Below are positions 1-64,000 of a stretch of DNA of 64,000 nt, piece by piece. The position numbers and the translations under genes were made by a program. The stretch is from Zanthoxylum bungeanum (Eukaryota > Streptophyta > Magnoliopsida > Sapindales > Rutaceae): positions 124,001-188,000 of the forward strand of contig SKCR01007819.1 in NCBI GenBank assembly GCA_019454045.1, written 5' to 3'. Under the pieces are notes generated by a model. That model searched no databases and was not told the DNA's origin. It saw only the letters and a program-made list of their open reading frames with translations. Each line of letters opens with the position of its first letter. Positions within the stretch are counted from its first letter, which is position 1.

Positions 1-1315
1 TTCGTACGGGGCAGACACAGCTCCAGCCCCAGTCCTAGCACGTGACCATCCGATACTAGATCGATATGCACTATACAATGTATACTACGCCTGATACAGA
101 TTCTTCATTCCTGTAAGGATATTTCCGGAGAATTGGGTAGGCATGGTGCTTTGCTAGAAGCCAACCTTGTCTTGTGAATCGGTAAAACGTAGTACTTGGT
201 ACTTACATGTTCGGATAGTCCGACAACCGTATTTACTGCCAACATATCCGGGGATCTCATGGGTCGCTTCCCAATGATTCACCGATGATGTATGAATCGC
301 ACTTTAATTAATCTGGGATTAATTCGATGAGAGAGAAAATTAATCTGGGATTAATTACGGAGATATTTTATCTAGGATAAAATATCGTCTAAAGAGAGAG
401 AACGCGATTAATTTGGAATTAATCGATAAAATAAATTTAATAGTTAAATTTGATTTTTCTATTTAATTTATTCGAATGGGCTAAAATTAATATATCGGAT
501 ATATTAATATGAATTGGATTTCATTACGAAATTAAAGTCGGACTTTAATGTGAACGAACGAATTAATTTAGAATTAATTCGTAAACGACGTTCGTAATAT
601 ATTTGCGAGGCATCGATATTTAATTAAATTAGATTTAATTATTTAACGACGGAAGTTCGTTTAATCGGATTAAACGGAACCGAGCCGCAGCAAATGTTCG
701 TAGAGATATTTGAATTTCGAATTCAAATATGTGGGGCCCATGTGTGGTAGGTGTACCTACCACCCAACTACCTTGTTTTGCTTTTTGAAAAACCATTTAC
801 CCACACCTACCAAGTTTAGGGTAAAAGTGAAATGGTTTTACCAAAAGGTGAATAACAAAAAGGGCTAACTCATTTATTTTTCATTAGATGAAAATTTGTA
901 AAACCCTAGACAACTCTCTCTCTTTCTTCCATCTCTCTTTCTCCCTCTCAAATGCACGCCCAAGGGGCTGCCATGGACTGCCTGAAAATGGCGTGAATGA
1001 GGGAGGATATTTGAGGGTTTTGTGGCAAGATCCAAGTGCTAGCACACTCCTAGGAGACATACGAAGGTGTTAGGGAAACCCACCCACGAGCCGGGAATCG
1101 TTAGACGAAGCTTGGAGCTTCATTTCTCAGCTCAAAATCTGAAAACAGTGAGCAGTGGACTGCACTGCATTGGTGCCACTTTGAAGAAGGAAAATCATTT
1201 TGTTCTTCATCAAATCGTCTCAACCGATCGATGTGAGTATTCTGCTACCTCCTTTGATGTATTCACACTTGTTTATCATGATTGTTATGATCTTGGGACC
1301 TAAATAGAAACCAAC
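1..1315 (+). mobile_element. LTR fragment, family B (plus orientation)
   Basis: This is the middle and 3' part of a long LTR. It matches positions 61140-62430, and the reverse complement of about 3870-4900, over most of its length, including blocks at 1-300, the palindrome string at 306-763 and the stretch near 1080-1310. The LTR start (TGTTGGACAATT) lies outside the window. At about 1316 the sequence switches abruptly to family A LTR, so this is a truncated remnant and not a complete element. The short open frames inside it are not conserved between copies and I do not regard them as genes. Assignment to copia or gypsy is not possible because no family B interior is present. Confidence 0.8.
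306..763 (+). repeat. String of 12 perfect short palindromes in LTR B
   Basis: Twelve inverted repeats lie one after another, each with arms of 8-11 bp, no mismatch and a loop of 1-3 nt: 306-324, 338-356, 362-386 (arms GATATTTTATC/GATAAAATATC, loop TAG), 405-425 (CGATTAATT/AATTAATCG), 433-451, 486-508, 531-549 (ATTAAAGTC/GACTTTAAT), 558-582 (ACGAATTAATT/AATTAATTCGT), 621-641, 658-676 (CGTTTAATC/GATTAAACG), 706-730 (ATATTTGAATT/AATTCAAATAT) and 744-763 (GTGGTAGGT/ACCTACCAC). Homologous strings occur at 61441-61791 and in reverse at about 4310-4610. As transcript this would fold into a row of hairpins; the function is unknown. Confidence 0.85.
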
Positions 1316-1938
1316 AGCTAAGCCACTCATTGATGACCTAGAATAGTTCTTGAGTTGTTTCATGATGGTAAGACTTGTTTGGTGTGGTAAAGTTTGAATT
1401 AAAGTGATGGATTTAATTGATTTGGTAAATTTTGTTAATTTGAAGAAATTATAAAAGGGTTCTTAACCCTTTCCAAATTTGAGGATTTTCATATATGTGA
1501 TGTATTATGGTGTGTATATGATGCATATTAATTTTTGAGTTGATTGGATTTGATCTTGGCATGTTTTGAACATAAAAGGACCAAATTGTAAAAATTGAAA
1601 AATGATGGGGTTGTTCTGCAATTAGCTAAAAATTGGGGATTTTGTTGCAATCTTATTTTGATGTGTTGGACATGTTGGAAATCATTTTAGAAATGATTTA
1701 GAATCATCCAAAATTGTATTTGACAATTTTAGGACTAAAATGATCAATTTGCAAAGTTGTGGGGCAATTCGATAATTACCAAGAAATTTGATTTCTTGTG
1801 TAAATTTTCAGAATTTGATAATTGGGTAATTAAATAAATAATTTTATTTAATTGATCCAAGAAAAATTTTGAAATCGTAAAATTTTGATTTTCCGCGTTT
1901 CTGCTGCGTTACCGGATTTTCGCCATAAAACCCCTACA
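1316..1938 (+). repeat. 5' LTR remnant of A1
   Basis: This 3' part of an A-family LTR aligns with 12890-13519, with 14744-15179 and with 21805-22434. It ends ...AAACCCCTACA, directly before the primer-binding site. Roughly the first 1.75 kb of the LTR is missing and replaced by LTR B sequence. Confidence 0.88.
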
Positions 1939-1943
1939 AAAAT

Positions 1944-1955
1944 TGGTATCAGAGC
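1944..1955 (+). other. Primer-binding site of A1 (initiator Met tRNA type)
   Basis: TGGTATCAGAGC lies 5 nt after the LTR end. This is the standard plant copia primer site, complementary to the 3' end of initiator methionine tRNA, where minus-strand DNA synthesis starts. Confidence 0.93.
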
Positions 1956-2330
1956 GAGTCTGATTCTAGACATCCTAATATGATTATGCCTTTTAAATTC
2001 AATGTTTAATTTAATCTTTACTTTAGGCATGCATGTGTTCATTTAATTTGATTAAATAAAGTAAAAGCAACTTTTGCGAAAAATCCCTAATTAATAAGGT
2101 TTATGTTAATTATTAATTTAACATAAATTCAATGTTAATTATGCCTTTTAAATTCAATGTTTAATTTAGTCTTTACTTTAGGCATGCATGTGTTTATTTA
2201 AGTTGATTAAATAAAGTAAAAGCATCTTTTGCGAAAAATCCCTAATTAATAAGGTTTATGTTAATTATGTATTTGATGCATGTTACATGGTCCGTCTTGT
2301 CAATACGGTTTATGGATATCTTTTCTGTGA

Positions 2331-2656
2331 CTACTTCCGAGAACGTGCCAAAGCTGTGAGGGTGTAGCCGATAGAAATTTATTTACACTGGATGTATATC
2401 AGATACTAGATAAATTCAAGTGAAAGCGGAATCCTGAACGTGCCAAAGCTGTCAGGGTTACGCAAGTAGCTTGAGTTTATCATTGATGAGTTTAACCTTG
2501 GTACGTCTCCTTGTGAACGTGCCAAAGCTGTCACAACGAGAAACGACCAGGACCGGAAACCCATGAGTCACTATTGAGTGATTGACAAAGAGTTGTCTAC
2601 CTGATGAATATACGTAAGCGAGAACGTGCCAAAGCTGTGAGCTGAAATATATTCAT
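2331..2656 (+). repeat. Four constant-loop stem-loops in the A1 leader
   Basis: The core ACGTGCCAAAGCTG occurs four times (near 2343, 2438, 2517 and 2623), each time as the loop of a different inverted repeat. Stems: CTACTTCC/GGGTGTAG (2331-2338/2360-2367); AATCCTGA/TCAGGGTT, extended by GATAAATTCAAG/CTTGAGTTTATC (2409-2420/2470-2481); TTGTGA/TCACAA (2511-2516/2531-2536), extended outward; ATGAATATA/TATATTCAT (2604-2612/2648-2656). The array lies in the untranslated leader between primer site and gag, where retroelements commonly carry packaging and dimerisation signals. That role is inference. Confidence 0.85.
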
Positions 2657-2853
2657 GGGATCCACCTTTCACTATTTGTATTTAATTTAATTATTAAATC
2701 TTTGTATTCTATTTGGGGATTACAGTATTGCAGGATTTAGTGGGATGAGCATTTTTAGATTAAAAATCCATGATCTAGTTAATGTTTTTGCTATTATATG
2801 AAACTGTTTAATTTCTGCTAACCGTTTTTCGTAATCTATATGATAGATTTGCG

Positions 2854-3299
2854 ATGGCGATATAATCGACTAATTCGTTTGCGTGTATGTTGGATACGAA
2901 CAAACTTAAAGGCATTGAGAACTTCGCCGATTGGGATTTGGATTTAAGGATTGTCCTTGATTCCGAAAAGTTGAGATATGTACTCGAGGGTCCGCTGCCC
3001 CTCGCTGTGTCTGAGGACGCAACACCGGAGGAACACCAAGTTTTCTAAGCTTGGAAAGATGATGATTTAAAAGTCAAATCATACATCTTAAGTTCACTAG
3101 CACCGGGACTCAAGAAATAATACTATGGCATGACAAATGTGTATAGTATGATGATGCGATTAAGAGAATCGTATATGAACCAAGAACAAATTGTTGTTCA
3201 TAAAGTTGTGATGGAACTGTTCCATGCACGACTGGACGAGGGGCAAGCTGTGAGCTCGCATGTTCTTCACTTGATCGATTTGATCGAACAACTGAGATT
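2854..3299 (+). pseudogene. gag N-terminal part of A1, broken
   Basis: Copia gag forms the particle that packages element RNA. The ATG at 2854 aligns with the gag starts at 15938 and 23183, and the motifs NKLKGIENFADWDLDLR and LDSEKLRYVLEG are recognisable in the copia Gag N-terminal domain. The fourth codon is a stop (TAA at 2863), about 8 codons of the A3 version are missing near 3030, and further stops occur at 3046 and 3118. A readable piece then continues to about 3299 (MMMRLRESYMNQEQIVVHKV and onward), where the minus-strand B LTR cuts it. It resumes at 5631. It cannot make protein; identity comes from alignment with the two other copies in the window. Confidence 0.85.
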
Positions 3300-5630
3300 A
3301 AATAACTACACTTTTTAATGTGCCATTACTACTTAGATTCCAAATCTAATCTAAATGGGTCTAAAAGCCCAATTAACATCCAATGTCGTTTAATTAAAGT
3401 CGATTGGGCTTTCAATTAATTTCCTAAGGCATGGACTTTGGTCAATATGGGTCAAACCCAAATACCAAAGCCCAATTAAGGAATCACCATATTTGCCAAG
3501 AAACCAATTTAGGCCCATAAGGCCCAATTAAACATAAAAGGCCCATTTGTCATATTTGGACTTAATGGAATGATTTAGGCCCAATTTGGATCCAATCCAA
3601 TTGACCTAAACCAACTTGGCCCAACCAAGCCCATTAGGCCCAAATACAACATTATAAGCCCAATTCTAAATTAAGCCCAACTAATTAAATTTTAAAATTC
3701 CAAATTTCATAATTTAATTAATTAAAGTGTATTACATTAATTAATTATCTAAATTAACATTTCCAAAATATCAATTTAATCAATTAATCATGCTTTAATT
3801 TGTCCAACACATGATCAGATTTATGATGCGTCAAATACAAAACTTTTTTGCTCCAAGTTTTCGGCCAAGCTCCAAGATCCAAGCTCCAAGCTTTGTCCTT
3901 TGATTCCAAGCTTTTGGGATGGTTTCCCTATCACCTTGGATAATTCCTTGATGTGCTAGCAACTAAAGAAATTTGCAACAAATTTCCTTCTTGTTCTTCC
4001 TCCTTGTTCGGCCAAGATGAAAGAAAATGGGGAGAGTGTTTTTGCTACAAAAATCGTGAATGAGAGAGAGAGAGAGTTGAGTGTGTTGACTTGTGTTTTT
4101 GATTTCAAAAATCAAATAATCATATACCAAAACATTTGGTATTAGTCAATCAAGCCATCAACTTTAGGAAGTGTGTTGAACAAGTCTTCACTAACTTCAC
4201 CAAAACCCATCAATTAAAGTGACAAGTGATGTGACTAATGATGTGACATGTGGGCCCCACTTGATTCAAAATCCGAGTGGGCCTGCAACACATCCTGGGC
4301 TCGGGTTCGCTAATTCCGAATTAACGAATTATCTGTTGCGACGTAATAAATCATATTTAATTAAATAATTATGCCAAGCAAAATTACTATTCTTGTCGCT
4401 CGTAAATTAATTCTAAATTAATTCATTTGCCCGAATTAAAATCCAATTTTAATTCCGCGTCGAAATCTAATTTCGTTTAATATATCGAATATATTATTTT
4501 ATCGATTAATTCCAAATTAATCGTTTTCTTTCTTCAAATAGTATTTTATCCTAGATAAAATCTCTTCGTAATTAATCTCAGATTAATTATGCTCGAATCA
4601 TACGTCATCGGTGAATCTTCGGGAAGCGACCCAAGAGATCCCTGGATATGTTGGCAGTAAATCCGGTCGTCGGACTATCCGAACACGTACGTACCTCGTA
4701 CTACATTTTTACCGATTTACGAGACAGGGTTGGCTTCTAGCAAAGCACCGTGCATACCCAATTCTCCAGAAATATTCTTAATGGAATATATAATCTATAT
4801 CAGGCGTAATATACGTAGTATTACGTATTGCGATCCAGTATCGGATGTCACATGCAAGGCCTGGGGCTGGAATAGTGTCTGCCCCGTACGAAACATATAT
4901 CGGATTACAAGCAACTAGTTTCTTTAATCGGATAATCATGACCATGTCATATTATCCCGATGGTTGCAACCATTTAGAGTACCAGTTCTGTATCCCTGCG
5001 TGATCATCATCTCCATATGACTGAAGTGATACTTCCATCTTGACATCACACCCAATACACTAAGATTCTCAATAAACCCAGAAGAGGCGTACACAGAACT
5101 TGTTAAAGTCCTGGACGGCCAAAACAAAAGCGTATTGATTGTCGCAAGTACTAGTGATGCAAGTCTCAGGTTAAGACCAAATACACCTACCCTGATGCGG
5201 ATTCCCATAAACACATAGTCATACTAGCAATGGGATTCCGTGGGGTGTATCCAGAGCGAATCTGTTTCCGTACCATCGGTAAACACAACCTCCTATCACA
5301 CTTGCATAAGTATCCAATACTTAAATATATGAGAACTATGTCGTTACGCTTCCATAACACGCACAAGTGCAATACTAGTCTATTCCGCATTATCGATGTC
5401 CAGTCTCGATAATACTACGACTAGGGATATTTAATGATTAAACCTTTATGGATTGATATTGTCTTATATCTTATAATCTGGAACTAATCATAGGGACTTC
5501 TATCATTTATATATTTAAGTAATCAAATTACAAAATGATAAAATGCAATTTCATTGCCACATAGTTAATTTGTACAAAAACCACAATGTCTTTTACAAAT
5601 AGTGACGTTATGGGTCATAATTGTCTAACA
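3300..5630 (-). mobile_element. LTR of family B inserted in A1 gag (minus orientation)
   Basis: The reverse complement starts at 5630 with TGTTAGACAATTATGACCC, matching the LTR start at 60390, and stays similar through the palindrome string to about 3300. There it stops without the expected CA end, so the far end is truncated. A1 gag sequence flanks both sides (up to about 3299 and from 5631), although part of gag between is missing. No B interior is present, so it behaves like a truncated solo LTR. The 3340-3800 stretch is full of GGCCCAATT-type words, as is the partner region at 62950-63250. Open frames on either strand here are not conserved. Confidence 0.88.
4310..4610 (-). repeat. Palindrome string of LTR B, reverse copy
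   Basis: This is the reverse-orientation counterpart of 306-763. Visible palindromes include AATATAT/ATATATT near 4480, CGATTAATT/AATTAATCG near 4503, ATTTTATC/GATAAAAT near 4541 and TAATTAATC/GATTAATTA near 4570. Near 4306-4328 one arm pair fits fully only as a G-U pair on the minus, transcript-sense strand. Confidence 0.75.
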
Positions 5631-8600
5631 TGATCACGATGGAAGAGGACCTAAGGAATAAAGTACTGAATCGCCCTCTGAAACCTACTTCACTCTCTGC
5701 TTCTTCCCAGGCCTGGCCAAAGGGAAAGAATACGAAAGTGAAGAAGAAGAATGGTTTCGGTCCTCCACCGCAATGAAAGATAGCAAAGCCCAATAGGGCT
5801 TCTGAAGACAAATGCCATCACTGCAGCAAAGTCGGACACTGGAAAAGGAACTGTCCTGACTATATTTCCCAGATAAGGAAGGAGAGAGCATCTACATTAG
5901 GTATATTTCTTTTTCCAGTTATTGATATCTCACTGGCTTGTAAAACTGTTACATCTAGCTGGATTTTGGATTCTGCGTGTCCTGTTCACATTTGCAATTT
6001 GTTGCTGGTGCTGAAGAAAAGTAAGAAACTGAAGCGTGGAGAGATGCAGTTGCTCTTTGGGAGTGGAGACTCTCTGGATGCAGTTGTAATGGGAGTATGC
6101 GAGATCTCTTTGTCGAATGTGAGACTTTGTTTTATGATTGCTACGTTGTACCGGGATGTGTAGCAAATATTATATCTCTTTTTGTATTAGATACAGAAGG
6201 TTATCATGTTATATTAAGAACTGTTCTTTGTATTTATATTATAAACATAATATTCAGATCCTTTGTTGTCCAAATGAGCATGGTCATTACACATTGCATA
6301 CTTCTAGAGATATTTTGAATACTAGGATTAATAAACGTAGTTTACCTGTCGTTAATAATACTGAACTATGGCACATGAGGCTATGTCATATAGGTGTTAA
6401 ACGACTTACCCAATTGGTTAGAAATGGTTTGATACCATATCTAACCATTAGACCTTATCCAACTTGTGAATCACGTATTCAGGGTAAGATGACCAAAGCC
6501 CCATTTTCTCGTGTTGGACACCTCACCACTAACTTACTGGAACTCGTACATTTTGATGTATTTGGTCCACTAAGTCAGATTGCTCATAATGCTTATTCGT
6601 ACTTCATTACCTTTACCGATGATCTGTCATGGTACAGTTATGTCTATCTGATGTGACATAAATCGGAAACCTTTGAAAGTTCAAAGAGTTCCGAAATGAA
6701 GTAGAAAAACAGACAGGTCAATATATTAAATGCCTTCGATCTGATCGAGGCGGTGAATATGTGAGCAGTAAGTTCATGGATTATATGAAGGAGAATGTGA
6801 TTCTCGCTCAATATACTCTTCCAGGTACTCCACAGCACAATAGAGTGTCTGAGAGAAGAAATCAGACTTTATTGGATATGGTCCGATCTTTGTTGAGTTT
6901 TACAGATTTGCTCTATTACTTATGGGGCTACTCTCTTTTAACAGCTGCACATATTTTGAATAAGATTCCTTCAAAAGCTGTTCCTACGACTCCATATGAG
7001 ATATGGACCGGTAGGAGACCAAATCTTAATTATATTAAGGTTTGGGGTTGTCCTGCCTATGTCAGGATGGCTCAGCAAGATAAGCTTTCGCCTCGAAGGC
7101 AAAAGTTTAGGTTTGTTGGATTTCCTTCGAATACGAAGGGATATCTGTTCTATGATACCGAGCATCGAAATGTGTTCGTAGCTCGCTTCGTAAAATTTCC
7201 AGAAGTATAATTTTTGTCAGAAGGTGGTAATCATAAACAGGTTGAACTTGATGAAGTCCAACCTGAAAACAACTAACCAATGGAGGAACCTGAAGTTCAA
7301 GTCGATTAAAAACCTTCAACACACACACTCTGTAGGTCACAAAAGGTATCTAAACCTCCTGAACGCTTGTATTTGATAAAAGAAAAGAGTCTCGATGTTC
7401 TATTAGTTGAAGAGACTGATCATATTACCTATAGAGAATCGATGTTGGACATCGACTCCGTGAAGTGGAAAAGTGCCATGAAATCCGAGTTAGACTCAAT
7501 GCATGATAATCAAGTTTGGGACTTGGTTCCGCTTCCCGAAGGAATTGTTCCTATCAGTTGTAAATGGGTTTACAAGAGGAAGCGTGGGCCTAATGTAAAT
7601 GTTGAAACCTATAAGGCCCGACTGGTAGCAAAAGACTACACGTAGCGACCTGGTTTTGACTATGATGAAACTTTTTCACCAGTAGCAATGCTTAAGTCTA
7701 TTAGGATTTTGCTTTCTATAGCTGCGTATCATGATTATGAGATTTGGAAAATGGATGTCAAAATGGCTTTTCTAAATGGATTTCTTGATGAAGAAATCTA
7801 TATGGAATAGCTGGAAGGTTTTGCATCCAGCGAGAACTCGGGTATGGTATGTAAGCTTAAGAAGTCCATTTATGGACTTAAAAAAGCTTCAAGAAGTTGG
7901 AATCTTCGATTCGACGAGATTATTAGATTGTCTGATTTTCTCAAGAATTCGGAAGAATTCTGTGTGTATGAGAAGGCTAGTAGGAGCATGGTGGTATTTT
8001 TAATCCTCTATGTTGACGACATCCTAATCATTGGGAATGATATAGAGATGATGCAATGCGTCAAAGCTTACCTCTATAAGAATTTCTCCATGAAGGACAT
8101 GGGATAAGCTTCCTATGTTTTAGGCATAAAACTCTATACAGATAGAGAAAGAAAGCTGATTGGGTTATCCCAATAAACGTACATACATAAGATCTTGGAA
8201 CGATACAATTTTGATAACTGTAAGACAGCAAATATACCGTTCAGGCATGAGATTCATCTTTCCAGGAAGATGAGTCCACAAACAGAAAATGAGAATGTTA
8301 GAATGTCTAACCAACCTTATGCTTCGTGTTTGGGTAGCATAATGTATGCCATGTTATGTACTAGGCCTGATATTAGTTTCGCTGTTAGCGTAACTAGTAG
8401 ATATCAGTCCAATCCAGGCAATGACCATTGGATGGCCATTAAACATATCCTGAAGTATCATAAAGGTACTAAGGATAAGTTGATCATTTATGGAGGAAGT
8501 GAACTGCAAGTTAACAGGTATATGGATTCTGACTTTCAATCGGATCCCGATGATAGAAAGTCTGCATCTGGATTTGTCTTTACCTTTAACGGAGTTGCAG

Positions 8601-8982
8601 TTTGCTGGAAGAGTTCCAAACAGGGGTCAACAGCAGATTCCACCACATAGGCGAAATACATTGCAGCTTCTGAAGCTGCAAAGGAAGCGTATGGATTTGG
8701 AACTTTATCACAGAATTGGGAGTTGTCCCAAGTATCGAGAATGCGATTATGTTATACTGTGATAATACTGGAGCCATTGCGCAAGCAAAGGAATCGAGGG
8801 CGCATCAAAAGTCGAAGAATGTGGAAGGCAAGTACCACATCATCCGAGAGATTGTGTCGCGAGGGGATATTATCGTATGCAAGGTACTGAGTGAAGATAA
8901 TGTAGCAGACCCGCTTACGAAGGCTATACCTCTGAAATTATTTTATAAACATGTGGAGTCGATGGGTATTAGTTACAATTGA
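5631..8982 (+). pseudogene. A1 gag C-terminus and pol (PR-IN-RT-RNase H), broken
   Basis: Domains in copia order can be read across changing frames. A CCHC zinc knuckle (C-HH-C-SKVG-H-WKRN-C) is at 5813-5854. The protease active site WILDSAC is at 5960-5980, with Ala where many families have Gly. The Gag-pre-integrase motif LWHMRLCH is near 6365. The integrase core (FDVFGP, FTDDLSWY, SDRGGEY) breaks at a frameshift near 6660 and continues at 6761-7210. Reverse transcriptase starts near 7450 and has YVDD at 8009-8020. RNase H runs to SMGISYN, stop at 8980. In-frame stops (for example 7643, 7808, 8105, 8175, 8648) and a frameshift near 8688 make it non-functional. The proteins would cut the polyprotein, copy RNA to DNA and insert it. 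Confidence 0.93.
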
Positions 8983-8997
8983 TATTGGCACTTGAGC

Positions 8998-9010
8998 AAG
9001 TAGAAGATTT
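8998..9010 (+). other. Polypurine tract of A1
   Basis: The purine-rich run AAGTAGAAGATTT sits directly before the 3' LTR start (TGTTGGGG). The A3 equivalent at 45611-45623 is purer. It primes plus-strand DNA synthesis. Confidence 0.75.
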
Positions 9011-11551
9011 TGTTGGGGTTGGTGCTCAGAGCGCCAATTTCTCGTTGTATTTCCATGTAAATACAATTGTAAACATTTTTTATGAATAAAATGAGCAGTT
9101 TCTATAGTATAATATATCTCTTTATATGGTAAAGATGTAATCGACCTTAGAATGATTAGTCATGATGCAGTTGCAAAAGCGTTGCAACTGACATTGAGTT
9201 GTATCATGACGTTGTCATTCTCAGACTGTTCCTGGTCAAGGTTTACACTACTTGGTCAGTAAAGTAAACCCGTTGATACCGGTACATGTCGTATACTGGA
9301 ATATATGATTCCAATGGTTTCTCAATGAACCATGAGCCTTGGATACTCGTATAGATCTGTAGGTGTTTATAACGGATAAACACTGAACGAATCACCGAAG
9401 ATTGTTAATGGATAGTACACCAATGTCAATAAGAATCTTCCCGGGTTGAGTAGCATTTGTGATTCTTCGACTTGAGATACCACTGTGGGCACATGAGACA
9501 TCTTCCACACTTAGATGGCAGTCACGTCACCGATCTATTCAGATCAGACCTCCGCCTGTTCGTTGAGTGTGGACAGATCCTCAGGGTGTCCTGTGTGTGT
9601 CGAGATAGGATCCGTCAGTTCTGTGTACAGAGCATAGGTAGTCCATATATGATTAGTAATCAGATAAAAACCATGCCCATGGTACAATTTAGAAGTGAGT
9701 TCTAAGTGTTCATTTAGAGAATGCTAATAGAGACATCGACGAGATTGTCCCTATAGAGATTTGACGTTTACATCTATATCTCTGGGATATATTCGGATAC
9801 CTGTGACGGAGGAATTAAACATATGTCATGACCTCGACCTGTATGATTCAGTTAGTTTATCTGTGGTCGTCAAAATTTACGGGTGGGTAAATTATGGACA
9901 CGAAATTGGATTTCGTGACGGATATGCCTGAGTCTAGAGAGTCTCACTAGTTAAATATACTCGTAGAGCACTAGGGCAACTTTTATGAATAATACTGATT
10001 ATTTATAAGTCGTTTAAAGGTTAAACGAAAAATACACGCGATGGGACCTAATAGTCATTTCCAAATTATTGTGTATTTGTATTTAATCATAGTTTTATTA
10101 AATACACATTAATTAATTGACAAATTGTGATATTTGACATATATCATAAATAAATATGTATTTGGATATTTAAAGTAAATATAATACATATATTTAAATA
10201 ATTATTTAATTATTTAATTGTTAAATAATTAAATTAATTAAAAATATAAATATCTTAAGTTTTGATATTTTAGGAGATGATTTAAGTTGCTTTATTTGAC
10301 TTGTTGAATTTTCGTTAAATAAGTAATGATCAAAGATGCAAGTTGATTAAAGTAAACTTTAATGAAACAAAAAAAAAATATCTAGATATTTAATACTACA
10401 CAAATTCGACCAAGGCTATTTTGGTGTAAGTATATATTGTTTTGTTTTATTTTATTAGGTTAAGGTTCATAAGTTACCAAAAACAAACACAAAAGAGTTG
10501 AGAGAAAAGTTTGAAGACAAAGAAGAAAAGCTTGAAATACTTTGATTTTTGTAAGTTTTTCTTTAAATCTTTCAACTTAGAAAATATTTCGAACATGCTT
10601 AGCTTCAACATGTGTTGCTAGGATATTGTCTCTACACTTTTAGTTTTTGTTTTAATTGGTTATGAACTTGTTTGAAAGATGTATGCATGTATGGTTTTAA
10701 AGTGAGCTTGAAATGGTTTCAATGGCTTAATTTTGATTATTTGATAATGACCGGCATAATCACATGCCTATAACGCAATCGCACATATCGTTCAAGTAGT
10801 ATAAAAATATTGATCCCACAAGGACTTAATTCACATTGTTGTTATTAATTATTGATACTATTTATTTATAGGTATCTAATTAAAGGGAGAAGGGAATGAT
10901 TGCTTGATTGGTTGGTTGAATGTGGGTTTGCTAAATAAATAAATAAATACACAAAAGAAAATACTAAGGAAACTAAACAAAAGACTCAAATATCTAGGGT
11001 TGTGATTCCACACAATATTATTATAAAGATGAATTGATTCTCTAATATTTGTGTAATAAATCAATTTGCTAACGTGGAACACGAAATTATGCAAAAGCCT
11101 CTGTCGATGGTCAGATGCAAACATCCTTAATCATATGTCTATGTTAACCAAGTTACCTGAATTCATTAAGTTCAAGTTCCAATTATGGCTACCCACGCCC
11201 GACAAGTATAATCCTATCTTTTAAGGAAATCTATTAAAGGATTATCTATCCTCAAAGAAGATCGTGAGCTATTGAATCTAAGGCTGAAACCTAAAATCCA
11301 TTTTCCAAGTTCATTTTAAGTTTACCACATCAATCTTATTGGTGATCAGGCAATAAGAAGCATTAAGCTTAAGATTCAATAAACAAACTAAAGAACCCAT
11401 AATATAATTAAATCAATTATTAAGCTTGTTAATATTGTGTTTCATCACTTCCGAGGAAAAAAAAATAAAATATCGGGGGTTAGGGGATCCACTTTTAGAA
11501 ATCTCACTTTATTATAATATGGAAATTGTAAGTGTTACCCAATTAAGTTGA

Positions 11552-11938
11552 ACCAGCCATAAATGTGGTGTTATTATTTATCCATAAACCAGCCATATAG
11601 GCGGTAATCATCTGTCACCTAAAGACCGACCTATAAGCGGTTTCATATTATATTACATAATTAAAACCAGCCATTTATGCGGTATCAACTTTTAATCCAT
11701 AATATTAAATTACAATTTCCATATTATAAATTAAGTGAGATTAATCTACCTTTACTATTTCTAATTTAGAAATCTCCCTCATTATAATATATATATTTAT
11801 GTGATAATTACCAACCGACCATATAGGTGGTATCCTGATTAAGCCAGATTTAATTAATTCCAACCGACCATATAGGCAGTATCCCATTAAGTCAGATTAA
11901 AATCAATTTAATTAAGTCCAACCGATCATATAGGTGAT
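11552..11938 (-). repeat. Seven repeated short hairpins in LTR E
   Basis: A word of about 18 bp of type ACCGACCATATAGGYGGT occurs at 11552, 11588, 11625, 11666, 11814, 11863 and 11921. Its ends pair (ACC with GGT, CC with GG) around an ATATA-like loop. In the E copy at 40650 and 40710 the inner part is CCA-ATC-TGG, again paired; at 47918 and 47967 further variants occur. Spacers are AT-rich and not conserved. Confidence 0.7.
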
Positions 11939-12488
11939 ATCCAATTAAGTCAGGTTTTAAGATAATTTATATATTATAAATGAGGTAGATTAATCTAAAT
12001 TATAAAAGTAAAAAAGCTTCACCCTACGCCAACAGTAAATTAACTACTTAACATAAAAGAAATAAAAGGTAAATAAATAAAAATAATTACTGAAAGTAAA
12101 AGTGCTAAAAGTAAAAGTGCATAATTAAAAGTGCTGAAAGTAAATAAATAAATAAAAATGCTTAATTTAAATTAAAAAAACTTAAACAAATAAGATACAA
12201 TCCTTAGTCCCTTATTAGGAACTTTAGGAAGGTATGAAAATTCAAATGAAATCGAGCCCAATTTATAGGCATCACCAGGTCCCTCACGTCGCAACGCGGG
12301 CAACCTTGCGCGTCGCGACACAATGTAGATTTATGCCATGTGGCACGCGGGTTCCGGAGATGATGACACATGTACACGGCTTTATCTGCAGCCCAATAAT
12401 TGTGTCAGCTTCGTGACACATAAAATTGGTGTGCGTCGCGACGCTGACGTCGGCAAAGATATGGATTGTCAGCAGCATGTGATGGTGA

Positions 12489-12633
12489 CACGTGGCACGG
12501 CGCACGTTAGTAGATTTGATGTGATATTGACACGTGGCTGGTACACGTTAGCAGAATTCATATGATGTCGACATATGACAGGCGCACGTTAGTAAGTTAG
12601 CATTTTAGCAGATGACTCTGATTGTGACACGTG
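12489..12633 (-). promoter_or_regulatory. CACGTG motifs in solo LTR E
   Basis: The G-box hexamer CACGTG occurs at 12489, 12531 and 12628, twice followed by GC. A denser cluster is in the copy at 41162-41538. G-boxes bind plant bZIP and bHLH factors; activity here is inference. Confidence 0.5.
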
Positions 12634-13519
12634 TTTGGCGCATGTTGGCGGCTTATTTTAGCAGACATCACATTTTAGCAAGAAACTTATATTTTTGCCC
12701 TTTTTATCTGTTTTCCGCTGTTTTGGCCCCGAATTGCCTCCAGAGAATCCTGTTATTTTATTTATCTACAAAATAACACAACACATCAAAATATTCACAG
12801 AACTCAAGAAACTATACAAAATATTAGGTCAAATGAGTGGAAAATAGTGATCTATTTACCACTCATCAGATAATCATGTTACCATTCTAGAGTTACTAAG
12901 CCGCTCATTGATTACCTAGAATTGTTCTTGAGTTGTTTCATGATGGTAAGACTTGTTTGGTGTAGTAAAGTTTGAATTAAAGTGATGGATTTAATTGATT
13001 TGGTAAATTTTGTCAATTTGAAGAAATTGTAAAATTAGAGTTCTTAACCCTTTCCAAATTTGAGGCTTTTCATATATGTGATGTATTATGGTGTTTATAT
13101 GATGCATATTAATTTTTGAGTTGATTGGATTTGATCTTGGCATGTTTTGAACATAAAATGACCAAATTGCAAAAACTGAAAAATGTGGGGGCTATTCGGC
13201 AATTACCTAAAAATTGGGGATTTTGTTGCAATATAATTTTGATGTGTTGGACATGTTGAAAATAATTTTAGAAATGATTTAGAATCATCCAAAATTATAT
13301 TTGACAATTTTAGGACTAAAATGATCAATTTGTAATGTTGTGGGGCAATTCGCTAATTACCAAGAAATTTGATTTTTTGTGTAAATTTTCAGAATTTGAT
13401 AATTGGATATTAAATAAATAAGTTTATTTAATTGATCCAAGAAAAATTTTGAAATCGGAAAATTTTAATTTTCCGCGTTTCCGCTGCGTTACCGGATTTT
13501 CGCCATAAAACCCCTTACA

Positions 13520-14029
13520 ATACCTACAACATAATTTTGAAGACTGGGTTCAGATTCAGTTATTCTACAATGGATTAAATGGTCATAATAGAACTATGGT
13601 CGATGCAGCTGCTGGAGGAACCCTATTCAAGAAATCCACTGAAGATGTCTATGCTCTACTGAAGGAGATGTCCATTAACAATTTCCAATGGTCAAGTGAA
13701 CGCACTAATGTGCCTAAGGTGGCTGGTATATACGAGGTGGATCTAATTGTTGCACTTACAGCTCAAGTGTCATCCCTCACGACTCATCTAGCAGTATTGA
13801 CCAATCAACAGGGCCAACCATCTATTGAAGTTGTTGCTACTAATAGAATGATCTTACCCGACGGAGGATATGAGCAAGTCCAATATGTGAACAATCAGAA
13901 CTTCAACAACTCTAGATGAAATCCTATGCCAAATTATTATTATTCAAACTTTTCATATGTTAACACAGAGAATGTCTTGCAACCTCTTTTTGGCTTCAAC
14001 AATCAAAGATCAGAGCAAGCTAATGGTTT
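13520..14029 (+). pseudogene. Gypsy (Athila/Tat-type) gag fragment
   Basis: Frame from about 13527: motifs FEDWVQIQLFYNGLNGHNRT and MVDAAAGGTLFKKSTEDVYALL, then a conserved stretch about asparagine-rich residues (YVNNQNFNNSR). These are typical of the Ty3/gypsy Athila/Tat gag domain that forms the particle. A stop at 13917-13919 interrupts it, after which the same frame continues (NPMPNYYYSNFSYVNTENVL and on) to about 14025. It is only a fragment: the N-terminus and all of pol are missing. It lies between the A1 3' LTR end and an LTR-C scrap, so it is probably older DNA into which A1 inserted. It could belong to family E, which has an Athila-type primer site, but there is no direct link. Confidence 0.82.
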
Positions 14030-14743
14030 GTTAATTTTGGAAATTAGTAACCCTAAGTATAAAAAGAAAATTTGATTTTTCTTTTTGGGATCTCTCATTC
14101 TATAACCTAGCCTTCATCTTCTTCTTCTCCAAATCCTATCAATTGTTGAAAAAAGAAAAAGAATAACATAAGAGAAACAAAAATCAAAAGAACAAAAATT
14201 GTTGTGTGACTTTATCTATAAATAATTTAGGGATTGCTTAGTGAGTCTTACCTACACAAGTTTCCGTTGGTAACGAGATATAGTTCGGAAGACTTTGTGG
14301 TGTCGAACAAATCATCCTCTTCATCTCATTCTTGTTCACTGCAGTGAGCATTATTTTTGCTCATTGCCGCCCCTATACTTGGTGAAACGGAACTCGATTT
14401 GGTTTCATTTTAATCCAATTTTTTGGGGAATATTTTGTGGTGTTTTGGGGCTGTTTTCAAGTGAAAAATCAGAACCAAATTGCAGCCTTAGTCCACGCAT
14501 TTCAGGTGCTGTTTCTGCAATGCGTTGGGCGAGAATCGAGTCCAAAACAGTCCATTTTTTGTCCGGCTGTTCGAGGACTGTTCCGAGGCTGTTTCGGGGC
14601 TAGAATTTTGTCTAAAACTGAAACAAAATTTCAGTGGTGGTGGCAGTAACATTCGGCAGTTCAAAGGGAAGGGTAGAAAAAATTTTCATGTCCAATCTAT
14701 GTGCCTAAACCGTTTCCGCTGCGCAAGGAAAGCGTTTCCTACA
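14030..14743 (+). mobile_element. LTR fragment of copia family C (plus orientation)
   Basis: This matches the reverse complement of about 32418-33130, ending CGTTTCCTACA exactly as the C 5' LTR does. The 5' part is missing. Immediately after it, LTR A sequence begins mid-LTR (GTATTATGG...), so C had inserted in the A2 5' LTR. The frames at 14295-14773 are shadows of this LTR. Confidence 0.85.
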
Positions 14744-15184
14744 GTATTATGGTGTGTATATGATGCATATTAATTTTTGGGTTGATTGGATTTGATCTTG
14801 ACATGTTTTGAACAAAAATGGACCAAATTGCAAAAATTGAAAATTACTGAGCTGTTCGGCAATATTAAAAAAATTTGGAGATTTTTGTTGCAATTTATTT
14901 TTGATGTGTTGGACATGTTGGAAATCATTTGAGAATTGATTTGTAATCATCCAAAATTATATTTGACAATTTGAGGACTAAAATGTACAAAATGCAAAGT
15001 TTATGGGTCAAATGGTACTTTTCAAGAAATATGATTTCTTGAGTTAAATTTCAGTTTTTAAGTATTGGGTATTTAAATAAATAATTTTATTTAATTGATC
15101 CAAGAAAATTTATTGAAATCGGAAAATTTTGATTTTCACGTTCCGCTGCGTTACCGGATATTCCCATAAAACCCCAACAAAAAT

Positions 15185-15196
15185 TGGTATCAAAGC
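15185..15196 (+). other. Primer-binding site of A2, mutated
   Basis: TGGTATCAAAGC, one base different from the canonical TGGTATCAGAGC at 1944 and 22438, lies 5 nt after the LTR end. Confidence 0.88.
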
Positions 15197-15416
15197 CTGG
15201 GTCTGATTCTGAACACTCGATATGATTATGCCTTTAAATTCAATGTTTAATTTAATCTTTACTTTATACATGCATATGTTTATTTAATATGATTAAATAA
15301 AGTAAAAGCATTTTTGTGGATAATTCCTAATTAATAAGGTTGTATGTTAATTATGTATTTGAAACAAGTTAAATGGTCCGTCTTGTCAATACGGTTTATG
15401 TATATCTTTTCTATGA

Positions 15417-15741
15417 CTACATCCGAGAACGTGCCAAAGCTGTGAGGGTGTAGCCGATAGAAATTTATTTATACCGGATGTATATCAGATACTAGATAAA
15501 TTCAAGCGAAAGAGGAATCCTGAACGTGCCAAAGCTGTCAGGGTTACTCAAGTAGCTTGAGTTTATCATTGACGAGTTTAACCTTGGTACTCCTCCTTGT
15601 GAACGTGTCAAAGCTGTCACAACGAGAAACGATCAAGATCGGAAACCTAGGAGTCACTATTGAGTGATTAACAATGAGTTGTATACCTGATGAATATATG
15701 TAGGCAAGAACGTGCCAAAGCTATGAGCTGAAATATATTCA
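15417..15741 (+). repeat. Four constant-loop stem-loops in the A2 leader
   Basis: The layout is the same as in A1. Stems: CTACATCC/GGGTGTAG (15417-15453); GATAAATTCAAG/CTTGAGTTTATC (15495-15506/15556-15567) around AATCCTGA/TCAGGGTT; TTGTGA/TCACAA (15597-15602/15617-15622); TGAATATA/TATATTCA (15691-15698/15734-15741). Loops keep ACGTGYCAAAGCTR. Confidence 0.85.
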
Positions 15742-15937
15742 AGGATCCACCTTTCACTATTTGTATTTAATTTAATTATTAAATCATTGAATTTTGTTTG
15801 GGGATTATAATATTGCATGATTTAGTGGGAGGGAAATTTTTAGATTAACAATCCATGATCTAGTTATTTCTTTCGATATTATTTGAAACTGTTTAATTCT
15901 GCTAACCATTTTTCGTAATCTAAATGATAGATTTGCG

Positions 15938-16115
15938 ATGGCGGCACAATCGACTAATTTGTTTGCGCGTATGTCGGATACGAACAAACTAAAAGGCGTT
16001 GACAACTTTACCGATTGGGATTTGGATTTAAGGATTGTCCTTGAATCCGAAAAGTTGAGATATGTACTTAAGGGTCCGCTGCCCCTTGCTGTGTCTGAAG
16101 ACACAACCCCAGAGG
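15938..16115 (+). pseudogene. gag N-terminus of A2, interrupted by A3
   Basis: This is the best-preserved gag start in the window: the ATG at 15938 opens a clean frame with AAQSTNLFARMSDTNKLKG, DNFTDWDLDLRIVLESEKLR and YVLKGPLPLAVSEDTTPE. It is the N-terminal domain of copia Gag. The frame has no stop up to the junction at 16115/16116, where the LTR of another A element starts; only about 59 codons remain of an expected few hundred. Comparison with A1 (which continues GGAACACC where this copy has GGTGTTAGGG) fixes the break. The spurious tail of the frame beyond the junction is LTR sequence. Confidence 0.88.
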
Positions 16116-17569
16116 TGTTAGGGTTGGTGCTATGAGCGCCAATTTTATTATGTATTTCCTTGTAAATACTAATATAACTTTTTATTTGGAATAAAATAAA
16201 AATTTTGCATTATATAACACCCTCTTTTATATGGTAAAGACGTAACACACCTTCAAATGATTAGTTATGATACTGTTGTAAAAGCGTCGCAGCTGACATT
16301 GAGTTATATCATTACGTTGTCATTCTTAGACAGTTCATGGTCAAGGTTTACACTACTTGGCCAGTAAAGAAAACCCGTTGAGACTGGTACATGTCGTATA
16401 TTGAAATCTTGGACTCCGATGGTTTCTCAATGAACCATGAGTCTCGGAGACTCGTATATACATGTAGGTGTTTATAACAGATAAACATTGAATGACTCAC
16501 CGAAGATTCTTAATGGATGGTACACCAACGTCAATAAGAATCTTCTCGGGTTGAGTGAGCATAGTGATTCTTTGACTTGAGATACCATTGTGGATATATG
16601 AGTTATCATCCACACTTAGATGACAGTCACGTCACCGATCTATTTAGATCTGACCTCCGCCGGTTCTTTGGGTGTGGACTGATGCTCAGGATATCCTGTG
16701 TCTATCAAGAAAGGATCTGTCATTTCTATGTACAAAGCATAGGTATTCAATATGGAATTAGGAATCTGTTAAATCCATGGGCCCGTGGTACGCTGTAGAA
16801 ATTAATTCTAAGTGTTATTAAGGGATTGCTAAGAGAAACATCAACGTGATTATATCTATAGAGATTTTACGTTTATATCTATATCTCTGGAATATTCTGG
16901 ATACATGTGACAGAGAGTTTATGTTGGAGCAGTTGTGGAACCTCTAGGGTCGGATCGGTACCCCGGGTAGCGGAAATGGGTCTAACCCATCGATATCAAG
17001 TATGGGTGTAATTTTAAATCATTTAATGAAATACTATATTCCATTACGAGTGTGTAGGAAAAAATCGGGACTGAATCGGAGTCCAGAAGCTTCAGAACGA
17101 GCGAAAATAAAATTGGCGCGCGCACACGTACGTGGGTGAACAGTGCACACGCGCACTGTTCATTTGAGCTGACTGTGCCATTTTTTTTGTTTTCTTAATG
17201 CTTCAGCTCTCTGGAAAATTTCCAGAGAGCTGAAGCAATTAGGGTCTATTACCCTAATAGCTTTCGGTCTTCTCTAAACACTTCAAAAATACCCAAAATT
17301 AATTTTTAATTTCAAAACTAACATAAACACATGTTATAGAATAAAAATCAAGTTTTTCAAAATATCAAATATTTTTACAAAAATATAAATTTATTCTAAA
17401 TACGCATTTACATAAATTTTGTATCCAATACACAAACCAAATTAGAATCTCAATAAGAAATGTCTCGTGAACAATTCTAGGTCACCCAAAGGTGGTCAAG
17501 TGATTCTAGAATGGTATCCATAGCTCTAAGCTTTAATCTAGAGTTCCAAACTCAAATTAATCATTTCAT
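16074..17569 (+). repeat. Tandem duplication, unit 1
   Basis: The unit contains the end of A2 gag (16074-16115), the start of the A3 5' LTR (16116-16916), duplication site GTTTA (16917-16921) and the first 648 bp of LTR D (16922-17569). It is directly followed by a second copy that begins again at gag. Both junctions share the 4-bp word GTCC. By eye the copies differ at roughly one base in ten plus indels, so the event is not recent. Confidence 0.9.
17200..17236 (+). repeat. 18-bp perfect palindrome in LTR D (unit 1)
   Basis: Arms GCTTCAGCTCTCTGGAAA and TTTCCAGAGAGCTGAAGC flank a single A. It is followed by ATTAGGGT/ACCCTAAT (17238-17258) and preceded by GAACAGTGC/GCACTGTTC near 17138-17162. 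In the second copy (about 18714-18750) one arm has decayed. Confidence 0.85.
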
Positions 17570-19079
17570 GTCCGCTGCCCATTGCTGTGTCTGAAGATGC
17601 AACACCGGAGGTGTTAGGGTTGATGCTATGAGCGCCAATTTTATTATGTATTACCTTGTAAATACTAATGTAACTTTTTATTATGAATAAAATAAACAGT
17701 TTCTATTATATAACATCATATTTTATATGGTAAAGACGTAACAGAGCTTAGAATGTTAAGTTATGATACTGTTGCAAAAGCGTCGCAACTGACATTGAGT
17801 TGTATCATGACGTTGTCATTCTTAGACAGTTCCTGGTAAAGGTTTACACTACTTGGTCAGTAAATTAAACCCGTGGAGACTGGTACATGTCGTATATTGG
17901 AATCTTGGATTCCGATGGTTTCTCAATAAACCATGAGTATTGGAGACTCGTATAGATGTGTAGGTGTTTATAACAGATAAACATTGAACGACTCACCAAA
18001 GACTCTTAATGGATGGTACACCAACGTCAATATGAATCTTCTCGGGTTGAGTGAGCATAGTGATTCTTTGACTTGAGATACCATTGTGGATATATGAGTT
18101 ATCCTCCACACTTAGATGGCAGTCACATCACCGATCTATTTAGATCAGACCTCCGCCAGTTCTTTGGGTATGGACAGATGCTCAGGATATCTTGTGTGTA
18201 TCAAGAAATAATCCATCAGTTCTGTGTACAGAGCATTGGTATTCAATATGGAATTAGCAATCTGTTAAATCCATGGGCCCGTGGTACATTAGAGAAATTA
18301 GTTCTAAGTGTTATTAAAGGATTGCTAAGAGAAACATCGACATGATTATATCTATAAATATTTGACGTTTGTATCTATATCTCTGGAATAATCTGGATAC
18401 ATGTGATGGAGAGTTTATGTTGGGGTAGCTGTGGAACCCCTAGGGTCTGATCGGTGCCCCAGGCAGCGGAAATGGATCTAACCCATGGATATCAAGTATG
18501 GGTGTAATTTTAAATCATTTAATGAAATAATATATATTCTATTATGATTGTATAGGAAAAAAGCGGGACTGAATCGGAGTCCGGAAGCTCCAGAACGAGC
18601 GAAAATAAAATCGGCGCACACATACGCACGTGAACAGTGCACGCGCGCACTGTATGCATGAACAGTGCGAGCGCACACTGTTCATTTGAGCTGACAGTGC
18701 CATTTTTTTTTGTTCAGCCCTCTGGAAATTTTCCAGAGAGCTGAAACAATTAGGGTCTATTATCCTAATAGCTTCTGGTCTTCTCTAAACACTTCAAAAA
18801 CACCCAAAATTAATTTTTAATTTCAAAACAAACATAAACACATGTTATAGATTAAAAATCAAGTTTTTCAAAATATCAAATATTTTTAAAAAATATAAAT
18901 TTATTCTAAATACGCATTTGCGTAAATTTTGAATCCAATACACAAACCAAATTAGAATCCCAATAAGAAATTTCTCGTGAACAATTCTAGGTCACCCAAA
19001 GGTGGTCAAGTGATTCTAGAATGGTAGCCATAGCTCTAAGCTTTAATCTAGAGTTCCAAACTCTAATTAATCGTTCCAT
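17570..19079 (+). repeat. Tandem duplication, unit 2
   Basis: The order is the same as in unit 1: gag end 17570-17611, A3 LTR from 17612, GTTTA at 18413-18417, LTR D from 18418. After 19079 LTR D continues uniquely (TCCAACATGAAC), which defines the end of the duplicated segment. Confidence 0.9.
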
Positions 19080-20835
19080 GTCCAACATGAACATCTTTGA
19101 CCTAATTAGAAGCATGTTGTGTTTATACTTCTAAAGTATCCTAACACAACTGATTAGCCTTATTCAACATTAAGCTATGTGATCATGCATCTAATAAACA
19201 AATGAACATAGCTTTGGAGAAGATCAAACATTACCTAGTAAGCTTGATGCAAGATCCAATCTACTTCTCCTTTGTTCAAATTGTTGGAGAACCTCCAAGG
19301 TGTGCAAGCTTGACTCCAAGATTCAATCTTGTTTCCAATGCTTCCAAGCTTTACTTCAAGATCCAATCTTGATTTCTCCTAGATCAAATGTTGTAGAGAC
19401 CTCACAAGCTTCTCTAAACATTTCTCTAACTTAGGCTAATCACTCAAGAATTTGCTTATGCTTGTTATTTTTCTTGTAATTAAAACCTTCCTAAAGCTTG
19501 CTATTTATAGCAAAACTTAGGCAATTTTTAATTAATAAAAGTTGTAATCAAATTTTAAGTGGGCTTAATCTAATTTGTCCAAATATATATAATTAGGTGT
19601 GACTAATCTCCATTGTCTCCCACTATAATTTAATCCAATTAAATCAAGTCAAAGATTAGGAAATAGATTAGTTAAATGTTTGCCACCTTGATTTAATCCA
19701 ATTAAATCAAGCCAAAACCACCTATTATTATATACTTACAATTACCATAATATCCTCAAATGGTAGAGATAATTATGATTTTATAATTATGCCCTTTTGT
19801 AATTATTGAATTAGTCCAATTAATCCAATTAGGTCAAAGTAAATAATCAATGTTATCCAATAACATTTGATTATCTTAGTTGATAATTATAATATCGAAT
19901 ATTATATTATATCAAAATTAATCGGCTACCCAAATTCTCAACGAGTACACTTCATACTGGGACTCTCTAAGTTCAGACACGTTCGTCATATAAGTCTAGC
20001 TAATATGTACGCAATTTGGCCACCTCCGAATTCGCGAAGAACACGAACGACCTTTCTGAACTATACAAGTCGAGGTCATTACATATGTTTAACAATCTCT
20101 CTGTCGTAGGCTATCCGAGTTGTGCTTAGGAAACATAGAATATACCGTCAAGTTTCTAAGGCGCACATCTCATGTCAACATGTCCACGATTCTTTACAAC
20201 TGATGCAATCCACCCTAGGTGATCGGCTTTGGCCAAAGTCTTTAAGAATCGTGACTTTACTAACATTGATACCTAAATCCTTTATGGTACACATACGGGC
20301 CGACAAATCCTATCTTGTTCGCACTTGATTACTGAGTGCATCGGTCCACACCCAACGAACATCTAGAGGCCATACCATGAAAGGTTTCTGACATACATGG
20401 CATCAAAGTGTCGAGGATCTCACACAAAATCAATGATATCCTATAGTCAAAGGATTACATATTCTACTCAACTCGAGGAGATTCCTATTGACGGTGGTGT
20501 GTACTTCCAACTATTAGGAATCACCTGTGAGTCATTCAGTATTCGCTTCAACGAATACCCACATGTCTATACGAGTTTCCCAAACTCATGGTACATCGGG
20601 TTAAACCATTGGAACTCCAATTCCAATATACGACATGTGCTAGTCTTCTAGGTTATAGGAATTCGACCGTATTCCAAAACCAACAACTAGGAATATTTAC
20701 TTTAAGAATAGTTTACACCTAGTGTCAACGTAATGACAATACCATTATAATGTATGAAATGAAAAATGTAGTTATTTTATTAATAAATAATAAAATGTAC
20801 AATTCGGATTGTCACTCCAAGCACCAACTCCATCA
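18418..20835 (-). mobile_element. Solo LTR of family D inside A3 5' LTR
   Basis: It is 2418 bp, TGTTGGGG...CTCCATCA on the plus strand, flanked by a perfect 5-bp duplication GTTTA (18413-18417, 20836-20840). On the minus strand it begins TGATGGAGTTGGTGCTTGGAG, similar to the start of LTR A, and both then share a stretch around ACATGTCGTATATTGGAA. D is therefore a relative of family A in the opposite orientation. The short frames inside (18478-20651) have no recognisable domains. Confidence 0.9.
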
Positions 20836-21471
20836 GTTTATACGTATGTTATGACCTCGACCCGTATGGTTCAGAGAGTTTATCCGTGTTCGTCATAATT
20901 TATGGGTGGGTTGATTATGGACATGAAATTTGATTTCCTGATGGATATGTCTGAACTTAGAGAGTCTCACTAGTGAAATATACTCGTAGAGCCCTAGGAC
21001 AACTTTTATAAATTATTTTCGTTTAACGGTTAAACGAAAAATACATGCAAATCGACCTAATGGTCATTTCCTAATTAATGTGTATTTGTATTTAATATTT
21101 GATATTATTAAATGCACATAAATTAATTGTCAAATTATGATATTTGACATATATCATTAATATATGTATTTGAGATATTTAATGTAAATATAATACATAT
21201 ATTTAAGATATTTATATTTAATTGTTGAATAATTAAATTAATTAATATAAGAAATATCATTAGTAATGATTTAACTTTTAAATGGATTGGAATCAATGTA
21301 TACACTTGTTTCATTATATTAAATGTTAGGAAATGGCAAGTTCTAATTTGTAACAATTGTAAAAGGTGATGGTGATCATTTTAAATAAGTAATCTTGACT
21401 AATTAAAATGAAACCAAAATTAAATATTTTGATATTTAATTTTAGCAATTTTCGGCCATGTGAAAAGGTGG

Positions 21472-21478
21472 TATAAAT
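21472..21478 (+). promoter_or_regulatory. TATA-like box in A3 5' LTR
   Basis: TATAAAT within GGTGGTATAAATTA. The same box is at 47064-47070 in the 3' LTR, while A1 has a decayed TATATAT near 10432. The leader repeats downstream would lie in the transcript. Confidence 0.5.
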
Positions 21479-22437
21479 TATTTTTTGTTTCATTTTTCAA
21501 GATATACAAGTTTTTCAAATATTCACTAAGTTAAAAATTGAGAGAAAAAATGAAGAACAAAAGGAGAAAGGCTTGAAAACTTGGAGTTTTGTAAGTTATT
21601 TCCAACTTTCTTCAACTAAGAAATTATTTCTATGATTCTATTCTTCAATTTGTGTAGTTTAGAATTTTCTCTAATCTTTAATTATGTGAATTATTGGTTG
21701 GAAACTTGTTTGAAAGATGAAATCATGTATGTTAACAAAGTTTGCATGAAATTAGTTCATTACCATTCTTTAAGCCATTTGATGGTGATGTTGCCATTAT
21801 AGAGTTTCTTAGCCACTCATAGATAACCTAGAATTGTTCTTGAGTTGTTTCATGGTGGTGAGACTTGTTTGGTGTGGTAAGGATTGGATTAAAGTATTGA
21901 ATTTGTTTAATTTGGTTTAATTTGTCAATTTGTGAAAATTATAAAATTAAGGTTCATAACCCTTATCAAATTTTGGGCTTTTCATATATGTGATGTAATT
22001 TTATGTATATATGCTGTATATTAAATTTGGGATTGATTGAATTTGATCTTGACATGTTTTAAACTAAAAAGTACCAAATTACAAATCCTGTAAATTACTG
22101 AGGTTGTTCGGCAATTTTAGAAAATTGTGAATTTTTTATTGCAATTTGTATTTTCATGTATTAGACATGTATAAATCATTTTGGGATTGATTTGGAATCA
22201 ATTAAATATGTATTTGACAATTTAAGGACCAAAATGATTAAATTGTAAAGTTTATGGGTAAATTAGAAATTATAGGAAATTTGATTTCTTGGGTTAAAAT
22301 TTCAGATTTTAATTATTGGGTAATTAAATAAATAAGTTTGCTTAATTGATCCAAGAAAAAATTTTAAAATTGGAAAATTCTGATTTTCCGCGTTCCGCTG
22401 CGCTAACCCAGTAATTCCCTATAAAACCCCAACAAAA

Positions 22438-22449
22438 TGGTATCAGAGC
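22438..22449 (+). other. Primer-binding site of A3
   Basis: TGGTATCAGAGC, 3 nt after the LTR end, complementary to initiator Met tRNA. Confidence 0.93.
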
Positions 22450-22662
22450 GAGTATGATTCTGGACACCCGATATTTAAAATTCAATGTTTATTTTAATAT
22501 TTACTTTATGCATGCATGTGTTTATTTAATTTGATTAAATAAAGTAAAAGCATCTTTTGCGGAAAAATCCCTATTTGAAAATAAGGTTTTTATTTAATAT
22601 GTATTTGATGCATATTAATTTTTCCGTCTTGTCAATACCGCTTATCGATAAATTATTGGCGA

Positions 22663-22985
22663 CTATATCCGAGAACGTGCCAAAGCTGTGAGGATATGGC
22701 CGATAGAAATTTATCTGTACCGGATATATTTGATATTAGGTGAATTCAAGCGCAAGCAGAATCCTGAACATGCCAAAGCTGTCAGGATTACGAAAGTATC
22801 TTGAATTTATCATTGACAAGTTTAACCTTGGTACGCCTCCTTGTGAACGTACCAAAGTTATCACAACGATAAACGACCAGGACCGAAAACCCAGGAGTCA
22901 CTTGTGAGTGATCGACAATGAGTTATCTACCTAATGAATATATATAGGCGAGAACATGTCAAAGCTGTGAGCTAAAATATATCCA
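22663..22985 (+). repeat. Four constant-loop stem-loops in the A3 leader
   Basis: Stems: CTATATCC/GGATATGG (22663-22670/22692-22699), where A2 has CTACATCC/GGGTGTAG, so the fourth pair changed from C-G to T-A on both sides; AATCCTGA/TCAGGATT (22760-22767/22782-22789) inside TGAATTCAAG/CTTGAATTTA (22741-22750/22800-22809); TTGTGA/TCACAA (22841-22846/22861-22866); TGAATATA/TATATCCA (22935-22942/22978-22985, one mismatch). Loops are more worn than in A1. Confidence 0.82.
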
Positions 22986-23182
22986 TGGGGTCCACCTTTC
23001 CCTATTATATTATGATTTGATTATCGCATGTTTTGTATTCTGTTTGGGGGTTACAGTTTTGCATGAAATAGTGGAAGGGACATTTTTAGATTAAAAATCC
23101 ATGATCTATTTAATGCTTATGATATAATATGAAACTGTTTATCTGTTAACCGTTGATTTGCTGTCTATTTGATAGATTTACG

Positions 23183-25417
23183 ATGGCGGCACCTTCGACC
23201 AATCCTTTTTCTCGTATACTTGATATGAATAAGCTAAAAGGCGTTGAGAACTTTGCGGATTGGGATATGGATTTGAGGATTGTCCTCGGATCCGAAAAAC
23301 TGGGATACATTCTGGATGGTCTATTATATCTCTGGATTCATTGTCTGAAGAGATTAAGACTTTCCATAAATGGAAAGATGATGATTTAAGAGTTAAATCA
23401 TTCATTCTCAGTTCTCTTTCTTTTGAACTAAAGAGGCAATACTTTGAGATGCACGATGCATATAACATGATGACACAACTTCGTGAATCGTTCATAAACC
23501 AGGAACAGGTCGTGGTTCATAGAGTTGCAATGGAATTGTTCCATTCTAAACTTGATGAGGGGTAGGCTGTGAGCCCGCATGTGCTTCATTTGATTGAGCA
23601 ATTGAGACTCATTGACTTCCCTCTCAATGATACTCCATGATGGAGTGTCATTCTCGGTCCACTCCCTACGTCATATCGCCAGTTCATCATGTACTTCAAC
23701 ATGAATGGGATTCACTGCTCTTACCGTGAGTTGCATAAGATGCTTCTCACAGCGGAGGAATATTTAAAGAAGGGAGTTATGACTCGCCTTCCGAAAACCA
23801 CTTCACTTTCCGCTTCTTCCCAATCCAAGTAGAATGGGAAGATGACTAAAGGAAAGAAGAAGAAAGGTTTCAATGTTCCTATGTAGGCTAAGGTAGCGAA
23901 GCCCGAGAGAGCTTCTGAAGATAAGTGCCATCACTATCAGAAAGTCAGATACTGAAAAAGAAACTGTTCGGGCTACCTCGCACAGATAAGGAGGGAAAGA
24001 GCATCGTCATCAGATACTTTTATTTTTCCTATTATTGATATCTCATTGGCTTGTGAAGCTATGACATCTAATTGGATTTTAGATTCTTCTTGTCCTATTC
24101 ACATTTGCAATATGTTGCAGGTGCTGACGGAAAGTAGACGGCTGAAATCTGGGGAGATGCAGTTGCGATTTGGGAGTGGCGACTCTCTTGATGCGGTTGC
24201 AGTGAGCATATGCGAGATTCCCTTACCCAGTGAGAGACTTTTGTTAAATGAATGCTTTTTTGCGCCAGGATGTGTGGCGAATATTATGTCTCTTTTTGTA
24301 TTAGATACTGAAGGATATAATATAAATATTAAGAATCGTTCTTTGTATTTATATGATAGAAATAATATTCAGATCCTTTGTTGACCAAACGAGCATGATC
24401 ATTACATATTGTGTACCTCACAAGATATCTTTAATACTAGAATTAATAAACGTAAACAATCTGATATAAATAATACTGAACTATGGCATATAAGGTTAGG
24501 TCATATATGCGTGAAACGCCTAACCCGATTGGTTAAGAATGGTTTGATACATGATCTCACCATTGAACTTTATCCAACTTGTGAATCTTGTATTCTGGGC
24601 AAAATGACCAAAGCTCCATTTTCGGGTGTTGGACACCGAGCCACTGACTTATTGAAACTCATACATTCTGATGTATGTGGTCCTATGAGTCAGAATGCAC
24701 ACAGTGGTTTTCATACTTCATCACCTTTATTGATGATGTGTCACGGTACGGTTATATTTATCTGATGAAACATAAATCGAAAACCTTTGAAAGTTCAAAG
24801 AATTCTGAATTGAAGTAGAAAAACAGACTGGTCAATATTATAAATGTCTTAGATTTGATCGATGCGGTGAATAAATGAGTGGAGAGTTCACTAATTATTT
24901 AAAAGAGAATGGGATTCTCACTCAATATACTCCTCCGGGTACTCCGCAGCACAATGAAGTGTCAGAGAGGAGAAATAGAACTTTATTAGATATGGTCTGA
25001 TTGATGTTGAGTTATACAGATTTACCCTATTACTTATGGGGTTATGCTATTTTAACTGTCGCACATCTTTTGAATAAGATTCATTCCAAAGCTGTTCCTA
25101 CGACTTCATATGAGATATGGACCGGTAGGAAACCGAATCTTAGTTATGTTAAGCTTTTTCCTCGAGGGCAGAAGTTTAGGTTTGTTGGATATCCTTCAAA
25201 TACGAAAGGATATTTGTTCTATGATACCAAGCATCAAAATGTGTTCGAAGCTCGCTTCACAAAATTTCTAGAAATATAATTTTTGTCTGAAGGTGGTGAT
25301 CATAGACAGGTTGAACTTGATGAAGTACAACCTGATGCCAATGAACCAACGGAGGAACCTGAAGTTCAAGAAGAATAAGAACCTTCAACACACGCACTCT
25401 GTAGGTTACAAAGGATA
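23183..25417 (+). pseudogene. A3 gag and first half of pol, broken
   Basis: The ATG at 23183 starts a gag frame (NKLKGVENFADWDMDLR). It shifts near 23310 and continues as HKWKDDDLRVKSFILSSL and onward, with stops at 23563 and 23638. The zinc knuckle near 23926-23967 has lost two of its Cys/His ligands (CHHY...RY-stop). Protease (WILDSSCPIHIC, near 24074) and the Gag-pre-integrase LWHIRLGH (24481-24504) are readable. The integrase core (IHSDVCGPMSQ) follows with a frameshift near 24710 and a deletion near 25150. Element C interrupts at 25422/25423, and pol resumes at 43994. This part would encode particle, protease and integrase, but cannot now. Confidence 0.9.
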
Positions 25418-25422
25418 TCCAG
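25418..25422. other. Target duplication of element C, left
   Basis: TCCAG here and TCTAG at 43989-43993, one base apart, flank element C. The A1 sequence at the same place (near 7350) confirms that pol is otherwise continuous. Confidence 0.85.
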
Positions 25423-26769
25423 TGTATGAAGCCTTTTCCTTGCGCAGTGGAAACTACAACTTTAGCCTTATTAAATTATAGATTTGTAACATCCAAAATT
25501 AAATCAAGGGTTTCCAAATCCAATAATTGGAAATTACAACTTTAGCCTTATTAAATTATATCAAATATAATTTAATTTAATGTATTTGATAATTATCATA
25601 TAATTATTAAAATCATATATTAAATATTAACATATAGTTTCAAGTGTGACAAATAATATTATTAATCATATTAATAATATTTATACATTTGTGAGTATAT
25701 AATTGGACTATCCAATTATACTAAATCTGCTATAGTATATCGAGCTAGCACATGGACCAAATGGACCTACGGTTCCGAGCTCCAATAATCTCAAAAAATC
25801 AATTAAGCTCTTAATTAAATATTCCGAATTATTAACTCCGGGTTATTCCACTAGAAACCCGTAGTTGCACTCTCGTTGCCGCAGATGATATATTAAGCTG
25901 AACCAAATTGGTGTCCATCGATATAGTCACTACATATGAATTGACCCTTCATGAGTATCTCGTAATTAGAGCTAGGTAATAATATCCGTTATACCCCTTT
26001 AATTATTTATACCTTAAGTGCCATTGATTCTTTAATGAACGATTTATTCATAACCATTATGAATTTTAATCTTTCTATTCATAATAGAAAGACTTGAGCG
26101 CTCAAATCGTTCAAGTACCGAAACAACCCTTAAGGATGATACTCCTCTACTTCTCGCAAGAATGAGTGAACTCCATATCTATGTAAAATGTTCCCAGTTA
26201 CACAACAGACCATGCCCCCAAAGTACGTAGCTATTGGTCAGGACTGCTACACCAACCTCACTTTTGTAAATCAAAGGATATAGCCTGCCATGCAGAAGTT
26301 CGTAGTACACTCAGGATTAAGATCAATCCATATATGACCATCTAGTAGATTGAAATAACTTTCTTTGTTTAACGGATGTTATAAGAATGTCATTTCCATC
26401 TGGGTCCAGTCCTATATGATCACATCATATAAGGTGCCTTCAATCTCATGTCTCTACATGGACGATCTCGGATTAAAGTCGCCATACAAATATAGAATGG
26501 ACCGCAGCTATAGATAAACCACAAACAAAGTACCCGCTTTGTTTGCTCTCTATGGACTATTTAAGATTACTAACTTCAGACTTAAATCCTCTTGTGTATG
26601 ACACTCATACACTATGTCTGAAGGCACATAAGTAATCTAGGGTATTATAGATAATTTATAATATGCGAAAATTAAACAAACACTTTGATAAATAAATAAT
26701 GCATCATTTTATTTCAAAACATATAAAACCGTTTACATTACATGCAGCTCTAGGTCATACATCCCAACA
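25423..26769 (-). repeat. 3' LTR of element C, internally deleted
   Basis: It matches 42980-43988 over about 25750-26769. The 0.8 kb of LTR that the 5' copy has at 32445-33240 is missing. At the deletion scar the words ACAACTTTAGCCTTATTAAAT occur twice, at 25458 and 25537, where the 5' LTR has one copy, which suggests a repair-type deletion. Confidence 0.85.
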
Positions 26770-26781
26770 ATCTCCCCATTG
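26770..26781 (-). other. Polypurine tract of element C
   Basis: The minus strand reads CAATGGGGAGAT directly before the LTR start TGTTGGGATG. Confidence 0.88.
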
Positions 26782-29700
26782 CAATAGAGGAAATGAGACA
26801 TGTCACATAATCCTAGACCATCTAGGTGACCTTCACAACACTTTAGCCGACAAGGTCTTTGTAAACGAATCAGCCAGGTTCTATACGGATGCAATCTCTG
26901 TGACAGTAACATTTCCTCTCTGCACTATCTCCCTGATGAGATGATATTTCCTCTCTATATGTTTTCCCCTCTTGTGGCTTCTTGGTTCTTTTGAATTTGC
27001 CACTGCACCACTATTATCGCAATACAGTGTGAGTGTTCTATCCATATCTGGAACAACTTCCAGATCTCCCAAGAATATACGGAGCCAGACTGCTTCCTTA
27101 GCTGCTTCACAAGCTGCTACATATTCAGCCTCCATGGTGGAGTCAGCAATGCAAGATTACTTTATACTCCGCCATACTCTAGCCCCACCACCTTGGGTAA
27201 ACATTGATCCAGATGTTGATTTCCTAGAATCGACATCTGTTTGAAAATCATAGTTTGTATATCCCCTTAAGATCATATCCTCATCGGAATATATAAGCAT
27301 ATAATCTCTCATTCTCTTAAGATACTTGAGAATGTGTTTCACAGCCACCCAGTGATCCAATCCTTGGTTCGACTTAAACCTACTGACTACTCCCACTGCA
27401 AAATAGATGTCTGGTCTCGTGTATAACATAGCATATATGAGACTACCAACTACTGAGGCATATAGGATATGTCTCATTTCCTCAACATCTTGAGGTGTCT
27501 TAGGAGACTGTTCCTTTGACAAATGAATTACATGCCGATAAGGCAGATTGCTTTTCTTAGAATTCTGCATCCTAAATCGCACAAGAATCTTATCGATATA
27601 GGATGTCTGTGACATAGCTAACAGTCGTTTCTTACGATCCCAAAGTATCTGAATCCCAAGAACATAACTGGTCTCTCCCAAATCTTTCCTTTGGAATTGG
27701 TTAGCTAGCCAGGTTTTCTCGTCCGATAAGATCCTTACATCATTCTTAATGAGTAAAATATCATCGACGTATAAAATAAGAAAACCCATCTTTCTGTCAA
27801 TGATGCGCTTGTATACACAAGGCTCCTCAATATTTTACTCAAAATCATAAGACTTGATTGTGGTATCAAATCTTATATTCCAAGATCGAGATGTCTGCTT
27901 AAATCCATAAATGGACCTTTGCAGCTTGCAAACCTTTTGCTCTTGACCTTGGGCTATGAACCCCTCTGATTGTACTATATGGATACTCTCATCAAGATTG
28001 TCATTCAAGAATACAGTCTTGACGTCCATTTGCCAAATTTCATAGTCATATTATGCGTCAATGGATAGAAGAGTGCGGATGGATTTGAGCATGGCTACTG
28101 GCGAGAAAGATTCCTCATAGTCAACTCATTCTTCAAGGTATAACCCTTTGGCCACTAGCCTAGCCTTGAAGGTTTGTACCTTCCCATCTTCTCCTCTCTT
28201 CCCCTTGTAGATCCACTTACAACCTATGGGTTTCACCCTATCAGGTTGGTCTACAAGTTCCCAGACTCAGTTGGAGTACATGGACTTCATCTCTAGGTTC
28301 ATGGCTTTGAGCCATTCCTCTTTTTCAGAATCATCCATTGCACTACGATAAGTCAATGGATCATTTATACCATCGCTGGATGCGAAAACTTATGCCTCTC
28401 CAACCCTAAGGTAGCGATCAGGTTATCGTACAACCCTCCCACTGCGTCTAGGTGGTAGATCATTCTAACGAACTTGCATCTGACGCTCAGATGTCAATGG
28501 TGCTATGTATTTGTCAACTTTCATTGACGATGGTGTGCTGGTCGAACCAGCAAGTAACTACTCGAGTAACACTTTACTTCGAGGCTTGAACTCCCTCATA
28601 TAGTCATCCTCTAAAAATGTAGCATTTGATGATACAAACACTTTGTTATCTTCAGGACAATAAAAGAATCCACCCATAGTCTCCTTAGGATGGCCTACAA
28701 ATAGGCACACCTGAGAACGTGGCTCCAACTTTGTAGTCTTATTCTTCAGCACATGTGCTGGACACCCCCATATACGAAAATGCCGTAAACCAGTTTTACG
28801 ACCACTCCACAACTCTAAGGGAGTCTTAGAAACAGACTTAGATTGAACTACATTAAGGATATGCATTGCAGTTTGTAACATAAATCCCCAGATCGAACTA
28901 GGTAGTGAGCTATAACTAAACATAGATCTCATCATGTATAGTAGGGTCCCATTTCTCCTTTCCGTAATACCATTTTACTGTGGTGTTCCAGGCACTATGA
29001 GCTGGGATACTATCTCATGCTCAACTAAGAATTCCTTGAAATCTATGTCAAGGTATTCTCCTCCATGATCTGATCATAGAGTCTTGATTGTTTTACCTAA
29101 CTGGTTCTCAACCTCAGCACGATACTCTTTGAACTTTTCAAAAGTATCTAACTTGTGCTGCATTAGGTAAACATACCCATATCTGGAATAATCATCAATG
29201 AATGTGATGAAGTATTCATAACCACCTCGGGCTCTTACATTCATCATTCCGCAAACGTCCGAATGTATAAGCTCAAATGGTTGACTGGCTCTTATACCTT
29301 TTCCAGTAAAATATCTCTTTGTCATTTTTCCTTCTAAACAAGATTTGCAGACTGGTAAAGTTCCGAGCTTTAACTGGTTTAAGGCTCCGTTCTTTATCAA
29401 TCTATCTATCCGGTTAAGGCTGATATGACCAAGTCTAAGATGCCACAGATATGTGTCATCGTGAGAAATCTTTTGTCGTTTAGTTTTAGGTTTCTCAACC
29501 ATAAATATTTCAGCGTTGAGCGGTGACCTATGTGTTAACGGTCTTAACACATACAAGTTATTTTCTGAGTTTCATGTGCATATGTTAATCTATTTCTACC
29601 AGTAATAACCAAATTGCTATTAAAAGAAATTGAATAACCATCATCCAAAAGTTTAGAAACAGAAATCAAATTCCTGCGAAAATCAGGAATGAATAACACA

Positions 29701-30791
29701 TTGTTCAAACTTAAATAACTATTATTTGTAAAATTCAAACTGGAAACTCCCATTATTTTTGCTGAACATCCCTTGTCCCGACCCTCATGGTGTAGTCACC
29801 TTCAGGAAGGTCCCTCCATGAGTCAAGTAGCTGCAAAAGAAGAACAAACATGGTTAGTGGCTCCAGAATCAACAATCCAGACTGATTTATCATCCTCCAC
29901 TAATAGAGATTCGATAACGAGTAAATCATATTTATCTGTATCCTTTTTCTCCTTCAGCTCAGCAAGGTATTTATGACAATTCCTTTTCCAGTGCTTGTTC
30001 TTGTTGCAGTGGAAACACTTTCCCTTGGGCTTGGCATCCTTGGAGCCTTTCTTGTTCTTCTTCTTCATGGACTTAGCCTTAGCCTTCCTAGTGTTATTCT
30101 TCTTCATCTTTGCAGATTTAGAAGACTCGGCAATATTTGCCTCAACACTAGGCTTACAAGGATCCACAAGCATTGACTCGTATATGGTGTGCTCATTTAG
30201 CTGCTGTGTCAAAGTAAAAGTCAACATGTTCATAACATAGTTGCTTTTAAACTGCATGAAACTCTTCAGAAGAGTTTCTATAATCATGGTCACCTGGCTA
30301 CGTTTTTCCATACGAGCTCCATGGGTTTCAGTAGTGTTGAGATAGGTCATCATCATCAAGACGTGCTCTCAGACTGATGTCTCATCCTTCATCTTAGCAA
30401 TCATCGCTGAGACCACGGCCTCATGACATTGACGCTCCAAAGGCTGCCCGAACATGCCCTGCAATGACTCCATCATCTGAGATACTGAAGCCATAGGTTT
30501 ATGCTTTGCAGCAAGAACCTCAGACATCTCTGCTAGCAAGTAGCAGCAGGCTTTCTCATTAGCTGCGACCCATTTCTGGTAGGTATCGCGCACAGCTTGG
30601 CCAGCATTTCTGGCCAGCTCGGGAGGACACCCCTCCGTCAGGACAAACTTCAAGTCTTTACAGACCAGGATAGCATTCATGTTACTTTTCCACTTAACAT
30701 AGTTTCCTCCCGTTAATTTATCGTTTGAGAGTATGGAAATAATTGGAGAAACTATGGCTGAAAATAAAATAAACATGCATTTAACATTCAT
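26782..30791 (-). pseudogene. Element C gag-pol polyprotein, broken
   Basis: Reading down the minus strand: Gag N-terminal domain (LTGGNYVKWKSNMNAILV, near 30710), zinc knuckle C-FH-C-NKNK-H-WKRN-C (30017-29976), protease WIVDSGATNHVC (near 29880), Gag-pre-integrase LWHLRLGHISLNRI (near 29455), integrase core (IHSDVCG, FITFIDDYSRYGYVYLM, DHGGEY, then GTPQ-stop-NGITERRNGTLL), reverse transcriptase with YVDD at 27771-27760, and RNase H (TLYCDNSGAVANSKEPRSHK, near 27010). The order is copia. About ten stops (for example near 29074, 28980, 28558, 28268, 27838, 27156, 26880) interrupt an otherwise well-aligned frame with few shifts, so C is better preserved than A1 or A3. The start near 30791 is uncertain. 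Confidence 0.93.
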
Positions 30792-32403
30792 TCATCGCAT
30801 ATTAAAATCATCAAACAATTTTGGCATAAAATTAAACATGATGCATGAATCATGAATCATGAATAACGAATTAGAAACCTAACAGAATTATTATGCCACG
30901 GAAATCTATCATCCCACAAGTAAGTGTCGTCGTAGGGTAGGTCAAGTACTTGCATGATAGATCGAGACAATTTCAGTCGATTAATATATACGGCAATAAC
31001 TCTTATTCCTATATTAACCAACTACCGTTTGATTTGATCAAGGAATTTTATTAACAGTTAATTATTCATTTGTGAGTGTGACCCGCCATTTCGGGATCCT
31101 TGGACTTAACAAGGGAATTGCCGACGTAGGGTAGGTCAGTTCACAAGATACATCTAGAATCCCTATCCTCTCGGAATCCAAACCCGATATTATCCCAAAA
31201 TGGACACCATCCGTATGGGGACGAAATCAAAGCCTTCTCAAGGTGCCTTTTGAATCTCACGATTTTGAACTAACAACGGAGATCACGGGATATACTGTCG
31301 TATATCCTTCTCCCACTCACTATTTTAAAATTAAGGTTTCTATGTATAAAATATCTAATATTTTAATATAACTAGTGTGAATAAATTTATGGCGGCTAAA
31401 TCATAACTATTATTTACACTAGTACACTATTAGTGACCTAACGAATTTTAACTCTTAAAATTTATATCACTAATTTCCATTAGTCTCTATTAATTGTATT
31501 ACTCAATTAAACTAATTTAATTAGAGTGGTATTAGTGACCTACTATATTTTAACTTTTAAAATACTAGAACACTAATTAGGTTTAAAATTTTTAGAATCC
31601 TAAAATAGTCAAGATATATATTAAACTATTTAATTAATCTTAGTGCATTATAAAATCCATTGGTATGTGGAATTGTATCCCGAGTGCATACCACATTACC
31701 ATCCATTCAGATTCGGGTACGGAATTTATGTCCGGGTTTCCATCCTATATACCAATGGAATTTATTATGCACTTATTAAGCCCAATATATTTGAATTCAA
31801 ATTTTAAACCATAAAACTAATTAATCCAATTAATTATTTTTCTATGCATATCATATTCTAATTTAAACATTTTAAATCACATAAAATCACATTTCATGTC
31901 TATAATGATAATGCATCCAATGCATGTTATGGCATGTGAAATGCAAGAGCAGACACCCTAAGCTATATGACATGTTATTCAAACAATTCGACTTAAACAT
32001 ACATAGAACAAAAAAATTATTTTGCATTTACCGGGCTCTTATTTTTCCTATACTAATCTAATTAGTACAAAATTACCCAAGGCACTCTTAGCCTTCAATT
32101 CACGCTCCAAGGTGGTGTTTGCTCCTTTTACGACTTCGGTGCTCCAAATTACAACAATTGTAAACAATGGCCTATGGCCTTACATCCAGAAAACAAAACC
32201 AACAATAAAATAAGAGCCGGAAAAATTTACAAACAATACAAAATCCATTCATCACAAGAGAAAATAGTAACCATTCATCATATAAATATTATTTTGTGCT
32301 TACTCATCTAAACATGCATATCAATATTTATAACTCATATAAACATATTAAAAACAGTAACTTTAAATGAAAAAAGAAGGGTTAAGAATACTTTACAACC
32401 TTT
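30792..32403 (-). other. Untranslated leader of element C with stem-loops
   Basis: This is AT-rich and non-coding. The word CGTAGGGTAGGTCA occurs twice (30931-30944, 31125-31138), each time between pairing arms: CAAGTA/TACTTG (30917-30922/30947-30952) and GAATTG/CAGTTC (31115-31120/31137-31142, one wobble). A perfect hairpin GGATATAC-TGTC-GTATATCC is at 31288-31307. No protein domain is visible; the frame at 32022-32213 is not supported. Confidence 0.6.
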
Positions 32404-32416
32404 CTCTCGATGCCAA
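32404..32416 (-). other. Primer-binding site of element C, divergent
   Basis: The minus strand reads TTGGCATCGAGAG immediately after the LTR end, a worn version of TGGTATCAGAGC. The position fits; the primer identity is uncertain. Confidence 0.6.
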
Positions 32417-32417
32417 T

Positions 32418-33343
32418 TGTAGGAAACGTTTTCCTTGCGTAGCGGAAACGGTTTAGGCACACGGATCGAACTTGAAATTTTTTTCTGCCCTTCCATTTGA
32501 ATTGACGAATGTTACTGCCACCACCACTGAAATTTTGCTTCAGTTTTAGACAAAATTCCAGCCCCGAAACAGTCCCCGAACAGCCCCAAAAAGATGGACA
32601 ACAACTGGACTATTTTGGACCTGATTCGTACCCAACGAACTGCAGAAAAAGCCTCTGAAATGAATGGGCTATAGCTGTGTTTTAGTTCTGATTTTTCACT
32701 TGAAAACAACCATAGCACAGCCCCAAAACACCACCAAATGTTCCCCCAAAAATTTGGATTAAAACGAAACTAAACCGAGTTCCGTTTCACCAAGTAAAGG
32801 GGCGGCAGTGAGCAAAACAGAGCCTCACTGCCGAGTACAATAAGAATAAGAAGAAGATGATTATTTGTTCGACACCACAAAGTGGAAGCTTGTGTGGGCA
32901 AGACTCACAAAATAATCCCTAAACGTTTTATAGATTTAATCACACTTGGTATTTGTTTTTAATTTCTTCTTGTTATTTCTTTTGGTTTTGTCTCAACTTT
33001 TGAGAGAGAATGAAAAAGAAGAAGATGGAGGATATGGTTAGAATGAAGAGACCTCTCAAAAAGAAAAAAATAATTTTTTTTTAGTTAGGGTTTATTATTT
33101 CCAAAATAAAGAAAACCCTTCCCTTTTTCCCACCTCCAAATTTTCTGCCATGGCATAATTTTTTATTAATTTTTGTAATAACAATATTAGCTTTCCATAA
33201 ATCCAAAATTGTTACAAAAAATAAAAAACATTTATGCCATTATAGATTTGTAACTTTCAAAATTAAATCAAGGGTTTCCAAAACCCAATAATTGGAAATT
33301 ACAACTTTAGCCTTATTAAATTATTATCAAATATAATCTTATA
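32418..33343 (-). repeat. 5' LTR of element C, downstream portion
   Basis: The minus strand ends TTTCCTACA at 32418 and corresponds to 14030-14743. A perfect 10-bp stem CGGCAGTGAG/CTCACTGCCG is at 32803-32812/32824-32833. The LTR is broken at 33343/33344 by element F; the other part is 42980-43988. Confidence 0.88.
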
Positions 33344-34047
33344 TGTAACATCCACAATTTGGTATTTTACCAGCAGGAAATAGGCCGTCCTACTCCCCTG
33401 AGCCTCTGACTATCTGACAAATGTTAATCTGATTTCATATATAAACTTATGCATGGAACCAATGCCCAACTATATCAACATAAATGCATAACACTTTTCA
33501 TACTAAATACTCAATTTTAGTATACATTACAACTCTGACAGTGAAGACTTATAGTGCATTACATATGCAATATTTACTACATGACACATGACATTCGCTG
33601 ACTCTGACTGACTAAACTGAACTCTATCTCTGACTTGACCTGATGGACCGAACACCCTAGTGACTGTCATCAGTATCCATCCTCCCGAGCTCGTCCTCTA
33701 GGAATACCTGCAAAACAAAACACTGGGAGTGGGGGGGTTAGATCGTTTTAACGATATAAGTCAGTTGACGATTAAAATAGAAACTGATGTGTATATAATG
33801 AAAACACATGGTAATAAAACCGAATCTGTCACTGGAAAAAACTTCTTTTTTTGAAAACTCTTTCTTTATCTGAGAACATACTTTTTTATGTGAAACTTTT
33901 CTGAAAAGGCTTTTCTATCAGTAAAATTCTAAGTTTAACTTTTCCTTCTAAAACTCTTTAGAAAACTATCATTTCTGAAAACTGTGTCTCTTAAAACTTT
34001 TTCTTTGGAAGTTTGTGACAGAAATCCATCTCTGAAAAACCTGACTC

Positions 34048-34333
34048 ATGGGGGTGTTACGTATCACAGTCCCTTCATACACCTAACTAGAGCCAGGAGT
34101 GCAAATCCATGACTTTGAGCGTTACGTATCGTTGTCCCCCCAAGCATGCCACTATTGTCCCTGAAACTAGTGATCTTGGGGCATTACGTATCGTTATCCC
34201 CCAAGCCACTGAACTAGAACTGGGGGTGCGGATCTATGCTACCCTCCAAGCTCTGAAACTAGGATCTAGGGGCATCTGTCATCCCTTGGCCTAAACTAAG
34301 ATCTGGGGGCGTTACGTATCGTCGTCCCCCCAG
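34048..34333 (-). repeat. Constant-loop hairpins in F left LTR
   Basis: The word GTTACGTATC(G/A) occurs four times (near 34055, 34120, 34183, 34320). The best stems are CTTGGGG/CCCCAAG (34175-34181/34199-34205) and CTGGGGG/CCCCCAG (34313-34319/34327-34333). The first two are worn on one side. Confidence 0.75.
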
Positions 34334-36332
34334 TCCTCTACATGTGCACATGTGCTGTCCGTCAATTCCATGTATGTACAAGTTACATACTGAGGTGGAT
34401 TTTTCCCCCATGCCTCAAAAACATAAAACCATGCTTTTGAAAATATCTATTTCTAAAACATTTCTCAGAACATGCTTAATTACGATATAATGCCAAACAA
34501 GGTTGGCTAATGCCATAAATGCGAAAAATGTAAGTCTGATATTTAAAACAATTATAATGTAAAATCAATTTAAGAAAAAGTTTGTCCACTCACTGAATTG
34601 AAATTTTCCGGTGACGGCTTGCGATGATTGCGGAACCGCATCTCTTGATGATAATCTAGAATTAGCAAAATTCGTTAGTACCAAGGTTGTGAATTATATC
34701 ATTACTTAAAAAAATATACTCCTTATTCATGATAACCCATCCTCGTACTAATATTTTAGGGTGGTCTAACAATTTTTACTACGCTCGTTCGAGGATCTCA
34801 CAAGCTACTTCGTAAAACTCCATATTATGCCCTCTTTCCAGAAAATTTTAGTGCACCAATACTGACTTTGAAAATTTGGTGCGCTTAATCGGGGTTGAAT
34901 TTATGGCTAAAATTTTAATAGAATACTCGCTTACGTGTCTATTTTATGTTGGCTTTTACGGATCGTGATTTAGATTCCTAGAACTCAATTTGTGGACTGA
35001 AGTTCAGGGACTGTGCAACTGGAAAAACTGGGCACAGGGACAGCAGATAGCCCGACTTCAAAAATTCGGTCCGGTCTCATCTTAAGTCCAAAAATTCTAA
35101 ATTTTGGATATGTTACTATCTTATATGTCTAGTTTATCCATAAATTTACGCTTCATCAATTGGATATTAAAAACTGGACTTACAAGTAAAAATTTATAGT
35201 CTGTCCGGAAAGCATCCTAACCCAACACCGTTACTTAACTTTCTCATTTCACCTTCTCATTTAATTCTTCCAAACCAATGACCCTCAACAGAATTTGTAA
35301 TATTATAAGCACTCTTCATAACCTACAATAAATGCTTAATTTCTAATTTAGTATGTAATTTTAGATTTTCAACTTAAACTAAAACAAACTCATTTATTCT
35401 AAATATCATGCAATCACCAAACAAACCCCCAACACATAATATATTTATAGACCTCATCCAATACTAATACTATCATATATTTAATCCTCTAATCTTCAAT
35501 ATTTCTCAAAATCCATCTCACCCCATTAACCCAACACAAGCCATCATTAAGAATCAGTACATCAATAAACATAATTTTCTAGTAATGTTCATGCACATAT
35601 AAGCCTCACCACATGTTTATATTTTCAAATCACTTCTCAAAATGCATACTACTAACTTTACCAATGCCAAATATGCAATTCTCTTTGCTAGGGCAAGGAA
35701 AGGTGCGAATTGGGGCTTTTATAATTCAAGCTTAAAACTAAAATTAGAAGGAAGAAAAGGGAATAGAGAGCTTACTTGTCATGGGATATGCTTGGAAACA
35801 TCACCAATTACTCCAAAAGTGGCATAAAACAAAGAAAATGGAAAAACTTCCTCCCTTCACGTTTTTGGCTTGGAAAGGGGATGGATGAATATTTCTCTAT
35901 TTATAGAGCATGAGCTGATGTTTTGTTTGAAAATGAATGGTCTACATTTTCCCACATCACACTATTCTAGCTTATTCCCGAATTTATAATAGCAGTCCCG
36001 GTATTCACGGTTTTTGACCTGCTTCTGATTCGAATTTAGGAAAATATTCAACACGGAAGTTCGAGGTCTCGGTCTTAGATTTTTGACGATATAAAGTTCA
36101 TAACAATCAGAGATGTATGAAAAAGCTACGGCCCGATTACTAAAGGCTGTTGGAGATGGGACGCAAGCTATGTTCCGCGTCGGAATTTCTAGGAATTTAC
36201 CGAATGTCCAAAATGTCATTTTATGAGCACGTACTTGCTCGAACCTAATTTATATAAAGTATTATGACTCTGAACCATAATAGTCATCAGTCTTTGGTAA
36301 CGTATAAGTTACCGGGGTCGCCGGATGTTACA

Positions 36333-36347
36333 AATTCTCCCCCTCTT
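36333..36347 (-). other. Polypurine tract of element F
   Basis: The minus strand reads AAGAGGGGGAGAATT, directly before the LTR start TGTAACATCC. Confidence 0.9.
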
Positions 36348-36487
36348 AAATAGGATTCGTCCTCGAATCCTATTTTAAAACTGGAATTGTGGAGTTTTTC
36401 TAGAACTGAAATTCTGGATACTGAGCATCTTATCGTATACAAGTCCCCAACACTCTACCCATTGCAGTCACCGACTCCCTAGATCAT

Positions 36488-36499
36488 GCTCTGATATCA
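36488..36499 (-). other. Primer-binding site of element F
   Basis: The minus strand reads TGATATCAGAGC, one base from the iMet-tRNA type TGGTATCAGAGC, 4 nt after the LTR end. Confidence 0.88.
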
Positions 36500-37201
36500 T
36501 CTTTGTAACATCCCCAATCTGGAAATGTTACCGGCAGGGAATAGGCAGTCCTACTCCTCTGAGCCTCTAACTATCTGACAACTGTTAATCTGATTTCATA
36601 TATAAACTCATGCATGGAACCAATGCCCAACTATATCAACATAAATACATAACACTTTTCATACTAAATAATCAATTTTAGTATACATTACAACTCTGAC
36701 AGTGAAGACTTATAGTGCATTACATATGCTATATTTACTACATGACACATGACATTCCCGAACTCTTACTAAACTGAACTATATCTCTGACTTGACCTGA
36801 TGGACCGAACACCCTAGTGATTATCATCATTATCCATCATCTCGAGCTCGTCCTCCAAGAATACCTGCAAAACAAAACACTGGGAGTGGGGGGGTTAGAT
36901 CATTTGAACGATCTAAGTGAGTGGACGATTAAAATAGAAACTGATGTGCTATAATGAAAACTCATGGTCTTAAAACCGAATCTGTCACCGGAAAAACTTC
37001 TTTTTTTGAAAACTCTTTCTTTATCTGAGAACATACTTTTTATGTGAAACTTTTCTGAAAAGGCTTTTATGTCAGTAAAACTATAAGTTTAACTTTTTCT
37101 TCTAAAACTCTTTAGAAAACTATCATTTCTGAAAACTGTGTCTCTAAAAAATTTTTCTTTGGAAGCCTGTCACTGAAATCCGTCTCTGAAAAACCTGACG
37201 C

Positions 37202-37480
37202 ATGGGGGTGTTACGTATCGCCGTCCCCCCATACGCCTAACTAGAGCTAGGAGTGCAAATCCATGACTTTGGGGCGTTACGTATCGCCGTCCCCCAAAGC
37301 ATGCCACTATTGTCCCTGAAATTAGTGATCTTGGGATGTTACATATCACCGTCCCCCAAGTCACTGAACTAGAACTGGGGGTGAGGATCTATGCTACCCT
37401 CCAAGCCCTGAAACTAGGATCTAGCGGCATCTGTCATCCCTTGTCCTGAACTAAGATCTGGGGGCGTTACGTATCGACAC
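37202..37480 (-). repeat. Constant-loop hairpins in F right LTR
   Basis: Stems ATGGGGG/CCCCCAT (37202-37208/37226-37232), CTTTGGGG/CCCCAAAG (37267-37274/37292-37299), CTTGGG/CCCAAG (37330-37335/37355-37360) and CTGGGGG with a worn partner (near 37458) all enclose GTTACGTATCGCCG-like loops. The stems differ from one another but stay paired. Confidence 0.8.
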
Positions 37481-39485
37481 CCCCTATCCTCTACATGTGC
37501 ACATATGATGTCCGTCAATTCCATGTCTGTACAAGTTACATACTGAGGTGGGTTTTTCCCCCATGCCTCGAAAACATAAAACCATGCTTTTGAAAATATC
37601 TCTTTCTAAAATATTTCTCGAAACATGCTTAATTATGATATAATGCAAAACAAGGTTGGCTAACGCCCTAAACGAGGAAAATGTAAGTATGATATTTAAA
37701 ACAATCATAATGTAAAATTAATTTAAGAAAAAGTGTGTCCACTCACTGATTCGGAATTTTTCGGTGACGGCTTCCGATAGTTGCGGAACCGCATCTCTTA
37801 ATGATAATCTAGAATTAGCAAAATTTGTTAGTACCAAGGTTGCGAATTATATCATTACTTAACAAAATATATTCATTATTCATGATAACCCATCCTCGCA
37901 CTAATATTTTAGGGTGGTCTAACAATTTTTACTACGCTCGTTCGAGGATCTCACAAGCTACTTCGTAAAACTCCATATTATGCCCTCTTTCCAGAAACTT
38001 TCAGTGCACCAACACTGACTTTGAAAATTCGGTGTACTTAATCGGGTTGAATTTACGGCTGAAATTTTAATAGAATACTCGCTTACGTGTCTATTTTATG
38101 TTGACCATTATAGATTATGATTTAGATTCCTAGAACTCAAGTTATGGACTGAAGTTCAGAGGCTGTGCAACTGGAAAAACTGGGCACAGGGGCAGTAAAT
38201 AGCCCTACTTCAAAAATTCATTCCGGTCTTATCTTAAGTCCAAAAATTCTAAATTTGGGATATGTTACTATATTATATGTCTAGTCTATTCAGAAATTTA
38301 CGCTTCATCAATCGGAAATTAAAAACTGGACTTACAGGTAAATCTTTACAGTCTGTCCGGAAAGCATCCTAACCCAACACTATTACTTAACTTTCTCATT
38401 TCACCTTCTTATTCAATTCAACCAAACCAACGACCCTCAACAGAATTTGCAATATCAAAAGCACTCTTCATAACCTAAAAAACATGCTTAATTTCTAATT
38501 TAGTATGTAATTTTAGATTTTCAACTTAAACTAAAACAAACTCATTTATTCTAAATATCATGCAATCACAAAACAAACCCCCAACACATAATATATTTAT
38601 AGACCTCATCCAATACTAATACTATCACATATGTAATCCTCTAATCTTCAACATTTCTTAAAATCCATCTCACCCCATTAACCCAACACAAGCCATCATC
38701 AAGAATCATTACATCAACAAACATAATTTTTATAATGTTCATGCACATATAAGCCTCACGACATTGTTATATTTTCAAATCACTCTCAAAATGCATACTA
38801 CTAACTTCACCAATGCCAAATATGCAATTCTCTTTGCTAGGGTAAGGAAATGTGCAAATTGGGGCTTTTATAATTCAAGCTTAAAACTGAAATTAGAAGA
38901 AGGAAGAAAAGGGAATAGAGAGCTTACTTGTCATGTGATATGCTTGGAAACATCACCAATTACTCCAAAAGTGGCATAAAAGAAAGAAAATGGAATAGCT
39001 TCCTCCCTTCATGTTTTTGGCTTGGAAAGGGGATGAATGAATAGTGCTCTATTTATAGAGCAAGGGCTGATTTTTTGTTTGAAATTGAATGGTCTTCATT
39101 TTGCCACATCACACTATTCTAGCTTATTCCCGAATTTACTGTAGCAGTCCCGGCATTCACGGTTTTTGACCTGCTTCTGATTCGAATTTAGGAAAATATT
39201 CAATACAGAAGTTGGAGGTCTCGGTCTTAGCTTTCCGAAGATATAAAGGTCATAAAAATTGGAGATCGTATGAAAATGTTACGGCCTGAGTACTAAAGGC
39301 TATTGGAGATGGGACGCAAGCTAAGTTCCGCGTCGGAATTTCAATGAATTTACCGAATGTCCTAAATGTCATTTTATGAGCACATACTTACTCGCACATA
39401 ATTTATATCAAGTATTACGACTCAGAACCATAATAGTTATCAGTCTTTGGTAACGTATAAGTTACCGGGGTCGCCGGATGTTACA

Positions 39486-39764
39486 AAATGGACCTACGAT
39501 TCCGAGCTCCAATAATCTCAAAAAATCAATTAAGCTCTTAATTTGTATGTAGTGACTATATCGATGGACACCGATTTGTCTGTTGTAAGTTCGTTATTTT
39601 TGTGTTTACTTGCTGAGAAAACACTAAGGATAAGAAAATGGGAAGTTCTAGTTCTACTTCATACTTAAAGATACATGTTTAAAGTTTGCATCTTTACACA
39701 TTAACAACAAAAAGTTGGCATCTTTACTTCTAGCTTGCAGAACTTTTGAGTTGGGTTTGTTGAT
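39486..39764. other. Scrambled pieces of LTR C next to element F
   Basis: 39486-39542 repeats the LTR-C start found at 42980-43036. At 39543-39577 the sequence jumps to an inverted LTR-C piece (reverse complement of about 43126-43161). 39578-39764 matches nothing else I recognise in the window. Confidence 0.75.
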
Positions 39765-42732
39765 TGACCGGCGTAAACACACGCGTATAACGTATCGTTC
39801 AAGTAGTATAAAAATATCGATCCCATGAGGACTTAATTCCTACTGTTGTTATTAATTATTGAATCTATTTATTTACAGATATCTAATTGAGAGAGAAGAG
39901 AATGATTACTTGATTGATTTGATTGATTGTAGAATTGCTAAATAAATAAATAAATAAAAAGACAAAAGAAAATACTAAAGAAAATAACAAAAGACACAAA
40001 GATGTAGGGTTGTGAATCATTCTAATAGCATTTAAAAGATGAAGTGGTTATTTCATGTTTGTGTAATAAATCAGTTTACTAACCTGGAACACTAAATTAT
40101 ACAAAAGTCTATGTCGATGGTCAGACGCAAATACCCAGTTTAACCCAATTGAACCATATGTCTATGTCAACCAAATTATCTGGATTCATTAAGTTTAAGT
40201 TCCAATTATGGCTACCCCCGCCCGACAGGTATATGTCTATCCTGTAAGGAAATCTATTAAAGGGTTATCTATCCTCAAGGAAGATCGTGGGCTATTAAGT
40301 CTAAGACTGAAACCTAAAATCCATATGTCTAGTTCATTTTAGATTTACCACATCAATCTTATTGGTGATCAGACAACAAGAAGTATTAAGCTTAAGACTT
40401 AATAAGTAAACCTTTAAATTACCCAAACTATAAAATAACCTCTTATAAACCGGTGATATTAGAATTCATCACAACCCCAGATAACTAACACATAACTAGG
40501 GCTAATAAAAACTTAAAAGTAGAAGACATAAAGTAAAAGCTGAAAAGTAAAATAAAATAAAATGCTAAGGTAAAATGAATTACTTTTACTATTTACTATT
40601 TTAGATATCTCCCATAAAATAATATATAAACTTGTGATAATATTACCAACCGACCAATCTGGCGGTATCCTTTATTAGTCAGGTTTAAACCAGATTAAAA
40701 TGAATTACCAACCGACCAATCTGACGGTATCCTTTTAAGTCAATTTTTAAATAGTGAATATATTATTTTTAAGGGAGATTAATCTAAATAGTAACAGTAA
40801 AAGAATTACCTTTCACCATAGCTGGGGAAGTTACCTCCTCATGGTGAATAGTAAAAACTGTAAAAAGTAAAAAAAAAAAGTAAATTACTATATTAAAAAA
40901 ACTTAATTAAAATTATTTACAAAACTAAAAACTAAAAAAAAACTAAAAATTAAAAGAAACTAGAGAGAGAAACTCTCTCTTTACATCAAAGAGATGAGAG
41001 AGTGTGGTGCATCTAAAACTGAAATCTTGAGCTCAATTTATAGACGCAGATAGGCATCGGGCGTCGCGACGCTGAGGCCTTTGGCGTCGCTACGCCAGCT
41101 TCTGTCGACGTGGCATGCTCTGGTTCGTCGATTGCAGATTCTGGATAAGATGATAAGGTGACACGTGGCGAGGTTGTTGGAGACTCAATTATTGTGACAC
41201 GTGGCGGCTTCTGATTGGTCGGCTAGATTCTTATCCGCCACGTGTCAGATATGGATAAGATAGCCAATAATTGATGCTGACGTGGCGGTGACGTGGCGAC
41301 ATGTGGGAAAGGGACTGTCGGCACCGTAGGATTGCGACACGTGGCACTTCCTGATTGGCTGATGATGACATGGCGGTGACGTGGTAGTTTGACTTGGTCA
41401 ACGTGGTGATGTGGCTGATGATGTGGCAATGACATGGAGTGAAACGTGACACATGTGGCGATGATGACTGTCGGCACCGTAGGATGATGACACGTGGCAC
41501 GGCGCATTTTAGAAGATCGGCTGTGATGGTGACACGTGGCACGACACACGTTAGCAAAGTCAAACTTTTCTCAGATTCTGATTTGTGGACCTGGCGCACG
41601 TTAGCACTGTTCGGCGCATGTTAGGTGTCGCGACGCTGAATGTCTTGGCATCGCGACGCGGGAAATTACCAAAATGCCCTTTTCGTCCAATTTTCACTGT
41701 TTTGGCCCAAATCACCTCTAAAATGTCCTGAAACTTTTTTTATCTACAAAATAACACAAAACACATCAAAATATTCACAAAACTCAAGAAAATATACAAA
41801 ATATTAGGTTAAATGAGTGGGTATTAGTGATAGATTTACCACTCATCATACCCCCAAACCTAATATTTTGCTAGTCCTCGAGCAAAACATAAAATAAAAT
41901 AACATAAACATCTTTAAAATAAAATTTAACTAAGCCACTTTCGTAGGGATTACGGTTGCATTTAGCGTATACAACAAGCCTTTAAACCCCTAGGTGTCCC
42001 TATTGGACGAGTTGTAGTCTCGTGAGGGTTTACAGCAATGCTACCCACAAACATTTTATAAAAGTAAAAAGGTAGTGAAACTAATGCACACAAAAGCAAA
42101 AAGACAAGAGAAAAGAGAATAAAGAAGTTAGTAACTAATCAGGTGAAACTTCTACTCCAAGTTACTAGTTGTTTTGTTTCTTTCTAAATTACAGAATAAG
42201 TAAATTCTCCGATTATTTTTACCATTCTTCATATACACAGCCAACAAGATATTAATCAACTCATTTTTGCCCACAACAGTCATAAGTGCAGTTGATAAGA
42301 GAGTAATATTTTTGTCATAAAGTTCTATCAGATTTCACACCTTTTGGTAGCAATGGAATAATTTTTCTGAGTTTTCTGATTTTTTCTTTGATTTTTTCTC
42401 TATTTTTTTTTATTTATATACAATATCTTCCATCTATGTAACGAGTGTTAGGTCGGTGGCTCCCAAACCAGTTGGCTTTAGGGCATCAGGTGTTAAGACA
42501 CCCCTATGGACTTAATTACTCATACTTCAGATATATATATTTTTGCAGCGTCTTTGATCCATGTAGCGAGCTTTGGGCCAGTGACAACCAAACCAGTTGG
42601 TTTTAGGGCACTAGATGTTAAAACACCCTTACAGACTTAATAACTCGTATTTCAGATTTTTTTTTTACTCCACTGCTTTTTGAGATGCTTCCTCCAATTA
42701 AACTAGAGCACTGAATATTACAAACTTTTCAA
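39765..42732 (-). mobile_element. Partial gypsy element E: 3' LTR plus adjoining interior
   Basis: LTR 39765-41848 (TGACCGGC...CACTCATCA) is followed by interior sequence that matches 48832 onward. On the minus strand the interior ends with GCTCGAGGACTAGC and the polypurine-like GGTTTGGGGGTA just before the LTR. The interior has no coding domain here (repeated lines around ATCCATGTAGCGAGC near 42430 and 42560) and breaks into F LTR at about 42733. The frames at 41223-41624 arise from the repeated ACACGTGGC words. Confidence 0.85.
41162..41538 (-). promoter_or_regulatory. Cluster of six CACGTG motifs in LTR E
   Basis: CACGTG at 41162, 41198, 41239, 41338, 41491 and 41533, mostly as ACACGTGGC, the core of ABA-responsive elements and G-boxes. 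Related GACGTGG words lie between. The density suggests a responsive enhancer, or may simply reflect decayed tandem repeats. Confidence 0.6.
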
Positions 42733-42979
42733 TTATATAAAGTTCATAAACATCGGAAATCTTATGAAAATGTTACGGCTCGATTACTAAAGGCTGTCGG
42801 AGATGGGACACAAGCTAAGTTCCGCGTCGGAATTTCAAGGAATTTACCGAATATCCTAAATGTCATTTTATGAGCACGTACTTGCTCGAACATAATTTAT
42901 ATCAAGTATTATGACTCTGAACCATAATAGTCATCAGTCTTTGGTAACGTATAAGTTACCGGGGTCGCCGGATGTTACA
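42733..42979 (-). mobile_element. LTR F fragment
   Basis: It matches the ends of both F LTRs (about 36085-36332 and 39240-39485), including GTATAAGTTACCGGGGTCGC. It is followed by AAATGGACCTACG, the same junction to LTR C as at 39485/39486, so this junction exists twice. Confidence 0.87.
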
Positions 42980-43988
42980 AAATGGACCTACGGTTCCGAG
43001 CTCCAATAATCTCGAAAAATTAATTAAGCTCTTAATTAAAAATTCCAAATTATTAACTCCGGGTTATTCCATTAGAAACCCGAGTTGCACTCTCGTTGCC
43101 GCAGATGATATATTAAGCTGAACCAAATCGGTGTCTATCGGTATAGTCACTACATACGAATTGACCATTCACGAGTATCTCGTAATTAGAGTCGGGTCAT
43201 AATGTCTGTTATACCCCTCTAATTATTTATACATTAAGTGCCATTGATTCTTTAATGAACGATTTATTCATAATCATTATGAATTTTAATCTTTATATTC
43301 GTAATAGAAAGACTTGAGTGCTCAAACCGTTCAAGTATTGAATCATCCCTTAAGGAAGATACTCCTCTACTTCTCGCAAGAAGGAGTGAACTCCATATCT
43401 ATGTAAAACTTCTCAGCTACACAACAGACCATGCCCCTAAAGTTCGTAGCTAAACGCCGGGACTGCTACACCAACCTAACCTTTGTAAATCAAAGGACAT
43501 AGCCTGTCATGCAGGAGTTCGTAGTACACTCAGGATTAAGATCAATCCATATATGGCCATCCAGTAGATTGAAATAACTTTCTTTGTTTAACTGATGTTA
43601 TAAGAATGTCATTTCCATATGGGTCCAGTCTTATATGATCACATCATACAAAGTGTCTCCACTCTAATATCTCTAAATGGACAATCCCGGAATAAGGTCG
43701 CCATACAAATATAGAATGGACCGCAGTTATAGATAAATCATAAACAAAGTACCCGCTTTGTTTGCTCTATGTGGACATTTTAAGATTACTAACTTCAGAC
43801 TTAAATTCTCTTGTGTATGACACTCATACACTAAGTCTGAAGGCACATAAGTAATCTATGGTATTATAGATAATTTATAATATGCGAAAATTAAACAAAC
43901 ACTTTGATAAATGAATAATGTATCATTTTATTTCAAAACATATAAAATCGTTTACATTACATGCAGCTCTAGAGCATACATCCCAACA
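42980..43988 (-). repeat. 5' LTR of element C, upstream portion
   Basis: It matches 25756-26769. The minus strand starts TGTTGGGATGTATGCTC at 43988, directly next to the target duplication TCTAG. Confidence 0.9.
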
Positions 43989-43993
43989 TCTAG
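43989..43993. other. Target duplication of element C, right
   Basis: TCTAG, partner of TCCAG at 25418-25422. A3 pol continues directly afterwards. Confidence 0.85.
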
Positions 43994-45590
43994 ACCTCAT
44001 AAACGCTTGTATTTGATACAAGAAAAGAGTCTCGATGTTCTCTTAGTTGAAGAGACTGACCCTTTTACCTATGGAGAATCGATGTTGGACATCGACTCCG
44101 TGAAGTGGCAAGACCCCATGAAATCCGAGATGGACGCAATGTATGAGAATCAAGTTTGGAACATGGTTTCGCTTCCCTAAGGAATTGTTCCTATCGGTTG
44201 TAAATAGATTTACAAGATGAAGCGCGGGCCCGATGGAAAGGTCGAAACCTTTAAGGCCCGACTAGTAGCTAAAGGTTACTCGCAGCGACCTGGTGTCGAC
44301 TACGATGAAACTTTTTCGCCAGTTATAATTCTAAAGTCTATAAGGATTTTGTTGTCTATTGTCGCTTACCATGATTACGAGATTTGGCAAATGGATGTCA
44401 AAATGGATTTCTTGATGAAGAAATCTATATGGAATAGCCGGAGGGTTTTGCATCCAGCGAGAACTCGGGCATGGTATGCAAGCTGAAGAAGTCCATTTAT
44501 GGACTTAAACAAGCTTCACGAAGTTGGAATCTTCGATTCGATGAGATAATCAAATTTTCTGGTTTTCTCAAGAATTCAGAAGAATCATGTATGTATAAGA
44601 AGGCCAGTGGGAGTATGGTGGTATTTTTAATTCTCTATGTTGACGACATCCTTATCATTGGGAATGATATGGATTATGCAAGGCGTCAAAGCTTACCTCT
44701 GTAAGAATTTCTCCATGAAGGACCTGGGTGAAGCTTTTTATGTCTTAGGCATAAAACTCTATAGAGATAGAGAAAACAAGCTTATTGGGTTATCCCAATC
44801 AACGTACATAAATAAGATCTTAGAATGGTATAACTTTGGTAACTGTAAGACAGCAAACATACTGTTCAGACATGGCTTACATCTTTCGGAGAAGATGTGT
44901 TCACAAACAAAAGATGAGAAGTTTAGAATGTCTAATCAGCCTTATGCTTCGTGTTTGGGCAGCATCATGTATGTCATGTTATAACTAGGCTTGATATCAG
45001 CTTCGTAGTCAGTGTGACTAGCAGGTATCAATCCAATCTAGGAAATGACCATTGGATGTCCATTAAACATATCCTCAAGTATCTTAAAGGTAATAAGGAT
45101 AAGTTTATTATTTATAGAGGAATCGAACTGCAAGTTAATGGGTATACGGATTCTGATTTCCAATCGAATCCTGATGATAGAAAGTCTACATCAGGATTCG
45201 TGTTTACCCTTAACAGATGTGCAATTTGTTGGAAAAGTTCCAAACAGGGGACGACAGCTGATTCCACCACAGAGATGGAATATATTGCTGCTTCTGAAGC
45301 TGCAAAGGAAGCTGTATGGGTTAGGAACTTTATCACATAATTGGGAGTAGTCCCAAGTATCGAGAATCTGATTCTGTTATACTGTGATAATATTGGATCC
45401 ATTGCGCAAGCAAAAGAACCAAGGGCGCATCAGAAGTCGAAGCATGTGGAATGAAAGTATCACATCATTCGAGAGATTTTGTCGTGAGAGGACATTGTCG
45501 TGTGCAAGATACCGAGTGAAGACCTACTTACCAAGGCTATACCTCCGAAGTAATTTGATAAACATGTGGAGTCGATGGGTATTAGATACA
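43994..45590 (+). pseudogene. A3 pol, second half (RT and RNase H), broken
   Basis: This continues the pol that stops at 25417. Reverse transcriptase starts at about 44100 (VKWQDPMKSEMDAMYENQVW). It has [21 protein letters not shown] near 44260-44325, the intact YVDD catalytic motif at 44636-44647, and LGSIMY near 44956. RNase H follows (TDSDFQSNPDD, TTADSTTEMEYIAASEAAKEAVW near 45250-45320, and a DNIGSIAQAKEPR-type stretch near 45385). Stops at 44178, 44205 and 45338, a deletion near 44400 and frameshifts near 44680, 44985 and 45450 inactivate it. The last recognisable residues (HVESMGIRYN) lie just before the polypurine tract. It would copy the element RNA and degrade the template. Confidence 0.92.
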
Positions 45591-45610
45591 ATCGATATTG
45601 GCACTAGAGC

Positions 45611-45623
45611 AAATGGGAGATTT
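45611..45623 (+). other. Polypurine tract of A3
   Basis: AAATGGGAGATTT immediately precedes the 3' LTR start TGTTAGGGG. Confidence 0.85.
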
Positions 45624-46762
45624 TGTTAGGGGTTGTGCTCTAAGCGCCAATTTTATTATGTATTTCCTTGTAAATAGTAATGTAACTTTTTATTATTTAT
45701 AAAATAAATAGTTTCTATTATATAACATCCTCTTTTATATGATAAAGACGTAACAGACCTTAGAATGATTAGTTATGATACAGTTGCAAAAGCGTCGCAA
45801 CTGACATTGAGTTGTATCATGACGTTGTCATTCTTAGACAGTTCCTGGTCAAGGTTTACATTACTTTGTCAGTAAAGTAAACCCGTTGAGACTGGTACAT
45901 GTTGTATACTGGAATATTAGATTCCAATGGTTTCTCAATGAACCATCATTCTTGGAGACTCATATAGACGTGTAGGTATTTTATAGCGGATAAACATTGA
46001 ACGACTCATCGAATACTCTTAATGGATGGTACACCAACATCAATAAGAATCTTCTCGGGTTTAGTGGCATAAGTGATTCTTCAACTTGAGATACCACTGT
46101 GAGCACATGAGACATCTTCCACACTTAGATGGTAGTCACGTCACCGACCTATTAAGGTCAGACCTCCGCATGTTCGTTGGGTGTCGACGGATCCTCAGGG
46201 TGTCTTGTGTGTGTCAAGATAGGATCCGTCAGTTCTGTGTACATAGCATAAGTAGTCCATATATGATTAACAATCAGATAAAAAGCATGAGCCTGTGGTA
46301 CACTTAAGAAGTGAGTTCTAAGTGTTTTTTTAGAGATTGCTAATAGACACGTCGACAGGATTATCCTTATAGAGATTTTACGTTTACATCTATATCTCTG
46401 GGATATATCCGGATACCTGTGACAGAGGAATTAAACATATGCCATGACCTCGACCTATATGATTCAGCGAGTTTATATGTGGTCGTCATAATTTACGGGT
46501 GGGTGAATTATGAACACGAAATTGGATTTTATGACGGATATGCCTGAATCTAGAGAGTCACACCTATGAATTATACTCGTAGAGCATTAGGGCAACTTTT
46601 ATTAATAATACTGATTATTTATAAGTCGTTTAAAGGTTAAATGAAAAATACATGCAAATGGACTTAATTGTCATTTCCTAATTAATGTGTATTTGTATTT
46701 AATGAATATTTTTATTAAATACACATTAATTAAATGTCAAATTATTATATTTGACATATATC

Positions 46763-46803
<41 letters not shown>

Positions 46804-47135
46804 TTTAAAGTAAATATAATACATATATTTAAAAAATTATTTAATTATTTAATTTTTAAATAATTAAAGTAATTAAAATATAAATATCTTAAGTTATGAT
46901 TACTTTAGGAAATGAATTTAGTTGATTAATTTGACTTGTTGTAAATCATTAAATGTTATAATGATCAAATACACAAGTGGATTAACTTGAATTAATTGAA
47001 ACAAAAAATACATAGATATTTATTTTTTAATCCTAAAATTCGGCCAAGGCTATTTTTGGAGAGTATAAATTGTTTTGTTTATTTTTCATTCATTTAGGTT
47101 AAGCCACCAAATAATTACAAAAGAAAGTTGAGAGA
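45624..47135 (+). repeat. 3' LTR of A3, truncated
   Basis: It starts TGTTAGGGGTTGTGCTC and follows the A LTR to GTTGAGAGA, where an E LTR begins. The last 0.9 kb is not found on the far side of the E element, so it was deleted. A TATA-like TATAAAT is at 47064. Confidence 0.88.
46768..46798. repeat. (AT)n microsatellite
   Basis: About 31 bp of alternating AT in the A3 3' LTR, absent from the other A LTRs. Similar tracts are at 47319-47339 and 49827-49848. Confidence 0.95.
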
Positions 47136-50042
47136 TGATCGGTGAAATCACACACGTTACGCAAGCATATATCGCTCAAGTAGTATAAAAATATCGATCC
47201 CACGAGGACTTAATTTCTACTGTTGTTATTAATTATTGATACTATTTATTTACTAGTATCTAATTAAAGGGATAAGGGAATGATTGCTTGATTGGTTGGT
47301 TGAATGTGGTTTTGCTAAATATATATATATATATATATAATAAAACAAAGGAAATTAATAATAAAGAAAATAAATATCTAGGGTTGTGATTCCACATTGT
47401 GTTATTCTAATGATGAATTGATTCTCTTATATGTGTAATAAATAAGTCTGCTAACCTGGAAAACGAAAATATACAAAAGCCTCTGTCGATGCTCAGATGC
47501 AAACACCCAAATAATCCAAATAATCATATGTCTATGTTAACCAAGTTACCTGAATTAATTAAGTTCAAGTTCTAATTATGGCTACCCCCGCCCGACAGGT
47601 AAATGTCTATCCTTAAGGGAGATCGTGAGTTATTGAATCTAATGATGAAACCTAAAATCCATTTTCCAAGTTCATTTTAAGTTTACCACATCAATCTTAT
47701 TGGTGATCAGGCAACAAGAAGCATTAAGCTTAAGATTCAATAAACAAACTAAAGTATTAAACATAATATAATTGAATCAATTTTTAAGCATGTAAATTTT
47801 GTGCTTCATCCCTTCACTAGATTAAAAATAAAATGATGGGATTAGAGGATCCACTTTTACCATTTCTAATTTAGAAATCTCCCTTATTATAATATATAAA
47901 TTTGCATGATATTACCACCCGACCATATAGGTGGTATCCTGAATTAGTCATGTTATAATTAATTCCAACCGACCAAAAAGGCGGTATCCAGTTTAGTCAA
48001 GTTAAAATCAATCCCCACCAGAAAATTAACTACTAAACATAAAAAAAATAAAAAATAGATAAACTAATTCTATTATTGGAAATAAAAGTGCATAATTAAA
48101 AGTACTAAAATTAAATAAATAAAAATAAAATCCTTAGATCCTTATTCAGAACCTTAGAAAAGTATTACTACTACTAAAAATAAAAATACATAATTAAAAT
48201 AACTAAAACTAGACAAAGAAGATACAATCCTTAATCCCCTATTAGGAACTTCAGGAAGGTATGATTTTGCAAATGAAATCGGCCTGAATTTATAGGAAAA
48301 TCTTGGTGCCACGCGTCGCGATGCGTGCAACCTTGCGCGGCGCGACACGCGGTCGATTTGTGACACATGTCTGTGGCTTCCTGAGATGTTGACACGTGTA
48401 TGCATTTTCGTCGACAGTTGAATTATTGGCTCGACGTCGTGATGTGTGAGGTTGTGCGTGTCACGATGCCGACGTCAGCAATGACGTGTAGTGTCGGCAG
48501 CATTGAGATGATGACATGTGTCCGGCGTATGATAGCAAGTGATGTGATGTTGACACATGGCCGGCGTAAGTTAGCAAGTGCATATGATAGCAAGCTTTCT
48601 CTGATTTTGACACGTGGCCGACGCAAGTTAGCGGTCGCGACGCATAATTCCAATTTTACCCTTTTTGTTCGTTTTTCACTGTTTTGGCCCCGATTTGATT
48701 TCAGTGATTCTCGAAACTTTATTTATCTATAAAATAACACAAAACACATAAAAACATTCATAAAACCTGAGAAACAATACAAAATATTAGGTGAAAGGGG
48801 CGGGAAATAGTGATATATTTTTTGCTCATCACACCCTCAAACCTAACATTTTGCTAGTCCTCGAGCAAAACAAAAAAAATAAAATAAATAACTAAAACTA
48901 AATTAAACTAAGCCACTTTCGTAGGGATCACGGTTGCATTTAACGTATACAACAAGCCTTTAAACCCCTAGGTGTCCCTAGTGGACGAGTTGTAGTCTCA
49001 TGAGGGTTTACTGTGACGATACACACAAACGTCAATCTAATACACACAAAAGTAAAAAGTCAAAAGAAAAGAAAGAAATAAAATAAACGAAAATAATAGT
49101 TATATACACAATGTCCTCAGAGAATGTCTAGCAACAAAGTTAAAGGAACCTTCAAAATGCAAACTACAACTAAAATCCTTTCCTTTGAACAAAGTATCTA
49201 AATCAGACTCCGAGTGTGTGTGTGTGTGTGAATAGTTCTGCAAACAGCTTCGATTCTAAGTTATCAACTAAGTGAGTTTGTCTCAATTCTCAGCAGTTAA
49301 TGGGTCAAACCACCCTGACTATCTAAAATTGTTCTGTCTACTACAATCTGCGCAAAGTGAGGTATGTGATTTTTTTTTTTGCAACATCTTTAATCCATGT
49401 AGCGAGCTTTGGGCCAGTGACTCCCAAACTAGTTGGCTTTAGGGCACTAGGTGTTAAAACACCCATATGGACTTAATTACTCGGATCTAAGATGTTAAAA
49501 GTTCTACCGTTTGACGCGAATAGTCACTGCTTACTGAGGCAAGACGCCTGGTTACTAAGTAAGAACTTTTTATTCTTTTTTTTTCATCATACAACACATC
49601 ATAACTAAATGTAGACAGAAACAGATATTCAGGCAAACGATCATTCATCAACCACCGATTATTTAAACTGGTCACTTTGTCGATTCCTTATTATCTAACT
49701 ACAACAAAACTATTTTTTTAAGTGCATATGAGCCTGACCTAGATATTAGGTTCAAAGTATAGGATAAAAGTGAAATAAGCATTTATCTTTTCCTATAACT
49801 TTTTACTAAGACAAACAATCTTATCATATATATATATATATATATATAAGCATGCATACAAAATAAAACACACAAAACATGCAAAACACACGACATGCAA
49901 GAATAAAAATATGCAGGAACGAAAAAAATTGACGGAGAAGATAAATAAAAACACACAACCTCACCCCAAACCTAAACCTAGCATTGTCCCCAATGCGTTA
50001 CAAAACAAAAGAAAGATAAAGGAACAATGTTACCATGATTTT

Positions 50043-50270
50043 TCAGTCCTCAGCTTCCTCGCCCTCCTTGCTACTGTCGCCCGGATAGGGTGGAATCCGA
50101 TCATCACTCAATCCATGATTATGTGCCATTTGTCGAAGCAGTTGAGCGATGTAGTCGACCCGAGATTCTAACCGATCTACTCGTTGTGATATGGAGCGAG
50201 ATCGTGATGGTCTTCGCGCTGGTTGAGGTTGATGTGGTGGTACAGGTGCTGATGAGGATGACCCGGCATG
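50043..50270 (-). pseudogene. C-terminal coding remnant in element E
   Basis: On the minus strand a frame of 75 codons ends with TGA at 50045-50043. It is rich in Pro, Arg and Ser, then has a likely coiled segment RVDRLESRVDYIAQLLRQMA and an acidic tail ending SSKEGEEAED. An in-frame stop at 50273-50271 marks its upstream limit, only about 20 bp from the primer site. Its position suggests the tail of a gypsy polyprotein brought next to the primer site by a large deletion. I cannot assign a function; the coil-like segment could be a Gag or extra-ORF tail. It may also be chance, but its base composition (GC-richer than its surroundings) favours a coding origin. Confidence 0.5.
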
Positions 50271-50293
50271 TCACGCGGGTGACCCGGGTTTGA

Positions 50294-50311
50294 TCCCCGG
50301 CAACGACGCCA
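50294..50311 (-). other. Primer-binding site of element E (Asp-tRNA type)
   Basis: The minus strand reads TGGCGTCGTTGCCGGGGA, one base from the Athila-type site TGGCGCCGTTGCCGGGGA, 6 nt after the LTR end. Confidence 0.85.
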
Positions 50312-50539
50312 AAAACTTGATCGGTTAAATCACACACGTTACGCAAGTGCACGTATCGCTCAAGTAGTATAAAAATATCGATCCCACGAGGACTTAATTT
50401 CTAATGTTGTTATTAATTATTGATACTATTTATTTACAAGTATCTAATTAAAGGGATAAGGGAATGATTGTTTGATTGGTTGGTTGAATGTGATTTTGCT
50501 AAATAAATAAATAAATAAAAATACAAAATAACTAGAAAA

Positions 50540-50674
50540 TATGACTGTGCTCACAACAAATGTGACTGTCCTTATAAAAAAAATATAACTATCCTTAAAA
50601 AAATGTGACGGTCTTTGTAAAAATATGATTGTCCTTATAAAAAAATAACTTTCCTTATAAAAAAATGATTGTCC
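50540..50674 (+). repeat. Short degenerate tandem repeat
   Basis: About six units of roughly 20-25 bp, consensus ATGACTGTCCTTATAAAAAA with many changes. They follow the truncated E LTR. Confidence 0.7.
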
Positions 50675-50985
50675 AAGTCCGAACTCTTATCATCGATGAC
50701 GGTTCTCTTCGATGCTAGCAACCGCGTTTGGCCCTTTTCCGCGCTTCTTTCAATTTCCTTACATTCTAGCTGAAGGTTTAGTTTAGCCTTTACTTAGAGA
50801 GGGGCAGAGCCGTACCACGCCCTTCTTAACACTAACGGTTTCCTCCAAGTTGCCCCATCCTGTGTCTTTCAGAATAGCCTGCTTGAGGGGCCTGAAAAGT
50901 CACCCGCTAACTTGGTTGATGCGGAATCCAATGCCGGTGATTTCAGGGAGTTAGATCGCATTTTCTTCAACTTTCTTACATAAAA
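50675..50985. other. GC-richer non-repetitive block, possibly organelle-derived
   Basis: Composition and word use differ sharply from both flanks (for example GCGTTTGGCCCTTTTCCGCG and GAGAGGGGCAGAGCCGTACC). I find no match elsewhere in the window and no long open frame on either strand. Its style resembles plant mitochondrial DNA, so a nuclear copy of organelle DNA is one possibility; a fragment of a host gene or of another transposon is equally allowed. Confidence 0.3.
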
Positions 50986-51808
50986 TATGACTGACCTACA
51001 AAAAAAGTGATTGCCTTTTCTTTCTTTTCAGGAATTTTGGATATTGGGTGTTAATTGTATGACTGAGTTTAAATTAAATGATAATTATATTTATTATTAA
51101 ACCATTAAAAAAAATTGAACAAAAAGAGCAGTTACCTAAAATTTGTCGAAGTCAATGTTTATCTTTTGCGTGATTCATATGGTTTATTTTTATGACAATT
51201 GAAGGGCTTTTAATTTATGTAACTAACTATCATCGATGCCAATTTATTTTCACAATGTTCGTCTTTCTAGTTGCTTACCTACCACGATGGAGATTAATTA
51301 AATGTGAAATTTCAACAAATTATTATAATGTTTCCTTTTAGAAACTTTCACTATTGGGAAAATTAATTTTTAATTGACTATTTATTTACATAATTCCTAT
51401 TATTCAATATATATATTTAAGGTAAATGTCCATCATATCCCTATATTTTGCTTCAATTCCCCGTCACATCCCTATAATTTGAAAATATATCTTAAAACAC
51501 CATTTGTTTTAAAGTTTATGCTTAGTTTGATAATTTTACTCCTAAAAAATTTAAATAATTAAAATAAATGACAAAAACTTCCATTTTAACCCCCAAAAAA
51601 AGTTATTTAAATTAAAAAGAATTTAAAATTGTCACTTAGCAAAAACTTTCTTTCTAACAAAAAAAAAAAGAAAATTATTTAAATTAAGAAGGATTAACTA
51701 TAAATATAATTATTTAATTATTATTCTTTAAATTCACATTATAATTATTAATCATGTAAAATGTATTTCATATGAGAGAAGATATATCAATATTAAGTTA
51801 GAGTATTA
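50986..51808. other. AT-rich spacer, nothing recognised
   Basis: AT-rich sequence with poly-A/T runs and no supported gene. Two similar phrases (CATCATATCCCTATATTTTG near 51431 and GTCACATCCCTATAATTTGA near 51464) form a small direct repeat. Confidence 0.6.
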
Positions 51809-52424
51809 TGTTGTAAATTCTCTAAATAACTAGTTTATGTGTAGGAGAGATATGTCTCTTAGAAGTGTCTTGTGGGAAAGACACAAATGTGAAGGGATAT
51901 ATCTCCTAAATTCAAAGGATATATCTATAGGCCTTTAAAGGCATCAGGAAATGGTACAACCCCTAGGAGGGTTACACCATATGCCAAATGGTGCCCTCAA
52001 AGACCGGAAATTATATTATGTTTCAGGTGTATATGTCATCTCTCTCACAACAGTTGGGCCCCACAACTGTGTGGGACCCAACTGCTGTGAGAGATATAAC
52101 ATATACACCCGAAACATGATATATTATCTCCTCAAAGACACTCTTTCATGCCTATATAAAGAAGGCTTTGGATTCATTCTAAGACATACAAATATTTCCA
52201 ACATTCTTTAAAGTTAGAGAGTCAAGTTCATAGTCAAGAAAGTTTCCTCCATTTTCCTTGTTCAAGTTCTTGTGGAAAGATTGCCCATTCTACAAGAAGC
52301 ATCCAAGTAATCCTAGGAGAATGTTAGCCACAAAACTATTCGTAGAGTACCGAGGCGGGGCTAATAAGTTCTTAAAGACAGAGAGTCATCTCGGCTTGGT
52401 TTAAGATAATTATTTTCTTCAACA
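51809..52424 (+). mobile_element. Possible small solo LTR with TATA box
   Basis: This 616-bp block starts TGTTG and ends CAACA. It has a good TATA box (TATATAAA, 52153-52160) and LTR-like layout downstream. No 5-bp flanking duplication is visible (TATTA against CATTT), so the assignment is tentative. The frame at 51951-52211 has no domain and overlaps the hairpin. Confidence 0.4.
52020..52115 (+). repeat. Long imperfect hairpin
   Basis: Two 45-bp arms (52020-52064 and 52071-52115) with 5 mismatches flank a 6-bp spacer. Pairing extends outwards for about 12 bp more through ATATTATG-like arms. It lies upstream of the TATA box at 52153. Confidence 0.85.
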
Positions 52425-52977
52425 CATTTCCAGGTTTTTCTTATTTCTCAAGTTCCATGTTTATATTTTATAATTGAGATTTTGATTGAGTGATGCATGC
52501 CAAATTAGATTTAAAACACTTTATTACTAACAATTTTAAGAACTTATTAAAAAAATTTGTGTTGTAAAATATAATTTGTTCCTATGATTCACGCATACAC
52601 ATCTCATTGTGATATGCAATCTGGAAAGAAATATTGAAAAAAAAAATAGGACATGACTTTAAATTGACAAAGTGTATTTCATTTTTGTTGTTGTCCTGTT
52701 TGTTGAAAAAAAATAAAAAACCAAAACCAAAATTTGATGTGAAACAATGAGATTCGTCACTTTCATGGAATTTAAAAAATAAAAAATAAAAATTGCATCA
52801 CGTTGCATTGTGACCATTCAATTCTTTATCATGATGTATTTTGTTCTTCCAATATGCCTCCATGCCCTTTGCAATTCATGAAAAAATTAAGCATTGAAAA
52901 AAAAAAATTGGCTATTACAATGGCTTCACTTTTGAGAAAAAAAAAATGAACTCACTTTTTGATTTTGGTTTATCATT
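52425..52977. other. AT-rich spacer, nothing recognised
   Basis: Poly-A/T-rich sequence with no conserved frame, terminal repeat or match elsewhere in the window that I can see. Confidence 0.6.
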
Positions 52978-55900
52978 TGTCACATCCCGGTATTTCCGAG
53001 CATGTGATGGGCAGGAGACGGTTTAGCCATCACCCGAACCCCTAATAAACACTGCTAGTTGTACTGAAATGACTGACTCACAGCACACAATCATGTATAT
53101 ATATATATAATAACTGACATAATATTCTATACATATACATGTCCCTATAGCATATCTTGACATCATCTGACACTGACGATATGGCAAGACTCTGAACTGA
53201 CGCCCGAGGTGTGTAATGATTGCCGCTGGGTCCCGTCTCCCCCAATCAATTCCTAAACCTGTGGCCTGCAAAAACAACTGGAAAGTGTGGTGGGTCAGGT
53301 CTTTTGAAAAACCTGGTGAGTGAATACTGGAGGGCCAATAAAATAGTATGAAGTGAAATACATGATTAAATTGAAACATAGTATAAGAGAGTGTTAAAGT
53401 ACTGAATTACGACAACATAAATAATAAGCTAAGAATCCAATGTGGTAATTCAAATATGGATACATGACATAAAGATCAGGAACTTAATCTAACTGATAAC
53501 TAAATACATGATTGAACCTGACTTTACTAATCTGAGCTGTTGCCCTGAACCTGACATGGATCTGTCATAGACTAAATAATTTGCTTTATGTCATGGCTTA
53601 AATGTTGTATGGTGACTCGAATCTGCATGAACTATATTTGAGCTGTCTGAACTGAGAACTAACTATTGACATCCTAATCTGCTAACGTGAGCTGAATCAA
53701 CGTGCTCTGACTTGAAACTATGTGAACTAAACCTGATTCTGAAATCTACATGACCTATACTGGATCTACCTGTAATGAAAGCTGCCTACTGAACATTACT
53801 TAATCCTAACTGAGGGTGCATGAGTTAACTTGAATATCTAATTTGAACATACATATATCCTGAATGTCTAAGCTGGATAGGTTAGAACTGCGCCTAGCTA
53901 CTTGAACTGTAATGCAGGTCTAACTACCTGAACTGTGAATGGATAGACCTAAAAACTGAACCAGACATGCATAGACTGATCTGATTATTTGGCCTGGAAT
54001 GTATGATCTGATTATCTGGCTTGGAACGCATAGTATGATCTGAATATCTAATTTAATGCATAAGTTACACTGACCTATCTGAACTACATATGCATGAGCT
54101 AATTTGCTAGCTGGGTGAATTGAAAACTGCATGTGGACCGTGATCATGAAACTAATGCATGCTATAACCCAAACCACCCATACCCGTGGCAAAAGCCATC
54201 CCAAACCCGTAGTGGCTTGGTTCTAATCTAACATTTGCATGAATCATGAAATCTGGGATTGACTACATGAACCGCAACCTACGAATCTGAAACTATCATA
54301 AGCTAAAATGTTATATGCTGACCAGAGTCTGAATGATCTAAATCAACATTCTACAGGAGCTAGACATGACTATCAGAACCCATGACATGCATAGTTGAAG
54401 TTGTAATGTAACATGACATGGATGAATTACTTTTAAGAATGTAATTAATTATGAAAGCATGAAATTCATATCTGAAAATCGGTATTAAAATCAACAGTGC
54501 TGTAAAAATAACTGCTTTTGAACTAATAAAATATAAACTTGGTTCATTCTCAAAAATCTATATGGAAATCTTGATGTGAAAATCTGAAATCTCAAGTAAG
54601 TGGAAAATCTGTAGAAAGCCTGAACTCATAAAAACATAAACTGGGTTTATTCTAAAAAATCTCTGCAATTCTCATAAAACAATTCCTTATGAAAACTCTT
54701 TCTTAAAACATCTTTTTTGTAAGTCTGTCTCTGAAAATCTGAGTGTCTGCCAAAAACTTGACGCATGGGGGCGTTACCTATCGTCGTCCCCCCATACGCC
54801 TAACTAGAGCCAGGAGTTCAAATCCATGACATTGGGGCTTTACGTATCATCGTCCCCCAAAGCATGCCACTATATGTCCCTGAAACTAGGGTCTAGAGGC
54901 ATTACGTATCGCCGTCCCCCAACCAACAATCTAGAGTCGGGGTGTGAATCTATGCTACCCTCCAAACTCTGAATCTAGGATATAGGGGCATCTGCCATCC
55001 CTAGTCCTGAACTGCGTGTGCACACGATATCTGTATCCGTCAATTCCATATCTGAGTCAAGTTACATACTGTGGTGGGTTTTCCCCACATGCCTCAAAAT
55101 CCAAAGAAAATCATAAAAGAACTTATTTTAAAATATCAAAAGCATAATAACATGTCATAATCTTGAAAACTGAAAAAAAAATGAGTTTTGAAAACAGACA
55201 TGTATGATTCATGACTAGCTTGAGACTGATAGGTCTAATTTGAAAACACAACTGGCGAAGATGCTGAATTCTTGAACTACAAGTCTATGAATGCACTGTG
55301 AATTATGAAGAACTAAAACCGATGCATGTTGCGACATGGGATATATATGTGAAAGACATGGCATAACTGAACTTAAAAACTAAGAATTGAATATCTAAGC
55401 TGTGATACATAGACTGAGACATGAACTGAAAACTAATATGGCTACATAACCTGAATACATAGAGCAAATACCAAAACTGAAGTTATAAATTAGAGGCATG
55501 AACGATATCAAATGACATAAGCTGAATTAACATATTTGAAGGCATAAGAGAAATTATAAACTAAGTACAATAAACTGGTTGCACAAGTTTAGAGATAGCA
55601 TCAAATAGAGAAGCAAAAAGAAAGGATATCATCAACTCACAGACTGAGGCTCCATCGCCAGTGTGCTGGAATGCTGCTGAAGGATTTCATGCAAGTTGCT
55701 CACTGAACTTGTGTCCAAGTATGGTTAGCATACCTGAACTAAAGACCATGTTGTTTAACTTAGCTAAGATGACTTGAAATTCCCAAGCTGTCTGTTTATG
55801 AAATGCCCAATTTAGCCTGACATGCCCATTATCTCATCATTCTTACCCAAGACTCTAACTTGGCCCAAACTATAACTTTCACACTCAAATACATTTACAT

Positions 55901-56377
55901 CATCAATACTCATCACAATATATCAATCATAGCCTAATTTTATTTACCAGAGACTCATTATATTTATCATATTACACACATCACAATTTAAAAATAGATT
56001 TTTATCAACAAGCCATTTGACCAAGCCTTACTAATAGGCTTCATGCATCATTAACTTCACAACAAGCTTAATAAATATAATGTTCATCAAAACATACATA
56101 CAGAAACATGATTTCCATAATTAACAAAGAAATTACATTTTGCTATAAGCATTATTTTACAATCTTTGAAAATTCTCAACACACATTAGGTATGAATTCA
56201 ACAAACTGTAACATATAAACATCAATATCCACACTACACTCTTAAATAAACTAAACATCAAGTTTAACCAAATTTTAACATTCCAACAAATAACTTATAT
56301 TTAACATAAATAATTAGTCAAGTTACTAATTTACAACTTCAAACTTGTTACTACATTTTAATACAACTATAGACACT
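52978..56377 (-). mobile_element. LTR of chromovirus-like family G, truncated
   Basis: It begins TGTCACATCCCGG on the plus strand, comparable to TGTAACATCC of F. It shares with F the order of a GCAAAACAA stretch, the GTTACGTATCG hairpins (54765-54930) and the GTTACATACTG(T/A)GGTGG line (near 55062 and 34386). The remaining sequence is diverged, with many CTGAACTG-like words. It lacks the counterpart of the last 0.7 kb of F and abuts element H. The frames at 53023-53379 and 53920-54204 are not conserved. Confidence 0.72.
54765..54930 (-). repeat. Constant-loop hairpins in LTR G
   Basis: ATGGGGG/CCCCCAT (54765-54771/54789-54795) and TTGGGG/CCCCAA (54832-54837/54855-54860) enclose GTTACCTATCGTCG- and TTTACGTATCATCG-like loops. 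A third loop copy near 54901 has a worn stem. Confidence 0.75.
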
Positions 56378-57930
56378 TGCATTTTTGCATGAAAGCCTGA
56401 TGATGAGCCTCGTTTGGAGGCACTACCCAATAAGTTGCGGAAGTCACGGGAAATGAACGTCGGAAGGGAAAATTCAAAAATAAGTACATCCTCAGATTTA
56501 ATTCATTTGTTTAGCCTTGGGTTTGCTCGATTAATCCATGTTTTAACTTTTGGCCTCGGTCCAAAACCCCCGCAACCCACACACAACCAAGTCACACGCC
56601 CAAGCCCACCAAAGAACCAACCCACGCGCCCAAGGCCCAACAAATCCCATCCAAAATATTCAAAACACATTTAACACATGTCACAAATCAAATTAAATCT
56701 CATTCCTAAATTAAATGAATCTCATTCCTAATCTAAATAAATCACCTACTAAATTAAAGATATTCCCCCACCAAGAATACAAAATTTATTTCCCTAAATA
56801 ATTTAATTAAATACACCCCATATTTATTTGATTTGTTTCCCTTTTTGAGCCATGCACACACAAGGAAACCCTAGCATGCACCATTATAAAAATGGACATG
56901 AACCAAACCCTAGGTCTTCCTTGGCTCCACATAGAAAACAAAAACCCTAAATTCCCACACACTCTGTCTCTCTCGGCCAACTACAAAAACAAAAACACAA
57001 ACCCTAAAGACCATGAAACCCCGATCTCTTCACGCCCTTTATCTCTCTCGTCTCTCTCTCATAAATAGACCATGCAGTAGCCAAAATAAACCCTAGACAC
57101 AGCCTCTCCTTCACTCTCCAAAACCTCAGGCTTCACGACCTAAACTCCCATTCACTCACGGCAAACAACGATACAAAAATAATAAACAGCGTGAGTCAAC
57201 AACCCTCGAGCCCTTGATCCATCCATTAACAATGAAACCCTTAACACCACTCACAATTGCCACAAACAGACACACGCCACTTCACCGCCCACCAAGCCAA
57301 GAACGCAACAAGCACAGCCTCTAAACTGCCCTCCACCGCTTCGCACAGACACGTTAAATCCTCAGCCCACTCACGTTAAAACAAACCTGACACCTCACGC
57401 ACAGCCATCCTAAATACACACACAGCCCTCACTTTCGGTAAAAAAAAAAAAAAACAAACCAAATAACCACAAACAAAGCTCCCTCCAAACCGAACACACA
57501 ACAGCCTTCCTCAACTGAACAAACTTAACCCTTCAATTAACGAAAATCAACTCACGAAACAGTGCCCTGTTGCATCCAAAAACAGTCCAAAATAGTCCCA
57601 AAAATACCCCAAAATCGTGACCCAATACACTCCAAAATAGTCCCAAAAATCGATCCCAGAACAGCAGCAAAATAGTACGAAAATAGTGAAGAAAAACAGC
57701 GGAAACGGCAGTCCAAAGCAGCGGCAAACCAGAAAAATAACGGAGCATTAACCCTTCCGGTGACGACGTGATGCACTTCCGAGGAGCATCTTAAAAGGTA
57801 AGACCTGGGGGCCCCCCTTTTATTATCTATCTTTTCAGTTATTCTTTGTCGATCATTCGCATGCATCGTTGTGTTTTACGTATGGTTTCATGTGTGTTGG
57901 GTTGATGATTGAGTGCTATCCCTTGCGGTA

Positions 57931-59235
57931 TAACGGATGGAAATCCAGACATAAATTCCGTAGCCGAATCTGAAAGGACGGTAGTGCGGTCTGTACTTGT
58001 GATACAACTCCACTTACCGCTTGAGGAACTTTCCTTCACGTGATTCATTTTGGTATTTAATTTCGTGTTTATTGTTCCGCCTTTTATTTTCTATGTATTT
58101 ATTTTCTTGTTTATGCATTATTGCTTGATGCACATGGGCTAATCACGTTGGTTTAAAGGTCCTCTATTTGAGGGAGAAAAAGCCTAAAAGGCTACCTTTA
58201 CCATGATATTTTGCCGCGCCGGATGAGGTATGCTCGATTGAATGTGAAATAAGTTCAATCGGGCATACGAGATCCCATATAGATGTCGGCCTTGGTCGCA
58301 TCTCTTTTATTTAATTATGCATTACTATTTAGTGCGCATAGGCTAATTACGTTGGTTTAAAGGTCATCTATTTGAGGGAGAAAAAGCCTAAAAGGCTACC
58401 TTTACCATAATATTTTGCCGCTCCTTTTAGTCTGTTATTTACTTTTCGCATATTATTTCTTTGTTTGTTCATGCATTATTGCTTGATGCGCATGGGCTAA
58501 TCACGTTGGTTTAAAGGTCATCTATTTGAGGGAGAAAAAGCCTAAAAGGCTACCTTTACCATAATATTTTGTCGCGCCGTTTTAGTCTGTTATTTACTTT
58601 TCGCATATTATTTCTTTATTTGTTCATGCATTATTGCTTGATGCGCATGGGCTAATCACGTTGGTTTAAAGTTCCTCTATTTGAGGGAGAAAAAACCTAA
58701 AAGGCTACCTTTACCACAATACTTTGTCGCGCCTTTTATTATTCCGTTATCTACTTTCCGTATATTATTTCTCTGTTTATTCATGCATTGTAATCTAGTG
58801 CGCATGGGCTAATCAAGTTGGATTAAAGGTCCTCCGTTTGAAGGATAAAAGCCTAAAAGGCTACCTTTACCACGATATTTTACCGCGCTGGATGAGGTAT
58901 GTTCGATTGAATGTGAAATACGTTCAATCGGGCATACGAGATCCCATATAGATGTCGGCCTTGGTCGCATATCTTTTATTTAATTATGCAATGCTATTTA
59001 GTGCGCATGGGCTAATCATGTGAGTTAAAGGCTATCTTTGCCACGGTGTCTTGCAGCGCCCTTCCCCTATTGACTTTTCTATACATCTTTGTTTTGGTTG
59101 TATTATGTTTGAGTGTTTGCTTCTAACGGTATATTGGATGGAAACCCAGACATAAATTCTGTAGCCGAATCCAAATGGACTGTAGTGCGGTCTGTACTTG
59201 GGATACAACTCCACGTACCACTTGAGAAACATTCA
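57931..59235 (+). repeat. Two similar blocks bracketing a tandem array in LTR H
   Basis: The blocks 57931-58030 and 59115-59225 share TAACGGATGGAAATCCAGAC-like text, GTAGCCGAATC and GTGCGGTCTGTACTTG. Between them is the array described next. This looks like expansion by repeated unequal exchange. Confidence 0.8.
58129..59060 (+). repeat. Six-copy tandem array in LTR H
   Basis: Units start with GCGCATGGGCTAATCACGTT at about 58129, 58333, 58486, 58641, 58798 and 59002 (the last is shorter). Each has AGCCTAAAAGGCT, a small hairpin, and CTACCTTTACCA. Two spacer types alternate: a long one (58220-58331, 58890-59001) with a 14-bp inverted repeat TATGCTCGATTGAA/TTCAATCGGGCATA, and a short one (TCGCATATTATTTCTTTG...). 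Confidence 0.88.
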
Positions 59236-59280
59236 TACATCTTTCCATGTCATTTTAGATACCACTTTGGTAATCTCGTT

Positions 59281-59411
59281 CAAACGTGTTATCAAACGCT
59301 ACTCGAACGCATGCATTATGTTTACCGTTCGAACGCATTCTCAAACACTACTTGAACGCATGCATTCTGTTTGCCATTCGAACGCATTTTCAAACGCACC
59401 ACGAACGTGCA
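59281..59411 (+). repeat. 52-bp tandem repeat in LTR H
   Basis: Two and a half units built on TCGAACGCATGCATT and TTCGAACGCATT. Confidence 0.8.
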
Positions 59412-59986
59412 TGTAGTGGATCGACTTTTTTTCCTCATATTTCGTGCATGTTTGCTTATTTAAGTCATTTCTTTCGCATTACATAATTAACCATACCATT
59501 TAATTATTAACGCTTTTACCGTTATTAATTATTTATATTTCCGTATTTATTTATTTGATATGTTCATGAGATTGTGTGCTCTCTTTTATTAGTAATGCCT
59601 TTATAGTTGTTATTAGTTACACTATTGCGCTTCATCATTTAATACGTTTATGAATTATGCATTTTGCCTTCATTTCTTTATTTACGATTATCGGTGTGTA
59701 ATCGTGTGTGTTGATTACATTATCTTACATGTGTTACATAAGACTTGGTTATACTATTGCATAAATCTTTTCATTACAATTGGCATAAGTAAGGGACCAT
59801 TCCGAACCCAATGGTTTGAGGTCTTCCCTTGCGAGGGGTGAGTGCGGCCTTAAATCATTTCCCAGTTCACACTGGGTGGCGACTCCATTTTATTTCTCCG
59901 GTTTAGTCCCCCGCGGGCTACTCCGTACTCCCGACAGGGCCGCGAGCCCGGACAGCGTCGCCCACTTCTGTACCTCGTCTACAGTC

Positions 59987-60004
59987 TGGCGACTCCACTG
60001 GGGA
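59987..60004 (+). other. Primer-binding site of element H
   Basis: TGGCGACTCCACTGGGGA, 3 nt after the LTR end TCTACA. This type is known from gypsy Tat-clade elements; the tRNA (Arg or Lys) is not certain. Confidence 0.75.
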
Positions 60005-60322
60005 TAGAGAATCGGCCCTGAAATAATGTCTTGTAATGTTCGTGATTTTTACTTTAGTTAACCTTGTCTAAAGTTGACTTAACCAAAGGTATTATTAGAG
60101 TTAGACAATGATTTGGTGTCTTCCTTCACTCACTACCTTTTTATAGCCAAAAGGAAAAGTTGTGAAGACATCTAGATAATCATTTACTTGAAGCTTACCT
60201 TAAAGTATATTTAAAGTGATGGACTAATTTGGATGATATGTTGTTTATTCCTGTCACCAAGGCGATAAGAGCCTAAGAGGTAAGGGTATTTAAGAGAGTT
60301 CGCTCCACCCTCCTGTAGGCAC
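60005..60322 (+). other. Interior of element H
   Basis: Non-coding; contains AAGAGCCTAAGAGGTAAGGG near 60265 as the only purine-rich run. The next LTR starts at 60323. Confidence 0.6.
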
Positions 60323-61440
60323 TGTATTTTTACATGTAAGTCCCAATGATGAGCCTCGTGCGGAGGCACTACCTTTTAAGTCGCGGGAGTGTTGGACAAT
60401 TATGACCCATAGCGTCACTATTTGTACAGATCATTATGTTGTTGTACAAATTAATTATGTGACAAAGGAGATTGCTCTCTTCTCATTTGTGATTAGATCA
60501 CCTAGATGTATAAATGATAGGAGGTCCTTATGATTTGTTCCTGAAGGGAGAATGATATGAGACAGTATCAGTCCACGAAGGATAAATCATTAAATATCCC
60601 TAGTCAGAGTATTATCGAGATAGGACATCGATAAATACGTAAAAGACTAGTATTGCACGTGTGCGTATTGTGAGGGCACAACGGCATAGTTCTCATATAT
60701 TTTGGTATATGATACTTATGCAAGTGTAATAGGAGTTGTGTTTTACCGATGGTACTGGAAACAGCTTCTCTCTGGATAGACCCCTTCGAAATTCCATTGG
60801 TAGTATAACTATGTGTCTATGGAAGTCCGAAATCAGGGTAGGTGTATTTGGTCTTAATCTGAGACTTGCACCGCTAATACTTGCGACAATCAATATACTT
60901 TGGTTGCGGTCGTCCAGGGCTTTAACAGGTTCTGTGTACACCAATGCTGGGTATATTGAGAATCGTAGTGTGTTGGGTGTGATGTCAAGACGGAAGTATC
61001 ACTTCAGTCATATGGAGATGATGGTCACGTAGGATACGGTACTAGTACTCTTAAGTACTGTAGTCATCGGGATAATATGACTAGCTCATAGTTATCCGAT
61101 TATAGAGACTAGTTACTAGACAATCGACATGTTCTTCGTACGGGGCAGACACAATTCCAGCCCCAGGCCTAGCAAGTGATCATCCGATACTGGATCGACA
61201 TACGCAACACTACGTATACTACGCCTGATATAGATCCTTTAATCCTGTAAGGATATTTTTGGAGAATTGGGTAGGCATGGCGCTTTGTTAGAAGCCAACC
61301 TTGTCTTGTAAATCGGTATAAATGTAGTACGAGGTACTCACGTGTTCGGATAGTCCGACGACCAAATTTACTGCCAACATATCCAGGGATCTCACGGGTC
61401 CCTTCCCGAAGATTCACCGATGACGTATGACTCGTACTTT

Positions 61441-61791
61441 AATTAATCTGGGATTAATTAGAAGAGAGAGAATATTAATCTGGGATTAATTTCGGAGATA
61501 TTTTATCTGTGATAAAATATCAATTAAAGAGAGATAACGATTAATTTGGAATTAATTGATTAAATAATATATTTGATATATTGTAAGAAATTGGATTTCG
61601 ACGCGGAATTAAAATTAGATTTTAATTCGGGCGAACGAATTAATTTAGAATTAATTTGTTAGCGACGTGAATAGTGACTTAGCTAGGCGTAATCATTTAA
61701 TTACGACGCAACGGAAATTCGTTAATTTTGAATTAGCGAACCCGAGCCCGAGATTATTTGCGAGCGCATTCGCATTTTGAATTCGAGTGCG
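61441..61791 (+). repeat. Palindrome string of LTR B, third copy
   Basis: 61441-61459, 61474-61490, 61497-61521 (GATATTTTATC/GATAAAATATC, loop TGT), 61538-61558, 61566-61582, 61606-61628 (GAATTAAAAT/ATTTTAATTC), 61635-61659, 61688-61705, 61718-61740 (TTCGTTAATT/AATTAGCGAA) and 61765-61791 (CGCATTCG/CGAGTGCG). Imperfect pairs are G-U type in transcript sense. Confidence 0.85.
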
Positions 61792-61879
61792 GCACGCAAG
61801 TCACGTCAAGCGTCAAATCGCTAGTCGCATCTAGCGTCACATCAAGCGTCAAATCATGTCACTTTGAGTGATGTGACAA

Positions 61880-61904
61880 TTGATTGATTGATTGATTGAT
61901 TGAT
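61880..61904. repeat. (TGAT)n microsatellite
   Basis: About six TGAT units in LTR B, absent from the copy near position 800. Confidence 0.95.
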
Positions 61905-64000
61905 GTGACTTGATGGGAGTTGTTGAAAAGCTTTTGAAAGCTTGATTGACATTTAATATTTTAAAAGTTTTTGGTATATGATGAATTGATTTTAGAAATC
62001 AATTCTCACTTTACACATTTTCAACTCTCTCTCTCTTTCCTCTCTTCTTCTACACGCCCAAAGGGCTTCATTCTTTCTGGTTTCTGGTTTGAAAAACCGA
62101 GAGAGTGAAGGGAAGGAAGTGGATTTTTGTGGCAAAAATCATGAGAGCTAACACTCCGATAGACATACGAATGTGATAGGGAAGTCCACCCATGAGCCGG
62201 GAATCGTTTGACGAAGCTTGGAGCTTCAAGGGAAACCTCAAATGGCCGAAAATGGTGAAGGCAGAATTGCCACTGTCGAATGCACCAGTGAGCAGAAAAT
62301 GGAATGTTGTTCATCTCCGCGTCGCTCAACCGATCGATGTGAGTATTCCACAACTTCGTTGATTTGTATTCGCACTTATTTCATGCTTGTTTATAATCTT
62401 GGGACCTTAGCTAAAACCAACAATGGCATCCGGAGCAAGGTTGAGCATGAAATTTGATTTAGGGCTTAAAATTGGGTAAATTGATTTTGAGCATGATTTG
62501 ATTAAATTGGATGTTTGAATATGCTTAAATCATGTTGAATTGATGATTGATTGGATCAATTTGATCAAAATATGTTTGGAATATTTTTCCCCAATTATGG
62601 AAGTGTTGGCCGAATGATACATGTGCCCTATGTCTTGGAATTTTTTGATTTTTGATCATTGGATGACTTGAATCAATTGGGAATGTTGATTTAATATTGA
62701 TTGTGGATTCAATTGGATTGAAATCGAAATCGATTTAAAATTCCCTATGATTGCCGAGAGTTATAAGCATGTAATTGGGTTTGATTTTAATCAAAATATG
62801 TTGGACATGTGATGATGAAAATGAACATGATTAATTGGGCTAATTGGTGTTTTGGAAATATTGAATTGGTTAATTAATTGTGTTATACACTTTAGGTTAA
62901 TTAAATGTGAAATTGGATTTTTTGTATTTAATTAATTGTGCCTTAAAATTGGATTTTGGCTTGTTATGTTGTAAATGGGCTTATTGGGCTTTGTTGTACA
63001 AAGTTGGGTTTAGGCCAAATGGATTGGATCCAATTGGGCCCAAAACCGCTTCCATAAGGCCCAAATGAGACTTAATGGACCTTTAAAGTTTAATTGGGCC
63101 TAATGGGCCAAAATTGATTTCTGGCCTTATGGGGTAACTCCCGGATTGGATTTTGGTTATCGGTTTGACTAGAGTTGACCAAAAGTCCAAGCCTTAAGAA
63201 ATTAATTAAAAGCCCATTGGACTTTAATTAAATTGACATTGGACGTTAATCGGGCTTTGAGACCCGTAACGATTAAATTTGGAATTTAAGTCGTAAAAGT
63301 CCGTTAATAAAGTGTGATATTTAATTTGGAATTAAATAATGAGTTAGTATTAAATACATATTAAATTTGATTTAATGATGTAGTTTAATTTTATTCGAGA
63401 ATTTGTACTTTGAGTACTTATTCGCAAAACGAGTTTGACTCGAGCAAAATCAAATCGTTGTTTGAACATTGGATGGTCACTAATTATCAGATTAATTAAT
63501 TTGATTAGATTTATTGATAACATGCTTGTGTGAATACATGGTTGCGATGCATGAATAATGTATATCGGATGGATATTAGATGGGTGGGGCAATTTTAGAA
63601 ATTGTTGTAATAAATTTGATTTATTAATTGGACCTGCGTGTCCAGCCTTATACCTCCATATTCTTTGTATTCTCTTTTCACATATTCCCCTCAATGTAAA
63701 TGAGGTTTCTTTAGAAGTGTAGTGTAACGGGTAGAAGTGATACACGTGCTAGCGGGAGAGAGAAATGGAGAGATTTGATCTAGGATCAATGTGTAAAGTA
63801 TCCATCCGCATATCATTATTATTTATTTATACGCGATTTATTATGTGTTTAGAATGCATGTTTAAGGGTATGATGATGAGACCTTAACAAAGATAATAAA
63901 TTGGTTGCCAATTTGCACTTGAAAAACCCTCGCAAAATATTAAGCGTCTTTCCTTCCATTGAGTGATTCTCACTCAAGATCCGAGACTGGCATTGGCTTG

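Follow-up and report, generated by a model that had tools for sequence, protein, structure and literature searches.

The stretch of Zanthoxylum bungeanum DNA analysed here (64,000 nucleotides, referred to as the window) contains a copia-type element in three copies, A1, A2 and A3. Their tRNA-type primer-binding sites start at positions 1944, 15185 and 22438, respectively, and that of A1, TGGTATCAGAGC, is presumably of the initiator-tRNA-Met type. The start of gag is readable over 60 codons in A2; matching gag starts were found at 2854 in A1, where a stop occurs at codon 4, and at 23183 in A3, and the leaders between primer site and gag measure about 745-910 nt. The assignment to copia is based on the gag_pre-integrase and retroviral-polymerase SH3-like domains found in A1 and on the Gag of an A-type relative (L286), which carries the copia gag domain PF14223 and a CCHC zinc knuckle (zf-CCHC). 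Upstream of gag, 27 AUGs were counted in A1 (1944-2853), 19 in A2 (15185-15937) and 20 in A3 (22438-23182), which makes plain scanning unlikely. In all three copies, an array of four hairpins is located between primer site and gag, as expected of the packaging signal (psi) of a retroelement. The features are as follows:

1944..1955, + strand: primer-binding site of A1, TGGTATCAGAGC
2288..2660, + strand: structured leader domain of A1, made up of closing helices, the four hairpins with the tips and two small ones
2296..2304, + strand: closing helix P1 of A1, 5' strand, pairing with 2482-2490
2321..2377, + strand: hairpin 1 of A1 (core 2341-2357)
2416..2472, + strand: hairpin 2 of A1 (core 2436-2452)
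2482..2490, + strand: closing helix P1 of A1, 3' strand
2495..2551, + strand: hairpin 3 of A1 (core 2515-2531)
2566..2583, + strand: small hairpin of A1 in the interval between hairpins 3 and 4
2584..2597, + strand: second small hairpin of A1 in the same interval
2602..2658, + strand: hairpin 4 of A1 (core 2622-2638)
15407..15744, + strand: four-hairpin array of A2, with 17-nt cores at 15427, 15522, 15601 and 15708
15938..16117, + strand: start of gag in A2 (60 readable codons)
22653..22988, + strand: four-hairpin array of A3, with 17-nt cores at 22673, 22766, 22845 and 22952

Just 3' of its primer site, the A1 leader contains a 155-bp tandem duplication (1.8 copies, 1983-2268), a region that appears as a gap when A2 and A3 are aligned; a separate tandem array with a 155-bp unit (3.6 copies) is found at 58333-58888. 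On the other side of the primer site, the LTR end shows complementarity to the D arm of the initiator tRNA-Met (1890-1955, 15130-15196 and 22390-22449), and for each of A1, A2 and A3, at most 1% of 300 shuffles matched this duplex. Upstream of the primer site, 94 of 98 copies contain the sequence TTCCGCTGCG (up to 2 mismatches), compared to 0 of 98 for the reversed control.

The repeated word and its hairpins in the window

The original prediction described a 14-nt word, ACGTGCCAAAGCTG, recurring four times between primer site and gag in each copy. In A1 this was confirmed, all four occurrences (2343, 2438, 2517 and 2624) being exact, with spacings of 95, 79 and 107; in A2 and A3, the number of four is reached at 1-3 mismatches, exact occurrences being limited to two in A2 (15429 and 15524) and one in A3 (22675). 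These seven exact matches, all on the + strand, compare to 0 expected from 100 shuffles of the window. The remaining five array sites differ from the word by 1-3 mismatches, every one of them a C>T or a G>A change like those of copies in decay. At up to 3 mismatches, the window contains 14 matches, 12 of which form the three sets of four, and the two elsewhere have 3 mismatches and correspond to chance level (1.97 expected); antisense matches at this threshold were absent from the window. The full common word in all three leaders comprises 17 nt, GAACGTGCCAAAGCTGT. Pairing of this core with initiator tRNA was considered and rejected (complementarity p = 0.43).

Comparison of A1-A3 bore out that each word site is closed by its own, different stem at conserved positions, including the two pair changes noted before: C-G in A1 and A2 versus U-A in A3 in stem 1, and U-G in A1 and A2 versus U-A in A3 in stem 2. 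The word itself, taken at first for an open 14-nt loop, turned out to pair within itself and to fold into a bulge, a wobble pair, a short apical stem and a tetraloop; the order in the tips of this family, called A below, is an A-U pair, a bulged nucleotide, C-G, G.U, the short apical stem and the tetraloop. When the flanks were shuffled around a fixed core, 10 of the 12 window hairpins were more stable than their shuffles at p < 0.05 (exceptions: hairpin 1 of A1, p = 0.13, and hairpin 4 of A3, p = 0.15), and 10 of 12 were again more stable with random leader flanks as control. Across A1-A3, pairing is lost in 4 of 138 paired cells, compared to 8.3 expected if the same substitutions are placed randomly (P = 0.0014). 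The outer stems alone gave 2 of 90 versus 5.1 expected (P = 0.0011); the inner stems alone (2 of 48 versus 3.2 expected, P = 0.23) and the two double changes across A1-A3 alone (P = 0.13) were not significant.

A conserved multi-hairpin RNA domain in the leader

The search for further copies covered the assembly from which the window is taken (3.956 Gb, 51,709 contigs). A pattern of two neighbouring words had 3941+3952 = 7,893 matches, and an anchor sequence upstream had 7048+7036 exact matches, with 0 for the respective controls, that of the word pair being the reversed pattern; a query with the gag start of A2 gave 50,199 first-look candidates, 150 of which were scored. Three samples were drawn. 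Sample (i) comprises 80 loci (20 + 60) obtained via the two-word pattern and is thus biased toward the A word; the full chain of four was present in 70 of them and absent from 10. Sample (ii) comprises 50 gag-anchored loci, among them A2 of the window, and 41 of these were chainable; the other nine are L274 and L282 with three words each, the rearranged L280 and L288, and L295, L304, L310, L319 and L321, in which few or no words were found. Sample (iii) comprises 40 loci obtained via the upstream anchor and covers the families having that anchor. Up to the last locus fetched, the anchor list contained 49 places, nine of which were skipped because they were already in the A-word pattern sample, so A is under-represented among the 40. 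Contigs may contain duplicate copies, and L283 and L284 look identical. Rearranged arrays were seen in L280, with six words (partial duplication), and in L288, in which the spacing between hairpins 3 and 4 is 134 instead of the usual ~107.

For 113 aligned copies (70 pattern-derived, 3 from the window and 40 gag-anchored), RNAalifold returned a model of 399 columns with 120 pairs. Several of these pairs occur in two forms, e.g. C-G in 70 and U-A in 36 copies, U-A in 48 and C-G in 48, G-C in 54 and A-U in 51, and U-A in 87 and A-U in 20. The two small hairpins at 2566-2597 of A1 are also conserved, and among 112 copies, one loop-closing pair is U-A in 87 cases and A-U in 20. For 29 rows of the alignment, the energy was -148.5, compared to -91.3 (sd 5.2) in 60 column shuffles (z = -10.9). 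In a crude helix test, the own partner was favoured for hairpins 1 (10 vs 4), 2 (6 vs 4) and 3 (8 vs 6) and not for hairpin 4 (median 4 vs 5), the inner stem of which is short.

Since the copies are related, changes were mapped on a tree. Inherited changes, i.e. those shared by at least 3 copies, kept pairing in 106 of 136 cases (0.78), compared to 0.43-0.69 in 12 controls with slid pairs, and included 10 double changes versus 0-1 in these controls; for changes shared by at least 5 copies, the respective values were 76 of 93 (0.82) versus 0.39-0.68, with 6 doubles versus 0-1. Changes private to one copy kept pairing in 423 of 984 cases (0.43), no better than slid pairs (0.41-0.51), and 2.0% of them were doubles compared to 0.5-2.2%. 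The difference between the two kinds of changes indicates that the stems are kept while the elements are active and decay after insertion. Neutral stem decay, which the original prediction had named as the outcome that would speak against it, was accordingly seen for private changes and not for inherited ones. Paired columns also show fewer inherited changes relative to private ones (142:875) than unpaired columns (149:556; p = 1e-4), and the inner stem of the core is likewise low in inherited changes (26:178, p = 0.0065). Columns of the tetraloop are no more constrained than unpaired ones (12:26, p = 0.15). In bulge columns, inherited changes are more frequent (8:10, p = 0.036). An unrestricted ranking by mutual information contained 3 exact pairs in the top 10 and still 3 in the top 100 (p = 0.034 against slid pairs), and was rejected as proof of structure as the family signal dominates. 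Together, these data show that the leader encodes a conserved multi-hairpin RNA domain of about 400 nt.

Family-specific tips that change together

In sample (iii), all four tips were found at about the usual spacing in 38 of 40 leaders; L358 and L365 are without hairpin 4, and the search took unrelated sequence as their fourth tip. The pairwise identities of the tips summed to 54-90 of 90, whereas no quadruple from 120 shuffled leaders exceeded 51. At a distance of 20-30 nt from the words, the arms showed no relation in sequence (medians 20-26 of 90). Thirteen of the 40 leaders carry A tips, typically with CAAA in all four hairpins. In 22 leaders, one of them mixed, the tips are of a second type, B, typically with CUCU in hairpins 1 and 4, CCUA in hairpin 2 and CUUC or CUUA in hairpin 3. 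Two leaders have C tips (UAUU in 8 of 8 tips) and three have C' tips (UAGU in 11 of 12 tips, hairpin 4 of L330 being UGGU). In the mixed copies L315 and L337, hairpins 1 and 4 both have CUCU and hairpins 2 and 3 both have CCAA. An alignment of C copies folds the tips of hairpins 1-3 into a four-pair stem with a tetraloop of the UAUU/UAGU type, and the tip of hairpin 4 folds otherwise in models made from B or C copies only.

The linkage of the tips was counted over the 81 elements of samples (ii) and (iii). For hairpins 1 and 4, we obtained 45 A-A, 26 B-B, 3 C'-C' and 2 C-C combinations with 5 others, and for hairpins 2 and 3, 47 A-A, 24 B-B, 3 C'-C', 2 CCAA-CCAA and 2 C-C combinations with 3 others. 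Clear hybrids were absent from these 81 elements, the others being ties, decayed copies, and L358 and L365 with their wrongly located tips. As the copies of a family share descent, this linkage is partly plain descent, and the evidence for concerted change lies in the few switches between families and not in the 81 copies; about three or four such switches were seen (from A via the mixed form to B, from A or B to C, and from C to C'). The tips are thus concerted and family-specific, while the layout persists. Of the constant loop proposed originally, matching tips within an element held up, whereas constancy did not extend across families.

The Gag proteins diverge to different degrees. Compared with the Gag of L286, which is of the A type, B-type Gag is 70-77% identical over the colinear stretches of L322, L323 and L324 and less so in the frameshifted L325; other A-type copies mostly reach 76-87%, with L301 and part of L276 lower. 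Gag thus differs only slightly more between A and B than within A. A change of the Gag zinc knuckle matching the switch from A to B was not seen, CCHC being nearly the same in both, and this slightly lowered the chance that we give to a reading of the tips by Gag, from even to just below even. The longest stretches of C-type Gag are 39% (L366) and 27% (L367) identical to the A type, with up to 50% in short stretches. Thus, the layout survived strong divergence of Gag while the word was replaced.

Possible partners of the tips and comparison with known systems

Based on these comparisons, we tentatively propose, at a little under an even chance, that the tips are a repeated, family-specific recognition site on the genomic RNA, most likely binding Gag for packaging. 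The four arms of the leader domain would each present a matching small tip, and the tips would form a repeated site on the own genomic RNA of the element that is read by Gag of that family. Binding of Gag would select or nucleate the genomic RNA for packaging, and when the recognition of a family changes, hairpin 1 would change along with hairpin 4, hairpin 2 along with hairpin 3, or all four at once. Since the partner has to match several arms at once and to differ by family, an element-encoded partner is suggested, and an element-encoded RNA-binding protein fits best; we infer that this partner is Gag and the purpose packaging. The earlier idea of a repeated binding site on variable but paired stems agrees, as to a repeated RNA site, with the thousands of genome matches and the inherited pairing-preserving changes, and the binding of a protein is the part that we infer. 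It is also conceivable, though on the unlikely side, that the tips serve as a tag for self-recognition, with the word or word set on the four arms of each family being read by its own Gag, sibling families diverging by switching paired or all arms, and the own RNA being packaged among thousands of relatives.

The main rival to Gag is a factor of the host that acts in translation or export. Docking of a host protein to the domain could control translation or nuclear export, be it by ribosome shunt, internal entry or an export factor, and the 27, 19 and 20 AUGs before gag in A1, A2 and A3 as well as the pararetrovirus leader described in passages of PMC12786077, which is structured and recruits export factors, are in line with this; however, a fixed host factor poorly explains a joint switch to a new word between families in one host, and we regard this explanation as unlikely. 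We consider it quite improbable that the tips make RNA-RNA contacts, either as kissing genomic RNA dimers or between hairpins 1 and 4 or 2 and 3. The identity of hairpins 1 and 4 in B copies and of hairpins 2 and 3 in L315 and L337 would suit such contacts, and Ty1 has been proposed to dimerise via complementary hairpin tips (PMC5454406), but the A word lacks self-complementarity, its core-core duplex reaching -4.7 compared to -8.8 on average for shuffled ones (p = 0.91). Self-kissing of the tips was rejected on this ground for the A word alone.

Pairing in private changes, which is no better than in slid controls, and the rearranged arrays of L280 and L288 would also agree with a neutral history, in which four duplicated words are kept alike by descent or conversion without an RNA function. 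This history is disfavoured by the pairing kept in inherited changes, by the column-shuffle energy and by the fewer inherited changes in paired columns, and, as the segments flanking the words are unrelated between arms, conversion would need to move a short tip only; we hold it to be very improbable. Least credible to us is that the word acts as a DNA factor-binding site or, as a peptide, via short upstream reading frames. It contains ACGT, with ACGTG resembling a G-box core, and in each A1 word one of the frames translates as ERAKAV, which is seen in two uORFs; yet ACGT is absent from the sampled C-type tips, the spacings in A1 are not multiples of three, and the stems keep pairing in inherited changes.

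A search of Rfam 15 at the gathering score gave 0 matches for the window and for L363, L336, L339, L334 and L286. The exact 17-base pattern had 3 single matches in viral contigs without further words nearby, which were taken as chance, and the two-word pattern was found in 68 stretches of viral contigs and at least 120 prokaryote ones, many of them at multiples of three like coding repeats, as judged from the listings. None of 8 pattern stretches in viral contigs considered with a pol fragment of A1 was a relative, and a 13-nt sub-word occurs in two published papers, in one of them as a primer. Homologues of Gag were found as 8 proteins on short ENA contigs. Among the matches listed for the open-licence PubMed Central literature, no report of an array of repeated tips was found, nor an account of how copia elements in large genomes pick their own RNA among related transcripts. 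The leaders described here offer a natural test, as a single layout is combined with several tip words, thousands of matches in the genome and Gags of measurable divergence. If Gag reads the tips, the words would make up a naturally occurring code for packaging; if it does not, the concerted switching of the hairpins still calls for another partner.

The GACG hairpins of MLV-type gammaretroviruses are located in the leader. In passages of PMC516450, these GACG-tetraloop hairpins are tied to packaging and perhaps to dimerisation, and the domain described here resembles that packaging region in having hairpins that share one tetraloop. In contrast to the MLV type, GACG is not among the typical tips here (CAAA, CUCU, CCUA, CUUC, UAUU and UAGU); the tetraloops CAAA, CUCU, UAUU and UAGU sit on four arms, the tips switch together between sibling families, and binding of Gag is putative. 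Ty1, also of the copia type, likewise has a structured RNA domain at its 5' end, TIPIRT, in which hairpin tips have been linked to dimerisation and to packaging (PMC5454406), but the Ty1 tips are complementary 7-nt motifs, whereas the tips here are alike and complementarity of that type was not found for the A word. BARE is another element of the copia type and has an untranslated leader. Passages of PMC3735527 mention that it has conserved signals for dimerisation and for packaging but describe no array of repeated tips like the one found here. Conserved non-coding motifs in copia elements have also been described for sireviruses (PMC2829016). The leader domain of Z. bungeanum thus belongs to a known kind, the structured leader signals of retroelements, within which its concerted, family-specific tips are unusual.
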